IMG/VR virus record: IMGVR_UViG_3300033995_001164
Span: 62,001-126,000 of that record
Reading direction: 5' to 3' (one strand)
Length of the DNA: 64,000 nt
Source: a virus
The position numbers and the translations under genes are program-made. Below are positions 1 through 64,000 of this stretch, in pieces. Under the pieces are notes generated by a model, which saw nothing but the letters and a program-made list of their open reading frames with translations, had not been told where the DNA came from and made no database searches. Every line of letters begins with the position of its first letter. Position 1 is the stretch's first letter.

Positions 1-162
1 TTCATTATTCTCCAAATACTCGATAATGTCAATCATAAGTTCATCATCATCAAGAATTCCCATGTTATTACATAAAGCAAACAAATCGGTTGCTTTAATA
101 ATCCATCTTTGGACTTTACTATCGCTAAGTTGTTTTATAATAAATTCATTTAGTTTTTCCAT
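1..162 (-). CDS. Partial hypothetical protein, C-terminus beyond the window
   Basis: Reading starts at an ATG at 162 and stays open to the window edge, giving the first 54 residues (MEKLNEFIIKQL... ending ...YLENNE). The piece is probably all-helical, with an acidic stretch (ILDDDELMIDIIEYLE). No family is recognised. The start lies 1 nt below the stop codon of the membrane-protein gene above it, so the two are likely co-translated. It is too short for the usual ORF cut-off because the window truncates it. Confidence 0.6.
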   Translation of the reverse strand, partial: MEKLNEFIIKQLSDSKVQRWIIKATDLFALCNNMGILDDDELMIDIIEYLENNE

Positions 163-163
163 C

Positions 164-508
164 TTATTTTGGTCGGTTCTCTTCAAACCATTCTACTATT
201 GCGTTTATCACCCATACCGCACCTGATGATAGAATCCCGTCAAAAAACCAACCAATCCATAGTGGAGTTCCAAACAATACAGATGTTGGTGAGAATACGG
301 TTAATGATAGGAACCAACCTCCGTGAAAAGAAAAGCACATTGGACAGGTTAATATACCTGAGATGAAGTGTCCTAATCCATTGAGTGGTGTGTATATATT
401 ATCACCCCATTTTTTAAAGAAGTCCCTAACCCCTTGAAAGATTGACCCGTATACCATAATATTCATAAGCCCGTAACTTAAAATGAACCAAGTTAAAATG
501 TTAGTCAT
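164..508 (-). CDS. Small membrane protein with a CPMC motif, DUF1360-like
   Basis: This 114-residue protein is strongly hydrophobic, with likely membrane segments near residues 3-22, 42-60, 62-80 and 84-105. Between segments it carries CPMCFSFHGG, which resembles the Cys-x-x-Cys...Phe-x-x-Gly signature of DUF1360-type small membrane proteins seen in phages and Bacillus; the match is from memory and tentative. The last residues are charged (EWFEENRPK), so the C-terminus probably faces the cytoplasm. It lies 16 nt below the coiled-coil gene and just above a truncated gene. It does not look like a holin with a known partner, and no endolysin is adjacent. Function unknown. Confidence 0.7.
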   Translation of the reverse strand: MTNILTWFILSYGLMNIMVYGSIFQGVRDFFKKWGDNIYTPLNGLGHFISGILTCPMCFSFHGGWFLSLTVFSPTSVLFGTPLWIGWFFDGILSSGAVWVINAIVEWFEENRPK

Positions 509-524
509 ATTTTCTATTTTTTTT

Positions 525-1043
525 TTAAATTTTATTATCTAAATTTGAACCTTTCAAATACATCGCTTTGGTTCCTTCATTATATTTTTGAATATCTTGA
601 ATTGTTTTCTCATATTCTTTTATTGTTCGGTCCTTCTCAATATTATCAAGTTTTAATTTTTCAACTGTGTTTTGGAGAGCATCTAATTTAAGTTTTAATT
701 TATTGTCGGATGTCTCTTTTTCAACAATAACTTCTTTATTTACCTCAACTATCTTTTCTATCGGAACCTCTTTTATCACTTCAACAAGTTTCTCAATCTC
801 AACATATTCAATCTTGACAACTTCTTTTTCTTCAACCACAGGAACCTCAACATACTTGATAACTTCTTTGATAACTTCTTTTTCAAAAACATTCCCCGAA
901 CCTGACAATAGTCCGTACTTCTCAATTGAAAATCCTTCTGAATAACATTTCTTAATAATCTCTTCAGGGTTAAACTTATTAAGTTTACAATAACTTAATA
1001 AGTCCTTGTGTTCTCCGGAGGTTAGTTCAAGATTGATATTCAT
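525..1043 (-). CDS. Hypothetical coiled-coil protein with Val/Glu/Lys repeats
   Basis: The protein has 172 residues. Residues 1-50 look globular. Residues 55-110 are a quasi-repeat of the pattern V-x-K-E-V/I-x-V-E (for example EVIKYVEVPVVEEKEVV and VEVIKEVPIEKIVEV), an alternating pattern common in phage and Bacteroidetes spacer segments. Residues 112-155 form a heptad-type coiled coil. No catalytic motif is visible. It overlaps the upstream gene by 4 nt. A T4-like phage would be expected to carry gp46 (SbcC) near gp47, but this protein is far too short and has no Walker motif, so it is not gp46. Confidence 0.75.
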   Translation of the reverse strand: MNINLELTSGEHKDLLSYCKLNKFNPEEIIKKCYSEGFSIEKYGLLSGSGNVFEKEVIKEVIKYVEVPVVEEKEVVKIEYVEIEKLVEVIKEVPIEKIVEVNKEVIVEKETSDNKLKLKLDALQNTVEKLKLDNIEKDRTIKEYEKTIQDIQKYNEGTKAMYLKGSNLDNKI

Positions 1044-1594
1044 TTTAATTTTCTTTTAGGTGTTGGCTCATAATAATCATTATCCCAATCAGGTTCGATA
1101 GTTGGTGTATATTGCATCCCAGTTTGATAGTTATTACCAAACCATTTCCTATATCTTTCTTCGTAAGTCAATTCCTCACAACAATTCCCACCCCACTTTT
1201 GGTAGAAGTCATCGTCAAATAATAATTTATCAATAAATTGCCATTTATCCCAAATTAAATCGGGGTCAGCATCCGGGTCAGGAGTATCCAAAAATGTGTG
1301 AAATAACCTATCTGTTGTATTCATCGGAATAATATCCGGATTCGGTTCACCACCTCGTAATTGATTTAGAATCTCTTGGTCAATTTCTTTTTGAACTTCT
1401 TTGAATATCTCAGAAGTTAATTCATCGTGTTCTTTTTGTTTTTTAATTTCTCTTTCAAAAGTTTCCGGAGTTAATTGATGTAAACTATCAATATGAAACC
1501 ATTGAGTTGGAATTGTAAAAACCTTATACCCATCAGTTGGATTACCACCAATTGTAATACCATTTCTTATGTATTCGTAAATCTTGTTATCCAT
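1040..1594 (-). CDS. Hypothetical protein, acidic, 184 aa
   Basis: Soluble, acidic protein rich in Trp, Tyr and Asp, with a cluster DTPDPDADPDLIWDKW near residues 107-122 and a basic tail (TPKRKLK). No signal peptide, membrane segment or recognised domain. It overlaps the gp47-like gene upstream by 8 nt and the coiled-coil gene downstream by 4 nt, so it sits inside a tightly coupled operon with the recombination nuclease. Function unknown; a role with the phosphoesterase is only suggested by position. Confidence 0.7.
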   Translation of the reverse strand: MDNKIYEYIRNGITIGGNPTDGYKVFTIPTQWFHIDSLHQLTPETFEREIKKQKEHDELTSEIFKEVQKEIDQEILNQLRGGEPNPDIIPMNTTDRLFHTFLDTPDPDADPDLIWDKWQFIDKLLFDDDFYQKWGGNCCEELTYEERYRKWFGNNYQTGMQYTPTIEPDWDNDYYEPTPKRKLK

Positions 1595-2372
1595 TATTCA
1601 TAAGTTTTTCAGTTCCTTTTTCAATACAGTCAAACGAGTCTATCGAAAATTTAAGATATGGTTTTGAGTTAGGTAAATCAACAAAAGAGTACTTATCAGT
1701 ATCAATGTCGTAAACTCCGTATCCATGTTTACCAACACTCTCACCAAAATTTTGTTGTATTGTTGACCCAATCATAACACCTCTTTTCCCATTTGGGATA
1801 TTAAAGGTCGCACGTTTGTGAATATCTCCACATAGAATAAGGTCTAGCCCATTAAATTTTTCAATATCGTATGCATGAGAACCAAAGTCAAACCCTAAAT
1901 CCGTAGTTAATCCTACAACCGGGTCATGAAATAACCCTATTTTAAATCCAGTCGCAGTATCAATTTCCGGAGGAATGTTTCCTTGGAATTGTGAATATAC
2001 ACACCAAGACACATTCTCATCTTCATAAATCCCCCTATCTTTATAATAAACAATATTAGGGTTATTTAAGTTAGAAATAATCGGGGTTAAACTATCCAAT
2101 CTATCATTATTATTAATAAGAGCATCATGATTACCCGCAATCAATACAGTTTTCGCAATCTTAGCACATTCGGTCAATAACCAAGACGCAACCTCAATTA
2201 CTTCAGGCGTTAGTTGATTTTTTGAGTGTAGTAAATCTCCGGTGAAGGTAATTCTGTCCGGTTGTAATGTTTTCCACTCGTTCAGTGCTAATTGAAGAAT
2301 TTCACGGTATAAATCGTGGTCTTTAAATAGTTTGAGGTGTAAATCAGAGAAATGTATAATTCTGTTTATCAT
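1587..2372 (-). CDS. 47: Calcineurin-like phosphoesterase, T4 gp47 / SbcD-Mre11-like recombination nuclease subunit
   Basis: The 261-residue protein has the metallophosphoesterase motifs in order: D10-x-H12 (HFSDLHL), G-D46 (FTGDLLH), G-N81-H82-D (AGNHDA), a later FHDP and the terminal GDIH. These bind two metal ions in Mre11/SbcD/gp47 nucleases. T4 gp47 works with the ATPase gp46 in DNA end processing, recombination and host DNA breakdown. The length is somewhat short of T4 gp47 (about 340), mainly at the C-terminal capping part. Its start overlaps the stop of the zinc-ribbon gene by 1 nt (TAATG). No gp46 follows within the window, so the partner must lie elsewhere or be missing. Confidence 0.88.
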   Translation of the reverse strand: MINRIIHFSDLHLKLFKDHDLYREILQLALNEWKTLQPDRITFTGDLLHSKNQLTPEVIEVASWLLTECAKIAKTVLIAGNHDALINNNDRLDSLTPIISNLNNPNIVYYKDRGIYEDENVSWCVYSQFQGNIPPEIDTATGFKIGLFHDPVVGLTTDLGFDFGSHAYDIEKFNGLDLILCGDIHKRATFNIPNGKRGVMIGSTIQQNFGESVGKHGYGVYDIDTDKYSFVDLPNSKPYLKFSIDSFDCIEKGTEKLMNNG

Positions 2373-2641
2373 TATTCTTTAATTAAAATTTTTTCTTCTT
2401 CCTCAAATGGATTAAACCCTTTGTTTATATGTCCACAAGAATCACATTTGTAAATTGGGAACGGTACTGTAGTGTCTTCCGTTGAACCTGTCATTAGTTT
2501 TGGGACTCTCTTTAGGAAGATTACCTCTCTAAAGTAAATTCCATCACAAGACTCACATTTTATCGTTGGACACTCTTTTAAATTAATTTTCGGTTGTTGT
2601 AATTCCATATTGTTTTGTATTAAGTTTTTTAAGAAAACCAT
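2372..2641 (-). CDS. Small zinc-ribbon protein
   Basis: About 89 residues with two CxxC pairs, CESC and later CDSC, spaced about 40 residues apart, which fits a zinc ribbon. The N-terminal part is positively charged and the C-terminus acidic (FNPFEEEEK). Two starts are possible: ATG at 2641, with an AGGA-like stretch about 10 nt upstream, and ATG at 2608, which reduces the overlap with the upstream gene from about 59 to 26 nt. The second start keeps both CxxC pairs. A TTG lies at 2644. Such small ribbons in phages often bind nucleic acid or RNA polymerase, but nothing specific can be claimed. Confidence 0.65.
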   Translation of the reverse strand: MVFLKNLIQNNMELQQPKINLKECPTIKCESCDGIYFREVIFLKRVPKLMTGSTEDTTVPFPIYKCDSCGHINKGFNPFEEEEKILIKE

Positions 2642-3470
2642 CAATGTTTTCCTTTAGATTAGAAATATACGAAGGTTCTACCGATTCTTCAAGTTTTTCC
2701 AAACTATCTTTTAACAAATCGAAATTTAAATTCTTCAATGTACGACTAAACGCATTAATAGCGTCAACAGAATCTTTAATTTTCTTATAAGTTATAAATC
2801 TAACTCGATAAATTGTCATCAATTTAAAAAGTAATTCTTCATCCCAACCATATCTAATTATTGATTTATCATCAATAGTATTGTCACTAGCATTGTAAAT
2901 AACGACAGGACTGTTAATTCCTGTCTCTGACCATTTCATATAAAAAGCAATCTTTCTATACGATATTGTTTTATCATCAGTTTTATCAATCAAATAAGCG
3001 AGTAAAGCATTTTTTGAGTAGTTATTGAATGTTGATATGTCATTTTTTGATGCAGTGCACCATCTAGTTCCCGCACCATATTTTAATGAACCTTTATGTG
3101 TTTTTGGAATAATAAAAAGAACTTTATCGTCTTCATATAAAACTTCAGCATGTTCTTCCCGACAGAACCCTTTTAATTCTTTATCAGTTTCTGCTTTATC
3201 CACAATTTCTTTTAAAGTAGGAATATGACCATATTTTTTATCGTAGATGTCTTTGTCTTGAATATAAGGTAATACCTCATCAAATCGATTAACCAAATCA
3301 ATTAACATATCAATTGTTCTAACACACCCGTTACTATTTCGGTGAGTCCAAGATTTTAATAAAAATTCGGTATATTTTCTTGTTGGTGTTTTATCACCAT
3401 TAACTAATCTATTGAAAGTTTCTATCTTTAACGACCAATACTTAACTTTTAATTCATCTATTTTTGACAT
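2583..3470 (-). CDS. Hypothetical phage protein with a GxGTRWCTA motif
   Basis: The 295-residue protein has a central conserved-looking block, YGAGTRWCTASKND, followed by an aromatic pattern (FNNYSKNALLAYLID) at residues 131-163. I recall similar Trp-Cys-Thr-Ala blocks followed by F-x-x-Y and a hydrophobic strand in uncharacterised proteins of large phages, but no function is known to me. The N-terminal third is helical and basic; the C-terminal third (from about 225) is predicted helical with Lys/Glu heptads. It lies between the PD-(D/E)XK nuclease and the zinc-ribbon protein. The C-terminus overlaps the next gene in another frame. Confidence 0.75.
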   Translation of the reverse strand: MSKIDELKVKYWSLKIETFNRLVNGDKTPTRKYTEFLLKSWTHRNSNGCVRTIDMLIDLVNRFDEVLPYIQDKDIYDKKYGHIPTLKEIVDKAETDKELKGFCREEHAEVLYEDDKVLFIIPKTHKGSLKYGAGTRWCTASKNDISTFNNYSKNALLAYLIDKTDDKTISYRKIAFYMKWSETGINSPVVIYNASDNTIDDKSIIRYGWDEELLFKLMTIYRVRFITYKKIKDSVDAINAFSRTLKNLNFDLLKDSLEKLEESVEPSYISNLKENIDGFLKKLNTKQYGITTTEN

Positions 3471-3508
3471 GTTTATTTATTTAGTGGAGATAAAGGTAAA
3501 TAAGTTTT

Positions 3509-4354
3509 TTACTTACCCAAATATTTGTTTGTATCCATCTCCAAAGTTGTTGTAATAACTTCTTTCGGAACCCGATATTCGTCAAATTCCGCATCTTCTT
3601 TTAAGTGAGTTACAATACACCCATATAACTTAATATTTTCGTATTTAGTACCTTCCAACATTTTGATTAGTAATTTACCATATAATGGTAATTGGACAAA
3701 GTAGTGCCCCAACGCATTGTCAGGTTGTTTTTGATATGGTTCCAACATTCTTTTTGTGTATCTTGTCTCAAGGAAGTTTTTTGGTTTGTTAGTCTTGTAG
3801 TCAGTAATAACTAAACCAAATTCATTTTGATGAATATTCATAATTAACCACGCTTTATCAGGCTGACCTACGTACCCCAATTCCGGGTCACCCAATATCA
3901 TCTCAGTATCAAGTAAGACAGCACCACGTTCTTCCATCAAATCAAGAAACTTTTTTCCCGCAACAATCATATTATCACTTTTAAATAATTGGACATTGTC
4001 ACATTCAAAAATTGGTTGTCGGACTTCTTTATACGAGCCATTTCTATTGATGAGCTCTTTTTCAAGTTCATAATGAACTCTACTACCCATATTGGTCGAA
4101 TAGAGTCCCGCTGCTGCCCACTCCTCAAGTAATTCTTTTTGTTTTTGTGGGTCGCCCTTGGCTTTAGTGTAGGACGCCTCCTCAACAGGAAACTCAGTAT
4201 AAAACTTCTTTAACACTTTTGACACCGAAGGGTAATCAGTTTTACCATTCATTGTATAAATGTGCTCTTCCTCCTCAAACGTCAATCCCAATGATTTTTG
4301 TCTTTGAGCGACTAATTCTCTTATTTCTTGTGCAATAGTTTTTAATTCTATCAT
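3509..4354 (-). CDS. PD-(D/E)XK nuclease, RecB/Cas4-like
   Basis: The 281-residue protein shows the full motif series of RecB-family exonucleases: H94 (GSRVHYELEK), an acidic residue at E151, D166 (VGQPDKAW), D185-x-K187 (ITDYKTNK) and Q221-x-x-x-Y (QLPLYGKLL). In this fold D166, D185 and K187 form the metal-binding catalytic centre. Phage members act in DNA end resection or degradation. Residues 25-50 (Y-T-M-N-G-K-T-D-Y-P-S-V-S-K-V-L) match the N-terminal 'PSVTTVL' region of phage-type members. No Cas4-type four-Cys cluster is present. Neighbours are primase upstream and gp47-like nuclease downstream, consistent with DNA metabolism. Confidence 0.88.
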   Translation of the reverse strand: MIELKTIAQEIRELVAQRQKSLGLTFEEEEHIYTMNGKTDYPSVSKVLKKFYTEFPVEEASYTKAKGDPQKQKELLEEWAAAGLYSTNMGSRVHYELEKELINRNGSYKEVRQPIFECDNVQLFKSDNMIVAGKKFLDLMEERGAVLLDTEMILGDPELGYVGQPDKAWLIMNIHQNEFGLVITDYKTNKPKNFLETRYTKRMLEPYQKQPDNALGHYFVQLPLYGKLLIKMLEGTKYENIKLYGCIVTHLKEDAEFDEYRVPKEVITTTLEMDTNKYLGK

Positions 4355-4360
4355 ATTTTT

Positions 4361-4525
4361 TTATTTAAACATTGGTGTAAAATACTCAATTAGATATTTT
4401 GCGTAGTTAGTTAATAATTCGTGACCATCAAACATGAAAGTATCTTTTGAAGTATTAACGGCGTTTTGATACTCGTTTTTTAATCTTGAAAATGTTGATT
4501 TATCAACTGAAAGTGTATTTGACAT
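4361..4525 (-). CDS. Small hypothetical protein, 54 aa
   Basis: Read by eye from the sequence: ATG at 4525, TAA at 4361-4363, 54 codons without interruption. The protein starts MSNTLSVDKSTFSRL and ends LIEYFTPMFK, and is soluble and helical in composition. The stop lies 6 nt above the start of the nuclease gene, and without it a 170-bp gap would remain in an otherwise packed operon. No homology is recognised. Confidence 0.6.
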   Translation of the reverse strand: MSNTLSVDKSTFSRLKNEYQNAVNTSKDTFMFDGHELLTNYAKYLIEYFTPMFK

Positions 4526-4586
4526 AGTTATTTTTATTATTTATGGTACAAATTAACAACATTTTTTTTATACTTCCAAATATTTC

Positions 4587-5483
4587 TTATAATATTTCAA
4601 AATAATATTCATCAATTTGACCTCTTAAGTCCGCAACATCCATATCTTTAGGTGGTTTAATTATTTTTATTTTATTATACAATCGACCGCCATTGAGTTC
4701 GTGATATAATTTTAATCCATCTTGAAAAGCGTCTTCATCAAGACAAATAATAATTTTACCCAATGCCTTCTCATATAAAGTTTCAAATAATAAATCACTC
4801 ATTTGCTTACCTAACATCACTATTGAATTATCCAAGAAAAATCCATCAAAAGCTCCCTCAACCAGATAAACATCTTTAAACCAATCAATACGATTTTCAT
4901 TAAAAATTATTTGATTTTTTTCAGCCGTTGGATTTTTATATTTCATTCTACCATTAACCCACGAACGAGCAACAAAATAATTTAACTTATTATTTTTATC
5001 AAATGATGGCACGATAACTCTATACGCAAATTCACCACTCACTGTATAACCTATTTGATATTTCTCAATTATTTCATCCGTAATCCCTCGAGAAGTTAAA
5101 TATCTATAAGCCTCCGCGTGTGGAATGAATCTTGGGTTGGAATCTTTGAATTGGGTGTACCCCTCAGGAAGTTTTAATTGAGTTTTTTTGGATTCTTTAA
5201 TTTTTAATTCCTCGGGTTTTACTAAGTTATAAATCTTTTTTTGTTCTTTAGTTCCATATCTATCAAATAATCTACCCAGAGGTCCGTGCATATTATTTTC
5301 ATCATCACAAGACCAACAATGAAATAAATGTTTTTCTAATGAAATTTCCAAATTACCTTTTTTTTGACCAACCCCACATTCAGGACAATTATACCCATAT
5401 TGTAATTTTGAATCATACGTCTTTTCAGGGTCTCCCAAAATTTCACATAAAATATCTAAAAGTATGTCTTTATCATCTACCAT
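4587..5483 (-). CDS. 61: DNA primase, DnaG/gp61-like with CHC2-type zinc finger and TOPRIM
   Basis: Numbering from the ATG at 5483 (298 aa; a GTG two codons upstream is also open). Residues 33-59 carry a zinc finger, YNCPECG ... FHCWSCD, with C33, C36, C59 and H55 or C56 as likely ligands; this is the template-recognition domain of bacterial and T4 primases. The TOPRIM core follows with E209 (YLVEGAFDG) and D249-x-D251 (ICLDEDA), the metal-binding residues for primer synthesis. The spacing matches short single-polypeptide phage primases. It would act with the helicase at 48180-50618. An HNH gene is inserted directly upstream. Confidence 0.9.
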   Translation of the reverse strand: MVDDKDILLDILCEILGDPEKTYDSKLQYGYNCPECGVGQKKGNLEISLEKHLFHCWSCDDENNMHGPLGRLFDRYGTKEQKKIYNLVKPEELKIKESKKTQLKLPEGYTQFKDSNPRFIPHAEAYRYLTSRGITDEIIEKYQIGYTVSGEFAYRVIVPSFDKNNKLNYFVARSWVNGRMKYKNPTAEKNQIIFNENRIDWFKDVYLVEGAFDGFFLDNSIVMLGKQMSDLLFETLYEKALGKIIICLDEDAFQDGLKLYHELNGGRLYNKIKIIKPPKDMDVADLRGQIDEYYFEIL

Positions 5484-5524
5484 AAACACAATTATAAGAA
5501 TAAAACACCATTATCCAAATTAAT

Positions 5525-6214
5525 TTAATCATTACCTTTACGTATATTATCTGTAGCCCATAAAGGTTGTAAATTATTTAACGAATTCACAATTTTAGGG
5601 TCAGAACCTTTTTCAAACTTACTAACAGGGATTATATGGTCAATATGCCACTTACCCCAATTATCCCAAGACATTCCTTCAGTAAATAAATTTTCCAGAT
5701 GATTTTTTAATTCTACCGCTGAATATCCTAAAATATCGTAGGTAGATGACTCTTTTTTACTGCCAAGTCGTCTAATAACCGAACCTAACATACTTCTCCA
5801 AGCATATATGTGAGGGTACCTAATATATCTTTTTTTGTAGTATTCGTTAAGTTTTTCATGATTATTTTTCGAATAGTTTTTAACTCTTTTTTTATGTGTC
5901 TCAGAAAACCCTGAAAAATTATTATAATTATATTTAAATTTATCACTACGACATTTTTTACAGACAGACCTATAACCATCTTTACTACTAATATGTTTAT
6001 GAAATTCACCAACACCTTTTTCAATTAAACAAATAGAACAAGTTTTACTATTTATAACAATCTTTTTATTTTTCCTATTTGTATGATATTCCTTCTTACT
6101 AATAATTTTACGACATTCTTTGCATTGATAATATCGTCCATCTTTCTCCCTAATATGATAATGAAATTCACAAACATCTTTTTCAATTAAACATTTACTA
6201 CATATTTTTCTCAT
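5525..6214 (-). CDS. HNH homing-type endonuclease with two N-terminal zinc ribbons
   Basis: The 229-residue protein begins with two tandem zinc ribbons, C5/C8 with C31/C34 and C58/C61 with C84/C87, both built on C-x-x-C-L-I-E-K ... F-H-x-H-I ... K-D-G. A basic linker follows, then an HNH nuclease domain with H190-I-D192-H193 (WHIDHIIP) and the closing NNLQPLWATDN...KG. The preceding ILGYSAVELKNHL...GMSWDNWG is shared in style with the three other HNH proteins of the window. Its start overlaps an RHH gene by 17 nt. It is a free-standing, probably mobile gene between primase and a small membrane protein. It may cleave phage genomes lacking the insert. Confidence 0.88.
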   Translation of the reverse strand: MRKICSKCLIEKDVCEFHYHIREKDGRYYQCKECRKIISKKEYHTNRKNKKIVINSKTCSICLIEKGVGEFHKHISSKDGYRSVCKKCRSDKFKYNYNNFSGFSETHKKRVKNYSKNNHEKLNEYYKKRYIRYPHIYAWRSMLGSVIRRLGSKKESSTYDILGYSAVELKNHLENLFTEGMSWDNWGKWHIDHIIPVSKFEKGSDPKIVNSLNNLQPLWATDNIRKGND

Positions 6215-6356
6215 TACTAAAATACTTTATTAATAATTTATTAACCAATGACGACAAATTAATAGATTTATCTCTAACAATTTTTTCAATATTAGGGTCT
6301 ATAGTGATAGACATCCTAATTTTCTTTTCTTCTAACTTTATTTGTTTACGTCCCAT
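6198..6356 (-). CDS. Ribbon-helix-helix type small protein paired with an HNH endonuclease
   Basis: Read by eye: ATG at 6356, TAG at 6198-6200, 52 aa. The protein starts MGRKQIKLEEKK, has a beta-strand-like RMSITIDP, then two helices ending INLSSLVNKLLIKYF. This order (basic arm, one strand, helix-turn-helix of RHH type) matches small Arc/MetJ/CopG DNA-binding proteins. A close relative (50 aa; shared SIDP/TIDP and DKSINLSSLVNKLL) precedes the HNH gene at 52458. Here the stop codon lies inside the HNH gene (17-nt overlap), so the two are probably translationally coupled. An autoregulator or DNA-binding partner of the nuclease is the natural guess. Confidence 0.75.
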   Translation of the reverse strand: MGRKQIKLEEKKIRMSITIDPNIEKIVRDKSINLSSLVNKLLIKYFSNEKNM

Positions 6357-6426
6357 TTCAATAAATATATTACTTTTTGTTAAAGTATCATTTTTTTTAT
6401 AATAAAATTAATTTAATTTACCCTAA

Positions 6427-6573
6427 TTATGGTTCCAAATCTACAATGTGTTTCTTCCACCATTTTTTTAAACGACTATTGTCATTAAGTTTTTCAATCC
6501 GTTTGTCTATTGGAAAAATTAATAACCATGACAACGCAATTACACACCAAATTATAAAAAATACTATTTCCAT
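6427..6573 (-). CDS. Small single-pass membrane protein, 48 aa
   Basis: Read by eye: ATG at 6573, TAA at 6427-6429. Residues 3-21 (IVFFIIWCVIALSWLLIFP) form one clear membrane segment; the remainder is basic with WWKKH, so an N-out/C-in orientation is likely. It overlaps the upstream gene by 10 nt. Size and topology are typical of many phage inner-membrane peptides, including holin- or superinfection-type proteins, but nothing allows a choice. Confidence 0.6.
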   Translation of the reverse strand: MEIVFFIIWCVIALSWLLIFPIDKRIEKLNDNSRLKKWWKKHIVDLEP

Positions 6574-6968
6574 TTTATTGTTTTTATTTTCCAATTATTA
6601 TCAATACTTACCGCAAAATAAGCCAGATGTTGATTAATGTCCGTTAATAAACTATTTCTCAAAAAGATACCAAGTTTAATCGGTGAAACCTTATGAGATT
6701 TATCTGTTTTTATATCCGACCTATACCATTTACTTTGATTTGCAGAAGTTACAACCACCACATTTAATTCACCATCAAACACTACATCAATTTCATTATA
6801 ACAAGAATTAGGTGTTGTATCATAAACCCTATATCCCGTAATGGAAAAGACACCCCTATATCGTTTTCCAACAACAGGGATGTCTTTCGAATATTTTAAA
6901 ATTGTTTTTCTAAGATTTTTGGTTTCAGTATCTCTTCGAATTGTATTCATTCTGTCAAAATCATTCAC
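6564..6968 (-). CDS. Hypothetical protein, 134 aa
   Basis: Basic N-terminus (RRDTETKNLRKTILKYSKD) followed by a beta-rich stretch (GVFSITGYRVYD ... YNEIDVVFDGELNVVVVTS) and a C-terminal segment ending NWKIKTIKWK. No catalytic or metal motif is evident and no family is recognised. It lies between the resolvase and the small membrane protein, with a 43-nt gap upstream. Function unknown. Confidence 0.65.
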   Translation of the reverse strand: MNDFDRMNTIRRDTETKNLRKTILKYSKDIPVVGKRYRGVFSITGYRVYDTTPNSCYNEIDVVFDGELNVVVVTSANQSKWYRSDIKTDKSHKVSPIKLGIFLRNSLLTDINQHLAYFAVSIDNNWKIKTIKWK

Positions 6969-7011
6969 TTCACATTAATTTGTTCGGCAAAGATATAACA
7001 TTTTTTTCAAT

Positions 7012-7614
7012 CTACCAAATTCCCATCATTTTCATATAACCTAACGCACAAGTGTAACTATCTGTCATATCAAAATTTTCTTTTTTGAGAGTACTATTTC
7101 TAGTATATATCCAATTAATTTGAGGTTCTTTTTTAGCAACTAAGTCCCATATAATTTGTTTCTTGTCAATAGTTTTTGGTAATCCACCGAAAAGAACAAA
7201 CTTATTTTTATCATTCTCTTGAACTAATTCCGGGAATGCAAATTTTCTTGAATTATATGTTGAGATAAATTGAGGTACGACACCTAAAATATCGTAAACT
7301 TCTTTACATACTAAGGTATTAAATCTCAATAAAGTTCCAACAGTATACACATTATTTGAGTTCAATAAAGGTTCCTCAATAACAACATATTTAATACCCA
7401 TCCCAACATAACTCTCCAATTTTTGTTTGAAGATATCACTTTTAAGCATTAACTCTTCAATCTTGTTTTCAACTTTTGGTTTTGGGACCGGTGAAACATG
7501 AGTTAATTCTAATAATTCTTGACTTTGAATATCAAATAACGCAACTCCAACTGTTTTGGTTGACACATCTAATCCAAGGACTTTTGGGGAATCTTTCTTA
7601 ATGTTTTTTGTCAT
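7012..7614 (-). CDS. RuvC-like Holliday junction resolvase
   Basis: The 200-residue protein shows an RNase H-like fold signature of RuvC resolvases: D16 at the first strand (VLGLDVSTKTVG), E80/E81 at the fourth (YVVIEEPL) and an acidic pair D182/D185 in the C-terminal helix (DMTDSYTCALGY). These acidic residues bind two Mg ions for junction cleavage. T4 itself uses a different resolvase (gp49); RuvC-type enzymes serve the same role in many other large phages. Expected role: debranching of replicative DNA before packaging. It lies between an HNH gene (downstream edge 2 nt away) and a small unknown gene. Poxvirus-A22-type relatives share this fold. Confidence 0.85.
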   Translation of the reverse strand: MTKNIKKDSPKVLGLDVSTKTVGVALFDIQSQELLELTHVSPVPKPKVENKIEELMLKSDIFKQKLESYVGMGIKYVVIEEPLLNSNNVYTVGTLLRFNTLVCKEVYDILGVVPQFISTYNSRKFAFPELVQENDKNKFVLFGGLPKTIDKKQIIWDLVAKKEPQINWIYTRNSTLKKENFDMTDSYTCALGYMKMMGIW

Positions 7615-7615
7615 A

Positions 7616-8416
7616 TTAAATAATTTTACTACCTTTTTTTATATTGTCGATAGCCCACATTGGTTGTAAGTTAGTAAAATGACAGAGATTGTAAAGTTCT
7701 TCCTCAGTTTTGGCACTTGATAATGGTATTTTGTGGTCAATATGCCATCCATAATATCCGTAATTATCCCATGACATTCCTTCATTAAATTTTTGTTCTA
7801 AATGTTCTTTCAAAAATTCAGGAGAACAACCTATAATGTTAAAACTTTTATTATTTTTTCTTACATCTTTTAATTTAACATAAAAAAGTAACCTATTTCT
7901 AAGATTATGTTTTAATCTTTCGATTGGACATTTTTTTCGTTTATTTAACGAATTTGTAACCGACTTATTAATTAAATCTTTTTTATTTTTATCGTAATAT
8001 TCTTTCCATCTTTTTGTTTCTTTTTCAATATTATTTTTTCTATAATTTTTATTATATTCACCCCTTTTTTCTTTATTATTCGTATTTCTTTGTCTTGACT
8101 TCTCAATAAGAATTTCCCTATTTTTAGTATAATACTCTTTCCTTTTTATTAAAAGAATTTCCTTATTTTTTTCTATATATTCTTTCCTACCCTCTAAATT
8201 ATTAACATAATAATCTTTAAAATATAACTTAGTAACATCTTTTTTACTTTCTCGATATTTTTTTATTTTTTCAATATTTTTGTCATAATATTTTTTACTA
8301 ACATTTTTTCTACATTCTTTACAAATATTATTATACCCATCTTCCATACGACTATTCTTAAAAAAATATTCAACATTTTTTTCAAAGGCGCATTTATTAC
8401 ATTTTTTTGTATCCAT
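7616..8416 (-). CDS. HNH homing-type endonuclease
   Basis: The 266-residue protein has one N-terminal zinc ribbon (CNKC ... CKEC, residues 6-36), a long, very Lys/Asn-rich helical linker (about 40-165) and a C-terminal HNH domain with W-H-I-D-H-K-I-P-L-S and N-L-Q-P-M-W-A-I-D-N. The block SPEFLKEHLE...GMSWDN is nearly the same as in the HNH proteins at 33138 and 52458. Coding sequence is extremely A-rich, more so than its neighbours, which suits a laterally moving gene. It sits between a tail gene (6 nt) and the resolvase (1 nt), with no RHH partner. Confidence 0.88.
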   Translation of the reverse strand: MDTKKCNKCAFEKNVEYFFKNSRMEDGYNNICKECRKNVSKKYYDKNIEKIKKYRESKKDVTKLYFKDYYVNNLEGRKEYIEKNKEILLIKRKEYYTKNREILIEKSRQRNTNNKEKRGEYNKNYRKNNIEKETKRWKEYYDKNKKDLINKSVTNSLNKRKKCPIERLKHNLRNRLLFYVKLKDVRKNNKSFNIIGCSPEFLKEHLEQKFNEGMSWDNYGYYGWHIDHKIPLSSAKTEEELYNLCHFTNLQPMWAIDNIKKGSKII

Positions 8417-8422
8417 AATAAA

Positions 8423-10651
8423 TTAAAAATCAAGTTTTATCACATAAGATTGGATTCCTTGTCGTAATTCAGGTGATTGCAATTTAGATACAACCATAAG
8501 GTCTTTTTGTGAATTATATAACCCAATCTCCGTTACATATGAAGTTGTACCTGACATCCAAGTTGGATTCGATGTATTAGAAAACTGATTCCTACCTAAA
8601 TTTACAAGATATTTCATTTCATATATGGTCGCAGATATATCGGTTTCAAGATTCGCATACAGATAATACTCATCGCCAAAATTTAAATTATTTGATTGCC
8701 CATTCTGTGGAAGGTCAATATAATTAGCCAAATTATAGATAGGTGCCGAATCATACATAACCCGGTCAATTTGGAAAGTAGTATTTGTAATACCACTCAT
8801 AGTAATATACCCATTAATTGAACTACCTGTTAAATCAGATGTCACATCAATTTCTCTCCAAGCGGTTGTTAATGGTCTAGTGTCACCTGTTGTCACTTGA
8901 ACTAATAATTTCATTGAATTAGCCGAATATCCACTCAAATCAGCACTTGTATATGTATTCAAAGGTTGATTTAAAAATTTAAATTCTGAACCAAATCTAA
9001 CTGCAACATTTTTAGGGTCAGTAGTTACGGTATTATCCGCCCTTATATTAGAATAATAATTACAATGTAATGAATCTGTAAACCCTGTTGAATCGAATCG
9101 ATATGTCACCCAAACATTTTGAGTAATGTTCGTTACTAAAGGTTGAGTAGGGGTGTCACCAGGTGAACATATATTTGGTGTTAATAATGATAATTTTGGT
9201 GCCGGTAAAGTCCAATTTCTATTTGACTTGTACGACATTGCAGCAATAATTTCTTCGTCGTCAATAACAATAATTTCTTGGTCAGGAAAAACTTTACCAA
9301 CCCGATTTAATTTACCATTCGTATTTGGATTGTTATCCCATAATTGATAATATCTAATTCCCGGGTCATTCATATCGAGATTTTTAGTCGATTTGATATA
9401 TTGAGGGACACATAAATCATAATTACCTGGTGGGTCAATCCAAAATGTTTGCCCTATTGAACTACCCGAGGATTTATGCCACATTAGAGTAGGGATAGTT
9501 AATTTAAAGTGTCTTGCCAACCCTGTATTATCTGTTGGGTTTTGAGGGTCGTATGGTGTTGTTGCAAATTTTTCACCGTACACATTGTCAATATCTTGAT
9601 TTGTATAATGGATGATAGCAATTGCCTTTTGATTTGATGGTGGAACAATTATTGGTTCTTGATATGAATTATAGTAACCTACGAAACTCGTATCAGTTTG
9701 CCCACTAGCATTATTATACCCTAAGTATTCTTTAGTACCAATGTAGCTGACAGAACCATATTGAGTGTAATTTTCATAAATATTACTAAATAACCCAGCA
9801 GGACTTTCAGTCCATGGAATATTCATATTCCAAATCGGAGTATTTTCCCTTTGTGATACATCACAAGGACTTTCAAAATTAAATGCGTCTGTTTCCCAAT
9901 AAGGTGCCGGAGTTATTGTATCATAAATTACTGTCATCCCCGATGGGTAAACTAAAACACGAGCCATTTCACCACCTAAAACTTTTCCTGTATAATCAGG
10001 AACTGACCTATCTAAAGTCAATGTCCAAGTCGTAGTACCCGTAGTCCCCGTTGTAGGGCTCAAATCTTGTATTTTATAAGTTAAAACAGGAAATGTTCCA
10101 ACATTAGTACAACCACCATTACCATCGTAAATAATTGTAATGATATCATTAATTGATGGTGTTCCTGTAGTTGGTGAACAAATTAATGTATCTAAAGTAA
10201 TGTCAATCACTGTTTGACCAACTAAAGTAGTCATATCAACTTGATAGTTTGATGTCATAGTATACGCAGAACTTATTTGAACATTCCAATTTCCGGGAGT
10301 TCCTCCTGTCATAAAAAACCCTTTGTTACCCGCAGAATTATAAATTGGTTGAACTACACTGTCCATGTATGGAATACCATAGGTGCCTCCATTACTACCT
10401 TGAACATAATATGGATACTTGACATTCTGTTTGTTTGATTGAGGGGAACCCGTATCATTTTGAGCATTAAATGCCGGCATTAAAATGTTATTATTTGTTT
10501 GGTTATAGTTTGGAACCGCAGTATAACTTACCTCACTATCACCAATTTGAAAGTAAGCAATATCAAAATTCCCTTGTGATAGATATCTTCTACCCACATC
10601 AGTTAATCTTGTGTTAATCAATCCCGCAGTATTTTTAATTATATATGACAT
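8423..10651 (-). CDS. Virion structural protein, probable tail/baseplate or fibre-associated
   Basis: The 742-residue protein is Asn/Thr/Ser/Tyr/Gly-rich and beta-structured without PT stalks. Its N-terminus (NTAGLINTRLTDVGRRYL followed by FQIGDSEV) looks like a conserved assembly domain of T4-like structural proteins; the C-terminus ends with VTEIGLYNSQKDLMVVSKL, a phrase common in phage tail-fibre and baseplate proteins (EIGLY...L..VA). This suggests a fibre anchored by its N-terminus, but an exact T4 counterpart cannot be named. It closes the receptor-binding region, and is separated from the adhesin upstream by a 131-nt gap. Confidence 0.75.
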   Translation of the reverse strand: MSYIIKNTAGLINTRLTDVGRRYLSQGNFDIAYFQIGDSEVSYTAVPNYNQTNNNILMPAFNAQNDTGSPQSNKQNVKYPYYVQGSNGGTYGIPYMDSVVQPIYNSAGNKGFFMTGGTPGNWNVQISSAYTMTSNYQVDMTTLVGQTVIDITLDTLICSPTTGTPSINDIITIIYDGNGGCTNVGTFPVLTYKIQDLSPTTGTTGTTTWTLTLDRSVPDYTGKVLGGEMARVLVYPSGMTVIYDTITPAPYWETDAFNFESPCDVSQRENTPIWNMNIPWTESPAGLFSNIYENYTQYGSVSYIGTKEYLGYNNASGQTDTSFVGYYNSYQEPIIVPPSNQKAIAIIHYTNQDIDNVYGEKFATTPYDPQNPTDNTGLARHFKLTIPTLMWHKSSGSSIGQTFWIDPPGNYDLCVPQYIKSTKNLDMNDPGIRYYQLWDNNPNTNGKLNRVGKVFPDQEIIVIDDEEIIAAMSYKSNRNWTLPAPKLSLLTPNICSPGDTPTQPLVTNITQNVWVTYRFDSTGFTDSLHCNYYSNIRADNTVTTDPKNVAVRFGSEFKFLNQPLNTYTSADLSGYSANSMKLLVQVTTGDTRPLTTAWREIDVTSDLTGSSINGYITMSGITNTTFQIDRVMYDSAPIYNLANYIDLPQNGQSNNLNFGDEYYLYANLETDISATIYEMKYLVNLGRNQFSNTSNPTWMSGTTSYVTEIGLYNSQKDLMVVSKLQSPELRQGIQSYVIKLDF

Positions 10652-10782
10652 TATCTATAAATATTTTTTTTTATTTTCTTATTAAGTTATTAAAATAGGT
10701 TTTTATTATTTGTGGTAATCCCAACCTCTATTCTAATTAAGTACACCCTATTGGAGTACCGAGATTACGACCATTCCAATAT
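10652..10782 (-). other. Intergenic region with inverted repeats
   Basis: This 131-nt gap contains GTACACC (10741-10747) facing GGAGTAC (10753-10759), a hairpin with one A-A mismatch and a 5-nt loop. Outside it, GGTAATC near 10714 can pair with GATTACGACC near 10762-10771, giving a longer two-part fold. It lies between two minus-strand tail genes. It may be a terminator or processing site, although no strong T-run follows directly. TATAAATA (10656-10663; TATTTATA on the coding strand) stands 5 nt before the next start. Confidence 0.4.
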
Positions 10783-13101
10783 CTAACAAGAACCTATAAC
10801 ATTCATTATTTCGGTACTACTAACAATACTTCTTGCACATACATTATATGTACATATAGTGCTTAAGCAATACTCTGTGTCTGTTTGTTGAACTCCATCA
10901 CAATCTATATATGTTATTTCAAAAAACTCGTCATAAGGTGCACTTTGATAACTTGAACATACAGGTATCGTACTTGTCGGTACATAAATAAAATCATTTG
11001 TTTGAACTTGTCTTGAGATTCCAATAACAGAACTACAATTATCCCCAATAATTGTTGGTGTTGATATCACTGAAGAAACTTGAGTTATAATATTTGTCGT
11101 ACAGTTTGATTGAGATGCAACTTGCCCATCAGTAATTGTGTCCACAGTCGTTGAATTTATTTGTATTATATCTCCATTGGTTATTGTTATTGAATTACTA
11201 TATTGAATTGAAGTAATAATTTGGGTATTTGGAGAACAAAACGGCCTTGTCCCTTGAGATACCGGAGTTGTTGGACCAACGGTTGTGGTTATAGGTAATC
11301 CATTTTTGGTCACATTAAATACCACAGATGAATTACCACTACCCGGACCGTTTACCGTTATTAATGCGGTAGATATTAAATTAAAAGTCACACTAACACC
11401 AACCGGTAAAGGTGGATTAGATACTAAAGTCATCAATTGAGTAACTGTTTGAGAAACATTTGGAACTGAAGTTGTTGTTGCAACACCAACATTCGCCAAT
11501 GACAATTGATAAGTTACAGGTATCGAATCATACCCAATTGTCACTGTAGTTGTTTGTGAATTATTTTCTGAATCATAAACAACTACGGTATATGTGTTTG
11601 GACATAAATTGGTAAAAGTATTATTTGAATTAGATGTTATCCCTCCATTAATACTATATGAATAAGGTGAAGTTCCATTCTGAGCAAATATTGATATACT
11701 ACCATTACAATTTATGGTTCCTTGACAAGAACTGTTTGTTTTACTAACACTAACTTGTAATGGAATTACCGGAGGACATCCCCCTTTACTCATTGTTATG
11801 GAATATTGTTCATCCCCTCCTAATACGACCCAAGCAGAATCAGGTATTACATCAACAGTAGTGCTAATAACTACACCACCGCCCAAGGTTAATGGATTGT
11901 TTGTACCAATAATGTAGATTTCCCATCTATTATTATTAATACTCCAAACAATATCGTACCCAACGCTTGACCATTTAAATCGACCATTTTGAGTTCCATT
12001 ACAAACAAATTGTATTGGACCGAAATTTGGAACGCCAGTTCCAATTGCTATTAAACATAAATCAACACATTGAACTGGTGATGTTGGAGTCGGTGATGGT
12101 GTCATTGTTGGAGTTAATGAAGGAATTGGTCCGAGTAATTCACAAATTGTTGTTGCGGTATAATCAGGACTACCGTCAGGCCAATCATAATCTGTAACGA
12201 CAACTTCATAAGTACCAGCCGGAACCCCAAATAAAGTTTGACTTCGTTGACCTCCTTCCCAAAAGAAAGAATATGGTGCCGTACCACCTGTAACATTTAT
12301 TGATAAAATCCCCCCTAACGGATTGCTATTTGTTGGCGATTGTATTATATTACAACTAATACCCATATCAAATAAAGTGATAACGTCACATTCATTCTTC
12401 AATCTTATTACCGGAGTATTTGATGGCGTTGGGGTAGAGGTATTAGTTGGTGTTGGTGTTACAGTATTTGTCGTCGTAATTGTTGGTGTTACAGTATTTG
12501 TTGGTGTAATTGTTGGAGTTGGGGTTGGGGTCGGGGTTGAACAAATGACCGTTGTTCTCGTATTTAATTTCGTTACTCCTCCAAATGGTTTAGTATAATT
12601 AAACGATACTTCAAGACCAATTTGGATTCCTTGAACAAAGATACCACAACAATCCGTATAATAATACGTTCCCGTTGTTATCCCTAACCCGCAAATAATT
12701 GGGGGACTTGAAGGTGTTTGCGTGTTTGTTGGTGTATTAGTTGGTGTTGGTGTATTAGTTGGTGTTTGTGTGTTTGTTGTCGTATTAGTTGGTGTTTGTG
12801 TCGAGGTATTAGTTGGTGTCGGAGTTACCCCAATAGAGCAAGGGTTTGTCATCTCCACAGTACTATTTGTGGTAAAAGACGCTGAATTATTTTTGTAATA
12901 AAAAATTACAGGAGTTTGTACATCACTAACACATATACTATTTGGGTAATACCCACTATCAGTATATGGGTCATCCTGATTAATATCAACACAATCAAAA
13001 TAATTAACAAATACAACTCCATTAAGTAATGGGTCAGAATTGCCCGTCGCGTCTGCCAAATCAATAGCACTTATCGTTATGTCATAAAAACTACAAGCCA
13101 T
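10783..13101 (-). CDS. Adhesin-like tail protein with Pro-Thr stalks and SprB-type repeats
   Basis: The 772 residues divide into an N-terminal domain (1-92, closely related to that of the gene at 13422), a Pro-Thr stalk (about 90-134, PTNT/TQTP units), a small Cys-containing domain, a second stalk (about 187-228), an SprB-like domain (about 247-327, with GGTAPYSFFWEGG...GVPAGTYEVVVTD), a third short stalk and a second SprB-like repeat (about 447-520, GTSPYSYSING...NLCPNTYTVVVYD). SprB repeats are known from the gliding adhesin of Flavobacterium. A side fibre or receptor-binding protein is inferred; the N-terminal domain would attach to the virion. No signal peptide is seen. Confidence 0.82.
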   Translation of the reverse strand: MACSFYDITISAIDLADATGNSDPLLNGVVFVNYFDCVDINQDDPYTDSGYYPNSICVSDVQTPVIFYYKNNSASFTTNSTVEMTNPCSIGVTPTPTNTSTQTPTNTTTNTQTPTNTPTPTNTPTNTQTPSSPPIICGLGITTGTYYYTDCCGIFVQGIQIGLEVSFNYTKPFGGVTKLNTRTTVICSTPTPTPTPTITPTNTVTPTITTTNTVTPTPTNTSTPTPSNTPVIRLKNECDVITLFDMGISCNIIQSPTNSNPLGGILSINVTGGTAPYSFFWEGGQRSQTLFGVPAGTYEVVVTDYDWPDGSPDYTATTICELLGPIPSLTPTMTPSPTPTSPVQCVDLCLIAIGTGVPNFGPIQFVCNGTQNGRFKWSSVGYDIVWSINNNRWEIYIIGTNNPLTLGGGVVISTTVDVIPDSAWVVLGGDEQYSITMSKGGCPPVIPLQVSVSKTNSSCQGTINCNGSISIFAQNGTSPYSYSINGGITSNSNNTFTNLCPNTYTVVVYDSENNSQTTTVTIGYDSIPVTYQLSLANVGVATTTSVPNVSQTVTQLMTLVSNPPLPVGVSVTFNLISTALITVNGPGSGNSSVVFNVTKNGLPITTTVGPTTPVSQGTRPFCSPNTQIITSIQYSNSITITNGDIIQINSTTVDTITDGQVASQSNCTTNIITQVSSVISTPTIIGDNCSSVIGISRQVQTNDFIYVPTSTIPVCSSYQSAPYDEFFEITYIDCDGVQQTDTEYCLSTICTYNVCARSIVSSTEIMNVIGSC

Positions 13102-13203
13102 TATATTTTATTCATTTTATTCATCTTATTTTATAATTATAACTTTATTTTTTTTTTATGATAATATAATAACCCAAGTATAGTATTATTACTACTAATT
13201 GAC

Positions 13204-13422
13204 TTATATTACACTTTCAATTCCGCTTATTGTACAGTTATTTGCATCCACCACCTTCAACATATAAGATGATGATGTATCATATGGTGATGGTATATTA
13301 AACACATACGGCGTTGTGGTTATTGTTGTCACATAGAAACAACCACTCCCATTACTTTGACATATGTAAAGGTTATAGGGTGATTGTCCTGTTATACTAT
13401 TAATTGTTACTTGTATTGCCAT
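13204..13422 (-). CDS. Small beta-sandwich (SprB/Ig-like) protein, 72 aa
   Basis: The 72-residue protein is one domain: VTINSITGQSPYNLYICQ ... YMLKVVDANNCTISG. It resembles half of an SprB-type repeat (GxxPY... V-V-D-x-x-x-C). It is similar in layout to the 103-aa protein at 26796, which suggests a family of free-standing single-domain accessory proteins. Its start overlaps the stop of the upstream adhesin by 1 nt (TAATG). A fibre decoration or chaperone-like protein is possible; function unknown. Confidence 0.6.
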   Translation of the reverse strand: MAIQVTINSITGQSPYNLYICQSNGSGCFYVTTITTTPYVFNIPSPYDTSSSYMLKVVDANNCTISGIESVI

Positions 13423-15890
13423 TATTTATTTTTTCTTCTTTTTTTCTTAGATGTGATAAATTCATAAACCATAAGTGAGAATTTATTACCAAAATAATGT
13501 ATTACTTTTCCAAGTTTATTATCCTCAGGTAATACACCCATCATATATGCCATGTGTTCAGACCAAGGTTTTGTTATTAAATAGAAATATTTCGAATATT
13601 GTGGGTTCTTAGTTAAGAAATTAACCACGGGTTTAGCCCAAGTCAAATATCCAAACATTCCTTTTTTATTTGTTTTTAACATCAATCTACCAAACTTCTC
13701 ATCCGCTTCCCAAATTTCTTTAGGTAAGTATCCTTGGTGATATAACAAATCACATATGATTTTTTGTTGTGTACCTCCTCCCGGACCAGGGTCTATTGGA
13801 CCAACATAAAAACAGGTACTACAATCAGGATATATGGTAGTATCAGATACACCAATTGAACTTGCAAAATAATCTCCGGTTTGAACAATAGGGACAAAAT
13901 TACCCGGAATAGTATAAGTTTCAGGTACTTCCCCTAAATATGTAAAACAATTCCCAAAAATCTCAGGGCTTTTAATTACCTGCCCAATTGTTGTTATTCC
14001 AGGGTGTTGTACTGTTTGAACTACTTGAGTCTTATAAACATTTCCTGAAATAACATAACAACTTTCATATAAAAACTTATTAGTTGAAGGTATAATAACC
14101 GGAACTCCACAAGAGGTACAGTCACTAAATTTAGTCGTTATTGAACTAAAATTATCCCCTTGGAATGTAATTGAAATTACATTTGTAGGTGGAATATATC
14201 CTGTATTATATCTACCAAGATAAGTCCAACAAGAACCAAGAATATCTTTAATTGTTTCACCAACAATTAATGAACCGTGAGGTAATGTTTGTATTACCAT
14301 TGAATTCTGTGTTTGGAAAAATACCGGTTGACAAGTTTGAAATACATATACCCAATTTGGTGTTGGTGTTGGGGTTTTTGTTGGTGTTGACGTTATTGTT
14401 GGAGTAGGGGGAGGTGTCGTACCAAAAGTTGAGCTAGGGGTGGGTGTTTGAGTAGGGGTGGGAGTATTTGTAGGTGTTTGAGTATTAGTATTTGTTGGGG
14501 TTGGAGTTGGAGTTGGTAATATTGAACAATTACTACAATTACCATAAACATTGTAAATATCTCCAACAGTAGTATTTGATGAGTAGTCGAAATCATCTCT
14601 AATATATGTTATACATTTTTGTTCTCCGTTCACCATCGCCAACATTGTAGTACCTACACTAATTGGGAGTCCCATATAAACTAAACTATCTGAGGTATAT
14701 ACCTCAACCCCTGTTTCACAAATGATTAATACCTTAACGGACACACAACTGAAGACACTTTCTAACATATTAAAAGTTACTTGACCTCCAACAGGAATGT
14801 TAGGTGTCGGCATGACAGTAGGTGTAACTGTCACAGTAGGACTTACCGGAGTATACCCACTTAAACTAAACGATACTGCGGTACCTAAACAAGGATTACT
14901 TGTTGGTGTTGGAGTGTTAGTTGGAGTGTTAGTTGGAGTGTTAGTTGGAGTAATGGTTAATGTTGGTGTTGGTTCCCAACCACAATCAAAATAAGCTTCA
15001 AAATCAAATGTCGTACAATCGATTGGTAATGGAGTTGGAGGTGGGCACTCTCCTACATTGAAATCCGTTGCTGAAATGTCGGGACATATTGATTTACAGG
15101 GTGTCGCACCTTGTAAAATACAATCGCCACCTAAACTATCACTTAAACACCAATATATTCCTGTGTAATAAATAAATGATGTTGTAATTGAATCTCCCGA
15201 GTAATATTGTTTATCATTATAGTATCCCGTCTCAGTATAATTTCCACTGTAACCCGTTAAAGCGGGTAATGTTGTGTTAAAACAATATATACTATTAGGA
15301 CAAGGTAAATCGGGTGTTGTTGGACAAGCAATATCCTCACAACCTGAAGAAACTTGTACAAAACTAACTCCCGTCCCATTATATATTGGACCCGAACCAT
15401 CATAAGTTATAACAGTTGCACATTCATTAAATAAAGTATCTGTAATTAAATAAGTGGTACCAATAACAAGAATTGAGGGTAAATCGACAAACCTAAATTT
15501 AATTAACGGATTACTACAACTTTGAAATTGAACAATATTACCACTTGTTGGGGTTGGAGTATTTGTTGGGGTTGGAGTATTTGTTGGTGTAGTCGTTGTG
15601 GTTGGTGTGGGTGTCACTTCAATGTCACAAGGACCTTGTATGTCCGTAGTACTATTCGTTGCAATTAAACCTAAATTATCTTTATAATAATAAATTACCG
15701 GAGTTTGAACATCACTAGCACATATACTATTTAAATAAACCCCCGCCTCGGAATATGAACCATTCTGATTAATATTATCACAATTAAAATAATCAACAAA
15801 TACAACACCATTAAGTAATGGGTCGGAATTTCCTGTCGCGTCCGCTAAATCAAGGGCACCTATCGTTATGTCATAAAAATTACAAGCCAT
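13422..15890 (-). CDS. Adhesin-like tail protein with Pro-Thr stalks, paralogue of the neighbouring gene
   Basis: Residues 1-92 are strongly similar to the N-terminus of the protein at 10783 (shared LADATGNSDPLLNGVVFV and SDVQTPVI), pointing to a common virion-docking domain. Pro-Thr stalks lie at about 92-116, 307-332 and 458-510, separated by Cys-containing beta domains. Residues about 707-822 form an all-helical C-terminal module (ICDLLYHQGYLP ... WSEHMAYMMGVL) with a very basic tail (KKKRRKNK). I recall modules of this kind at the C-termini of large phage tail proteins, where they may help folding or be removed on maturation. Probably a long side fibre. Confidence 0.82.
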   Translation of the reverse strand: MACNFYDITIGALDLADATGNSDPLLNGVVFVDYFNCDNINQNGSYSEAGVYLNSICASDVQTPVIYYYKDNLGLIATNSTTDIQGPCDIEVTPTPTTTTTPTNTPTPTNTPTPTSGNIVQFQSCSNPLIKFRFVDLPSILVIGTTYLITDTLFNECATVITYDGSGPIYNGTGVSFVQVSSGCEDIACPTTPDLPCPNSIYCFNTTLPALTGYSGNYTETGYYNDKQYYSGDSITTSFIYYTGIYWCLSDSLGGDCILQGATPCKSICPDISATDFNVGECPPPTPLPIDCTTFDFEAYFDCGWEPTPTLTITPTNTPTNTPTNTPTPTSNPCLGTAVSFSLSGYTPVSPTVTVTPTVMPTPNIPVGGQVTFNMLESVFSCVSVKVLIICETGVEVYTSDSLVYMGLPISVGTTMLAMVNGEQKCITYIRDDFDYSSNTTVGDIYNVYGNCSNCSILPTPTPTPTNTNTQTPTNTPTPTQTPTPSSTFGTTPPPTPTITSTPTKTPTPTPNWVYVFQTCQPVFFQTQNSMVIQTLPHGSLIVGETIKDILGSCWTYLGRYNTGYIPPTNVISITFQGDNFSSITTKFSDCTSCGVPVIIPSTNKFLYESCYVISGNVYKTQVVQTVQHPGITTIGQVIKSPEIFGNCFTYLGEVPETYTIPGNFVPIVQTGDYFASSIGVSDTTIYPDCSTCFYVGPIDPGPGGGTQQKIICDLLYHQGYLPKEIWEADEKFGRLMLKTNKKGMFGYLTWAKPVVNFLTKNPQYSKYFYLITKPWSEHMAYMMGVLPEDNKLGKVIHYFGNKFSLMVYEFITSKKKRRKNK

Positions 15891-15995
15891 TCAAATTTGT
15901 TTTACTATAAATAACCCAATAGTGAGTTTTATACAAAAGAAATATAGTTTTATTGAAAAACAAATAAAGACAGGGTTAGGGAATATTTATATTAT

Positions 15996-16181
15996 ATGAA
16001 ACTTCTTTCCACGATACAGAAAATTATTCAAGAATCTGAAGAAAATTATAACAATGCTTGTGAGGGCGTTACGTCAATTGACGAATTAGATAGACTTGAG
16101 AAACAATATATTGATTCATTAAAACTTTTAAAATTTTATAAAGTTAATGAAAATCGAAAACCTCTTAAAGAGGACATTTAG
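15996..16181 (+). CDS. Small helical protein, the only plus-strand gene
   Basis: The 61-residue protein (MKLLSTIQKIIQESEENY ... NENRKPLKEDI) is helical and charged, with no known domain. Evidence that it is real: an ATG after an AT-rich region; placement in a gap otherwise empty of minus-strand genes; and a terminator hairpin with T-run 28 nt after its stop on the same strand. It is divergent from the adhesin gene at 13422-15890, so promoters for both directions should lie within 15891-15995. Convergent arrangement with the glycosyltransferase gene. Orientation alone suggests separate, perhaps early, expression. Confidence 0.6.
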   Translation: MKLLSTIQKIIQESEENYNNACEGVTSIDELDRLEKQYIDSLKLLKFYKVNENRKPLKEDI

Positions 16182-16182
16182 G

Positions 16183-16200
16183 ACCGTTATCAGTAATGGT
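16183..16200 (+). repeat. Small inverted repeat after the plus-strand gene
   Basis: ACCGTTA pairs with TAATGGT (one G-T pair) around a TCAG loop, directly after the stop of the plus-strand gene. It precedes the terminator hairpin by 8 nt. It may stabilise the 3' end of the transcript. Confidence 0.45.
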
Positions 16201-16208
16201 AACAAAAT

Positions 16209-16246
16209 AAAGGGGGAAGCTCGCTACTACCCCTTTTTTATTTTTT
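16209..16246 (+). terminator. Rho-independent terminator
   Basis: AAAGGGG (16209-16215) pairs with CCCCTTT (16230-16236); inside, AGC (16218-16220) can pair with GCT (16223-16225). A T-rich run follows to 16246. It serves the small plus-strand gene. On the other strand the same stem is followed by TTTATTTTG, so it may also stop transcription from the convergent glycosyltransferase side. Confidence 0.75.
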
Positions 16247-16293
16247 CATTGATGTACTAACTTCACCCTTAAAATCTTTAAAAATTATATTGT

Positions 16294-17169
16294 TTACAAG
16301 GATTTTATTGCGTTAATGATTATATCTATATCAAACATCTCATTCAAATCGTTATAAGGAATGGTCCCCAAATCTTCAAACAACAAATGTTTAGCATAAT
16401 AATTATGTTCTAAATTTATTTCTCTTGTGGGAGCATTTGCAACAATATTTTGGTTATTTTCATATCCAAATATTTTTGGATTAGTTCCTACCCACATAAC
16501 TACAGATGAAAGTCCAAGAGCCTGAGCCATATGCATCGCACTTGAATCTATTAATAACCTTTTTTCAGATAAGGTTAAAAGAATTGCAATACTTCTAAAA
16601 GAATCTAACGCTTGTAAAGTATCCGGATAAGATAATTGGTCTTCTCGTTTAATATGAAGAATTGTGTATTTGTCTTTGAATTGACTAATAATTTCTTCAA
16701 CAACTGTTTGTGGAATATCTCGAGTCCAACTATATTGTAATGGTTGACCTACTCCACCGCCATTAGTTTGAATAGCGAAAATTGGTTTGTCCGTCTTATA
16801 AAAATTTTCAAAATATTGTCTTTCCGATTTTGAGATGAACAGTTCGGGTTGTTCTCCGTTATAAGTAATACCAAACATCTCACACCAAATTTCAATTAAG
16901 TGTTTGGATTCTGTAATGTAATCACTAGTATTGTAGGGGTCAGAAACAAACACCTTACAATCTTTATTCATTATGTATTTTTTATATATCCCGTTGGTTT
17001 GTGTATGATTTAACACTTTATTTACATTTGGATTTGCAATAAAAACATCCGGATATCCAGTAATAACAATAATATAGGCATTAGAGTATTGTTTTTTTAT
17101 TGCGCTTAAAACCGCTGTACTCATAATGGATTTTCCTAATCCACCATCGATAGTAAATATTATATTCAT
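16294..17169 (-). CDS. Glycosyltransferase, GT9 / heptosyltransferase-like
   Basis: The 291-residue protein has the GT-B architecture of the ADP-heptose-LPS transferase family: an N-terminal G-G-L-G-K (TIDGGLGKSIMSTAVLSAI) with a Rossmann-type strand (AYIIVITGYPDVF), a central WTRDIP and a C-terminal donor-site region LLIDSSAMHMAQALGL ... VVMWVGTNP, equivalent to the DSGxxHxAxAxG block of GT9 enzymes. It lies 17 nt below a sulfotransferase gene, in the middle of the adhesin cluster. It is likely cytoplasmic. It may modify virion fibre proteins or host cell-surface glycans; the substrate cannot be read from the sequence. Confidence 0.82.
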   Translation of the reverse strand: MNIIFTIDGGLGKSIMSTAVLSAIKKQYSNAYIIVITGYPDVFIANPNVNKVLNHTQTNGIYKKYIMNKDCKVFVSDPYNTSDYITESKHLIEIWCEMFGITYNGEQPELFISKSERQYFENFYKTDKPIFAIQTNGGGVGQPLQYSWTRDIPQTVVEEIISQFKDKYTILHIKREDQLSYPDTLQALDSFRSIAILLTLSEKRLLIDSSAMHMAQALGLSSVVMWVGTNPKIFGYENNQNIVANAPTREINLEHNYYAKHLLFEDLGTIPYNDLNEMFDIDIIINAIKSL

Positions 17170-17186
17170 TTCTTATTTTTTATTAA

Positions 17187-18008
17187 TTATACATAACCAA
17201 AATAGTTGTAAAACCATTGATAATGTCGTTTTATTCTTTCACAATTTTCATAACCTAAAATTTCATTAAAATCGTCCGGTTTTCTTTTAAATTCTGTTCG
17301 GAGTTTATGGTCCCCATATATTCCATGTACCACATCATTTTCGTGAGTAATTTGTTCAATAGTTTGAAAATTATGACCTTCATAGTAAGGTAATTCAATG
17401 TAATTGTAAAACTTTCTAAGTTCCTCTTCAGGATTATCCATTAAGTCTTCATAACGGATAAATAAGATATTAGAATCCAATCCTTGTTGGATTATATCTT
17501 GGAGTCGGTCAACAGAGATACCGACCGGTGCTCCTCCACCCCAAATATCAATCCTTTTATTTAAGGTTGTCCCTATAAGTTCGTTAGGGTTTTGAACATG
17601 GTTTTCTTTGGTTGGGTTTTTTCTAAAGTTTTTTTCCATTGAAGAGTAGATACTTCTAATGTCTCTCACCATACACACAATTTTTGGTCTTTCTTGGAAA
17701 AGATTTATTAATTGGTAATGTATTCCCCACCCTCGACTTTTATCTAAAACAAAAGGTTTGTCAGTTAATGGTTTAAAGAAACCTTGCATCCCATCACGAC
17801 AAAAATTAATAAACGCTTTATCCATTAAATCCGCATCTTGAGCTCTAATCTCTTGGGAATTGTTGTAATGATTTTTTGCTCCGAAAATTAATTCAATCAA
17901 CCCTGAAGTAGGAGTAACATAAAATTCCGGATTTTGACCAATTAGGTTTTGGAATAATGTTGAACCCGCTCGTGGGAGTGATGAATTAAAAAAAATTGTT
18001 TTACCCAT
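17187..18008 (-). CDS. Sulfotransferase
   Basis: From the ATG at 18008 (273 aa; an upstream extension to 18053 is open but adds only a hydrophobic stretch). The N-terminus SSLPRAGSTLFQNLIG is the 5'-phosphosulfate loop of PAPS-dependent sulfotransferases, and VCMVRDIRSIYSSM carries the 3'-phosphate-binding Arg and Ser. FIRYEDLMDNPEEEL is also typical. The enzyme would move sulfate from PAPS to a hydroxyl or amine. Phage sulfotransferases are known in some T4-like cyanophages, with unknown substrates. Position next to a glycosyltransferase and among Thr-rich fibre genes makes a virion or host-surface glycan substrate plausible. Confidence 0.88.
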   Translation of the reverse strand: MGKTIFFNSSLPRAGSTLFQNLIGQNPEFYVTPTSGLIELIFGAKNHYNNSQEIRAQDADLMDKAFINFCRDGMQGFFKPLTDKPFVLDKSRGWGIHYQLINLFQERPKIVCMVRDIRSIYSSMEKNFRKNPTKENHVQNPNELIGTTLNKRIDIWGGGAPVGISVDRLQDIIQQGLDSNILFIRYEDLMDNPEEELRKFYNYIELPYYEGHNFQTIEQITHENDVVHGIYGDHKLRTEFKRKPDDFNEILGYENCERIKRHYQWFYNYFGYV

Positions 18009-18142
18009 TATCTTTTTGTTTAAAAATAAAAAGATAATGGATATTGTAAACAATTTTAAATAAATTAAGAATCAGTTTCTATTCTAATTAATATTAATTA
18101 ATACGTATGTTTTTTACACTCATAGTGATTACCATTTTATTA

Positions 18143-19660
18143 TTATAAACATGTTGACCCTTGAGGCTGAAGAGTTATTGTTATATCCGCATTTGTTGAT
18201 AAATCTACTCCTATAAATTCTACATAACCTGGAGTTAAAATACATTCATTGTACCCAGTATTTAATGAAAGATTTACGGGAGCATCTGTTGACACAGAAA
18301 CAAATACCCCTACTGTAGAAAGTCCTGGTATTGCACCTCCATAATTCCCTATAGCATTTTCTCCTCCTAATACTGGAAATGTTCCTGAGGTTGTAATAAT
18401 GGAAATTGAGTTTACTTGTACATCACCAATACTTCCAAAAGTGTCAACATTATTAATAAAAACTTGTCCTGTTGAAGTTATTGATGTAGTTGTAGGAGTT
18501 GGGGTCGTTGTTGGTGTTGGTGTTGGTGTTTGAGTTTGAGTTTGAGTTTGAGTAGGAGTTGGCGGGATAATACAAGGTTGAACTGTAAATACCCCTGTTA
18601 ATAAATTATACCCATATAAACCAACGCACTGGGTACCGGTACATGTATTATTAAAAAGTGTTATGTCTACATCAGGGAAATCATAATTACCCAATAAGAT
18701 TCCTCCAACATTATTAAATCCGTAATCACCATTACTAACCATTGTACCTCCCGAATAAGCAAACATTTGTAATCCAATCATACCATCACCTACTGTACTA
18801 AACCAATTAGCCTCGCAATTAATTTGAATACTATCAACAAGTCCGTTAATCCTTAAAGTTTCAACGTCAACATAAACACTTTCTGTCCCATATCCTCTAT
18901 TATCTCCCCCCCACCATAAATTAGGGCCTACCCACACACCGGAATTTAAAACACCATTAACACAATAACCCACAGGATTACTATTATTTGAATATGGCGT
19001 CGTATTTCCATTTACATATAATGTTGTTAAAGTATCTAAATCCGTCCCTGATGTTATTTCAAAATTATATTTAAAAACAAGATAATCCACGTCATTTATT
19101 ATTGGTACATTAGTTGGTGTTGGTGTTTGTGTTGGTGTTTGTGTTGGAGTTCCTGTTTGACTTGGGGTATTTGTTGGTGTTTGGGTAGGAGTCGCTGTTT
19201 GACTTGGAGTATTTGTCGGTGTTTGGGTTGGGGTTTGGGTTGGTGTTTGTGTTGGTGTATTTGTTGGCGTTTGACTTGAAGTATTTGTTGGTGTTTGTGT
19301 TGGTGTATTTGTTGGTGTTTGACTTGAAGTATTTGTTGGTGTTTGTGTTTGTGTTGGTGTATTTGTTGGCGTTTGACTTGAAGTATTTGTTGGTGTTTGT
19401 GTTGGAGTTCCTGTTTGTGTTGGTGTATTTGTTGGTGTATTTGTTGGTGTTTGAGTATTTGTGGGTGTCGTTGTATTTGTTGGAGTATTTGTGGGTGTTT
19501 GTGTGTTAGTCGGTGTTTGTGTGTTAGTCGGTGTTGCCGTTGGTGTTGGAGCTGGTAATAAAACACCATTAATTCTAATGGTGTTCGATATAAGATTGTT
19601 GTTAACCCTTTTCATAGAGGTTAACAACACATCATCAAATTTTTTAAGTAATTGTGTCAT
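18143..19660 (-). CDS. Fibre protein with a long Pro-Thr-Asn/Gln stalk
   Basis: The N-terminal 36 residues form a probable attachment helix ([16 protein letters not shown]). Residues about 37-183 are an almost pure stalk of TPTN, TPTQ and SSQT units without charge, and a second short stalk lies at about 367-390. Between and after them are two beta-rich globular domains (about 190-360 and 395-505). The stalk is extended and offers many Ser/Thr for O-glycosylation. The underlying DNA is a tandem repeat, so length should vary between relatives. The gene lies between the beta-roll fibre and the sulfotransferase. A receptor-binding or spacer fibre is inferred. Confidence 0.8.
19108..19550 (-). repeat. 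Low-complexity tandem repeat coding for the Pro-Thr stalk
   Basis: About 440 bp of short degenerate units (on the plus strand GTTGGTGTTTGTGTTGGTGT-like). A larger unit containing GTTTGACTTGAAGTATTTGT recurs near 19270, 19320 and 19372. Other reading frames are also open here because of the repeat, and those ORFs are shadows. Repeats of this kind can change copy number by slippage or unequal recombination. Confidence 0.85.
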
Positions 19661-19670
19661 TTATTTAAAT

Positions 19671-22600
19671 TTACAGTACTTCAACCCAACTATTATCCGG
19701 ACAGAAATAGAGTATATCATTTATCGCGTCGGTACAATAACCAATGATTCTAACATTATTACCGGATGCCGGTGGAGATGTTGAGCTAAACCCTCCCGCA
19801 GTTGTTGACACATATTGTATAGAACCTAAAGTCATACTAGTAAATGACGTTGTACTAAATTTAGCATAACCTCGTAGTAATATTCCATCAGCAACTGTAG
19901 TGCCTAAAGCAATACCTAATAATCCTGTCGACCCAGAAACAGTAGTTGCATTTGCTGCTGTCCAAATACCTCCTGAACTGTAATAATAAACCGAACCAGC
20001 AACTAATGTGCCAGAACCGAAGTAAATGACCTCTCCCGCACCACCATTAGTAGTTGGAACTGTAAATATTTTATTTTTATCAATATTAAGATTATTAACA
20101 AATGTTGTACAACTTCTGTTTGCCGTAAGATTATTACCTATAATATGACTATTATTAAATGATGAAGGGATTGTATTGCACATACCTCCAAGTATTGATG
20201 AATTTGTTGAATAAATGTTATTTTGAAATCCACCTCCGATAGTCGAATAGCAGGAAATTATATCAATTTTGTTACCATATCCACCCCCAATTGTTGACCC
20301 ATTACCAAAAGACCTGTTGATACTACCACCTCCAACAAATGATTGGCAACCGGAAGCGGTATTACATTTACCTCCACCAATTGTTGAGAAGTACCCTGTT
20401 GCACAGTTTCTAAATCCACCTCCAATTGTCGATAGTCTACCGGCATTACAACAAACAATTGCCCCTGATAATATACCTGTAGTTACATTAAATGTTCCAC
20501 CCGAAGTATTGTGTCCAATACCACCACCAATTGTTGCGCCTAATGAACAACATTCATTAGGCGTTGATTGAATTATATTTCTTTGTCCACCACCAATTTG
20601 TGAGAACCTTGCTCCCACACTATTACGACAACCACCGACAATAGTTGAGTAAACTCCTCGTGATGTGTTAAAACTACCTCCGCCAATAAAAGTATAACCA
20701 GCTGTTGCACAGTTTCTAAATCCACCTCCAATTGTCGATAGTTTACCGGCGTTACAACAATTAATTGACCCAGTTAAATCTCCCGTAGTCGCATCAAATG
20801 TTCCACCTGAAGTATTATGTCCAATACCTCCACCAATTGTCGCCCCTAATGAACAACATTCATTAGGCGTTGATTGAATTATATTTCTTTGTCCACCACC
20901 AATTTGTGAGAATTTAGCGTTTGTAATATTACAATATCCGCCTCCGATAAACGATGTTAACCCTAATGATGAGTTACATCGACCACCACCAATGAATGAA
21001 TTTTGTCCGGATGAAAGATTACAATAACCACCACCAATTGTTGATTGGTAACCTAATGATGAGTTACATTTACCTCCACCAATTGTTGAATAATACCCTG
21101 TTGTACCGTTTTCTCCACCACCACCAATTGTTGAGAAATCACCGAAAGTTTGATTACATCGTCCCCCACCAATGGTTGTGAAACCAATATTAGGGGTTGA
21201 AGTATTACAGTAACCTCCAGATATTGTATTACCACCAGTACTTGCTGCGACACTATTATAAACATTAGTATTAATAGTATTCCTATTCCCACCATTAATA
21301 ACATCACCTACTCTTGGGTAAGAGTAATTAAAATTTTGAGATGGAAAAATTCTGTTTGAATAACCACCACCGATAAATGATGTGGTACCTGATGATGAGT
21401 TACATCGACCACCACTGATTGTTGAGGTAGACCCTGAAACAAGATTATTAAAACCTCCTCCGATTGTTGAACAAAATCCGTTAGAAATATTTTGACGACC
21501 ACCACCAACGGTTGAATGAGTACAACAAGCCTTGTTATAAAACCCTCCACTAACTGTTGAACGGATACCATAAGCGGTGTTTTCCTGGCCACCCCCAACT
21601 GTCGAATAACAATTATTTGCAATATTATAATTACCTCCAGCAATTGTTGAATAAGTACCACAAGCAGTGTTACAAGAACCACCACCAATTGTTGAATAAT
21701 TATTTGAAGAAGTATTACCACAACCGCCACCGATAAACGATGTTAACCCTGATGATGAGTTACATTGACCACCACCAATGAATGAATTTTGTCCGGATGA
21801 AAGATTACAATAACCACCACCAATTGTTGATTGGTAACCTGATGATGAGTTACATTTACCTCCACCAATTGTTGAATAATTATTTGAAGAAGTATTATAC
21901 GAACCACCACCGATTGTAGAACTAAGTCCAGTAGCATCATTACTATATCCACCACTAATCGTAGAATTAAGATTTGACGCAATATTATTAAATCCCCCCC
22001 CAACTGTTGAATAAGTATTTGAAGCACAGTTTTGATAACCACCACCAATTGTTGACCAATTTCCAAGTGATGAATTACATCTTCCTCCACCAATTGTTGA
22101 CGCACATCCAATAGTATTATTGAAAACCCCACCAGCAATTGTTGAACCATCACCAGACGCACCATTTGTTACACCCCCACCAATTGTTGAATATGCAGTT
22201 GATACGGTATTATTTCGGCCACCTCCAATTGTTGAACAAGCTCCTGTTGCACAGTTTTGATAACCACCCCCAATTGTAGAATTAACCCCATAAGCAAGAT
22301 TAGAACTACCCCCACCAATTGTTGAGTAAGTACAAGAAGCGGTATTACCACGACCTCCACCAATTGTTGAAGTATAACCATACGCACAATTTGTTACACC
22401 CCCACCAATTGTTGAATAATTATTTGAAGAAGTATTATACGAGCCACCACCAATTGTTGACCAATTCCCAAGTGATGAGTTACATTGACCACCACCAATG
22501 AATGAATTTTGTCCGGATGAAAGATTACAATAACCACCACCAATTGTTGATTGGTAACCTGATGATGAGTTACATTTACCTCCACCAATTGTTGAATAAT

Positions 22601-24050
22601 TATTTGAAGAAGTATTATACGAACCACCACCGATTGTAGAACTAAGTCCAGTAGCATCATTACTATATCCACCACTAATCGTAGAATTAAGATTTGACGC
22701 AATATTATTAAATCCCCCCCCAACTGTTGAATAAGTATTTGAAGCACAGTTTTGATAACCACCACCAATTGTTGATTGGTAACCTGATGATGAGTTACAT
22801 TTACCTCCACCAATTGTTGAACAAGCTCCTGTTGCACAGTTTCTAAATCCACCCCCAATAGTTGATAATCTACCAGCATCACAACAAGTAATTACACCAG
22901 TTAAATTTCCAGTAGTAGTATTAAATGTTCCTCCATTAGTATTATGACCAATACCGCCACCAATTGTTACCCCTAAAGAGCAATAAGGATTTGTAGGGGA
23001 TTGAATTATGTTTCTTTGTCCTCCAGCAATAACTGAAAATCTTGAATTTGTTATGTTGCAACAACCAGCTCCAATTGTTGAATAAGTAGCAGAAGCGGTA
23101 TTATTTGTTCCCCCTCCAATTGTTGAAAAACCATCAGAAGTAAAATTACAAACACCACCTCCAACTGTTGAATTTGTTCCAGAAGCATAATTACATCTAC
23201 CACCACCTACTGTTGAATACGCACCAGTAGCATCATTGGAATAACCACCAGCAATTGTTGAACGACAACCAGAAGCAATATTTAATACACCACCACCAAT
23301 TGATGAATGGTTCGAAGTAGCGTTATTAGAACTACCACCTCCTATTGTTGCCTGACAACCAGAAGCAGTATTAAAAGAACCACCTCCAATTGTTGCATTA
23401 CTTCCACTTGCAGAATTGTTATTACCACCTGATATTGTTGAAATATATCCTGTTGCACAGTTTCTTAAACCACCACTTATCGTTGATAATTTTCCAGCAT
23501 TACAACAAGTAATTACTCCTGATAAAATACCTGTGGTCGCATTAAATGTTCCACCTGAAGTATTGTGTCCAATACCACCACCTATTGTCGTACCCAAAGA
23601 ACAACATTCATTTATTGGTGATTGAATTACGTTTCTATTACCACCACCAATAAATGACATTCTAGCGTTTGTTGTGTTTCCACTTCCACCTAAAGACGCA
23701 GAATAAGCACCTGACGCGATATTACTAACGCCACATCTAACTGATGAGTTAGTGCCAGTTCCTGATATAATAACCGCGGATGGACGGGTATCAGCACTAA
23801 CTTTCATAACTAAATCCGTATTTGTAATACCTGTATAATACCAATATTCTAATATTCCTGTATTAGAGGTTACATATCTACCTCCATTATATGTTGTTGT
23901 TCCGGTTATAATACCAACAGATAAACCAATATACCTATTTGCAATAATAATACTATTATTAGCTTCAGTGGTACTAGTCCACGGTCCGTATCGAGTGTCT
24001 AATGATTTAGGTGAAAATGTTTCTAAATTGTCATTAATTATAATTGCCAT
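19671..24050 (-). CDS. Giant beta-roll tail fibre of 15-residue repeats (YadA-head-like)
   Basis: The protein has 1459 residues. An N-terminal domain (1-95) is followed by about 70 repeats of 15 residues with consensus S-T-I-G-G-G-x-x-N-x-x-S-G-x-x, to about residue 1330. This is the pattern of YadA-head/left-handed beta-roll repeats found in trimeric adhesins and some phage fibres. Four longer inserts each contain ECCSLG- or PYCSLG-type and CCNAG-type segments. Cys recurs at positions 8 or 10 of many repeats. The C-terminal domain (about 1340-1459) is beta-rich with GLLGIALGT and ends DNSWVEVL, a common fibre tip form. A trimeric fibre shaft is inferred. No chaperone gene is evident next to it. 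Confidence 0.85.
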   Translation of the reverse strand: MAIIINDNLETFSPKSLDTRYGPWTSTTEANNSIIIANRYIGLSVGIITGTTTYNGGRYVTSNTGILEYWYYTGITNTDLVMKVSADTRPSAVIISGTGTNSSVRCGVSNIASGAYSASLGGSGNTTNARMSFIGGGNRNVIQSPINECCSLGTTIGGGIGHNTSGGTFNATTGILSGVITCCNAGKLSTISGGLRNCATGYISTISGGNNNSASGSNATIGGGSFNTASGCQATIGGGSSNNATSNHSSIGGGVLNIASGCRSTIAGGYSNDATGAYSTVGGGRCNYASGTNSTVGGGVCNFTSDGFSTIGGGTNNTASATYSTIGAGCCNITNSRFSVIAGGQRNIIQSPTNPYCSLGVTIGGGIGHNTNGGTFNTTTGNLTGVITCCDAGRLSTIGGGFRNCATGACSTIGGGKCNSSSGYQSTIGGGYQNCASNTYSTVGGGFNNIASNLNSTISGGYSNDATGLSSTIGGGSYNTSSNNYSTIGGGKCNSSSGYQSTIGGGYCNLSSGQNSFIGGGQCNSSLGNWSTIGGGSYNTSSNNYSTIGGGVTNCAYGYTSTIGGGRGNTASCTYSTIGGGSSNLAYGVNSTIGGGYQNCATGACSTIGGGRNNTVSTAYSTIGGGVTNGASGDGSTIAGGVFNNTIGCASTIGGGRCNSSLGNWSTIGGGYQNCASNTYSTVGGGFNNIASNLNSTISGGYSNDATGLSSTIGGGSYNTSSNNYSTIGGGKCNSSSGYQSTIGGGYCNLSSGQNSFIGGGQCNSSSGLTSFIGGGCGNTSSNNYSTIGGGSCNTACGTYSTIAGGNYNIANNCYSTVGGGQENTAYGIRSTVSGGFYNKACCTHSTVGGGRQNISNGFCSTIGGGFNNLVSGSTSTISGGRCNSSSGTTSFIGGGYSNRIFPSQNFNYSYPRVGDVINGGNRNTINTNVYNSVAASTGGNTISGGYCNTSTPNIGFTTIGGGRCNQTFGDFSTIGGGGENGTTGYYSTIGGGKCNSSLGYQSTIGGGYCNLSSGQNSFIGGGRCNSSLGLTSFIGGGYCNITNAKFSQIGGGQRNIIQSTPNECCSLGATIGGGIGHNTSGGTFDATTGDLTGSINCCNAGKLSTIGGGFRNCATAGYTFIGGGSFNTSRGVYSTIVGGCRNSVGARFSQIGGGQRNIIQSTPNECCSLGATIGGGIGHNTSGGTFNVTTGILSGAIVCCNAGRLSTIGGGFRNCATGYFSTIGGGKCNTASGCQSFVGGGSINRSFGNGSTIGGGYGNKIDIISCYSTIGGGFQNNIYSTNSSILGGMCNTIPSSFNNSHIIGNNLTANRSCTTFVNNLNIDKNKIFTVPTTNGGAGEVIYFGSGTLVAGSVYYYSSGGIWTAANATTVSGSTGLLGIALGTTVADGILLRGYAKFSTTSFTSMTLGSIQYVSTTAGGFSSTSPPASGNNVRIIGYCTDAINDILYFCPDNSWVEVL
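21753..22055 (-). repeat. 303-bp perfect direct repeat, copy A
   Basis: Identical base for base to 22473-22775, at an offset of exactly 720 bp (16 units of 45 bp). It codes for about 101 residues of the beta-roll, keeping frame and register. The lack of silent differences suggests recent duplication or gene conversion. Confidence 0.9.
22473..22775 (-). repeat. 303-bp perfect direct repeat, copy B
   Basis: Partner of 21753-22055. Divergence begins abruptly after the shared GTTGA at the end of the block (TTGGT here, CCAAT in copy A), while beyond the ends the repeats are only similar at protein level. Confidence 0.9.
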
Positions 24051-24054
24051 ATTA

Positions 24055-25725
24055 TTATAAGTTTCTTAATTGCATTGATGTGTTAGTTGTTTGATAATTA
24101 CTAATATATATATCAAAATTTATTCCTGACCAATACCCATCAGGACTATTTACTGATTGTAAAACCGGTGATTGAAATAAATTTGTTAACCCCCCTATAT
24201 TCCCGTTATTTAACGCATCTACATACCATTTAGTTTTATCCGGGTAATTATCAAATGTTGCAAACCACAAATATTTCGAAACCGCAGCAAATGGTATTAT
24301 TATCGTTCCCGCAGCACTTAATAAAATTTTATTAGCACTCCCACTTGAAATAAGTGACGCAATACTTGAAGTTGTCGGTTGTGTTGTGGATACCCCCCAA
24401 AAAAATGGGTATATATTATTATAAGTAAATGTTGTACTATCGTAATTAGTTGATGCGGATTGTGGTGCATTAACACTTCTAACTTGTGAAGCTCTGACAT
24501 CAGTTGAGCCTTTATTATTTTGTTTAGCCAATCCAGTAAAATAATTACCATCAGATTTATATACAGTTAAGGTTGTTGTATTTAATCCTGTAGGCGCCGG
24601 TAGTGTATACACTTCAGAATAAGGTGTTGGACTTATAGTATATGATATATTTGGATTATTGGGGTCTGTATATCCGAATTGACTAGGTATATTAGTTGTA
24701 AACCCACTAGTTAAAGTTGTGTCAGTGAAAATCGGATTACCGTCTCTTAATAATCGTAATTGAGTGTATCGTCCTGCATCATTTTTAACACCTGTTGCCG
24801 TCAATGATAACGAGATAGTTGAACCCACCTCAGCAAGAGTATTAGAAACCCCCCCTATTGAAATTGTCGGTATTGTATATGTTGGTAGTACTGTTGGAAA
24901 TAATAAGTCATTAAATAAACTGACAAAAGTATTCCCACTTAAACTACTAACTGTGGTTCCGGAGGGAATTCCCCCTACATCAGTTGGCATCACTAATGTT
25001 GGTGATAATAAAGTATTATAGGTTGTATATAATATAGTTCCCTCACTAATACCTAACCCAGTATTTGCAGAAACACTTATCTCACCACTTGTAAATCCTG
25101 TAACAGGTACTGTTCCTCCCGTAACATTATATAATTCTAATGTTGAGGTTGCGGAAAAATAAGTCGCACCTGAGACTTGAGCTCCTCCCGCATAAAATAT
25201 TTTCCAACGAGCATCATTTCTTGACACACCATTGACATTTTCAATTGTTGATGCGGTCCAAGCATTGACAAACGCAGTTCCTTCCGTGGTATTACTTCTA
25301 ACAATAGTCGAATAATTTGATTCAGTTACTGTTACAGGTGTTTGTCCGCTAACCGCAGCCCATAAAGATTCATAATTCGGTATATTATATTGGTAAACAG
25401 TATTTGTTTCTTGAACAAACACTAACATACCAAGTCTTCTTCTTCCTGAGGAAATATTATCTGAGTTTAAAGTAATAAAATCAGGTGAGGATAAAGGGTT
25501 AGACCCTTTTGTGAAATTTATTGGAATTGTATTTGCAGATAATTGAATATTTGATGGATATGTCGATGCAGTTAATATTAAATTAAGGTCATTTAAATTG
25601 TAAACTTCCATATACCCCCCAGTACTTAATACTGAAAAATTTGTACCAAAAGTACTGGTTCTATCAGCACTTTGAGTACCGGATAATTGGGCTGAGGTTA
25701 AAGGGTTTTTATAAGGGAATGACAT
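24055..25725 (-). CDS. Virion structural protein, tail region
   Basis: The 556-residue protein is rich in Ser, Thr, Asn and Gly, with no charge clusters, as in other tail proteins here. The N-terminus (FPYKNPLTSAQLSGTQSADRT) looks like an assembly segment. Residues about 100-175 contain RRRLGMLVFVQETNTVYQY and LWAAVSG, a pattern seen in phage proteins that hold short fibre-like domains. The C-terminal part is beta-rich with several Trp (YLWFATFDNYPDKTKWY). It lies 4 nt above the beta-roll fibre gene and may be its connector. No family is recognised with certainty. Confidence 0.72.
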   Translation of the reverse strand: MSFPYKNPLTSAQLSGTQSADRTSTFGTNFSVLSTGGYMEVYNLNDLNLILTASTYPSNIQLSANTIPINFTKGSNPLSSPDFITLNSDNISSGRRRLGMLVFVQETNTVYQYNIPNYESLWAAVSGQTPVTVTESNYSTIVRSNTTEGTAFVNAWTASTIENVNGVSRNDARWKIFYAGGAQVSGATYFSATSTLELYNVTGGTVPVTGFTSGEISVSANTGLGISEGTILYTTYNTLLSPTLVMPTDVGGIPSGTTVSSLSGNTFVSLFNDLLFPTVLPTYTIPTISIGGVSNTLAEVGSTISLSLTATGVKNDAGRYTQLRLLRDGNPIFTDTTLTSGFTTNIPSQFGYTDPNNPNISYTISPTPYSEVYTLPAPTGLNTTTLTVYKSDGNYFTGLAKQNNKGSTDVRASQVRSVNAPQSASTNYDSTTFTYNNIYPFFWGVSTTQPTTSSIASLISSGSANKILLSAAGTIIIPFAAVSKYLWFATFDNYPDKTKWYVDALNNGNIGGLTNLFQSPVLQSVNSPDGYWSGINFDIYISNYQTTNTSMQLRNL

Positions 25726-25748
25726 ATTTTTATTTTATTATTTAATTA

Positions 25749-26723
25749 TTATGATTTAATATCCCCTTTAATCCATAGGGTATTTGTTAATGGTGGCGAC
25801 GATGGTTGTGAACATAATTCAATCATCCATAATATTCGATATACCCCTGAAGGAATAACACAACCTGACGGTACTATAACATTGACAGATGCATTTACCG
25901 CATCAGGAATTCCGTCATTAATTATCGAAGTTGAACAAGCACTTCCAATACCAACATCTAAAGTCATATTATTAAGAGCACCACCAACTCCATTAAGCGG
26001 AATCCAAACGGTATAGGTGTATTGTATTGACGAATTTATTTGTGATGGTAAAATTGGTACACTACCTAAAGTGTATTGATTTTGAGGACACCCGTATGAA
26101 TCAGTTCCACCTCCTGATGATTGCATAATAGTCCCCGAAAATGTGGATATATTTGTAACAAAATTACCCGATGAACCAGTCCATCCCGAATATTGTACGT
26201 ATAAAGCCATATCGTCAGCATAACTGGAACCTGCCGGTGTACCACTGTTACCCCACCCAAAGAATGCAGTTGCACCAGTATTGTACATGTATGACCCTAA
26301 ATCATTCAATGAAGTACTATCTTGTGGTTCAGGGAATATATAACCTAAAAACGCAGCCCCACTTGGTGTTGGTGTTTGAGTTGGAGTATTTGTTTGAGTT
26401 GGAGTATTTGTTTGAGTTGGAGTATTTGTCGGAGTATTTGTCGGAGTTTGAGTAGGGGTAGGAGTTTGAGTAGGGGTTTGAGTAGGAGTAGTTGTCGGAG
26501 TCACACATTGAAGCTCAATAACTACTCCAATTAACATTTCTTCTAATGTTACACCGGAATAATAAAGTATATCATTAACGTAAATGTCAAAAGGGCCTAA
26601 CGCCGGAGAATCCGGACTAACCTTAATAAGATAAGAAGAACATGAAGTTACTGCCAACGCTTGTACTATTTCATTATCACAACCGGACGCGGTATTAATT
26701 ACGGTAATTGAATATATGGCCAC
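25749..26723 (-). CDS. Adhesin-like protein with a Pro-Thr stalk
   Basis: The 324-residue protein has a small N-terminal beta domain (1-75), a Pro-Thr-Gln/Asn stalk (about 75-118) and a C-terminal globular domain (about 120-324) with GCPQNQYTLGSVP and paired Cys. The start is a GTG at 26723; no ATG precedes the conserved AIYSITV. The layout matches the other stalked proteins of the cluster but with a different head, as expected of a modular receptor-binding set. Coding DNA for the stalk is a short tandem repeat at 26352-26505. Confidence 0.75.
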   Translation of the reverse strand: MAIYSITVINTASGCDNEIVQALAVTSCSSYLIKVSPDSPALGPFDIYVNDILYYSGVTLEEMLIGVVIELQCVTPTTTPTQTPTQTPTPTQTPTNTPTNTPTQTNTPTQTNTPTQTPTPSGAAFLGYIFPEPQDSTSLNDLGSYMYNTGATAFFGWGNSGTPAGSSYADDMALYVQYSGWTGSSGNFVTNISTFSGTIMQSSGGGTDSYGCPQNQYTLGSVPILPSQINSSIQYTYTVWIPLNGVGGALNNMTLDVGIGSACSTSIINDGIPDAVNASVNVIVPSGCVIPSGVYRILWMIELCSQPSSPPLTNTLWIKGDIKS

Positions 26724-26795
26724 TATTAATATTTTATAATAAATACCTCAAAAGTTTTAATTTAGCAACTAAAAATTGAATTTAAAAATTTAGTT

Positions 26796-27107
26796 TCACG
26801 GATTTAACTTAGAGATAGTCACATTCATTTCACAATCCGCCAATATTATAGTAATTTCAAATGCACATCCCTCACTACAATTTAGAATTTTGAAAACTTC
26901 ACATCCGACAGAATCAACCATTAATAACATAACTTCGGGCGCCGTATCGAAAATAGAAGGAATCACAGTATTATAAGATACTGTCGGAGGGACTGGTCCT
27001 GAAAGAATAGCACCAATTAAAGATTTATTATTACCATAAACATCCGCAATGAAAATGTCAACAGGATATGTACCCCCCGAAATTTCATTTATTCTTACTT
27101 GTGTCAT
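26796..27107 (-). CDS. Small beta-sandwich accessory protein, 103 aa
   Basis: From the ATG at 27107, which overlaps the upstream stop as ATGA (a TTG at 27116 is also open). The protein starts MTQVRINEISGGTYPVDIF and contains LLMVDSVGCEVF and a Cys-rich tail (ILNCSEGCAFE ... ADCEM). Layout and motifs (I-x-G-x-x-P near the start, V-D-x-x-x-C near the end) parallel the 72-aa protein at 13204, so both probably belong to one family. Function unknown; fibre accessory suspected from position after an SprB-repeat protein. Confidence 0.62.
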   Translation of the reverse strand: MTQVRINEISGGTYPVDIFIADVYGNNKSLIGAILSGPVPPTVSYNTVIPSIFDTAPEVMLLMVDSVGCEVFKILNCSEGCAFEITIILADCEMNVTISKLNP

Positions 27108-29239
27108 GTCAAACAAATTATATCATATTCAATTATCAAATCAATTACAATTTCTTGACCTTGCAATGTATTATCACCTCTTGTAGTCTCAATTGTAATT
27201 AAATTTTCAGTTGGGTTAGTTTCCACCTTTCCAACTCCGGGTATACTCAACAGTAATTGAGTTATCGTATCATAATAAAGGTTATCTTGAGGAGCGTCGA
27301 TTAATGACGTTGAAGTGTAAAATTCTTCACTTGTGGTTAAATTTAATGGTGTTACTGAGACTTTAGCAGTGAAAGTCGCCCCATTTAATTCACATCCAGT
27401 GTTATCCAATGTTAAATCATAAAAACCTTCATTTAACATTTGTAATAAACCGAATTTAGTTGGTGATGTAATATTAAAAATTTCTGACCCCATAACATAT
27501 GTTTGATATGATGTTAAATTTTCATAACAACTAATTGTTGTTGTACGAGATAGTGAACACCCATTTCCACCGACAAGAATTAAACTATAAGTTCCCCCTG
27601 TTAATCCAGAAACTTGGATTTGTTGCGGGTTGCCAGGGACATTGTCTGACCAATCAAAATTAAATGGGGGAACACCTTGATTAATAAACGCAGTAATTTT
27701 ACCTGAACTCCCTGTTCCACAAGATGTGCTATAAAGTGAGAAATCTAATGGAACACTCCCATTTATTAAAACATTACTTGTTTGAATACAATTAGTTGCG
27801 TCAGAAACAGTAACAACATGATTACCAGCAACTAAATTATTAAATGTCACTGATGTTAAACTAGTATCAATAATATCATATAAACCATTGTCAATTGAGT
27901 AATCAATTGGTAATGTAGCACCTGAAGTCGTACTTATAGTAATTGAGCCGTTCGATTGTCCACAAGTTGTTCCCGTAACTTGAGTTGAGATGGTGTATTT
28001 ATTTTCCGCAATAATCGTTACTTCTTCAACATAAGAACACCCTAAACTATCACTAACTGCAACACTATAAGTTCCGGAAATTAAATTAGTATATATTTGA
28101 GTTGTTTGATTAGTACTAACATTAATAGTACTTCCACCAGGATTAATTAAAGTATACGTAAATGGTGATGAACCTCCAACAACAGATACCGTAATTTGTC
28201 CATTACTACTTGAACAAGTTGAATTAACCCCATTAATAGTAACTGATTGGATACCTGATGGAGACACTAATGTCGTTGTCGCAAAGGTCTGGCATAACCC
28301 TGCGTCGGTAACTTGAAATGAATAAGGTCCTGCAGATAAACCACTAATACTAAATGTGTTAGAATATGAAATTGATACATCCCCTGTCGATGCCGAATAA
28401 TAATATGGTGAGGTTCCCCCTGTAATGGTTAAACTTAACACACCATCGCTAGAAAAACAACCCGGTGGGGTCGCAGTAAAAACACCAAACCCAATTGGGT
28501 TAATATTAGTTATCGTACCGTCTTTAGTCACCACACACCCATAGGAATCACTAACACTAACAGAGTAAATACCCTCCGTTAACCCTGTGATTGTTGACCC
28601 TGTTTGCCCGTTATTCCATAAATAACTATAAGGGGGAGAACCTGTTGTTCCTGTAATAGTTATTTTACCTATAGGTGTTCCACCACAGCTTGAATTTGGG
28701 ACAACATATAAACCATAATTTAAAGGTATTGACTCCTCAATTATAAAACTCGGACTTCTACCTAAACACCCTCCTAAATCCAATGAAGTTAAATAATAAG
28801 TGCCCGCACTTAAGTTACCAAAAACAATGTTTGAAACATTTGTGTTGGCGGACATTACAAAAGTATCTGTTGACGTGTAAACACTAAATATAGTAGAAGA
28901 GAAGTTAGAAGTTGAAGTTCCCGTAACCATTCCATCATCTCCACTACAAGTAGTATTTTTAACCCCTAATATTGAACAACAAACCCCATTAGATATTGGT
29001 ATATTGATATATTCTTGGTAATTTGAGGGGAGAGTACTATCGTTTACTAATAAAACATACGTTTCCGCGCTTAAGTTTGTTTGGATATATGAGTTATTAG
29101 TTAATACAGGTCCACTAACATATGGGCTAATAATTTGCACGGTATATGGAGGTGTAGCTCCAGATAAAGATAAATTAAACGACCCTGTTTGATTATTAGT
29201 GCAATCACCCGTTACATTTATATTATAATTAAAATTCAT
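27104..29239 (-). CDS. SprB-repeat adhesin-like virion protein
   Basis: The 711-residue protein is a chain of about six SprB-type repeats between residues about 80 and 590, each with C-x-x-x-x-G at the start, G-x-x-P-Y/F-x-Y/F in the middle (GSPPYSYLWNNGQTGS, GGTSPYYYSASTG, GGSSPFTYTL) and L-x-x-G-x-Y-x-V-x-V-x-D near the end (LTEGIYSVSVSDSYGC). Known SprB repeats come from Flavobacterium cell-surface adhesins. The C-terminal part (about 600-711) is a different mixed domain. Its start overlaps the 995-aa protein's stop by 1 nt. It likely links baseplate and fibre sets or binds the host surface. Confidence 0.82.
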   Translation of the reverse strand: MNFNYNINVTGDCTNNQTGSFNLSLSGATPPYTVQIISPYVSGPVLTNNSYIQTNLSAETYVLLVNDSTLPSNYQEYINIPISNGVCCSILGVKNTTCSGDDGMVTGTSTSNFSSTIFSVYTSTDTFVMSANTNVSNIVFGNLSAGTYYLTSLDLGGCLGRSPSFIIEESIPLNYGLYVVPNSSCGGTPIGKITITGTTGSPPYSYLWNNGQTGSTITGLTEGIYSVSVSDSYGCVVTKDGTITNINPIGFGVFTATPPGCFSSDGVLSLTITGGTSPYYYSASTGDVSISYSNTFSISGLSAGPYSFQVTDAGLCQTFATTTLVSPSGIQSVTINGVNSTCSSSNGQITVSVVGGSSPFTYTLINPGGSTINVSTNQTTQIYTNLISGTYSVAVSDSLGCSYVEEVTIIAENKYTISTQVTGTTCGQSNGSITISTTSGATLPIDYSIDNGLYDIIDTSLTSVTFNNLVAGNHVVTVSDATNCIQTSNVLINGSVPLDFSLYSTSCGTGSSGKITAFINQGVPPFNFDWSDNVPGNPQQIQVSGLTGGTYSLILVGGNGCSLSRTTTISCYENLTSYQTYVMGSEIFNITSPTKFGLLQMLNEGFYDLTLDNTGCELNGATFTAKVSVTPLNLTTSEEFYTSTSLIDAPQDNLYYDTITQLLLSIPGVGKVETNPTENLITIETTRGDNTLQGQEIVIDLIIEYDIICLT

Positions 29240-32226
29240 TAAATACTATCACAATTTATGTTTATTTGTATACCTACATTTAATGTAAGTATTTCATTAA
29301 TATTTCTTTGAGTACAAGTTAGACTTGTGACAGTTAAAATGTTTCCATTTAAAAAATATGTAAACCCATAGTCGTATAACAATGGAAGATATTCAATTAA
29401 AGCATTTCTCCACATGATATTTGTTGGGGCATCAGTATATCCATACCCAACATAAAATGGCTCCTTAATTAACAAATCATCATTAATTCTTAAATCCACG
29501 TACCATTCAGTTTGAACCGAATTTTGAATACAATCGTTTAAAGTATACCCACTTTCAGCAATCATATTATTAACTCTATTCGCCAAAATACTATTAAAGT
29601 TTCCAACATTAACATCCCCATTTGACCAAGCATATATATTATAATCAACATATTCTGTTGTACAAGTATAATCGAATATGTTTGAAATTATATAACAAGG
29701 GTCAACAGGAACCGGAATAAATTGACAACCTCGTTGTCTTCTATAAACAAATTTTTGTTTATGTAAGATAGAGTTCTCCATTTTAACACCTGAATTCCAA
29801 ATTGTTGTGGCAGGAATCATTTGTTCCGCTAACTTCATCCAGTAAGGACCAATACCATTTACATAATCAATTAATTTTTGATAAGTATATTTGTTATTTG
29901 GTAATCCAACAGTTTGTTCAGATTCTATGTATTTCCACCAAATTGATTGGAGTACCGGATATCCGCCTGTTTTACCGTCAGTAATATATTGTCGATTTCT
30001 AACATTAATCATATTTTCCCAAAATGTTTGTGAGAATTCAAAGAATGTTTTCTTTTTTGGTTCAGGATTAATATATGTCCAATCCACTCCGCCAGGAACC
30101 GGATAACCAACAGTTAATCCCGATTCAGGAAACGGATAATCATATTCAACAGACTCTTTCCAAACATCGTATAATAAACCTTGTGATGGATTTAAAAATA
30201 AATCAACATTCTTAACATTTAAGACTAATTTCTCATTATCAACATAATAATAAGCATTGTAATCACCATTAACTGAAACTCTTATTTTATTATCTTCTTC
30301 TAACCACGACTTATTATTATCAATTACTTTTTGTAATTTAAAACCTTCTGTCATATATGGGAAATCCCTAAATCGGTCTAAGTAAGGTTGTCCGTAAGTG
30401 AATGGTTGTAATTGTGTTTGAATATTATAATTTTGACCGGTATAAACGGCGCCCGTAATAACCACCTCATCAGGACTTCTATGTTGTGGAGTTGATTCAT
30501 ACCAACCGGCACCAATTTGGAAGTAATAATTTTCAGTATTAACAGGGGCCTTTGGATATCCAAAAATATCAATAGGATAATCAGATAATCTAATTGAGAC
30601 ATCCTCATATGTCGCATTTGAGGTATAACCTGAATATATGTGACCACGAATTTTGTAAGTATCACCAGGTAAATAAGACGGAACTTTATTAACATAAGTC
30701 CCCCCCGAAATTGACGCCCACTGAGTCTCAAATTGCGTTAAATTAATTTTTTGGTCAGCCAAATAAATATGTTCATTAAATTCAATTAATGAATCAGGTG
30801 CACCAATTAATCTCAACATAAATTCAACAGACCTCCTAGTTCCTTTTGATTTAAAAAGATAAGAGGCATTAAGAATTAAATTACGATAAAACGAATAGTT
30901 TATCTCAGTTGGTGTAAGAGCCCTAGCGTAACCCGGATATGTTGGTGTTGCTGTATTCCCAAAAACAGAACTTAAGAAATCTTCATCTGTTATTGGAGAA
31001 AAATTAGAACTCCACCCTAATGTTTGAGCCAAATTAACAAGTAATTGAGATGGTATATCATTGGATGGGTTATAATTAACCGAATTCATGTAAGCTAAAG
31101 CATCTATAAATTGTTTTATTTGGTCGAAACTTCTACCATAAATTTGAAATATTTTCTCAACTTTTTGACCCATAGTATCAAACTCTTTTAAAGAGTCCGT
31201 TACCAAAAATCTTGAAATTAAATTTGTTTTGAATGAATCTAAATTAACCGCAATCTCATCAAGTTGGGTTAGATAATCGTCAAATAAAAATGAACGAATA
31301 TCAAGATTCCACACACCGTCTTTAGGCCAAGTAACCTGTTGGTAATTCGTGTAAAATTCACCACTTTCTGTTTGAGCAGGTACTTGAAAAACCGCAGTAT
31401 ATTCAGGTCTAATTAAACGATTTAATAAGAATTTTTCAACTTCATCAAAACTTTCTGCAAAAATCTTATCAGCAATTAAATCATTTGGCCTAATTTGATA
31501 ATCCTCATTTATTGTTGTGGCCGTTATTCCAAAAGGAGCTCCTGAAACATAAAACGAAATATAACCATCACTTAATGTTTGAGACGGTTGGAATGACACA
31601 ATTTTAAAAATATTGTCATTTATACTTACGCAATAATCTAAATAAGTATTGTATAAATTTCGATAAGGAGATGTTACTATTTCTCGTAAATTTAAATTTG
31701 TTGAGGCACTAACCGAATAATCAATATCAAAAGGATTGTTAATTCTGTCGACATTAACTTCAAAATAAGTTTCATCATTAACTGAATCGTAAGATATGTT
31801 TATTGCGGTTGACCCTGTAACAAATTCCAAGTTACTAAACATAACATCTAACGATGCTGGAAAATAATGAATTACCTTAGTTGCAGATACTTGTAACCTT
31901 TTACGTAATGAACCGTACATAGAAAAGTTAAGGACTTGTGAAACATCATAATTAGGATAAACCCTAAATTGTGTTGCCATAATCCTCCTACTCTCATTAA
32001 CATCATCTATATTTAACGATTGTAAACTTAAGGGTTCCGAAAATGCCCCTACATTAAAAGTTCTATTAACCTTCTCTGTAACCGAAGTAGTAAATTCAAA
32101 ATTACCTTGCGTTAGACCTCCCCCTTCAACCGTTTGTAAACCTACAATGTTGTCGGAAAAAGTCGCAGCCCCACTTCCGGGTCTTGGCGGATAAAAATAT
32201 TTTGTCGTATTTACAGTTACTGCCAT
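29239..32226 (-). CDS. Baseplate protein, tail-protein-I / gp7-like
   Basis: The 995-residue protein contains at about 370-475 a segment typical of P2 gpI-like baseplate proteins: LVNLAQTLGWSSNFSP, then NASYLFKSKGTRRSVEF and LRLIGAP, the conserved 'more-than-one-residue-per-turn' helix set with K-G-T-x-x-x-V/I-x-x-x-L. In such phages this protein joins the wedge to the tail-fibre network. The length is close to T4 gp7 (1032), but the match to gp7 as such is weaker than to the tail-I domain. The N-terminal half is beta-rich; the C-terminus carries several Cys. It follows the other baseplate genes. Confidence 0.7.
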   Translation of the reverse strand: MAVTVNTTKYFYPPRPGSGAATFSDNIVGLQTVEGGGLTQGNFEFTTSVTEKVNRTFNVGAFSEPLSLQSLNIDDVNESRRIMATQFRVYPNYDVSQVLNFSMYGSLRKRLQVSATKVIHYFPASLDVMFSNLEFVTGSTAINISYDSVNDETYFEVNVDRINNPFDIDYSVSASTNLNLREIVTSPYRNLYNTYLDYCVSINDNIFKIVSFQPSQTLSDGYISFYVSGAPFGITATTINEDYQIRPNDLIADKIFAESFDEVEKFLLNRLIRPEYTAVFQVPAQTESGEFYTNYQQVTWPKDGVWNLDIRSFLFDDYLTQLDEIAVNLDSFKTNLISRFLVTDSLKEFDTMGQKVEKIFQIYGRSFDQIKQFIDALAYMNSVNYNPSNDIPSQLLVNLAQTLGWSSNFSPITDEDFLSSVFGNTATPTYPGYARALTPTEINYSFYRNLILNASYLFKSKGTRRSVEFMLRLIGAPDSLIEFNEHIYLADQKINLTQFETQWASISGGTYVNKVPSYLPGDTYKIRGHIYSGYTSNATYEDVSIRLSDYPIDIFGYPKAPVNTENYYFQIGAGWYESTPQHRSPDEVVITGAVYTGQNYNIQTQLQPFTYGQPYLDRFRDFPYMTEGFKLQKVIDNNKSWLEEDNKIRVSVNGDYNAYYYVDNEKLVLNVKNVDLFLNPSQGLLYDVWKESVEYDYPFPESGLTVGYPVPGGVDWTYINPEPKKKTFFEFSQTFWENMINVRNRQYITDGKTGGYPVLQSIWWKYIESEQTVGLPNNKYTYQKLIDYVNGIGPYWMKLAEQMIPATTIWNSGVKMENSILHKQKFVYRRQRGCQFIPVPVDPCYIISNIFDYTCTTEYVDYNIYAWSNGDVNVGNFNSILANRVNNMIAESGYTLNDCIQNSVQTEWYVDLRINDDLLIKEPFYVGYGYTDAPTNIMWRNALIEYLPLLYDYGFTYFLNGNILTVTSLTCTQRNINEILTLNVGIQININCDSI

Positions 32227-33134
32227 TAAGTTGTTATATTTGTGAAGTTTTTACTAAAATCAATATTATTATTTCTATTCTGTCTAACTTCATATAACAA
32301 CGCATTAAATTGGTCTCTAACCTCATATAAATTATATTGTCTAAAAATGTTATTTGCGGAATCATAGATTGTGTAAATCCCGTCGTCGATTGATTTACTT
32401 TGGTTTCCATAAAGAGCAATCGCAAGAGATGAAATATCATATTCAACCATTTCTATTTCAACAGTAACCGGGTTAAAGAACGTATTAGTAATAATAATAT
32501 CTTGACTTGGTTGTCCAATAAACGGTGTTGCGTTTGGTTTGTTAGTCGGTGATGATGATGGTGATAAAGTTAAAAACAATAAGTTTGAAGACCCGTCAAC
32601 ATATCTATATCTAATCGCCTTTTGTTGTGTATTAACTTCATTTGTTACGACAGGTTCACAATAAAAACTTGAGGTAATTACTCTAAAGAAATTTGGTATT
32701 TTTGAACCGTCCGGATTTAAATATTCAATACGAAATCCAACCAATCCTTGGGGTACAAATTTATTTTGATACTGAGTTGGGACATTAGCCAAATCAATAA
32801 CTAAACCTTTGACGTTGGGTAACGAACTCAAAACACCGCAATCAGTAATTGTTGTTCTAATTTGTGCTGGTCTCAAATAAAGGGTGTAAAACCCTAAAGC
32901 GTTAAACTGACTTGCAGGTAAAGTTAAATTATATAACCCTCCTAAAACTTCAACACCGGCATTCCCACCCGTTTCTGAGTTTTCAAAGTAAGGTCGTAAA
33001 ATAGTTTGAGCATCCAACTTCGTTAAAACGAATTGGTCTGTCACATCCCTACTTGGAGTGTAATTTAGTATAATTTCGACATCTGCAGGTGAGACATCGG
33101 AACCTCTGACGGTCCCATACGACGATATTGCCAT
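32226..33134 (-). CDS. Baseplate or tail structural protein, 302 aa
   Basis: Beta-rich protein with TVRGSDVSPADVEIILNYTPSRDV near the start and a C-terminal segment rich in Asn/Tyr (DSANNIFRQYNLYEVRDQF). Length is near that of T4 gp8 (334), and position next to the 995-aa protein would suit a wedge component, but no sequence motif confirms this. Overlap with the next gene is 1 nt (TAATG), showing coupling. The HNH gene directly upstream is an insertion in this baseplate operon. Confidence 0.65.
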   Translation of the reverse strand: MAISSYGTVRGSDVSPADVEIILNYTPSRDVTDQFVLTKLDAQTILRPYFENSETGGNAGVEVLGGLYNLTLPASQFNALGFYTLYLRPAQIRTTITDCGVLSSLPNVKGLVIDLANVPTQYQNKFVPQGLVGFRIEYLNPDGSKIPNFFRVITSSFYCEPVVTNEVNTQQKAIRYRYVDGSSNLLFLTLSPSSSPTNKPNATPFIGQPSQDIIITNTFFNPVTVEIEMVEYDISSLAIALYGNQSKSIDDGIYTIYDSANNIFRQYNLYEVRDQFNALLYEVRQNRNNNIDFSKNFTNITT

Positions 33135-33137
33135 TTT

Positions 33138-33905
33138 TTATATTGTCTTTAATATTTTATTTCCTTTTTTTAAATTATCTTCAGCCCATAATGGTTGAAG
33201 ATTCGTATAGTAACTAAGTTGGTAAATTTCTTCTTCAGTTTTAGATGAAGATAATGGTATTATGTGGTCTATATGCCACCCATATAATCCATAATTTTCC
33301 CAAGACATACCCTCCTTAAATTGTTTTTCCAAATGTTCTTTAAGAAATTCCGGAGTACATCCTACAATTTCAAAGGTTTTATTTTTTTTAGTTATAATGT
33401 TAAGTTTCAAATATTGACTTAATCTTCGTCTAATATTACTTGACATTTTTCTTTTTGGTTTTTGATTACTTTTCTTAAGGGTTTCTTTTATTTTTTCAGG
33501 ATTGTTTTCTCGATATTTTTTGTGAGATTCCATTATTTTTTCAATATTATTTTCTCTATATTGTTTACTATATTCCTTTATCTTTTCAATATTATTTTTT
33601 TTCCAAATTGATGAATTTTCAATAGATTTTTTAGAATTATTTTCATACCATTTTTGACTATAATCTTTTACCTTATCAGGGTTATTTTTTTTCCATTCTC
33701 TACTTCTTTGGATTTCTTTTTCAGAGTTTATTTTATACCAATTTTGACTTGTCTCTTTTTTCTTCTCTGAATTAAGTTCCATCCATTTTGAAACACGTTT
33801 TATATTACACGTTTTACATTCACTCCTCCTATAAAGTTTTTTCTCTAAATAAAAATCATCCAATGATTTTTCAATTAAACATTTAGTACAAACTTTTGTT
33901 TCCAT
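33138..33905 (-). CDS. HNH homing-type endonuclease in the baseplate operon
   Basis: The start is taken at the ATG at 33905 (METKVCTKC; an ATG two codons upstream at 33911 is equally possible). Longer readings would run into the upstream gene. One N-terminal zinc ribbon (CTKC ... CKTC), then a 120-residue Lys/Glu/Asn-rich helical linker with repeated ENNxEKIxE units, then the HNH domain (WHIDHIIPLSSSKTEEE ... NLQPLWAEDN). METKVC at the start is the same as in the HNH protein at 52458. A GGTATTTAT box stands just before the start. No RHH gene precedes it. Confidence 0.88.
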   Translation of the reverse strand: METKVCTKCLIEKSLDDFYLEKKLYRRSECKTCNIKRVSKWMELNSEKKKETSQNWYKINSEKEIQRSREWKKNNPDKVKDYSQKWYENNSKKSIENSSIWKKNNIEKIKEYSKQYRENNIEKIMESHKKYRENNPEKIKETLKKSNQKPKRKMSSNIRRRLSQYLKLNIITKKNKTFEIVGCTPEFLKEHLEKQFKEGMSWENYGLYGWHIDHIIPLSSSKTEEEIYQLSYYTNLQPLWAEDNLKKGNKILKTI

Positions 33906-33936
33906 ATTCATAAATACCTTATCTCTTTTTTTTCTG

Positions 33937-35028
33937 TTAATTTTCTTTATTAATGACATTGAAGAACCCAAACCCATAGTTAATCATGTCACCAAGGTTA
34001 TCTACCTCACCTAATCTTTGTATTCTCTCATACGCGGAGTTTTTACCTCTTTCAACAAAAACATTAGTTTGAACCTGTGCTTGGTCAATAACTTTGAGTA
34101 ATACCTCATCTTTAGTTATTGGAACCGCAGTTATATTATTTTCCGTAAGTCCTGATGATTGTACGAAATAAATTGTGGTACCATCAATGTAATCATAGTA
34201 ATTAATTTCAGTAATTGTATAAGCAGTATAAATTGAAGTAACATCTGTTATTGCTCCCCATATTTGACCATTACTAATCACAGGAACCCCAATTCGTTCA
34301 TTAATTGTTGGATTACCATACATTTTTAACTCATTAATTCTCGACTTAGTAATTCCTGATACGGTAAACGGTATTGAAACATAATTGTTAGAGGTTTGAG
34401 CAGATACTTCATTAATCGCATCCCCAGAAAATATATAATCATAAGATACCGAAGTCCCAACCCAATTCCCTGAAGAAGGAGCAAAAAATGCTTCACCCTG
34501 TGGGTTGTAAATTACAACATCACTAAATGGAACCGTTATTGTTTTTGAAACACTGGTAATGCCCCAAGGATTTGTTTGTTCTAATTTAATCGTATATTCT
34601 TTATTCTCAACAGGGTATGTGTGATTAATTGAATTAGGTGCGTAATTAGTGATAGTTTGTTTTGGGGAACCGTCACCCCAATCAATCTTATATGAAGATA
34701 AATCTAAAAATTTTTGGAACTCATCCGACGTATTATAAACATTGTAAAGGTAAGGGGATGATGTTGTTGAAGAAAATATAAAATTTGCAACAACATTTTT
34801 TTGTAATACCGCACCATCAAATGGACTATAATACCCGGTATCAACCGCACTTTGTCTAATCAAAATAGGTATAGTCAATCCGGTTAATAAGGAACTACCA
34901 TTAACACCCGAACTAACAACTTGGGTCATTGCAGAATAAACACCAACGGGTGTCCCTTCATAATCAACAACGAATAAATCCCCAAGAATCGTTTCCGGTG
35001 ATATTTTAATATTATAAAAATCTTCCAT
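33937..35028 (-). CDS. Baseplate/tail structural protein with a PKD-like domain
   Basis: The 363-residue protein contains at about 115-172 a PKD-like Ig domain: KIDWGDGSPKQTITNY followed by HTYPVENKEYTIKLEQ, with the W-G-D-G-S and H-x-Y hallmarks. PKD domains occur in extracellular and virion proteins as spacers or sugar-binding modules. The C-terminus has conserved-looking ERGKNSAYERIQRLGEVDNLGDMINYGFGFFNV, probably an assembly helix. It overlaps neighbours by 1 nt upstream. A structural role in the baseplate is inferred from context only. Confidence 0.72.
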   Translation of the reverse strand: MEDFYNIKISPETILGDLFVVDYEGTPVGVYSAMTQVVSSGVNGSSLLTGLTIPILIRQSAVDTGYYSPFDGAVLQKNVVANFIFSSTTSSPYLYNVYNTSDEFQKFLDLSSYKIDWGDGSPKQTITNYAPNSINHTYPVENKEYTIKLEQTNPWGITSVSKTITVPFSDVVIYNPQGEAFFAPSSGNWVGTSVSYDYIFSGDAINEVSAQTSNNYVSIPFTVSGITKSRINELKMYGNPTINERIGVPVISNGQIWGAITDVTSIYTAYTITEINYYDYIDGTTIYFVQSSGLTENNITAVPITKDEVLLKVIDQAQVQTNVFVERGKNSAYERIQRLGEVDNLGDMINYGFGFFNVINKEN

Positions 35029-35858
35029 TATACAGGTGGGTTAATATATTCAAACCATTTTATGGGAATTGTTGTCCCGAGTCTTTGTCCATTAGTATTA
35101 ACTACTTGATATGTTTGATTTTTATAGTCTAAATTTACGGTATAGTAAAAAAATGTGTTATTATCAAAAAAATATGGATTAGCCCCTGTAGCAAAATTTG
35201 CTTGTGGACCTTCAGTAGTGTCTAATGGGTCTGTACCATTACCTGTCATCATTTTAGTGAATTGTCCGGTTTTAGCATTATAAAATTTAGCGGACATATA
35301 AAATGTATTAATATCTAAAAACTCTCTCTTTTTTAACCAATAAATAAAAAACCCTTCTTTATCTCCAACATAATCTAAAATAAATTTTGGTTTCCTAACA
35401 TCTACCACAGTCCTCTGCATTTGAGTGGACATTTTTAATCCTTGTTGTGTTGGTATAATGACGGTTAAATAATTTGTTTGTTTTTTCTCATCCGTATTAT
35501 CGTAAAAATCCAATTTAAAAAATGAATTTGTAAAATTATTAGTATAATAATATAAATCTTGGGGAGTAAATCCCTCACCTATATAATTTATTTTCCAATT
35601 ATTAATATTATTAATCGAACCTCCCGAATAAAAATAAAACTCATAATTAATTTCAGTGTTATTTGTTGTAGTATCAGGTGCATGACTAAATCGACTAATC
35701 TCAAAATCACGACCTACTCCAATAACTTCAGTAATAACATCAGACTCATATTCATCAATTGCCATATCTAAACCCAAATAGTCCCAAGTTAGTCTAACCG
35801 GAATATTTATTTGTTTATCAATACCATTTGGTACTATAGTGACTTTATTCACACTCAT
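35028..35858 (-). CDS. Baseplate/tail structural protein, 276 aa
   Basis: Starts MSVNKVTIVPNGIDKQINIP and continues as a beta-rich protein with many aromatic residues (YYYTNNFTNSFFKLDFYDN; FFIYWLKKREFLDINTFYM). No motif is recognised. It overlaps the upstream 565-aa gene by 14 nt and the downstream PKD gene by 1 nt, so it belongs to one baseplate translation unit. Role unknown. Confidence 0.68.
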   Translation of the reverse strand: MSVNKVTIVPNGIDKQINIPVRLTWDYLGLDMAIDEYESDVITEVIGVGRDFEISRFSHAPDTTTNNTEINYEFYFYSGGSINNINNWKINYIGEGFTPQDLYYYTNNFTNSFFKLDFYDNTDEKKQTNYLTVIIPTQQGLKMSTQMQRTVVDVRKPKFILDYVGDKEGFFIYWLKKREFLDINTFYMSAKFYNAKTGQFTKMMTGNGTDPLDTTEGPQANFATGANPYFFDNNTFFYYTVNLDYKNQTYQVVNTNGQRLGTTIPIKWFEYINPPV

Positions 35859-37542
35859 CTATTAATGGTTTAATTGTAACATCGGAACCATATAGGCTTT
35901 CGTTGTAGTTTATTCCTTCGGGTATTAATCTAAAAGTAATATCAGTAAAAGGATAATGAGATGTATTTAAAAACGGGTAATCAACCCCTCTTTCTAAATT
36001 ATCCGTAAAACCATAAGTATATATATCCCTCCATCTAAACTCTTGGTCGGCGCTTGAATAAAAAGAATAATTAGGGATTTGGTCAATAATATTAACATCT
36101 CCCGTTTCAACATAATCAGAAAAAACCCTTAATGTCATTTTATTATGTGGTTGATAATAATAACCTAATGAATTTGTGTCCGGTAAATTTGATGTTTGAA
36201 ATATAGTTTGGTTATACTTTATTTTATGGTAATAAGGTGAAATTACTCTTTCAATTTGTTCATAATCATTCCACTCACAAAAATCACCGTCCATTACATC
36301 TCCTTTCACTAAATTACTATTATAATAAAACGTCTTAGTCGCGCCACTAGTTTGAGTATATGAAGATAATGGAATTGTTGTGTTGGAGTCAGTATTAGTT
36401 AAATCCCAATATTGATTTACTGTTTTGGTTAAGTTAAACCCCCAACCTTGTTTTAAACCGACCCCAGATGACGGCTCATTAAAATAACCTGAATATCCTT
36501 TATTAACAATTGTTAAAAAAATCTCACTTAATGGTCGTTTTTGATTATCAATGTACCCCGCAAAATCTAAATCATACGCCGAAGTCATATTATATGCATT
36601 ACTACTTGTTTTTTGAGAAATTCTTGAAATATGATTTGGTGTGATAGAACTGTATTCGAATTTCATAGTCTCTTTAAATACATTTTTTTCAAACCCAATT
36701 TTAGTAACAATTAAATCATCTAAATTTGTAATCACTTTGTGTTCTCTCACATAATATTTTGATTTAGTCTCCGTTAAATTATCCGGGTTTATGACTCTTT
36801 TAAAAGTACCATTCACATTATCACCAAATGTAGTTCCGGTATACCCAATATTTAAAACATTAAAAACATACTCTTCACTACCAAATAATCCATTACCTAA
36901 TGAGTAAACTTGGAAAATGTTTGAATTTCGATAAGTTAATGATAATTCAACATATTCATTTGTTGTTAACCCATGAGACCCAATACATTTAAAAGAAATT
37001 AATCCATTCCCATTAATTTCAATATTTTCAATACTAAAGGGAATACCTTGCTCCGCAACCCAATTAATAGTACCTAAAGTATCTGAATAGTAGTTTAATT
37101 TTTTTGTGTTATTATTTTCATGAGCATATGTTAAATAATACATCCAATTATAGGTATAAGCACTTTTGGATTTATAAACAAAGTGTTGATTATCAGTAAT
37201 CGGTCTAAAAAAATCAAATTCATAAAACTGAGGGAATCCCTTCCAAGTACCACTATTAAATGATGTTTGAGGGTCAACATAATACAAATTATATTGAAAT
37301 GGTAAGTAAGTAGTTGTGCCTGTATATGTGTTATCGTATAAATATTTAACTTTAAATGTTGGTCTAAAAATAGTACATAACTGTCTTTCGTCATCATAAA
37401 CTTGAGCCAAACTTATAGTTGTACTTCTATCGTATTCCGTTATTTGTTGACTTGTTTGGTCTAATGAGATAGAAACATTTTCATTAACAGAAGGCGCCCC
37501 CTTATATTTAAGGTTACTTGGTATTATAGTGTAATTATTCAT
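35845..37542 (-). CDS. Baseplate/tail structural protein, 565 aa
   Basis: Beta-rich, Tyr/Asn/Ser-rich sequence without charged clusters, beginning MNNYTIIPSNLKYKGAPSVNENVSI. Aromatic repeats such as YYYQPHNKMTLRVFSDYVET and GFTDNLERGVDYPFLNTSHYPF suggest a sandwich or propeller-like fold. No family is recognised. It overlaps the 1581-aa gene upstream by 8 nt. Its conserved place among wedge genes makes a structural role likely. Confidence 0.68.
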   Translation of the reverse strand: MNNYTIIPSNLKYKGAPSVNENVSISLDQTSQQITEYDRSTTISLAQVYDDERQLCTIFRPTFKVKYLYDNTYTGTTTYLPFQYNLYYVDPQTSFNSGTWKGFPQFYEFDFFRPITDNQHFVYKSKSAYTYNWMYYLTYAHENNNTKKLNYYSDTLGTINWVAEQGIPFSIENIEINGNGLISFKCIGSHGLTTNEYVELSLTYRNSNIFQVYSLGNGLFGSEEYVFNVLNIGYTGTTFGDNVNGTFKRVINPDNLTETKSKYYVREHKVITNLDDLIVTKIGFEKNVFKETMKFEYSSITPNHISRISQKTSSNAYNMTSAYDLDFAGYIDNQKRPLSEIFLTIVNKGYSGYFNEPSSGVGLKQGWGFNLTKTVNQYWDLTNTDSNTTIPLSSYTQTSGATKTFYYNSNLVKGDVMDGDFCEWNDYEQIERVISPYYHKIKYNQTIFQTSNLPDTNSLGYYYQPHNKMTLRVFSDYVETGDVNIIDQIPNYSFYSSADQEFRWRDIYTYGFTDNLERGVDYPFLNTSHYPFTDITFRLIPEGINYNESLYGSDVTIKPLIDECE

Positions 37543-40500
37543 TTACTGAATATTTTGTTTTAAATTTATCTAAAGCACTCTCTCCTTTAACCGGACCAAA
37601 ATAAAATTGATATGGCGCGCCGACTAAAAATTTAGGATTTCTAACTAATGAAGCATTACTTGAATAATTACCATTATCATCCATCCCAAAAATATATCCT
37701 CGAGCCATTAAATCTTCACTACTAACGTCGACATTAGATGCCAAAAAATATTTAGTTGTTAAACTAGCTCTGTCTAATCCTTGGTAAGGGGTATTTTGGA
37801 TTATGTCTTCGGTGTCTGTTGCCCAATTATTATATTGACCTCCAAATAAATTTGACGAGGAATTGTTGACAGGAATATCAAGTTCCCATTGATAAAATGG
37901 TACAACTTGGGATTTAATCCCATAAGGGTAGGGGTAAAACCCAATATTGTCGTTACCTCTAAAATTAATCCTACCGGGAGTTAAATAATCCTTAGTTTGT
38001 AAATTTTCAGTTGTTGATGAAAACCATACTGCAATTGTTGGATTTTCTGAATTACCCAATATTGTTGTTGGTGGACCTCCTGTCGTTTCATAATATTCAG
38101 GTGAAAAATTAATATTACCAATTTCACAATTAATTGACATTAATTGAGCTAAATCCCCATCAATTCTACGGCGCCTACCTAAAATGTCATTGGTTTCATT
38201 ACGAGAAAATAACTGTTGTAATGAGTTATCTCCCAATGGTATTATTTGAGCCAAAAAACCTTCATCGGTAATCCGTGAAATAACAAATAAATTAATTAAA
38301 TCAGAGGTATCCCCATAACTAGTTGAATTAATATTAGGTAATATATACCCCTTAGTTGATGGGTCAAAAGTTATCTCAGAATAAAAATAATCTTTCATAC
38401 CTAAATTAATAATTGTTGTTGGGAACATTAAATTAACTACGTTAACTCCATAATCATTATTAGTCTTATTACCTACAAATCTATTACTAATGTAGTTGTA
38501 TGGACTACTTCTATAATAAAAATTATTAGTATCCTCATCAAAATAAGATAAATCCTTACAAAATTTTGGTGGTAAAGCTTTATTTTGACTATTATAAAAA
38601 GTGTCCACTTGAATCGGAAATGCGTAAAGAGAACCATTAATCCAATTATTCATAAACGATTGTGATAACACTCCTCGACATATTCCATAGAAAAATCTAA
38701 AACGAAACCCCCATTCAGCAAAACTTCCAATATCTTTTAACATATCAATTAAAGGTCGTCTCATAAACATATAACACCCATTTTCAACAGCATCATTATT
38801 TTCACAAGATTCGTTAATATCAAAATCGTCACCAAATCCTTTATAACAATTTAAACTAACCATACCTTCACAATCAAAACTTCGTAAAACAGTACTGTCA
38901 TTAGGTAATCCTGTTAAATCCGCAGTTACTTGGTCGGCACCTGTTGTATTACTTTGTGATGAAATAACACCTGATTCGGTATTAATTGAATAGATTCCAA
39001 AATTATTATTTTGTTGTAATAAAGAAGGGTTATTATCCCACGAACCACCATCTAAAAAGTCAGAACTAGGTAGCCTATCCGTCCTTAACACATTTTGTTG
39101 CGAAGAATTAATAGTCATTATATTTGTTTGGGTAAAAGTTTTTGTATAGTAAAAATAATTAAAAGACCCATATGAAAAAGAAAGACTATTTCCTAATTGG
39201 TCATTATAATCATTGGATGACATTGCGGCAACTCCAGATACATTTTCAGTATTATCATATTTTGAACTATCGGGTAGTGACAACCAAAACCCATTTGAGG
39301 TTGTTGATATCACTTTATTACCCGAAATTTGAAATTTTAATGGGGGTGTTAAGCTACTATCCAACGAACTATAATATCTTGTCGCTGTTGTTGTAAATCC
39401 CGAATATTTATTTCCCGGATTAAAAAAATATGATTGGTAAAACATACCGCTTTGGGTATAAGGTTGCACTGACAATGAAACATTGTCCAACTTTTGAATT
39501 GGAATATTAAGTCGTGTCGACGCAGTTACTGACCAATTTGAGTCATTTTCATTTGTCCCAAATAAACCTCCTAATTTGTATTCATTTAAATATAACGGGG
39601 AATAAGGGTCAACACCTCTTTGTAAAACTAAAATGTACTGAGATTCATAATCCTCCAAATAGTCAGTGGCGGTCATTGATACCACTGATTGAACCACACC
39701 AATGTTACCAGAAACTTTTTTATATTCAGTAATAACTGTTGGTGTTGATAATATATTTGGAAAAGATTGTGTTGTACCTGAATTCCATATCAATATCGCC
39801 TGAGAAACCGTAATTGCGGTTATAACTTGGTAATATTCAATATCAGAAGGAAATTTATAATTTGTTTCAGTTGAACCATAAGGTAAGATATAAGAGGTAC
39901 TTAAATTACTATTTTGGCTGCCGTCATTAGGGTTAGCATAAGATATGTTCACAATTGTTTGTCCACTACCATTATATGAACTACCACTAATCCCTGTAGT
40001 TATACCAGATATAGTATTAGCAGTATATAAATAATTTTTATCCTCCGAATTACTAAAATTAACAAAACTTAATAAATCCCCGGGATTATATTGTTCTTGA
40101 GATAAAACGGTAATTGAATTATCGTAATGATATTTTCCAACATTTTCATTCTTAGAAACAGTAACTTTAATCTTATTGACCCCCGTAAAATAATTTGACC
40201 TTTGATTAAACAAGTTAATCCTTTCTCCAATTGGTAAATTTTTACTTGCCAAAATACGCTCCCCATTAAGACTATACACGTTTGAAATTGGTAACTTATA
40301 TCGTTGATTATTTGAAACCGTACTAACACTACCATAACCCGCCAAAACTTGTGAATAAACATCACTTAATTGTTCCGCGGTATCAGTATCTCCCGAAAAT
40401 CTAATAGATTCCAACATCGCGGTATAGTTTTCTTGCAAAGACACATAAGTTAGAATTCCGGTACCATTTGGATTTCCTTCATTATACGTATTATTACTTT

Positions 40501-42280
40501 GAACTCCGGTCTCTTGTTTACAATCACAAGCCTGACAATCAGGGTATGTTATCATAGGTATCCTAAAAGTATAATCTCTTTTATCACATTTAATCCCTAA
40601 ACTACGACAAATCCAACTAAACCACCTTTTTCTAAATATTCGAATATTACAGATAGAACAAAGAGCACTAATCACTATATTATATAAAAATAAGACAATA
40701 TGCATCGCAATTAAAATACCAATAAATGCCGGTTGTATTATTGTAAAAATAATTGAAAATAAGAAAAATAGTAAATCGAAATTTCTAAACCCGTCATTAA
40801 CCGGAAATTTATTAACACTATTAGCACAATCATTATTATCAATTTCCTTAATCCCAATAAATTGACCTTTATTTCCTTTTTTGTATTGGTCAATTAATGA
40901 TGAAACCGTATAAACTTTATTGAATTGGAATTCATAAAATGTGTCCTCACAATTAATAGACTCATTAAGTTTGTCGATTTTTTCTTGAGAAGTGAAACCA
41001 TTAGTGTATCCACTCCAATCTAACCCAAAATAATATGAACTAGCCAGTTTTTCTCTATCAGCGGTTGTCCCCGAAAAATATGGGTCATTATTCTCGTTAA
41101 TCCACCCATATTCTTTAACATTCGGAACTAAATAATATGGTCGTCTTGTTTGTAATGTTAAATCATTTGGTTGTTGCCATTTAATTTTAAATCGATATTT
41201 CCCTTTAGTTGGAATACCTACGCTTGGGTCGTTGGATATAACTTTTTCCCCAAATTCATTAGTAATGAAATAATCCAAATTCATTGGCATTTCAGTTAAC
41301 CACACCCCATTACCGTCAATTATATTACCTGATTGTTCAAATTGATATTGTTCTAAAATAGGATTACCATCTGAATCTTGTTGTATTGTTTGTCTAATTC
41401 CTAAAATTTGCCCCGGGCCTGTAGTTAAATCACATAAGTTACCTAAATTATCTTTTGGTTTACAATTTTTCCTAACCCTAAAAGTATCAGGTGATGAAAA
41501 CATAGAACCCATAAAAACTGATGTCGGTTGTATATCAACATTTGCATCATTCCTAAGGTCAAAATCAACTCGATTAACTGCTATTTGACAAATATCAGGG
41601 TCACCCCATAATGGAGCAACTGATAAAGTTTTAGTTAATGTTATTATTTGAGGTAATGATGATAAATCAGTTGAAGTTTTAAATCGATTACCAGAAACTT
41701 GTGATTCGGTTGCTAATCCAGTTCTAATTAAATCTTGAGGTGTTAATGAGAACTCCCCAATATCAGATAAATCAACATCCATTACTAAAGTTTGGGAACC
41801 TAATGGTACTCCCATTATCATATAATCACCACTATCATTAGTTTTTGTGGTATACTTATAATATTTGTCGTAAATTTCAACAACAGTACTATCAATTAAT
41901 ACATCACTTCTTGTTGGTAAAGTACCTGTCGCTGCGTGAACAGAATATGATTTTTCGTAAGGTAATAAATTATATCGATACCCATCAGAATTTTTATCTG
42001 TTGGAGATTTATAAGGATATATACTTGAAATGATTGGATTAGACTCATCAATTGGCTCAACGGGAAGAAACACAGACACACGAGCATTTGGAATACCAAA
42101 TCCATTATTTGCTGTGACTCTTCCAACAACAACACCGTATTCCGAACAACTCCTACTATAAACGTCAGTTTGTTGTATTTTTAACGATAAGATTTCTAAA
42201 AACTCAAAATCTTGGTCTAACTGAACATTGATTGTTTTGTTTACTCCTAATTCGGTTCTAATTCTATATGACTGACCCAT
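37535..42280 (-). CDS. Giant baseplate-region structural protein with a membrane-like segment and Cys cluster
   Basis: The 1581-residue protein starts with a domain (1-160) containing VVVGRVTANNGFGIPNARV and a later DSGDYMIMGVPLGSQTL, which reads as a carboxypeptidase-regulatory-like beta-sandwich. Residues about 497-545 are strongly hydrophobic (LLFFLFSIIFTIIQPAFIGI and LIAMHIVLFLYNIVISAL), enough for two membrane passes, followed at about 546-600 by a Cys cluster (CSIC, WICRS, IKCDKRD, CQACDCK). The rest is beta-rich, Asn/Ser/Tyr-rich structural sequence. It lies between gp6 and other baseplate genes. A large tail/baseplate component is inferred; the hydrophobic segment is unusual for a virion protein. 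Confidence 0.75.
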   Translation of the reverse strand: MGQSYRIRTELGVNKTINVQLDQDFEFLEILSLKIQQTDVYSRSCSEYGVVVGRVTANNGFGIPNARVSVFLPVEPIDESNPIISSIYPYKSPTDKNSDGYRYNLLPYEKSYSVHAATGTLPTRSDVLIDSTVVEIYDKYYKYTTKTNDSGDYMIMGVPLGSQTLVMDVDLSDIGEFSLTPQDLIRTGLATESQVSGNRFKTSTDLSSLPQIITLTKTLSVAPLWGDPDICQIAVNRVDFDLRNDANVDIQPTSVFMGSMFSSPDTFRVRKNCKPKDNLGNLCDLTTGPGQILGIRQTIQQDSDGNPILEQYQFEQSGNIIDGNGVWLTEMPMNLDYFITNEFGEKVISNDPSVGIPTKGKYRFKIKWQQPNDLTLQTRRPYYLVPNVKEYGWINENNDPYFSGTTADREKLASSYYFGLDWSGYTNGFTSQEKIDKLNESINCEDTFYEFQFNKVYTVSSLIDQYKKGNKGQFIGIKEIDNNDCANSVNKFPVNDGFRNFDLLFFLFSIIFTIIQPAFIGILIAMHIVLFLYNIVISALCSICNIRIFRKRWFSWICRSLGIKCDKRDYTFRIPMITYPDCQACDCKQETGVQSNNTYNEGNPNGTGILTYVSLQENYTAMLESIRFSGDTDTAEQLSDVYSQVLAGYGSVSTVSNNQRYKLPISNVYSLNGERILASKNLPIGERINLFNQRSNYFTGVNKIKVTVSKNENVGKYHYDNSITVLSQEQYNPGDLLSFVNFSNSEDKNYLYTANTISGITTGISGSSYNGSGQTIVNISYANPNDGSQNSNLSTSYILPYGSTETNYKFPSDIEYYQVITAITVSQAILIWNSGTTQSFPNILSTPTVITEYKKVSGNIGVVQSVVSMTATDYLEDYESQYILVLQRGVDPYSPLYLNEYKLGGLFGTNENDSNWSVTASTRLNIPIQKLDNVSLSVQPYTQSGMFYQSYFFNPGNKYSGFTTTATRYYSSLDSSLTPPLKFQISGNKVISTTSNGFWLSLPDSSKYDNTENVSGVAAMSSNDYNDQLGNSLSFSYGSFNYFYYTKTFTQTNIMTINSSQQNVLRTDRLPSSDFLDGGSWDNNPSLLQQNNNFGIYSINTESGVISSQSNTTGADQVTADLTGLPNDSTVLRSFDCEGMVSLNCYKGFGDDFDINESCENNDAVENGCYMFMRRPLIDMLKDIGSFAEWGFRFRFFYGICRGVLSQSFMNNWINGSLYAFPIQVDTFYNSQNKALPPKFCKDLSYFDEDTNNFYYRSSPYNYISNRFVGNKTNNDYGVNVVNLMFPTTIINLGMKDYFYSEITFDPSTKGYILPNINSTSYGDTSDLINLFVISRITDEGFLAQIIPLGDNSLQQLFSRNETNDILGRRRRIDGDLAQLMSINCEIGNINFSPEYYETTGGPPTTILGNSENPTIAVWFSSTTENLQTKDYLTPGRINFRGNDNIGFYPYPYGIKSQVVPFYQWELDIPVNNSSSNLFGGQYNNWATDTEDIIQNTPYQGLDRASLTTKYFLASNVDVSSEDLMARGYIFGMDDNGNYSSNASLVRNPKFLVGAPYQFYFGPVKGESALDKFKTKYSVNE

Positions 42281-42375
42281 TCAATTCTTTTAATTTATAA
42301 ATAGTTTATGAGTGATTTTTCAAAGAAATACACACCATATTTAATTATAAACTAGTTGTCACAGAAATAAACCTG

Positions 42376-44214
42376 TTAAGAGAATGTAACTGATTGGAAA
42401 TTTTTAACGGACACTTTAATATCTTTATTAGGGTATCTAACTTGGTACACTTGTGATGGTTGAGCAAAAATAGTATCATCAACAGTTGAAATTTCTTTTG
42501 TCTCAGCGTCAACATATTCCATGGATGTTTCCGCGGAAGAATATTGACCCCCAACATTATTAAATACATTTACCCCAACTACTGTTAATACACCATTTTG
42601 ATTTTGGATAATACTTTTCAATTCAGATAAATAAACATTTTGACCTAATTCCCGTGTTTGAGGATTGAAATATGTTGAAATTCTATCAACGACATCCGCA
42701 ATAACTTGACCGGAATTTTGAGCAGAATCTAAAACAATTTGAACATTAATACTTAAATCAATAACCTGAGCAGTTAAAATTGAAATATAATCGTTTATCA
42801 TTCTATAATTCGACAAATAATTAGCAACATTTTGTCTTAATGTATCTGAAACAATACTTGTTAGTTTTCCTGAAGTATCGTAGGATAATAACTGAATCAA
42901 TATCTTATTGTTATTTTCAGTAATTGAAACTTTTGCAGGCGCCCCAAATTCTGCCGGCATATTTCGAATAATTGACTCGTAATCCTGTACTGTAACCGCT
43001 CTTTTTTGAGCCGAAAAGTTAAACGATACATAATTCCTAATTTCTTCTAATGATGGTACACCAGCACCTCCAATGGCTGCAGTAACATTGGTACATCTTA
43101 ATGAATTCACAACAGATGAGTTAGTTAATTCAGATGGTCCATTAACAAAGAAATTTACTGTACCAATTTGATTAATAACATTTGTTCCCAAGTTTGTCGC
43201 CAAACCACCACCCACTCTATATTGAATGAACAAGGTCGAGTTTGGAGTTAAAGCAGAACCCAATGAAAAGTTATTTGAATATCTTTGTAAATCAATTGTT
43301 GCACCAACCGTGGTAAATTGGTCTAAAGAATCTTGTGCTGTATTTGTACCACCACCAAATGTCATCTTTTTAAAACCTTCCGGAGTGTATTCCGTTATAA
43401 ATCTATTAGATGTCTGAATATATTTTCCAACCTTAATACCCGGTTGGTCTGACACTTTTGTTGGGTCTTCAATGAATACTCGGTCTTCCGCAAGTGCATC
43501 GACTTCATACCATTTATTTGATACCCCCAAAAATTCAGCAGTTGATGGGACATTTGTATATTCAGTACCACTTTTTAATAATACATTAGTAATCCCTAAT
43601 ACATTTTTCTCAGGTAAGAATAATTCGAAGAATGGTTTAACATCATTTGGTGTGATGACTCTTTTAAACACTTTTGTTATACCATTAACAACTAATTCTC
43701 TTTTTGTAATCGTATAATTAATTAAGACATTATTTGCATTAAAATTTGGTATTTTTAAACGATTTGGGAATCCTTGAGCATTATATGGTGAAGTAAAATC
43801 TACATCATAGATGTTTTCAAAGACTATTCCGGCTCCGACAACTTGAGACCCTCTTGTTAATGTTCCTAAGTATCTTTCATCTTCTTTGTCCCCAAACGCA
43901 GGAACGGTTATTGAAAAATCAACTAAAGACACTGATGGTCTTTGTCCCGGTAATTTTAACCCATAGGTTCTAGCAATATTATAAATTGAAGACCTTTGTT
44001 GAGCATACTGTAAAACAGTTTCCTGAATACTTCTATCAATATGATAATGTAAATTGTCCGCTACCGCAGCATTCAAATCTAAGAATACCGAGAATACAGA
44101 AGCATCATTAAAGTCCTGTATTAATTCAGGGTAATAAGTCCTTACATAGTTTAATAATTCAGTTCTTATTCCTTGATAATCTCTGGTAGTATAAGATATA
44201 TTACGATTTGCCAT
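42376..44214 (-). CDS. 6: Baseplate wedge subunit, T4 gp6 / baseplate-J-like
   Basis: The 612-residue protein has the gp6/baseplate-J features: the N-terminal SYTTRDYQGIRTELLNYV, DASVFSVFLDLNAAVADNLHYHID and QETVLQYAQQRSSIYNIA, then the central VPSLEEIRNYVSFNFSAQKRA, VTVQDYESIIRNMPAEFG, and later YLSELKSIIQNQNGVL. In T4, gp6 dimers form the inner ring of the baseplate and control sheath contraction. Length is close to T4 gp6 (660). gp25 lies directly upstream, 6 nt away, as expected for its wedge partner. Confidence 0.92.
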   Translation of the reverse strand: MANRNISYTTRDYQGIRTELLNYVRTYYPELIQDFNDASVFSVFLDLNAAVADNLHYHIDRSIQETVLQYAQQRSSIYNIARTYGLKLPGQRPSVSLVDFSITVPAFGDKEDERYLGTLTRGSQVVGAGIVFENIYDVDFTSPYNAQGFPNRLKIPNFNANNVLINYTITKRELVVNGITKVFKRVITPNDVKPFFELFLPEKNVLGITNVLLKSGTEYTNVPSTAEFLGVSNKWYEVDALAEDRVFIEDPTKVSDQPGIKVGKYIQTSNRFITEYTPEGFKKMTFGGGTNTAQDSLDQFTTVGATIDLQRYSNNFSLGSALTPNSTLFIQYRVGGGLATNLGTNVINQIGTVNFFVNGPSELTNSSVVNSLRCTNVTAAIGGAGVPSLEEIRNYVSFNFSAQKRAVTVQDYESIIRNMPAEFGAPAKVSITENNNKILIQLLSYDTSGKLTSIVSDTLRQNVANYLSNYRMINDYISILTAQVIDLSINVQIVLDSAQNSGQVIADVVDRISTYFNPQTRELGQNVYLSELKSIIQNQNGVLTVVGVNVFNNVGGQYSSAETSMEYVDAETKEISTVDDTIFAQPSQVYQVRYPNKDIKVSVKNFQSVTFS

Positions 44215-44220
44215 ATGATA

Positions 44221-44691
44221 TTAAATATTAATTATAACAAAATCACTCGGACCAAAAGTTGTATTATTGGTCGAGTAATCTATTTTTATTTTTGCGGTAT
44301 ATTCTGAAGTTCCTTTACCGGGGAATCTATAAATTGACGATTCACTAGAACCAACAGTTGCAGTTCCTGTTGCTAAATCAACTTCTTCCATTGGGTCTGC
44401 GGGACTTATAGTTATTTGGTTTAATAATAAATTAGGCATAAAAGTACCGACAGCATCTCGAATGTCTGATTCAATGGCGTCAAATGTTAATCCATCGAAC
44501 GGTTCAAATAAAAACTCATAGAGTCTTGTTCCAAAAGTTGGTAAATAATATCTTGACCCTTTACGGGTTAGAAGTAAGTGAATTAAATCGGCTTTAATTT
44601 CCTGCGACTCATACTCAGTAAGTTGTAGATAATCCCCTTTTACAGAATCTCTGAAAGGAAAATTAATACCATATGTTGTTCCATCTGCCAT
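44221..44691 (-). CDS. 25: Baseplate wedge subunit gp25
   Basis: The 156-residue protein matches the GPW/gp25 family: GDYLQLTEYESQEIKADLIHLL, TRKGSRYYLPTFGTRLYEFLF and E-P-F-D. In T4, gp25 joins gp6 and gp53 at the wedge core and links the baseplate to the sheath. The C-terminal 40 residues add a beta tail (TAKIKIDYSTNNTTF). TATAAATA on the plus strand (44722-44729) stands 30 nt before the start. The gene begins the baseplate operon after the NrdA terminator. Confidence 0.92.
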   Translation of the reverse strand: MADGTTYGINFPFRDSVKGDYLQLTEYESQEIKADLIHLLLTRKGSRYYLPTFGTRLYEFLFEPFDGLTFDAIESDIRDAVGTFMPNLLLNQITISPADPMEEVDLATGTATVGSSESSIYRFPGKGTSEYTAKIKIDYSTNNTTFGPSDFVIINI

Positions 44692-44733
44692 ATCTATAAT
44701 TATAGTCTTGTGATTATTTCTTATAAATACCTA

Positions 44734-44763
44734 AAAATAAAAAATCCCGACATTGCCGGGATT
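44734..44763 (-). terminator. Rho-independent terminator after NrdA
   Basis: AATCCCG (44743-44749) pairs with CGGGATT (44757-44763), 7-nt loop. Read on the minus strand the stem is followed by a T-run (TTTTTTATTTTT). It lies 20 nt below the NrdA stop codon and separates nrdB-nrdA from the baseplate operon. Confidence 0.85.
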
Positions 44764-44782
44764 ATTATATGTATTCATTTTA

Positions 44783-47209
44783 TTATGAACCACAACCAAA
44801 ACATTCAAATTCAGAATCAGTTGGTTTAACAACTTCTTCAATTAAATTTATTTTTGGTTTATCGACTTTAACTATTGGTTGTTGTACTTTTGAAATATCA
44901 ACCGCTAAGTGTTTAGCTCCGGTTGAAATTGCTTTAGTTCTAACATAATAACAAAGAGTTTTTAACCCTTTACCCCAAGAATGAAAATGGGATGATGAAA
45001 TTTTTGATAATGTTGGTTCAGACATGTAGATATTCATTGACTGTGATTGGTCTATAAATGGTGCTCGGTCAGCTGACATATCAATCAGTTCTCTTTGAGA
45101 GATTTCCCAAATTGTTTTATATTTTGGTATTAAATGTTCAATCCTTTTAACTTTTTTATTGTAATTCTTATCTTCATTATCTAAATAATGATTAAAGTTA
45201 ATATTTTGAATCGAACCTTCATTCATAATAATTTCATTTTTTAAATCTTCACACCAAACACCTAATTTTTCAAAATCATTAATTAAATATTTATTAACAA
45301 TTAAAATTTCCCCACCAACTACACGACGATTAAATAACGCTGAGTGAGCCGGTTCTGTCATTTCAAATGAACCTGTAATTTTAGCTGAAGACGCAACGGG
45401 CATTTGAGCGGTAAATAATGAATTACAAACACCATATTTTGAAACATTATCTTTCAATCCATTCCAATCCCAACGACCTGATAAATTATCTTCAGTCATT
45501 CCCCACATATTAAATTGGAATACTCCTTGAGACATCGGTGAACCTTCAAAAAACTTATATGGTTGGAATAAACCTTCTTGACATAGAAAACTACTTTCAG
45601 AGATTGCCGCGAAATAGATTGTTTCAAAAATATCTTTATTAAGTTTTTTCGCTTCTTCAGATGTAAAAATATAATCCATTAAAAAAAAGACATCTGCAAG
45701 ACCTTGAGTTCCAATTGCTATTGCTCTTTGTTCTAACCCTCCTTTTCTTCCTTGTTCAGTTGAATAACTATTGATGTCCACAACTTTATTAAGTGCTCTA
45801 ACAACCTTTCTAACCTCACTGTAAAGTAAGTTGAAGTCGAACTCACCTTTTATAATGAAGTTCTTCAACACCATAGATGATAATGTACAGATTGCGGTAG
45901 TGTTCTCATCTGTATATTGGTAAATCTCATTACATAGGTTAGATTGTTTAATCACTCCAATGTTTTGATGGTTTGTCTTTCTGTTAGCACTATCTTTAGA
46001 ACATAAGTAAGGAACCCCGGTTTCAACTTGAGATTCAATAATCTTATTCCAAATTGTCTGAGCTTTCACTTTCTTACCTAAACCAAGTTCAACCGCCTTA
46101 TCGTAATTTGATTCATACTCATCACCATAAGCTTCCTGTAATGGTTTAATACCCGCTTTAATAATGTCGTTAGGACAGAATAAATACCAGTCATCGTTGT
46201 TCTTAACTGCGTTCATAAAATTGTCCGGTAACCAAATTGAGGTAAATAAATCTTTTGCTCTCAATTCCTCAGCACCTGTATTTTTTTTGATTTCAAGTAA
46301 GTCCATTATGTCTTTATGCCAAGGTTCTATGTAGATAGCAGCACTACCCGGTCTTCTACCTTGTTGATTAAAGAATCTCAACCCTTCATTAACAATTTTC
46401 AAATATTTTAATAATCCACCCGCAAATCCTCCTGACGAATTAATACGACTTTCTTTACTACGAATGTTAGACATTGATAATCCAATTCCTGCTGCGTCTG
46501 ACGAATAAGTCGAAATATCATTGAATGTTTGTAATAACCCTTCTCTTGAATCCCCATTATTATATTTCAACACGCAAGACGCCAATTGAGGTGTTTTAGT
46601 ACCCGCATTAATCATGATTGGAGTCGCAGGAGAAATAAGTTGGTTTGATAATGAATTGTAATATTCAACCGCCTCTTCAAAAGATTTAGTAACCCATAAT
46701 GCGACCCTCATATACATATGTTGCGGTCTTTCAATTACAACACCTTTCGGAGTCTTCAACAAATACATTTCCTGTAATGATTTCCACGCAAAATAATCAA
46801 AATTATAATCATTATCGTGATTTATTACAGAATCAATATCTCCCCACCCATATTCGTTAATTGTATCAATTAATATGTCATTAATAACACCATCCTCGTG
46901 TAAACGTTTCATAGTATTACAAAAACTACTATCAGTGTCTTTATGATATGCCGAAATAGCAACTGAAGAAGCCAATCTTGAGTAATCGTGATGACTACCA
47001 GTGTAAGCCGCCGCAATCTCATAAACCAATTTATCTAACTCTTTAGTCGTAATAAATCCTTCAGTCGGAACCGAGGTAATTACCTTAATAAAAATTTCAT
47101 CTGAATTAACATTTAAACCTTTTGCCGCTCGTTTAACCCTATTATAAATTTTTTGAGGGTTAAATGAAACTTCATCTCCCCCTCTTTTTTTAATCTTTAA
47201 TGACATCAT
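44783..47209 (-). CDS. nrdA: Ribonucleoside-diphosphate reductase, class I large subunit
   Basis: The 808 residues comprise an ATP-cone (about 1-95), then the ten-stranded barrel. Active-site residues are visible: C212 (QLASCVL), N424-L-C426-N-E428 and C441 (AICTLSSM), the radical-path Tyr pair in LCYYVRTKA, and the C-terminal redox pair C803/C806 (ECFGCGS). It reduces NDPs to dNDPs together with NrdB, which ends 12 nt above. The presence of the ATP-cone suggests allosteric control by dATP. A terminator follows. Confidence 0.96.
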   Translation of the reverse strand: MMSLKIKKRGGDEVSFNPQKIYNRVKRAAKGLNVNSDEIFIKVITSVPTEGFITTKELDKLVYEIAAAYTGSHHDYSRLASSVAISAYHKDTDSSFCNTMKRLHEDGVINDILIDTINEYGWGDIDSVINHDNDYNFDYFAWKSLQEMYLLKTPKGVVIERPQHMYMRVALWVTKSFEEAVEYYNSLSNQLISPATPIMINAGTKTPQLASCVLKYNNGDSREGLLQTFNDISTYSSDAAGIGLSMSNIRSKESRINSSGGFAGGLLKYLKIVNEGLRFFNQQGRRPGSAAIYIEPWHKDIMDLLEIKKNTGAEELRAKDLFTSIWLPDNFMNAVKNNDDWYLFCPNDIIKAGIKPLQEAYGDEYESNYDKAVELGLGKKVKAQTIWNKIIESQVETGVPYLCSKDSANRKTNHQNIGVIKQSNLCNEIYQYTDENTTAICTLSSMVLKNFIIKGEFDFNLLYSEVRKVVRALNKVVDINSYSTEQGRKGGLEQRAIAIGTQGLADVFFLMDYIFTSEEAKKLNKDIFETIYFAAISESSFLCQEGLFQPYKFFEGSPMSQGVFQFNMWGMTEDNLSGRWDWNGLKDNVSKYGVCNSLFTAQMPVASSAKITGSFEMTEPAHSALFNRRVVGGEILIVNKYLINDFEKLGVWCEDLKNEIIMNEGSIQNINFNHYLDNEDKNYNKKVKRIEHLIPKYKTIWEISQRELIDMSADRAPFIDQSQSMNIYMSEPTLSKISSSHFHSWGKGLKTLCYYVRTKAISTGAKHLAVDISKVQQPIVKVDKPKINLIEEVVKPTDSEFECFGCGS

Positions 47210-47221
47210 ATTGTTTTTATT

Positions 47222-48172
47222 TTAGAAATCCTCCGTAAATGTTAATGATTCCCCTAATTTAGCTTTTTGATATTCCATTGTTCTTGATTCAAAGAAATTA
47301 CCTTTTGTTTCAACAGCAATTTGTTCCATAAATTTAAATGGTTGTTCAACATTAAAATGTTTTTTACATCCAAATTTAACTAACAATCCATCAGTAACAA
47401 ATTCAAGGTATTGTTTCATTAAGTTCGAATTCATACCAATTAAAGATACTGGTAATGATTCAGTAATAAACTCTTTTTCAATTTCTAACGCAGATAATAA
47501 GATTTCTTTAATTCTTTTTTCAGTTGGTTTGTTCTCCACATGATTGTTAATTAAGTGAATCGCAAAATCACAATGTAAGTTCTCATCTTTAAAGATAAGA
47601 CTATTAGCATTACATAATCCCTGCATAATTCCTCTCGATTTCATCCAAAAGATAGAACAAAACGAACCGGAAAAGAATATACCCTCAACAGCCGCAAATG
47701 CAACTAATCTTTCTTGGAATGAAGCATTCTCAATCCAATCAAGCGCCCATTTAGCTTTCTTTTGAACTGCCGGTAGTCTATCAATTGCATGGAAGCATTC
47801 ATCTTTTTCTTTGTCGTCAGACACATAAGTATCTATCAATAAAGAATACATTAATGAGTGAATATTCTCCATCATAATTTGGAATCCGTAGAAGAATTTC
47901 GCCTCAGCATATTGAACTTCTTTTAAGAAATTTTCTGCCAAGTTTTCATTTACGATACCATCAGAGGCAGCAAAGAACGCTAATATATTTTTAAGGAAAT
48001 ATCTTTCATTATCCGATAGATTTTCCCAATCTCTAATATCGTTAGATAAATCCACTTCTTCTGCCGTCCAAAACGCGGCTTGGTGTTGTTTATAATATTC
48101 CCAAATATCATTATGTTCTATTGGGAAAATGACAAATCGGTCATTATTTGGTTCTAATATTTTTTCTTTCAT
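47222..48172 (-). CDS. nrdB: Ribonucleoside-diphosphate reductase, class I small subunit
   Basis: The 316-residue protein shows the R2 metal ligands: D71 (FAASDGI), E102 and H105 (MENIHS), E163 ([11 protein letters not shown]), E197 and H200 (KDENLHCDF). Y109, four residues after H105, is at the place of the stable Tyr radical, so it looks like a tyrosyl-radical R2. The end of the protein ([12 protein letters not shown]) resembles the R1-docking tail. It lies 7 nt below the helicase gene and 12 nt above nrdA. Confidence 0.95.
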
Positions 48173-48179
48173 TTTTTTT

Positions 48180-50618
48180 TTAATTTTGTTGTGATTCTCT
48201 TTGTTTTCTTTTTTCTAAAAGTTCTTTAACTCTATCTCTTTTTCTATCTTCTTGTTGTTCTTCAAACCCTAAGAAAGTGACTGAACTTTCTGTATCAATT
48301 TCAAGTAATTCATTATTAAATTTACAATTTTCAAATACTACCCCATCTTTTCCAAGACGAGATTTAGTGATTGCAATTGTCGCTAAATTCATTTCTTTTT
48401 GTGTCAATGTTTTTGCAACCGATATAATAACGTGTCCTACTTGAGCCTTTTTGATTGACCCCCCCATTTGGTCAGTTGTTACTACCTCAGCAGATATTGA
48501 AGACCTATTACCTTGTGTTGCCGTCCACCCGACTAAATCAAGTTCGTGACACATCGCCTCAAATCCTCTCATTACTGAACCTTCCGCTTTCCACTCATCT
48601 TTACTACTTGATTCCGGTAAAATACAATCAATGTAATCCACTAAAACTAAATCAATTTTAATACCGTCAGCAATCATTTTTCTAACTTGAGTTTTGATTT
48701 GATTCATTGTCATAGTGTCTGAAGCCAATTTCTTCAATATTAAACGATTTTGCATCGTTTCTTTAATTTCAGTAATTTTAGACATTACATCTTCTTTATG
48801 TAATACTAAATTATCCGGTTCAATACCTGTCCACATCGTAAAATGTTTTCTTTGGATAATTTTTGGGTTATCCTCGAAGAATATTTGTAAAACATTGTAA
48901 CCTAAATTAAAAGCAGTGTTTGCAATTTTTGATAAAATGGTTGTGTTATGTGTTAAAACATAATCTCTAGTCACGTATAACTCGTCCGGATTAGAAACTT
49001 TAATACAAGTCGCCTCCTCATCATGAGAATAAGTTATCGACTTGACATATTTCTGTTCAACATATTTCTCCCTCTTATAATATCTACCAACTTTTCTTAG
49101 TAATTTGAACGGAACAACGTCATTTGCAAAAGACATTGTTATCGTGTAAGCCAACTGACCCTCTTTCTTCTCTCCGTCATAAGTATAAGTCGGTATTTTA
49201 GTGTTAATTCGAACAGTTCCACCCAAAGATAAAACTAATTCCCTAACATTATTACACAATTGTTCCGATATCGTCGTAAATTGAACCGTCCCTTTTTTAT
49301 CAACATGCCCATCAGTATCCATTAAACCTTGTAATAATGAAACTCTTACATCTAATGAATTATAAAGATAATCTTTTGGTATAAATTTATTGTTAGACTT
49401 TTTATTTAACAAATCATAAACTTTTAGTCGTTCTTTTATTTTACCCTTTAAGTTTATTGATTTTATACTTTTAGTTTCAGTTCTATAATATTCATTAAAC
49501 GATGAATGTTCACCAAGACATTCAATGGAATCAAATAACTCATCGTCCTTAGTACTTATACGGACACCACTATCACAAATACTACCATCTCCCAACAATA
49601 ACCCAAGTAAATATGGGTCTATCAACACTTCTCTTTTTTCAAAATCGACCGGACTTACCACAGGTAATCTATAGTTATATCGACCTCTCTTCTTAATATC
49701 TTTCATCATATCAGAGGTTTTAACAACCTTATACCCATAGTTCGGTTTATAAACACCCTTACCATTAACCCTTGTTTTAGCGGTTCTCATGTTCAATGTA
49801 TTAACACTCCAAAGATGTTCTTCATCACAATTCACAAAAGTATCATCACTAAACTCTACTTTATAAATTGGTCTAACACCTTGTGGGTAAACACCTATCA
49901 CATATTGTTCTTTCCCATCACTACCAATAACCTTATCCCCAAGTTTTACTTCACCCATTTTTACCCATCCTTGAGGTGTTAAAACCGGTTCAGAGTTTGG
50001 ACAGCTCTTGCCAACACCTGTTGGTGCTAATATAACCCCAATTTCCCCTTTTGCTAAACCACCTTTCAATAATTTGTCAATTCCCGGAATACCCATTGGG
50101 ATTGGGTGTCGGTAGTCTTCGTCTAAGACAGTATCTAAATTTTCAAATATATCTGTCTGACCTTTATCAACCTCTCCGACCTGCAATGCGTCTCTCATCA
50201 AACCTTCAACTTTATCATATGATTCAAAGTCTCCTTGGGTAATAATTTTCTGAGCCTTATCCATCGCCTTCTGTAGTTCTTGTTGTTTACAAAATTTCAA
50301 CGCCTTCTCTTGAACGAACATTGTTCCTTCAATTGGAGCGTCCTGAATTTGTTTGATTGTATCTAAAACAATCTTAGCGACCATTTCCTGTGAGATTTCG
50401 GACCTAACAATTTGCCCTAAAGTATCAAAATTTGGTGTTGATTCATATTTTTTGTAGTACTCTTTTGTCATCTGTAAAATGATTTTAAAATACTTATTAT
50501 CAAAATACACTGACTCAATAACATCCATTATAGATGATGAAAAATCTTTATCTACTATTATCTGATTTAGTAATTGTATTTGAAATGTGTTACCTAAGTA
50601 ATCGAAATTTTTATTCAT
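48180..50618 (-). CDS. 41: Replicative DNA helicase, DnaB/gp41-like, interrupted by an intein
   Basis: The 812-residue precursor is helicase (1-205), intein (206-558), helicase (559-812); splicing would give 459 residues, near T4 gp41 (475). The N-terminal helicase half ends in the Walker A loop (APTGVGKS) and resumes with TT. The C-terminal half holds Walker B (LVLVDYIDC), a QGNRSS-type motif ([10 protein letters not shown]) and KSRLGKDG-like arginine-finger region. It unwinds DNA 5' to 3' at the fork with the primase at 4587. As the intein splits GKS/TT, the unspliced product should not bind ATP. Confidence 0.94.
48945..50003 (-). mobile_element. Intein with LAGLIDADG homing endonuclease in the helicase P-loop
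   Basis: The element codes for 353 residues. It begins with Cys ([19 protein letters not shown], block A) and ends with VLTHN (block G), followed by Thr as the +1 extein residue. A Hint-type block B-like region ([11 protein letters not shown]) follows block A. Two LAGLIDADG motifs, [11 protein letters not shown] (about intein residues 132-142) and [13 protein letters not shown] (about 223-234), mark an intact homing endonuclease domain. The insertion lies between Ser and Thr of GKS-TT. All splice residues (C1, H, N, T+1) are present, so it is probably active. Confidence 0.93.
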
Positions 50619-50654
50619 AATTTATTTTAAAGTTATCCTTGTATTATTAAATAC

Positions 50655-51107
50655 TTACCTAGCCAAGTCAAGTTCCAAATAATTGTAACTTAATTTTTTG
50701 TCTGAAAAAATGTCAGTCAATCCTCGAAGAGTTTCCTTCAAGAAAGGTCTTACATCGACAGTATACCTAACTTTCGGTGGATAAAATTTTCCATCAAAAA
50801 CTCTATGACAAATTGTCTGTTCACCTAATTTAATATAAATGTTAAACACTTCAGGGCCATCAGTAAACGATGTGTCCATAATTGTTGGGTCATTCATAAT
50901 GGAATCTTGATTGTCCATCATATACGCCAATGTTTTCATTTTCAAATACTCTTGAAGTTCGTCCTTGAATTCCGCAATGAACTCATACAGCTCAATCGAG
51001 TTCTTCGCCTTTGGAATATACCCCCTTACATTAAAGAATCTTTGAACTACAATATTATCATTTAATGATAATAAGAACTCCATCTTGGTACTTTCTTGTT
51101 CTTTCAT
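50655..51107 (-). CDS. Hypothetical protein in the replication block, 150 aa
   Basis: Soluble mixed alpha/beta protein with FFNVRGYIPKAKNSIELYEFI, KMKTLAYMMDNQDSIMNDP and FYPPKVRYTVDVRPFLKETL. No motif is recognised. Its position between helicase and the Acb2-like gene, and its spacing (36-nt gap to helicase), suggest a replication-associated early protein. An internal ATG (MEFLLSLND) eight codons downstream could also be the start. Confidence 0.7.
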   Translation of the reverse strand: MKEQESTKMEFLLSLNDNIVVQRFFNVRGYIPKAKNSIELYEFIAEFKDELQEYLKMKTLAYMMDNQDSIMNDPTIMDTSFTDGPEVFNIYIKLGEQTICHRVFDGKFYPPKVRYTVDVRPFLKETLRGLTDIFSDKKLSYNYLELDLAR

Positions 51108-51131
51108 AATTTTAAGTTTGTTTGTTTTTAA

Positions 51132-51446
51132 TTATACTATTTGTTTTCCCTCAACATTTCTTTTTATTCTGTCGGAGGTTCTTTTGTTTAACCATAAAAG
51201 AGCTTCGTCTAATTTGGTAATAGCAATTGCGTTTTCGCGACAAGGGAATTTACTTTGTAAGTAATTCATTCTGTTTAACAACATTTCAATTAATTCCTCA
51301 TTTGTTGTACCATCGGCGATTGTCTTTAATTCTGTTGAACCTTCAGTTATTGGTTCTTTTTGAATAAATTGTAATGCCTGTCCTTGTTCCTCTTTGTTTT
51401 CAAAGTTTGATAACTCGTACTTGTGTCCTTCTACTAATACTTTCAT
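51132..51446 (-). CDS. Acb2-like (Acb2/Tad1 hairpin) small protein, candidate anti-CBASS sponge
   Basis: Start set at the ATG at 51446, which overlaps the RNase H stop as ATGA (104 aa); a longer reading to 51509 would overlap that gene by 67 nt. Residues about 48-98 form a helical hairpin, NEELIEMLLNRMNYLQSKF then PCRENAIAITKLDEALLWLN and KRTSDRIKR. This fits the Acb2/Tad1-hairpin family as I remember it, whose members (T4 Vs.4, PaMx33 Acb2) bind cyclic nucleotides and block CBASS immunity. Residues 1-45 (GHKYELSNFE...LQFIQK) are an extra N-terminal segment. The family call is from pattern memory; anti-CBASS activity is inference. Confidence 0.6.
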   Translation of the reverse strand: MKVLVEGHKYELSNFENKEEQGQALQFIQKEPITEGSTELKTIADGTTNEELIEMLLNRMNYLQSKFPCRENAIAITKLDEALLWLNKRTSDRIKRNVEGKQIV

Positions 51447-52441
51447 TTGTTTGTGTTTCGTTTTTCTTTTCTTGTTAATTTCATAAATGGTCTTAGGAAA
51501 TTCACCCAAGCCTCATCGTTTTTTGGAAGATATTTAAAGAGACCATCTTCCATCATAAGTCTCATTAGATTTTTGTATCCCCTATCGGTGGGGTCAATCG
51601 TGTCAGTAATAATTTGGTTTACTAATTCTTTCGCATTTTCTGTAATTAAGGGGTTAGATAAATCGACTATTTTTTTGTTTGTAGTGTAAAACTCTTCACC
51701 AAGTATACCATTTTTTGTTTTACCAATCAAAATATTTTCCAATACTTTTGATTTTTTTTCTTGCACGATATTTCCTGCATTAACTCGTATTTCTTCCATA
51801 GTGCATGGTTTAACCTGCATATCAGGGAATAATTTAACTAAAGTTTTTTCACCTAAACCCTCAATACCATTAATATTATCAGAATTATCTCCTGTAAGAA
51901 TTTTACAAGTTAAGACATTATAGTGGGGAATTTGAACTTTATTGATGGTAATCATATCACCCTGTTTAAAGTATTGTTTTGAGTTTGGTGAGTAAACGGA
52001 TACTTTATCCGAGATAAGCTGTGTAAGGTCCTTATCTGATGAAAATATGGTAATGTCTTCGTTGGTTGACATTTTACAATAATACGCAATAAGGTCGTCT
52101 CCTTCGTTATGAGGCGTTTCAACTTGCCTAACAAAGACCTCCTCAAGATATTCTTTAATACGAGCGTTTTGAGTTAGATATGATTCAAGTTCATATTCAT
52201 TAATATTTTGTTTTCTATTTGTCTTATATTGAGGATAAAGTTCTTTCCGAGTGGACGAACTATGTTCGGCATCCCACATAACAACTACCTTATCGTAATT
52301 ATGTTCCTCAAGGAATTTTCTAATGGTGTTGATAAAGTGGTAGATAGCACCCGAATGATTTTTATCACTATAAAGTTCTTTAACTCCGTGATACCCAATC
52401 TTCATTAAGTTGGCACCGTCAATTAATAATGTTTTTTTCAA
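51443..52441 (-). CDS. rnh: 5'-3' exonuclease / RNase H, FEN-like
   Basis: The 332-residue protein matches the T4 RNase H/FEN family: D8 (LLIDGANLM), VVVMWDAEHSSSTRKELYPQYK, ETPHNEGDDLIAYYC, IFSSDKDLTQL and the helix-hairpin-helix with TGDNSDNINGIEGLGEKT. The acidic residues bind the metals that cleave RNA primers and flaps from lagging strands. Length is close to T4 RNase H (305). Directly upstream sits an HNH-RHH insertion; directly downstream the Acb2-like gene. Confidence 0.92.
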   Translation of the reverse strand: MKKTLLIDGANLMKIGYHGVKELYSDKNHSGAIYHFINTIRKFLEEHNYDKVVVMWDAEHSSSTRKELYPQYKTNRKQNINEYELESYLTQNARIKEYLEEVFVRQVETPHNEGDDLIAYYCKMSTNEDITIFSSDKDLTQLISDKVSVYSPNSKQYFKQGDMITINKVQIPHYNVLTCKILTGDNSDNINGIEGLGEKTLVKLFPDMQVKPCTMEEIRVNAGNIVQEKKSKVLENILIGKTKNGILGEEFYTTNKKIVDLSNPLITENAKELVNQIITDTIDPTDRGYKNLMRLMMEDGLFKYLPKNDEAWVNFLRPFMKLTRKEKRNTNK

Positions 52442-52457
52442 TTAAACCTATTTAAGG

Positions 52458-53189
52458 TTATACAATAATTTTGTTACTCTTTTTTAAATTATCTTCAGCC
52501 CATAATGGTTGAAGATTTTCATAATGACATAACTTATAAAGTTCGTCTTCTGTTTTTGCCGATGATAATGGAATGATGTGGTCAATATGCCACTCACCCC
52601 TGTTATCCCAACTCATACCATCGCTAAATTGGGTTTCTAAATGTTCTTTAAGAAATTCCGGTGAACACCCTACAATATCGAAAGTTTTATTAGTTTTACT
52701 AATGTTTCGGGTTTTAAGAAATGATAAAAGTCTAGACCTCATAATACATTTTAATCGAAAAATAACATCATTTTTTAATCTTAAAGAATGATAAAGATTT
52801 CTTTTTACTTTAACTTTTTCTTTATTTTTTTCTGACCACTCTTTTTTATAAGTTAAAATAGTTTCTTTATTATTTTCATAATATATTTTATACCGATTTG
52901 GGTCTTTTTGGTATCTTTTTTTTGACCTATCATTATCTTTTACCCTAATTACATCAATATTTTCTTCTCGGTAATTTTTAACTTTTAATAATATTTTTTC
53001 CCGGTTATCAATGTATTCTTTTCTTTTTTGAGCCTTTATTTTTTCATCGTTATTATCCCTATATTTTTTCCAAACCATATAAGAACATTGTTTACATTCA
53101 GTTCTAAACCCATCTTTAGAATCTTTTCTTTTTCTAAAATTAGGTAATTCTTTTTCAAGATTACACTTACTACAAACTTTAGTTTCCAT
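52458..53189 (-). CDS. HNH homing-type endonuclease paired with an RHH protein
   Basis: The 243-residue protein has one N-terminal zinc ribbon (CSKC ... CKQC), a long basic helical linker and an HNH domain (EWHIDHIIPLSSAKTEDE ... NLQPLWAEDNLKKSN). SPEFLKEHLE...GMSWDN is shared with the proteins at 7616 and 33138. Its start overlaps the RHH gene by 11 nt. It separates RNase H and UvsX, two core replication genes, a typical site for homing genes, and ends 16 nt above the RNase H start. Confidence 0.88.
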   Translation of the reverse strand: METKVCSKCNLEKELPNFRKRKDSKDGFRTECKQCSYMVWKKYRDNNDEKIKAQKRKEYIDNREKILLKVKNYREENIDVIRVKDNDRSKKRYQKDPNRYKIYYENNKETILTYKKEWSEKNKEKVKVKRNLYHSLRLKNDVIFRLKCIMRSRLLSFLKTRNISKTNKTFDIVGCSPEFLKEHLETQFSDGMSWDNRGEWHIDHIIPLSSAKTEDELYKLCHYENLQPLWAEDNLKKSNKIIV

Positions 53190-53331
53190 TTCTAATATAT
53201 TCTTTTAATAATTTATTAACAAGGGAAGATAAATTTATAGATTTATCCTTAAAGTACTGTGGAAGTTCTGGGTCTATTGAGACTCCAATCTTAACTTTCT
53301 TTTCAATTTCTTCTTTTTTCTTTCTTCCCAT
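53179..53331 (-). CDS. Ribbon-helix-helix type small protein paired with an HNH endonuclease
   Basis: Read by eye: ATG at 53331, TAA at 53179-53181, 50 aa. It starts MGRKKKEEIEKKVKIGV, has the strand VKIGVSIDP, then helices ending DKSINLSSLVNKLL. Eleven or more residues in this C-terminal block are identical to the protein at 6198. The stop codon lies within the HNH gene (overlap 53179-53189). The pairing at two separate loci argues for a functional unit rather than chance. Confidence 0.78.
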   Translation of the reverse strand: MGRKKKEEIEKKVKIGVSIDPELPQYFKDKSINLSSLVNKLLKEYIRNGN

Positions 53332-53382
53332 ATTAATAAATATCTACAAATGTAATAAAAGTAGAATAATTATAACTTTTTT

Positions 53383-54375
53383 TTATTCTTCTTCAAAACT
53401 TTCTTTTTCTGATTCATCAAGTATAATCTCCCCCGTACCACTAAGTATTGCGTTCCAATATCCAGAATATTCTTTTTTATATTTATCTAAAGACTCTTTT
53501 GTGTCCGCAATATATCCTTGAGGCACTACAATAATTTTACTATCCTTATATTGTATTCCATTCACGTGATTTTTTAATATAGAGATTTTTGTTCTAGTTG
53601 CGTAGGAAATTGTTCTACCATTTTTAGTTGCCGTAATATGATTCACACCCGCCTTTTTTTGATTACCAAATAAAAATACCAAACTACTTGCTAACCATAT
53701 CGCCTCACCACCCTTACTCTTAATTTCCGCTTGGCCAAACGGGTTATCAGGAAGGAGTACCCATGGTTGATTTAAAAAAACCACGGTATTATAATATGGA
53801 TAATCTTCTTTTTTAGATTTAGATATTCTTGAATGTATACCCATACCAACTTTATCAGCAAGTACTTTAGCGGTGTGCATTCCCCCACCTTTTCCGTCAA
53901 ATGTCATTTGACAGGGAATTGACCCAATTGAGTCCCATAAAAATAATAGACTATAAGGTATTTCACCTCTTTCTTGAGCATCTAACACATCATTAATAAA
54001 ATCAGTTGCTTGTTCAACAACGTCAAATGAATCGTTAAATATAAAATGACCGTCCCAAACACCATCCTCATTTTGTTCTGCCTGTAATCCAAGTTCTACC
54101 GAGTGTTCCCAAGACCATTTTTTTTCCGTAATAATAAACACCGGTAAATGTCCTTTTTTTTGGGCATCAACCGCTGCCAATATCATTGCTGTTGATTTTG
54201 ATGTGTTTGAGTGACCCAAGAACATATTAATTCCTCCCATCACCGGACCTGGTAATCCAACCGTATCCATAAACGCCTCACCACAATTATAAAAACTCTC
54301 AGGTTTATATTTTGTTTTTGTTGAGAATTTACCTTTAATATCCTCTAATGAGAATGTTTTCTTCTTAATTGCCAT
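53383..54375 (-). CDS. uvsX: UvsX/RecA-like recombinase
   Basis: The 330-residue protein has a RecA-fold core: GGINMFLGHSNTSKST (Walker A region, residues 47-62, non-standard G-x4-T-S-K-S-T as in UvsX proteins), E-K-K-W after the second strand and Walker B D148 (LLFLWDSIGS). FLNQPWVLLP corresponds to loop L1/L2 area and KSKGGEAIWLASSL to the region after it. It makes the filament on ssDNA for strand exchange and recombination-dependent replication with gp32-type SSB encoded just upstream. The acidic C-terminus (DESEKESFEEE) matches T4 UvsX style. Confidence 0.93.
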   Translation of the reverse strand: MAIKKKTFSLEDIKGKFSTKTKYKPESFYNCGEAFMDTVGLPGPVMGGINMFLGHSNTSKSTAMILAAVDAQKKGHLPVFIITEKKWSWEHSVELGLQAEQNEDGVWDGHFIFNDSFDVVEQATDFINDVLDAQERGEIPYSLLFLWDSIGSIPCQMTFDGKGGGMHTAKVLADKVGMGIHSRISKSKKEDYPYYNTVVFLNQPWVLLPDNPFGQAEIKSKGGEAIWLASSLVFLFGNQKKAGVNHITATKNGRTISYATRTKISILKNHVNGIQYKDSKIIVVPQGYIADTKESLDKYKKEYSGYWNAILSGTGEIILDESEKESFEEE

Positions 54376-54661
54376 TTTCTATTTTTTTAATGTGTGGTAA
54401 TTTGTTTGTTTTATTTCTATTGTATTTTGAAGGGTCCTCTTCATATAGTACATCAACTTCTTCTTCATGAAAAGTGATTAATCGAATACTGTTCACACCT
54501 TCTTCATTAACCCCCTCATCTAACATCCCAAATAAAACGCTATCACCAATTTGTTTACTCCTACCTGAAAAGTAAGTTTTATCTTTTAGTTGACTTAAAA
54601 TTTCATAAGACAACATTTTATTGTCCCTCAATTGTAAATCAATTTCTTCTTTAAATGTCAT
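54365..54661 (-). CDS. Hypothetical protein between SSB and UvsX, 98 aa
   Basis: Acidic, soluble protein (MTFKEEIDLQLRDNKMLSYEIL ...), overlapping uvsX by 11 nt. No motif. In T4-like phages small proteins at this place are sometimes recombination mediators (UvsY is 137 aa), but nothing in the sequence confirms that. A link to UvsX loading is a guess by position. Confidence 0.65.
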   Translation of the reverse strand: MTFKEEIDLQLRDNKMLSYEILSQLKDKTYFSGRSKQIGDSVLFGMLDEGVNEEGVNSIRLITFHEEEVDVLYEEDPSKYNRNKTNKLPHIKKIENGN

Positions 54662-54725
54662 ATAATAATATCATTAATACTTGGACAATAAGTATGTCTT
54701 ACGGTCCAAGTTTTATTATTTTATT

Positions 54726-55577
54726 TTAGAATGGAAGCTCTTCATCAGGTAAATCATTCATTTGTGGGTCAATAGGACTTTCATTTGATTTAGCACCACC
54801 AAAAGACTCTGTACCGACTGAATCACTTTCGTAAGAATATCCACCTTTATCTGAATCCCATCTTGGAGTTTCCCCACGAGCAATTGCTTCAAGATATTCA
54901 ACCGGTTTTTTAGAATAAACATCTAACCAAGTTAACTCATCATTAATCCAAGCATCTGCCTGTGCTTGGTCTGTATGTACAGGACCTTTGTCTTCATACA
55001 TAATTGTAGATACAGTCGTGTATTCTTTTCCTTTTGGTGTTTTAGCCTTAGATAATTCAATGATTAAATCTCTACCTTCTTGAGCGTTGGTAATATCACC
55101 TTTGTTTCTCCAAATTGGGATAATTTTATCTAAGATACCATCGTTTTTGTAGTTATGTTTGAATCTCCAAAATTTAGGTCCGTGGTCTTCATTATCTCTA
55201 TCGATAACTTTTACGATATAGAATTTACGAGAACGGTACTGAGTAGCTAATTGTTTGTCAGATTCTTTTCCGGTTGAAATTAACTCTTCGTAAACCTCAT
55301 TTAAAGGTGAACGCTCGTTATCATTCTTTCCCGGGTCGTAGAATTTTTGCCATTGTCCCCCAACTTGAATCTCATGATACCAAGCCTCTTTGAATGGTGA
55401 AGAACCATCACTCGTAGGTAGGATTCTAACTCTTCTTTGTCCTGATTGCTCCTTATCACCTAAGATAAGTGCAAAATATTTTTTCATTCTTTCGTCTTGC
55501 GACATTTTTCCTTGGGCCCCGCCCCCTGATTGTTTTGAATTTTCGTACTGTGCCAATACGGCGTCTAATGAACTCAT
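54726..55577 (-). CDS. 32: Single-stranded DNA-binding protein, gp32-like
   Basis: The 283-residue protein follows gp32 layout: a basic N-terminal arm (KMSQDERMKKYFALIL), an OB-type core with RRVRILPTSDG, FKEAWYHEIQVGGQWQKFYD and RSRKFYIVKVIDRDNEDHGPKFWRFKHN, then an acidic tail ending DLPDEELPF for partner binding. T4 gp32 has a structural zinc held by three Cys and one His; this protein has no Cys at all, so the zinc site is missing. It coats ssDNA at the fork and works with UvsX and helicase loaders. Preceded by a strong terminator. Confidence 0.9.
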   Translation of the reverse strand: MSSLDAVLAQYENSKQSGGGAQGKMSQDERMKKYFALILGDKEQSGQRRVRILPTSDGSSPFKEAWYHEIQVGGQWQKFYDPGKNDNERSPLNEVYEELISTGKESDKQLATQYRSRKFYIVKVIDRDNEDHGPKFWRFKHNYKNDGILDKIIPIWRNKGDITNAQEGRDLIIELSKAKTPKGKEYTTVSTIMYEDKGPVHTDQAQADAWINDELTWLDVYSKKPVEYLEAIARGETPRWDSDKGGYSYESDSVGTESFGGAKSNESPIDPQMNDLPDEELPF

Positions 55578-55642
55578 GTGTTAAATAATTAAATTGTTAA
55601 ATTGTTAAATAAACATAAGTGATAAATCGGGAAAAGTCAAAT

Positions 55643-55670
55643 TAAAAAAGGTGTCCGTTAAGACACCTTT
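55643..55670 (-). terminator. Rho-independent terminator between the coiled-coil protein and gp32
   Basis: AAAGGTGTC (55647-55655) pairs perfectly with GACACCTTT (55662-55670), 6-nt loop CGTTAA; on the minus strand a T-run follows (TTTTTTAATT). It lies 11 nt after the stop of the gene at 55681-56382, so gp32 is expected to have its own promoter within 55578-55642. Confidence 0.9.
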
Positions 55671-55680
55671 GAAGTTTTTA

Positions 55681-56382
55681 TTATCGTTTGAATGAGGGTT
55701 TGTAGTCGTCTCGTTGAGAACCTGGTTGGAAGGAATTTTTAATATCGCTTGAATTAATGTCTTCAACTTCATCGGAAGTTAAAACATATTCATTTTTTCC
55801 GGTCATTTCCATTTCGTCTTGTTTGTCATCAAAAAATTGAGATAATTTTTGATTGAAAGGGTATGAATCGTAACTTCTCAATTCTAATTTCTCTTGAGGT
55901 GTTTTTTCTCGATATTTTTCAATTTTACTTTCAAGTGAATTTAATTTGTTCATTACATTATCCATCTCTCCTAATTTGGATTCTAAGTTAGATAGTTGAC
56001 TGAATAAGTTTTCAAAATACTCATCTTGTTTAGTTTCAATATTTTTTTGAGAATTAACCAAATCAGTAATTTCAAGTTCTTCACTTCCACTACCATCATC
56101 AGTTGATTCTTCAGAACTACCCTCATCATCGATTTTTTCTACATCAGGGTCAGTTGCAACATCAATTGCTTGTGGTATATCTCCAGGCGCCGGTGGTGGT
56201 ACTGCCTCAGATGGTGCTGGAGCCGGTGGAGTTTCTTCTCCCGGTGGGGCCATTGGTGGTGTCAAAGCACCTAATTCATCTTCAATGGGTGTTTCAGGTT
56301 CAACCGCAGCTTGTTCCATAATATAATTGTTAATATTATGATACCTTGTAATTTCTTGTATTAATTTTCTATCTAATGCCAT
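55681..56382 (-). CDS. Pro-rich, acidic coiled-coil protein, likely virion-related
   Basis: The 233-residue protein has an N-terminal helix (LDRKLIQEITRYHNINNYI), a Pro/Ala/Glu-rich linker (about 30-75), an acidic Ser/Asp/Glu stretch (about 80-105), a coiled coil (about 105-155, FENLFSQLSNLESKLGEM) and a polar tail. The N-terminal helix reminds me of leading segments of phage structural or assembly proteins. Overall layout suits a scaffold, prohead core or tail-assembly factor. No family is recognised; role inferred only by shape and its position after the 2446-aa baseplate gene. Confidence 0.65.
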   Translation of the reverse strand: MALDRKLIQEITRYHNINNYIMEQAAVEPETPIEDELGALTPPMAPPGEETPPAPAPSEAVPPPAPGDIPQAIDVATDPDVEKIDDEGSSEESTDDGSGSEELEITDLVNSQKNIETKQDEYFENLFSQLSNLESKLGEMDNVMNKLNSLESKIEKYREKTPQEKLELRSYDSYPFNQKLSQFFDDKQDEMEMTGKNEYVLTSDEVEDINSSDIKNSFQPGSQRDDYKPSFKR

Positions 56383-56388
56383 TTTTAA

Positions 56389-56613
56389 TTATCCGTTTAA
56401 TAATTGTTTAATTCCTCCTGCTGTCTCAACTCTAACTTTTCTGTTAATCGTTGTTTGATGTCCAGCTCTTTCAATAAGCCCATCTCTTTCTCTGATTGTA
56501 TAACAATCACCTGTATCTAAATCACAAACTTGTTGTGTTCCATCACCGTTATCTGTTTGAGAAACTCTTGTTGATTTTCCAAGATAGTTGTCTAATGCTG
56601 ATTTTATGTTCAT
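56389..56613 (-). CDS. Small hypothetical protein with a DGT...C...C motif, 74 aa
   Basis: MNIKSALDNYLGKSTRV is followed by NGDGTQQVCDLDTGDCYTI (two Cys eight residues apart) and a helix ending GIKQLLNG. Compact domain of unknown family. TATAAATA (56628-56635 on the plus strand) stands 14 nt before the start. It lies 6 nt above the coiled-coil gene and 33 nt below the large baseplate gene; possibly virion-associated. Confidence 0.6.
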   Translation of the reverse strand: MNIKSALDNYLGKSTRVSQTDNGDGTQQVCDLDTGDCYTIRERDGLIERAGHQTTINRKVRVETAGGIKQLLNG

Positions 56614-56645
56614 AAAATTGTTTTTATTATAAATATATCATTATG

Positions 56646-59600
56646 TTATAAAGTGAAAACATCACTTATTATTGTTTGTACCAATATTTCACCTCCAATT
56701 GGTGAGGTAGTCCCGTATGGTCGATATTCAACTTGTAATCTGAAAGACCCTAATTTGTTAAGGGTTATTTCATTTGTATAATTTGTTGTTATCCCCCCAA
56801 TCCCACTATAATTAACTATTTCATATGTGGTAGCGTTTAAAATTTTAGTACTAACGACATTTTGAGTAGTAAAAGGTTTTTCAGTAATAAAATTATATGT
56901 AATATAACCACCCGCGGGTTTTTTAATATTATAGTAACTCCACCCTTCCCCTTGTAAATTTGGGGAATCAAAAAGTTTAATTAACGATAGTTTTTGTTGA
57001 GGAAACGTTGGTAAAGTTTGACTTGTTGGCACATTCTCAACCGGTACTTGGGTTTGCCCAGGAGCGGTATACCATACCTTAAATGGAAATTGTTGTACCA
57101 CAGGTTGCTCTACCCCTTTATATGCTTTTAATATAAACACAAGGTCTATTTGCGTTTTACCTTCAATTTTTGGAATACTATCAATAAAGTAAGATTCTAC
57201 TTCAGTTAATGTCACATTAAATTCGTTATTTAAAACTTGTCCTCCAACACTTATTTCACTTTGTGAAATATATTTTCGACTAACTTTACCATTAACTTCT
57301 ACCAACTCATAAACAGTATACCTCATGTCAGGATTAGGAGATAAAACATATCCCGTTGATTGAGGATTTATCTTGACATTTAAAGATTGGGTTTTACTCT
57401 CATTTAATTGTATCTCAGTACCAATCATAGTCAAAGGTCCGACAGTTTGAGGATTAGTATTTGATGATTGTAATTGTTCCGAAGTTGACGAATTTGTCGT
57501 TTGATTTTGAGGGTTTTGATAACCTCCCGGTGATGATGCAGATGATGCAACTATTGATGGGTCAAACGTATAGTCCCCAACACTTGTAAAGACCCCATTT
57601 GGTGTTGTAATAACAATCTTACCTTTACTAATAACCTTACCAGTTCCAATTATTGGAGTATTAAATCTTAAGGTAGTACCATTAAACACGGTAAATTCAG
57701 TAGATGGTACATTAACCCCGTTAACCTTAATTGAACTTGTTCCATTAAAATCAGTACCATTAACTTGAACTATTGTACCTGTATTTCCAGATAGTGGTGA
57801 GAATGATGTTATTATTGGTGGTGGACAAGATAGTTGTGATACAACCGCAGTAGTTGTCGGCACCCCATTACTTGAACCCTTACTTTCAACTTCATTTATC
57901 GTGTTTTTTAAATCTTCAACAATCGCCTTTGTCGCTATTTTAACACCAAGTGCCGAAGTTAAGGCACGGTCAAAAGTATTTTTTAATGTCTCATAATCCT
58001 TAATATGTGTATCATAATATGATTCAGATAAAACTTTAACCGGCCAAAAACAAGCATAATATTTAACAAGTCCAAGATTCGATATTTGTGGAATTCTTTC
58101 TCGTATTCTTGCGGACATAAATGCAATAAAATTATCTATTGTACTAAAATTTGCAATAGGTAATGATTCTTTTGTTGCAGGGGTTTGATTAAGATTAAGG
58201 CAAGAATAAGTACTTAAAAATGTCCCGTCAATTTCCCCATAATCAATATCTAATGTCACAGTTGCAAAATTATGATTCCATCCGTTAAATTTACCTATTT
58301 TACTATTACTCGCCTTTTGAAATGTTCTAACATATGAAATACAATAAATAATTGTTGCTAACTCAAGATTATTTGGCATGATTCTTTTAAGTGCCTCAGC
58401 AAATTGTGATTCAGTTATCCCTGTAAGAACCGCGTTAGTTGATTGAAACTTTTTATTAAGATAAATCGGTAATACTTTACTTTCACATTGATTAGTAGTT
58501 CCTTTAGTACTATTCGCCGATTGTACGATATTATTTGATTTAGTACTTTCAGTTGAAGCGCTTAAAACATTAATTGTATCTTTCTTAATTTTAAGAAGTT
58601 CCTCAACTTTGGTTAGTAAATTTTGATTAATACTTTGAATAAAATTATCAATTGCTGGTAAATCATAAACCCCTTGTCTAACTCCTTGAAATGTTGTTTG
58701 GAATTGACCCGGTTGAATAGAATGTTCAACTTGTTGTATCATATATGGGCCATTAAACATTGGTACATGTCTTAAATTAAAATACATGGTCGGTTGTAAT
58801 AACGCATTACCTAAACAAACGACCGAACATTTATAACTTCTTTGTTTGTATAAATTATATAAACTGGCATTTTGAGTTGCAACATTTTTACCTGACGCTT
58901 GGTCAACCATATTTAATTGAGTTGCAATTGTTTCTGATGTTGCAACCCCATTATCTTGTGACACACTAAAAGAATAAAAAACATTTTGATTTCTAATTCC
59001 AATATCAACACTAAACCCTACGCATTTATTTGAAACACCCCAATCTTTTTTACCAACTTGGTTTTCAATTAAAGGGTTTTCAGATGCCCTACCCATATCA
59101 AACGCATCATCTCGGAATCTAAAATTACCTTTTGGTAAATTTAAATATTGTGATGGTTTACCAACATAGAAACAAACCATTTTTGAACTTGATTTTCTAT
59201 AATCAACATCTAAAAATGTACCCCATAAGTTATTAGCAAATTCCAACGAACCTTCCGCTCTATTCGGAATTGTGGTACCATCTACATCTTGAACATTGTA
59301 AAAATTAATATATGCAGGTAAATTCATTACCGTAAAATTATTTTTAATTAATAATCCACTAATAAAAGTATAAACACTCATTGACTCATTTATTGATTTT
59401 TGACTGAACATATTTCTCATTTCAAAAATATCTAATAAGATAGTATCACCAATATTTCTTGACGCCCTATCTAAAAATAAAATATCTTCAAATAATGTCT
59501 TACTTTTATAATCTCCACCAGCAATCCATTTATCGTTTAACGCTTTGAAAACTTCATAATTTTCAACCTTACTCTGTTGACTGTCAATAGCACTTTGAAT

Positions 59601-62600
59601 TGTTTTTTCCGGTAATTGTTCTTGGTCAGGTAAATTTTTTCTAACCCCTTCCAGTACAAGATTTAAAAAATTATCTTGTAAAACACTTTCATTTGTAAGG
59701 TATTGGTTAATTTGTGCTTGAAATTGTGCAACAGTGATATTTGGGTTTTTTAATTTTTGAGTGGCATACATTTTAATAATTGGTGCCAATAAAACAACAT
59801 TATCAACAGTAAATTGAATATTATTATCAATGAAAAAATCAGTGATGTATGAACCGGTACTGCTGTATACAACATTATTTATAGTTGAAAACCCCACTTC
59901 AGTTTCAAGAGTAATCCAAGCGTTTGGATTTAACAATTGAGACTGACTAAGACTTAATGAACTTGTTTTTGTTGGTAAAGTATTTTTTACATACGGTTGA
60001 AACTTAATTGGGTCAATGACTTTTTGAACATTATTATGGGACAAATAAGAATCGAAAATTCTTCTATTATAATTTGACGGATTACCGTATCTAAATAAGA
60101 TATCATAATTCATAAAATCTTTAATACCTGTTTGAAAAACATTATATTGGTTTCCAATTGTATTAGAAAAATAATTGAGGTCTGAAACCTCTTTTCCTTG
60201 AATTGGGACTGTCATTAAATTTCTAAATAATGACTGAAAATTTCTAAAATTATCATTAGTATCGACAGGTGAAGTATCAAATTGGGATACTTGCGCGTTT
60301 GTCGCACTATTTGTAATAGGTTTACTAAAGTTTAAAAATTCTTGTTCAAATAAATCTAATATTTTTTTCTCAAAAACTGAAAATATCTCCTCAATTTCTG
60401 TATAATTATCACCGTTCAAAAAATATAATGGTGATTGTGTCTCCCCGCTATTAATTCGAGTAATATAAGAATCCGGTTGTGGATACGTAATTTGATTACT
60501 ATCAAAATAACCATAGTTTGGTGCCGACCATAAAGTCCTAACAGAACCATTATAAACACTTGGGTTTGATGTTAAATTAACCTTAGTATTATTTCCCGTG
60601 GTTAAATTATCAACACAGGCAATTTTTGACTGATTTAGAGGATTACCAAATGAAGGTACAACATAGTAATCTGTACCTTTAGTATTACTTACCGGGTTAC
60701 AATTAACATCAGGATAATAATTACTACTACTAAGTAATACAGAATATGTAATAACATTTAATGTTTTACCATTTTGATTTGCGGATATAATATTTGAATC
60801 TGAGAAATTATACAATTTCATACCACCTTTAACACTATTTTCAATCTCAAGATTAGTATATTCATCATATAATTCAAACCCATTATAAAACACATTAAAA
60901 TCATTAATTACTTTAGGATAAAACCCTACATTCATTTTAGCAGTTGTTGGGGTTTCTTCTTGTAGTGTAATTGAAATTGGTGATTCATTATAATTAAATT
61001 GGTATGTTTGAGTATTTGAACTTAGTATAGGACTATAATTTGTTGTGTAGTCGAAATTAGTCCAAGCACTTGATAAAATATCAACATTAGATTCTTTGTA
61101 TTTTTTATAACGATGCCATATAGACCCATACTTTAATATCCAAGCATATGGTAGTTTATGTATTGCTCCAAATTTTTTGAAACAAGATGAAATATAATCT
61201 AACTCATCAGGAACGGTATTAGTGTTGGTCTTATACCGTTCTCTTAAAGTCGCCAAAGGCAATGAATTTAAAAAGAGATACGCGGATTGTACATAAGGAT
61301 AAGGGTCACTTGTTCTATTATTTTGAACACCATTCATAATTGAATTAACAAAATATGGAGTATTCAACATAGAAGTTGTCGTTTTAAACGGTAATACATC
61401 TGTTGGAGTCGTAGCGTCATAATATCCTTCAGTTGCAACGAAATTTTTAGGTTCTCTTTCTAAATAAAAATCTTTTAAACCATATGGATTTAATAAATTA
61501 AATTGTAATGCGACTAATGATGGATTTTGGTTTTGATAAAATGAAAAATTAGTAACCGGTCTATTTGTTGTAAAATTATATACATCATTAAAATTTGATA
61601 TGATTTTTCTTGGTTCAAATATCTTTAAAGTTTTTTTAGTATTATACACTTCATTACCAACTGACTTTTTACTTGAACTTAGGTTATTTAAACACCAAGT
61701 GGGGTTAGTGTATGGTAAGGTATCTACAATCAAAGGTTCGTTTGATGCATTTTTTAATAATACATCTAAAGCAAATGATTTAGTACTAACTTGTGGTATT
61801 TTACCAATATCAGATGTAGATAAAATACTATAAGAATTATTAACTAAATTTTTAATATATGGTGTAACAAAGAAATCACGAATATAATCTTGGTAAGCTC
61901 GACCGGTACCGTCATTTGATATGGTACTTAAAAATTGCGGATATGAATTTGCCTTTAAATTATAATTTTTAAGTTTTAATGTTAGATATGGTGAACTTAT
62001 ACCAAGTCCTTTAACAATGTTGTTAACTTCCGATTCAACATTTAACTTAATTAATTCATCAATTTGATTAGAATTTGCTCTAATTAATCCGGAATAATGT
62101 GATGTTAAAAATTGTCGTTCCCAAATTTCATAAAAGAATTTAACCTCTTCTTTATTGACATATGGTAATCCCGCAGATGGAAACTCAATTGCATTTATAT
62201 TAATTCGATTAGTATCTCTTTCATTATCTAATGGTGGCGGGGCAATCGGAATTGTAAATTTTTGAGTTAGTCCCTTCATATACTCTTCGACAAATTCAAC
62301 TTCAGGCCATTTATCAAAAAGATAACCTTGTGTTAAGTTAACAACTGTTGGGTCAGCAATATATTTTAATTGAAATCTTCCTTTTTTATCTTCGGGTGTT
62401 TCAACAAAAAATAATGGCCATGGATATACCGGTTCTTCCGAATTCGATAAACCTTGATTAGATTCTTTGGCACTAACAGATATTGGGACTTTCTGTCTCG
62501 TCTCAGAACTTTGAGCAGAAGACGGATTATCCATAATGGCTTGTTTTCTAACAGGGTCATATTTTACATTCCAAGCATTAGTATGAACATCATCTAATAA

Positions 62601-63986
62601 TCTAATAAACGCCTCTGCAGATGCCATAACAACTGCAATCATATTTCTAACTGTTGGTTTAAATCCAAGACCACTGTCAGTGTCTTCAATTTTTCTTAAC
62701 AATTCCGCAGAAATTGATGATTCATATTCTGATAATTTTTTATTTGCATCAGTCTCTAATAAAGATATCTGACCATCAAATCTATTCGTCCCTTCAAAGA
62801 TAAAAAAACTTGGTGCCAATACTTCTGATTTTGAAATTACAGGAAGTTTTGTTTGATATAATTGTTCTTTAAAAGCATTTATGTCATCTTCTGTCGGTAA
62901 TACTTTACCTGTTTGTAACCTTACTGTTTCTTTCCAATTGATAGCACCATCAACTGGTGGGTCAATTTTAAGAGTGTTAAATTTAATAGGATTTGGAATT
63001 GGGGATTCCCCATTTTTACCTAAAGTTTCATTTTCAGATAAAGCTTTGTTAAATTTATCAACATAACTTTCCAATAATTTACCGGCAGTTTCTTTTTCCC
63101 CCAAGGTTAATTTTTTATAAACATAAACTTTTTCATTTGTATTATTTAACACAATTGGTTTTGGGTCAATATAGGTATTAAACCATGAAATGTTTGTTCC
63201 CCTAATCGCAGAAAAATATTGTTTTAATATTTCTTTATAATTACGAATATTAGTAAGAGGCATAACCTTCGCTTTAGGAAATTTATCCATAATACGATTC
63301 TCAAATGTACTCAACTTAGTCATCAATTGGAATAATGTTAATTCCGGTAAATCAGCCGGAATTAATCCTTTTGCCTTATATTCACTATAAACCTCAACAA
63401 TTTTTTGATAACCCTTTTCCGAAACTATTTGAGTAACAACAGAGTTATCACTTTGAGAATTATTCTGTGAAATAACTCCTTGAGCCTTTGATTGTGATTC
63501 TGCCGTCTTATTAGATTCCTGTGTTCCTGTAGGAGATGTCGAAATATTAAATGTTTGACCATACATGTGTGGTACTGCCATTAAATGTCCCATTGATATT
63601 TCATTTAAGACATTAAACTTGTATCCTTTAAATTGTAAATCCACTTGATAGTTACCACTAAATGTATTAAATGTTGCATGAAATTTTTCCAAATTTAATT
63701 GATATCTAATTGCCTGTCCATAATACCCTTTTAATGTTAAATAAAAGGGTGGGTAAGGAAGATTAAAAAAAGCGGCATAAGGCGAATTATTACCCAACGA
63801 AAACAATGCTTTACCTTGAACATCCTCCAACCTCATACTAACTGAAGGTACAAAAGACGAATTAGTTGTTATATTAATTGATGTAATCCCAAGTAATCCA
63901 TTATCAAACACATTTGTTAAATTGGCCGGAGAACTGATTGAATATGCCTGATTACCGTCATTAGTCGGAACTGTCTTTTCCATCAT
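56646..63986 (-). CDS. Giant baseplate/tail protein (2446 aa) with hub-like, lysozyme-like and IPT/TIG regions
   Basis: The N-terminus (residues 20-150) has SFVPSVSMRLEDVQGKALF and PPFYLTLKGYYGQAIRY, a beta-barrel-like pattern of tail proteins. Around 1730-1780, FNGPYMIQQVEHSIQPGQFQ resembles the end of gp27/gpD-like hub domains. Residues about 1850-1990 (SQFAEALKRIMPNNLELATI ... FNGWNHNFATVTLDI) could be a degenerate lysozyme-like fold. An IPT/TIG domain (about 2052-2147) starts ITSFSPLSGNTGTIVQVNG. The last 300 residues are beta domains. An ATGA junction at the start suggests an upstream gene ending at 63983. A baseplate hub or central tail structure is inferred; subdomain calls are tentative. 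Confidence 0.72.
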   Translation of the reverse strand: MMEKTVPTNDGNQAYSISSPANLTNVFDNGLLGITSINITTNSSFVPSVSMRLEDVQGKALFSLGNNSPYAAFFNLPYPPFYLTLKGYYGQAIRYQLNLEKFHATFNTFSGNYQVDLQFKGYKFNVLNEISMGHLMAVPHMYGQTFNISTSPTGTQESNKTAESQSKAQGVISQNNSQSDNSVVTQIVSEKGYQKIVEVYSEYKAKGLIPADLPELTLFQLMTKLSTFENRIMDKFPKAKVMPLTNIRNYKEILKQYFSAIRGTNISWFNTYIDPKPIVLNNTNEKVYVYKKLTLGEKETAGKLLESYVDKFNKALSENETLGKNGESPIPNPIKFNTLKIDPPVDGAINWKETVRLQTGKVLPTEDDINAFKEQLYQTKLPVISKSEVLAPSFFIFEGTNRFDGQISLLETDANKKLSEYESSISAELLRKIEDTDSGLGFKPTVRNMIAVVMASAEAFIRLLDDVHTNAWNVKYDPVRKQAIMDNPSSAQSSETRQKVPISVSAKESNQGLSNSEEPVYPWPLFFVETPEDKKGRFQLKYIADPTVVNLTQGYLFDKWPEVEFVEEYMKGLTQKFTIPIAPPPLDNERDTNRININAIEFPSAGLPYVNKEEVKFFYEIWERQFLTSHYSGLIRANSNQIDELIKLNVESEVNNIVKGLGISSPYLTLKLKNYNLKANSYPQFLSTISNDGTGRAYQDYIRDFFVTPYIKNLVNNSYSILSTSDIGKIPQVSTKSFALDVLLKNASNEPLIVDTLPYTNPTWCLNNLSSSKKSVGNEVYNTKKTLKIFEPRKIISNFNDVYNFTTNRPVTNFSFYQNQNPSLVALQFNLLNPYGLKDFYLEREPKNFVATEGYYDATTPTDVLPFKTTTSMLNTPYFVNSIMNGVQNNRTSDPYPYVQSAYLFLNSLPLATLRERYKTNTNTVPDELDYISSCFKKFGAIHKLPYAWILKYGSIWHRYKKYKESNVDILSSAWTNFDYTTNYSPILSSNTQTYQFNYNESPISITLQEETPTTAKMNVGFYPKVINDFNVFYNGFELYDEYTNLEIENSVKGGMKLYNFSDSNIISANQNGKTLNVITYSVLLSSSNYYPDVNCNPVSNTKGTDYYVVPSFGNPLNQSKIACVDNLTTGNNTKVNLTSNPSVYNGSVRTLWSAPNYGYFDSNQITYPQPDSYITRINSGETQSPLYFLNGDNYTEIEEIFSVFEKKILDLFEQEFLNFSKPITNSATNAQVSQFDTSPVDTNDNFRNFQSLFRNLMTVPIQGKEVSDLNYFSNTIGNQYNVFQTGIKDFMNYDILFRYGNPSNYNRRIFDSYLSHNNVQKVIDPIKFQPYVKNTLPTKTSSLSLSQSQLLNPNAWITLETEVGFSTINNVVYSSTGSYITDFFIDNNIQFTVDNVVLLAPIIKMYATQKLKNPNITVAQFQAQINQYLTNESVLQDNFLNLVLEGVRKNLPDQEQLPEKTIQSAIDSQQSKVENYEVFKALNDKWIAGGDYKSKTLFEDILFLDRASRNIGDTILLDIFEMRNMFSQKSINESMSVYTFISGLLIKNNFTVMNLPAYINFYNVQDVDGTTIPNRAEGSLEFANNLWGTFLDVDYRKSSSKMVCFYVGKPSQYLNLPKGNFRFRDDAFDMGRASENPLIENQVGKKDWGVSNKCVGFSVDIGIRNQNVFYSFSVSQDNGVATSETIATQLNMVDQASGKNVATQNASLYNLYKQRSYKCSVVCLGNALLQPTMYFNLRHVPMFNGPYMIQQVEHSIQPGQFQTTFQGVRQGVYDLPAIDNFIQSINQNLLTKVEELLKIKKDTINVLSASTESTKSNNIVQSANSTKGTTNQCESKVLPIYLNKKFQSTNAVLTGITESQFAEALKRIMPNNLELATIIYCISYVRTFQKASNSKIGKFNGWNHNFATVTLDIDYGEIDGTFLSTYSCLNLNQTPATKESLPIANFSTIDNFIAFMSARIRERIPQISNLGLVKYYACFWPVKVLSESYYDTHIKDYETLKNTFDRALTSALGVKIATKAIVEDLKNTINEVESKGSSNGVPTTTAVVSQLSCPPPIITSFSPLSGNTGTIVQVNGTDFNGTSSIKVNGVNVPSTEFTVFNGTTLRFNTPIIGTGKVISKGKIVITTPNGVFTSVGDYTFDPSIVASSASSPGGYQNPQNQTTNSSTSEQLQSSNTNPQTVGPLTMIGTEIQLNESKTQSLNVKINPQSTGYVLSPNPDMRYTVYELVEVNGKVSRKYISQSEISVGGQVLNNEFNVTLTEVESYFIDSIPKIEGKTQIDLVFILKAYKGVEQPVVQQFPFKVWYTAPGQTQVPVENVPTSQTLPTFPQQKLSLIKLFDSPNLQGEGWSYYNIKKPAGGYITYNFITEKPFTTQNVVSTKILNATTYEIVNYSGIGGITTNYTNEITLNKLGSFRLQVEYRPYGTTSPIGGEILVQTIISDVFTL

Positions 63987-64000
63987 TTGATTATCACCAT

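Follow-up and report, generated by a model that had tools for sequence, protein, structure and literature searches.

Why should a gene for a protein of 50 or 52 amino acids stand directly in front of an endonuclease gene, and overlap it, at two separate places in the genome of one virus? The question is raised by the window analysed here, a stretch of 64,000 nucleotides (bases 62001-126000 of a 309,177-base IMG/VR virus record), in which a small ribbon-helix-helix (RHH) protein had been predicted twice upstream of an HNH endonuclease. The gene content of the window is T4-like, with uvsX, a primase and a helicase with an intein; this intein, at 48180-50618 on the minus strand, has LAGLIDADG-like motifs and lies inside the DnaB-like helicase gene. 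The host of this giant bacterial virus is likely to belong to the Bacteroidota, since the closest cultured match of the window uvsX is that of Flavobacterium phage immuto (37%), and since a Shine-Dalgarno-like motif was absent at all of the 25 window genes checked.

Two RHH-HNH gene pairs beside replication and recombination genes

The two loci, referred to as modules 1 and 2, are composed of the following features:

6361-6386, minus strand: promoter-like box of module 1 with candidate operator region, ACTTTA-N12-ATATTTAT
6198-6356, minus strand: RHH protein of module 1, 52 aa
5525-6214, minus strand: EndoVII-like HNH protein of module 1, predicted free-standing homing endonuclease, 229 aa (phrog_1035, E=6e-28)
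53336-53362, minus strand: promoter-like box of module 2, ACTTTTATTACATTTGTAGATATTTAT, the sole match within the window
53179-53331, minus strand: RHH protein of module 2, 50 aa, directly behind uvsX
52458-53189, minus strand: zinc-ribbon EndoVII-like HNH protein of module 2, predicted homing endonuclease, 243 aa (phrog_1035, E=4e-25)

Both predicted gene pairs were confirmed as open reading frames, with the RHH and HNH genes sharing 17 nt in module 1 and 11 nt in module 2, and the gene adjoining module 1 (4587-5489), proposed to be a primase, indeed matches DNA primase (phrog_47, E=1e-40). The two RHH proteins are 54% identical. The box of module 1 ends 4 nt upstream of the RHH startcodon, other modules being arranged likewise, and 4 nt also separate box and RHH startcodon in module 2. 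The HNH protein of module 1 contains two CxxC...CxxC zinc ribbons, and the EndoVII-like HNH proteins have an invariant WHIDH...NLQPLW...DN motif; a comparison of the HNH protein with sequences of solved structures gave no match. Known RNAs in the vicinity of the module genes, among them a group I intron, were ruled out, as the window contained neither an Rfam match nor a tRNA.

The small protein resembles CopG and Arc

The small protein had been called a DNA-binding RHH protein from its sequence, an assignment that a model of another fold would have overturned, and it has withstood both profile searches and structure prediction. Profiles matched were CcdA (E=8e-5, above the curated cut-off, for copy 2), BrnA and an Arc-like repressor (PHROG), while the AlphaFold single-chain model, built on 47 relatives (mean pLDDT 85), consists of an extended stretch and helices at residues 21-29 and 34-49, the strand-helix-helix order in approximately 45 residues that is seen in CopG/Arc-type RHH proteins. 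CopG itself has 45 amino acids. The best PDB matches of the model were the CopG-DNA complex and Arc, then CdbA, all of them non-significant for this 52-residue chain (E>0.1). The model for the second RHH clade has a similar shape (pLDDT 77) and gave a single weak match, to MatP. The RHH profile was also searched against sequences of solved structures, and the only matches, to designed repeat proteins over 14 residues, were disregarded. The RHH protein is thus modelled like CopG and Arc, and would bind DNA as a dimer. It is also in use, being under purifying selection: the dN/dS ratio is about 0.18 for clade 1, calculated without the overlap, and 0.08 for clade 2.

The CcdA/BrnA-like profile and the antitoxin-first gene order are features expected of a type II toxin-antitoxin system, with the RHH protein as antitoxin and the nuclease as toxin. 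However, the chain finishes at helix 2 (residue 49 of 52) and therefore has no room for the C-terminal toxin-binding region of such antitoxins; the partners belong to four unrelated folds, the nuclease has repeatedly been lost or kept alone, and the genes are inserted precisely beside replication genes in the manner of homing genes (see below). We consider a toxin-antitoxin function to be extremely unlikely.

RHH genes and nucleases in the phage record

The record was examined around nuclease genes and box matches, and all four same-family RHH copies found (4/4) directly overlap an HNH gene, one of them behind the DNA polymerase gene, which is an association well beyond chance. There are seven HNH genes of this family in the record, and three of these lack an RHH gene:

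7616-8416, minus strand: HNH gene of the same family without RHH gene
33138-33977, minus strand: HNH gene of the same family without RHH gene
196222 of the genome (L179): HNH gene of the same family without RHH gene

In the last of these a helix-turn-helix-like segment at the N-terminus replaces the zinc ribbon. Scanning the record for the box ACTTTT-N8-20-ATATTTAT gave 10 matches, versus one for a reversed-pattern control, and exposed two modules unseen by homology. In one of them the gene for a 53-aa RHH protein shares 17 nt with that of a LAGLIDADG endonuclease, and in the other the gene for a 45-aa RHH protein shares 14 nt with that of a GIY-YIG/NUMOD3 endonuclease. The same promoter box also occurs at a gene combining a helix-turn-helix with a McrA-type HNH domain (L182, genome about 239.6-240.4 kb), which has no RHH gene.

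Partner nucleases in uncultured phages

We then tabulated the neighbours of the RHH genes in uncultured phages, for which 127 distinct RHH proteins were assembled from the viral collection. Clades 1 and 2 accounted for 122 of these, and as seven were located at contig ends, 115 were scored; nucleases were initially assigned to classes by their motifs, with rows classed as 'other' sorted by eye, and domains were assigned using Pfam. Had the relatives of the small protein been found mostly away from nuclease genes, the proposed unit would have had to be abandoned, but about 104 of the 115 untruncated clade 1 and 2 proteins, taken from the best-scoring loci on partly redundant contigs, overlap a homing nuclease. 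The partners are 74 HNH, 27 LAGLIDADG (one broken), two NUMOD3 plus TnsA-like PD-(D/E)XK and one GIY-YIG protein, and in the small third RHH clade (seven loci) the partner is GIY-YIG in all. Examples supported by Pfam are L177 (LAGLIDADG), L351 (GIY-YIG), and L023 and L269 (NUMOD3 plus TnsA-like PD-(D/E)XK), while L183 was assigned to GIY-YIG through its NUMOD3/I-HmuI-like domains and YIG motif. The exceptions among the 115 comprise three RHH genes that come first in a tandem pair, others whose nuclease is deleted or broken, and two further genes. Tandem RHH genes upstream of an HNH gene were seen in L098, L247 and L354. No convincing RHH relatives were detected in cultured phage records or in 84,980 prokaryote genomes.

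The pairing with HNH genes was thus rightly seen as recurrent but drawn too narrowly, as the partner can be any of four unrelated homing-nuclease folds. Across these four folds and the three RHH clades the overlap of the two genes is nearly always 8-23 nt. Homing-type catalytic domains are present throughout, EndoVII-like HNH in the window and LAGLIDADG, GIY-YIG/NUMOD3 or TnsA-like in the sister modules, from which we infer that the nucleases are cleaving, homing endonucleases. One RHH clade has mostly LAGLIDADG partners, with zinc-ribbon HNH proteins in L099, L205, L207 and L232, and the HNH proteins encoded behind near-identical RHH proteins are merely about 50% identical; judged from these sequences, nucleases have been exchanged behind the RHH gene.

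It had also been suggested that the small protein targets the nuclease, that is, acts as its DNA-targeting or specificity subunit. RHH proteins bind DNA, and the two genes are almost always neighbours, as this would require. A specific protein partner for the RHH protein is unlikely, however, because its partners comprise four unrelated folds, each with DNA-binding parts of its own (zinc ribbons, NUMOD3). HNH relatives of the same family also occur at the same insertion sites without an RHH gene (L151, L159 and L435). Targeting is therefore disfavoured, and a role as specificity subunit seems very improbable.

An intact RHH frame beside a decayed nuclease was found in at least six cases (L019, L027, L200, L201, L208 and L303), and HNH genes persist without an RHH gene in L151, L159 and L435 as well as in the three cases in the phage record. 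The pair is not obligatory, since solo RHH genes and RHH-less HNH genes both occur. An RHH gene alone beside an intein-containing Dcm methyltransferase gene was seen in L019, L027 and L028; the related L023 has no intein, and has an RHH gene with the NUMOD3/TnsA-like nuclease. Retention of the RHH gene after decay of the nuclease would be explained if the RHH protein provided immunity in trans, silencing incoming modules of the same clade, for which the candidate operator described below is suitably common within a clade. Against this, the retention may simply reflect recent decay, and the RHH gene is lost as well (L435, and a truncated frame in L163). On balance, immunity as the function of the RHH protein is improbable.

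Joint insertion at the uvsX site

The junction between uvsX and the exonuclease gene, where module 2 is located, allows occupied and empty alleles of a conserved intergenic site to be compared, as is usual for free-standing homing endonucleases. This junction is empty at 33 loci and contains RHH plus HNH genes at 34 (including the window's own copy), an HNH gene alone at one and a Dam or Dcm methyltransferase at five, with the remaining loci ending too early to be classified. The five loci with a Dam- or Dcm-type methyltransferase in place of the homing module are L391, L405, L412, L421 and L427. The flanks of the empty L404 and the occupied L433 are nearly identical, and the unit in L433 starts directly past the uvsX stopcodon, spans promoter, RHH and HNH genes, and replaces ten bases (TATCCCGAAG). 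Comparison of these alleles shows, for the uvsX site only, that promoter, RHH gene and HNH gene insert together, and in combination with the conserved overlap this supports the transmissible two-gene unit of the original prediction.

A promoter-like box and a candidate operator

In most modules the RHH startcodon lies 4-7 nt past the ATATTTAT of the box. The box is also found, in most cases further away, upstream of tail-sheath genes, capsid-related genes and others, and of 85 matches to ACGCACTTTT-N-ATATTTAT, 53 belong to RHH genes and the remainder lie elsewhere. A module-specific box was rejected, as structural genes have it too. Because it also precedes structural genes, the box is more readily seen as a late promoter, and its position suggests that the leader of the RHH genes is very short.

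Only the sequence 5' of ACTTTT is private to the modules. In clade 2, (A/G)ACGCACTTT is conserved in 24 unrelated contexts, even at loci where it has moved closer to the ATATTTAT box, while the sequence 5' of ACTTTT in clade 1 is subgroup-specific. Summed over positions -14 to -1, the information amounts to about 14 bits for clade 2 and 6 bits for clade 1, versus less than 1 bit in 41 ordinary copies of the box, and this makes the conserved, clade-specific stretch a candidate operator. Between modules in unrelated DNA, similarity of the upstream element correlates with that of the RHH protein (rho 0.52, versus 0.01 for the flanks), which is consistent with an operator that is passed on together with its repressor, though binding is not thereby proven and, as the operator adjoins the RHH gene, plain co-inheritance may be sufficient. 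Co-evolution of RHH strand residues with operator bases was not supported, since the DNA-facing strand residues had little explanatory value once overall RHH similarity was taken into account (partial rho 0.07). In L533-L539, a direct repeat of TATACTTTTT is located about one helical turn upstream of the startcodon of the GIY-YIG-linked RHH gene, and is a possible RHH operator.

Proposed mode of action

The explanation that we favour, and regard as probably correct, is a self-contained homing module with an autorepressing RHH protein and coupled, low-level translation of the nuclease. In such a module, the phage promoter would be of the type used for structural genes but supplemented with an operator. 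It would be followed by a gene for a CopG/Arc-like RHH repressor and, overlapping this, the gene for the homing endonuclease, whose startcodon, 8-23 nt ahead of the RHH stopcodon, would give low, coupled translation. On entry the promoter would be free, and the RHH protein would be made together with a little nuclease by termination-reinitiation; RHH dimers would then build up, occupy the clade-specific sequence that covers the promoter, and thereby switch the operon off. The outcome would be a brief, low pulse of nuclease, sufficient for homing at sites beside replication and recombination genes. Unrelated nuclease folds could be exchanged behind one RHH gene because control would be transcriptional and translational, and would not depend on contact with the enzyme. 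The earlier suggestion that the small protein restrains the nuclease is thus likely to be right, albeit via expression rather than via protein-protein inhibition, and the small gene is most likely a portable volume control for selfish genes. An extension of this scheme, in which promoter, operator and RHH gene form a portable cassette that has captured at least four nuclease folds, and which also provides clade-specific immunity in trans against modules with the same operator, is possible but doubtful.

Alternatively, the RHH frame may chiefly be a portable upstream reading frame, which provides termination-reinitiation for the nuclease wherever it inserts, with the protein itself being secondary. 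The overlap, which almost invariably measures 8-23 nt in all three RHH clades and with all four folds, agrees with this, and the RHH-less HNH genes (L151, L159, L435 and window 7616) start 2-9 nt after the stopcodon of the neighbouring phage gene, as if any upstream frame could serve them; T4 segC, segF, mobA and mobC overlap upstream reading frames in a similar way (PMC2988022). A bare leader frame would, however, need neither the purifying selection on the RHH protein nor the conserved clade-specific upstream sequence, and we consider this alternative unlikely.

Two other forms of translational control were discarded: a conserved hairpin masking the nuclease start, as in T4 mobE/segB, left no fold signal at 95 starts (mean z 0.09), and Shine-Dalgarno control was dismissed as the motif is absent from every window gene checked.

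Comparison with known systems

The proposed autorepressed homing module combines elements that are known separately. In T4, I-TevI represses its own late promoter (PMC2988022), and together with other autorepressing T4 intron endonucleases it resembles the modules in having a homing operon with a late promoter and an overlapping repressor site, both of which are candidates in the modules. The endonuclease itself is the repressor in I-TevI, whereas in the modules the proposed repressor is a separate, co-travelling RHH gene, alongside which the nuclease may also repress itself in the manner of I-TevI. The free-standing T4 endonucleases overlap upstream reading frames by 11-24 nt, with low translation via ribosome scanning proposed, and segC, segF, mobA and mobC are intergenic, located beside replication or recombination genes and overlap upstream, like the modules (PMC2988022). 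They overlap any upstream phage gene, while the RHH modules carry an upstream frame and promoter of their own. On plasmid pMV158, copG, which encodes an RHH repressor, shares a transcript with a downstream effector gene under its control (PMC5717011), and a very small RHH gene thus comes first there too, although the effector (repB) is a plasmid replication initiator, versus a homing endonuclease in a phage of lytic type. CcdAB and BrnTA similarly have an RHH gene of similar sequence profile beside a toxin or nuclease gene, but the RHH proteins of the modules are without a C-terminal toxin-binding tail and have interchangeable partners of four folds. Finally, in Rhizobium phage 16-3 (L527, 53120-54080) the 69-aa p099 overlaps the EndoVII-like HNH gene p100 by 47 nt, near a DNA polymerase/primase gene. 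While p099 looks like an XRE helix-turn-helix protein and not RHH, this pair is apparently an independent version of the regulator-nuclease arrangement, in a cultured phage.

The pair had been thought to be undescribed, and we found no description of RHH or CopG proteins with homing endonucleases in the open-access literature. If the proposed mechanism is correct, a dedicated co-travelling repressor, common to four unrelated nuclease folds, would be a general way for a selfish nuclease to limit damage to its carrier wherever it inserts. The arrangement itself can serve as a sequence signature in searches for further units in uncultured phages, and it opens the control of phage homing genes, and their exclusion, to direct testing. 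If immunity is also conferred, the selfish genes of these phages would fall into immunity groups, as temperate phages do. Free-standing homing endonucleases are known to borrow the expression signals of their neighbours or, in the case of I-TevI, to repress themselves; against this background of known homing genes and known autorepression, a separate RHH gene travelling across nuclease folds appears to be new.
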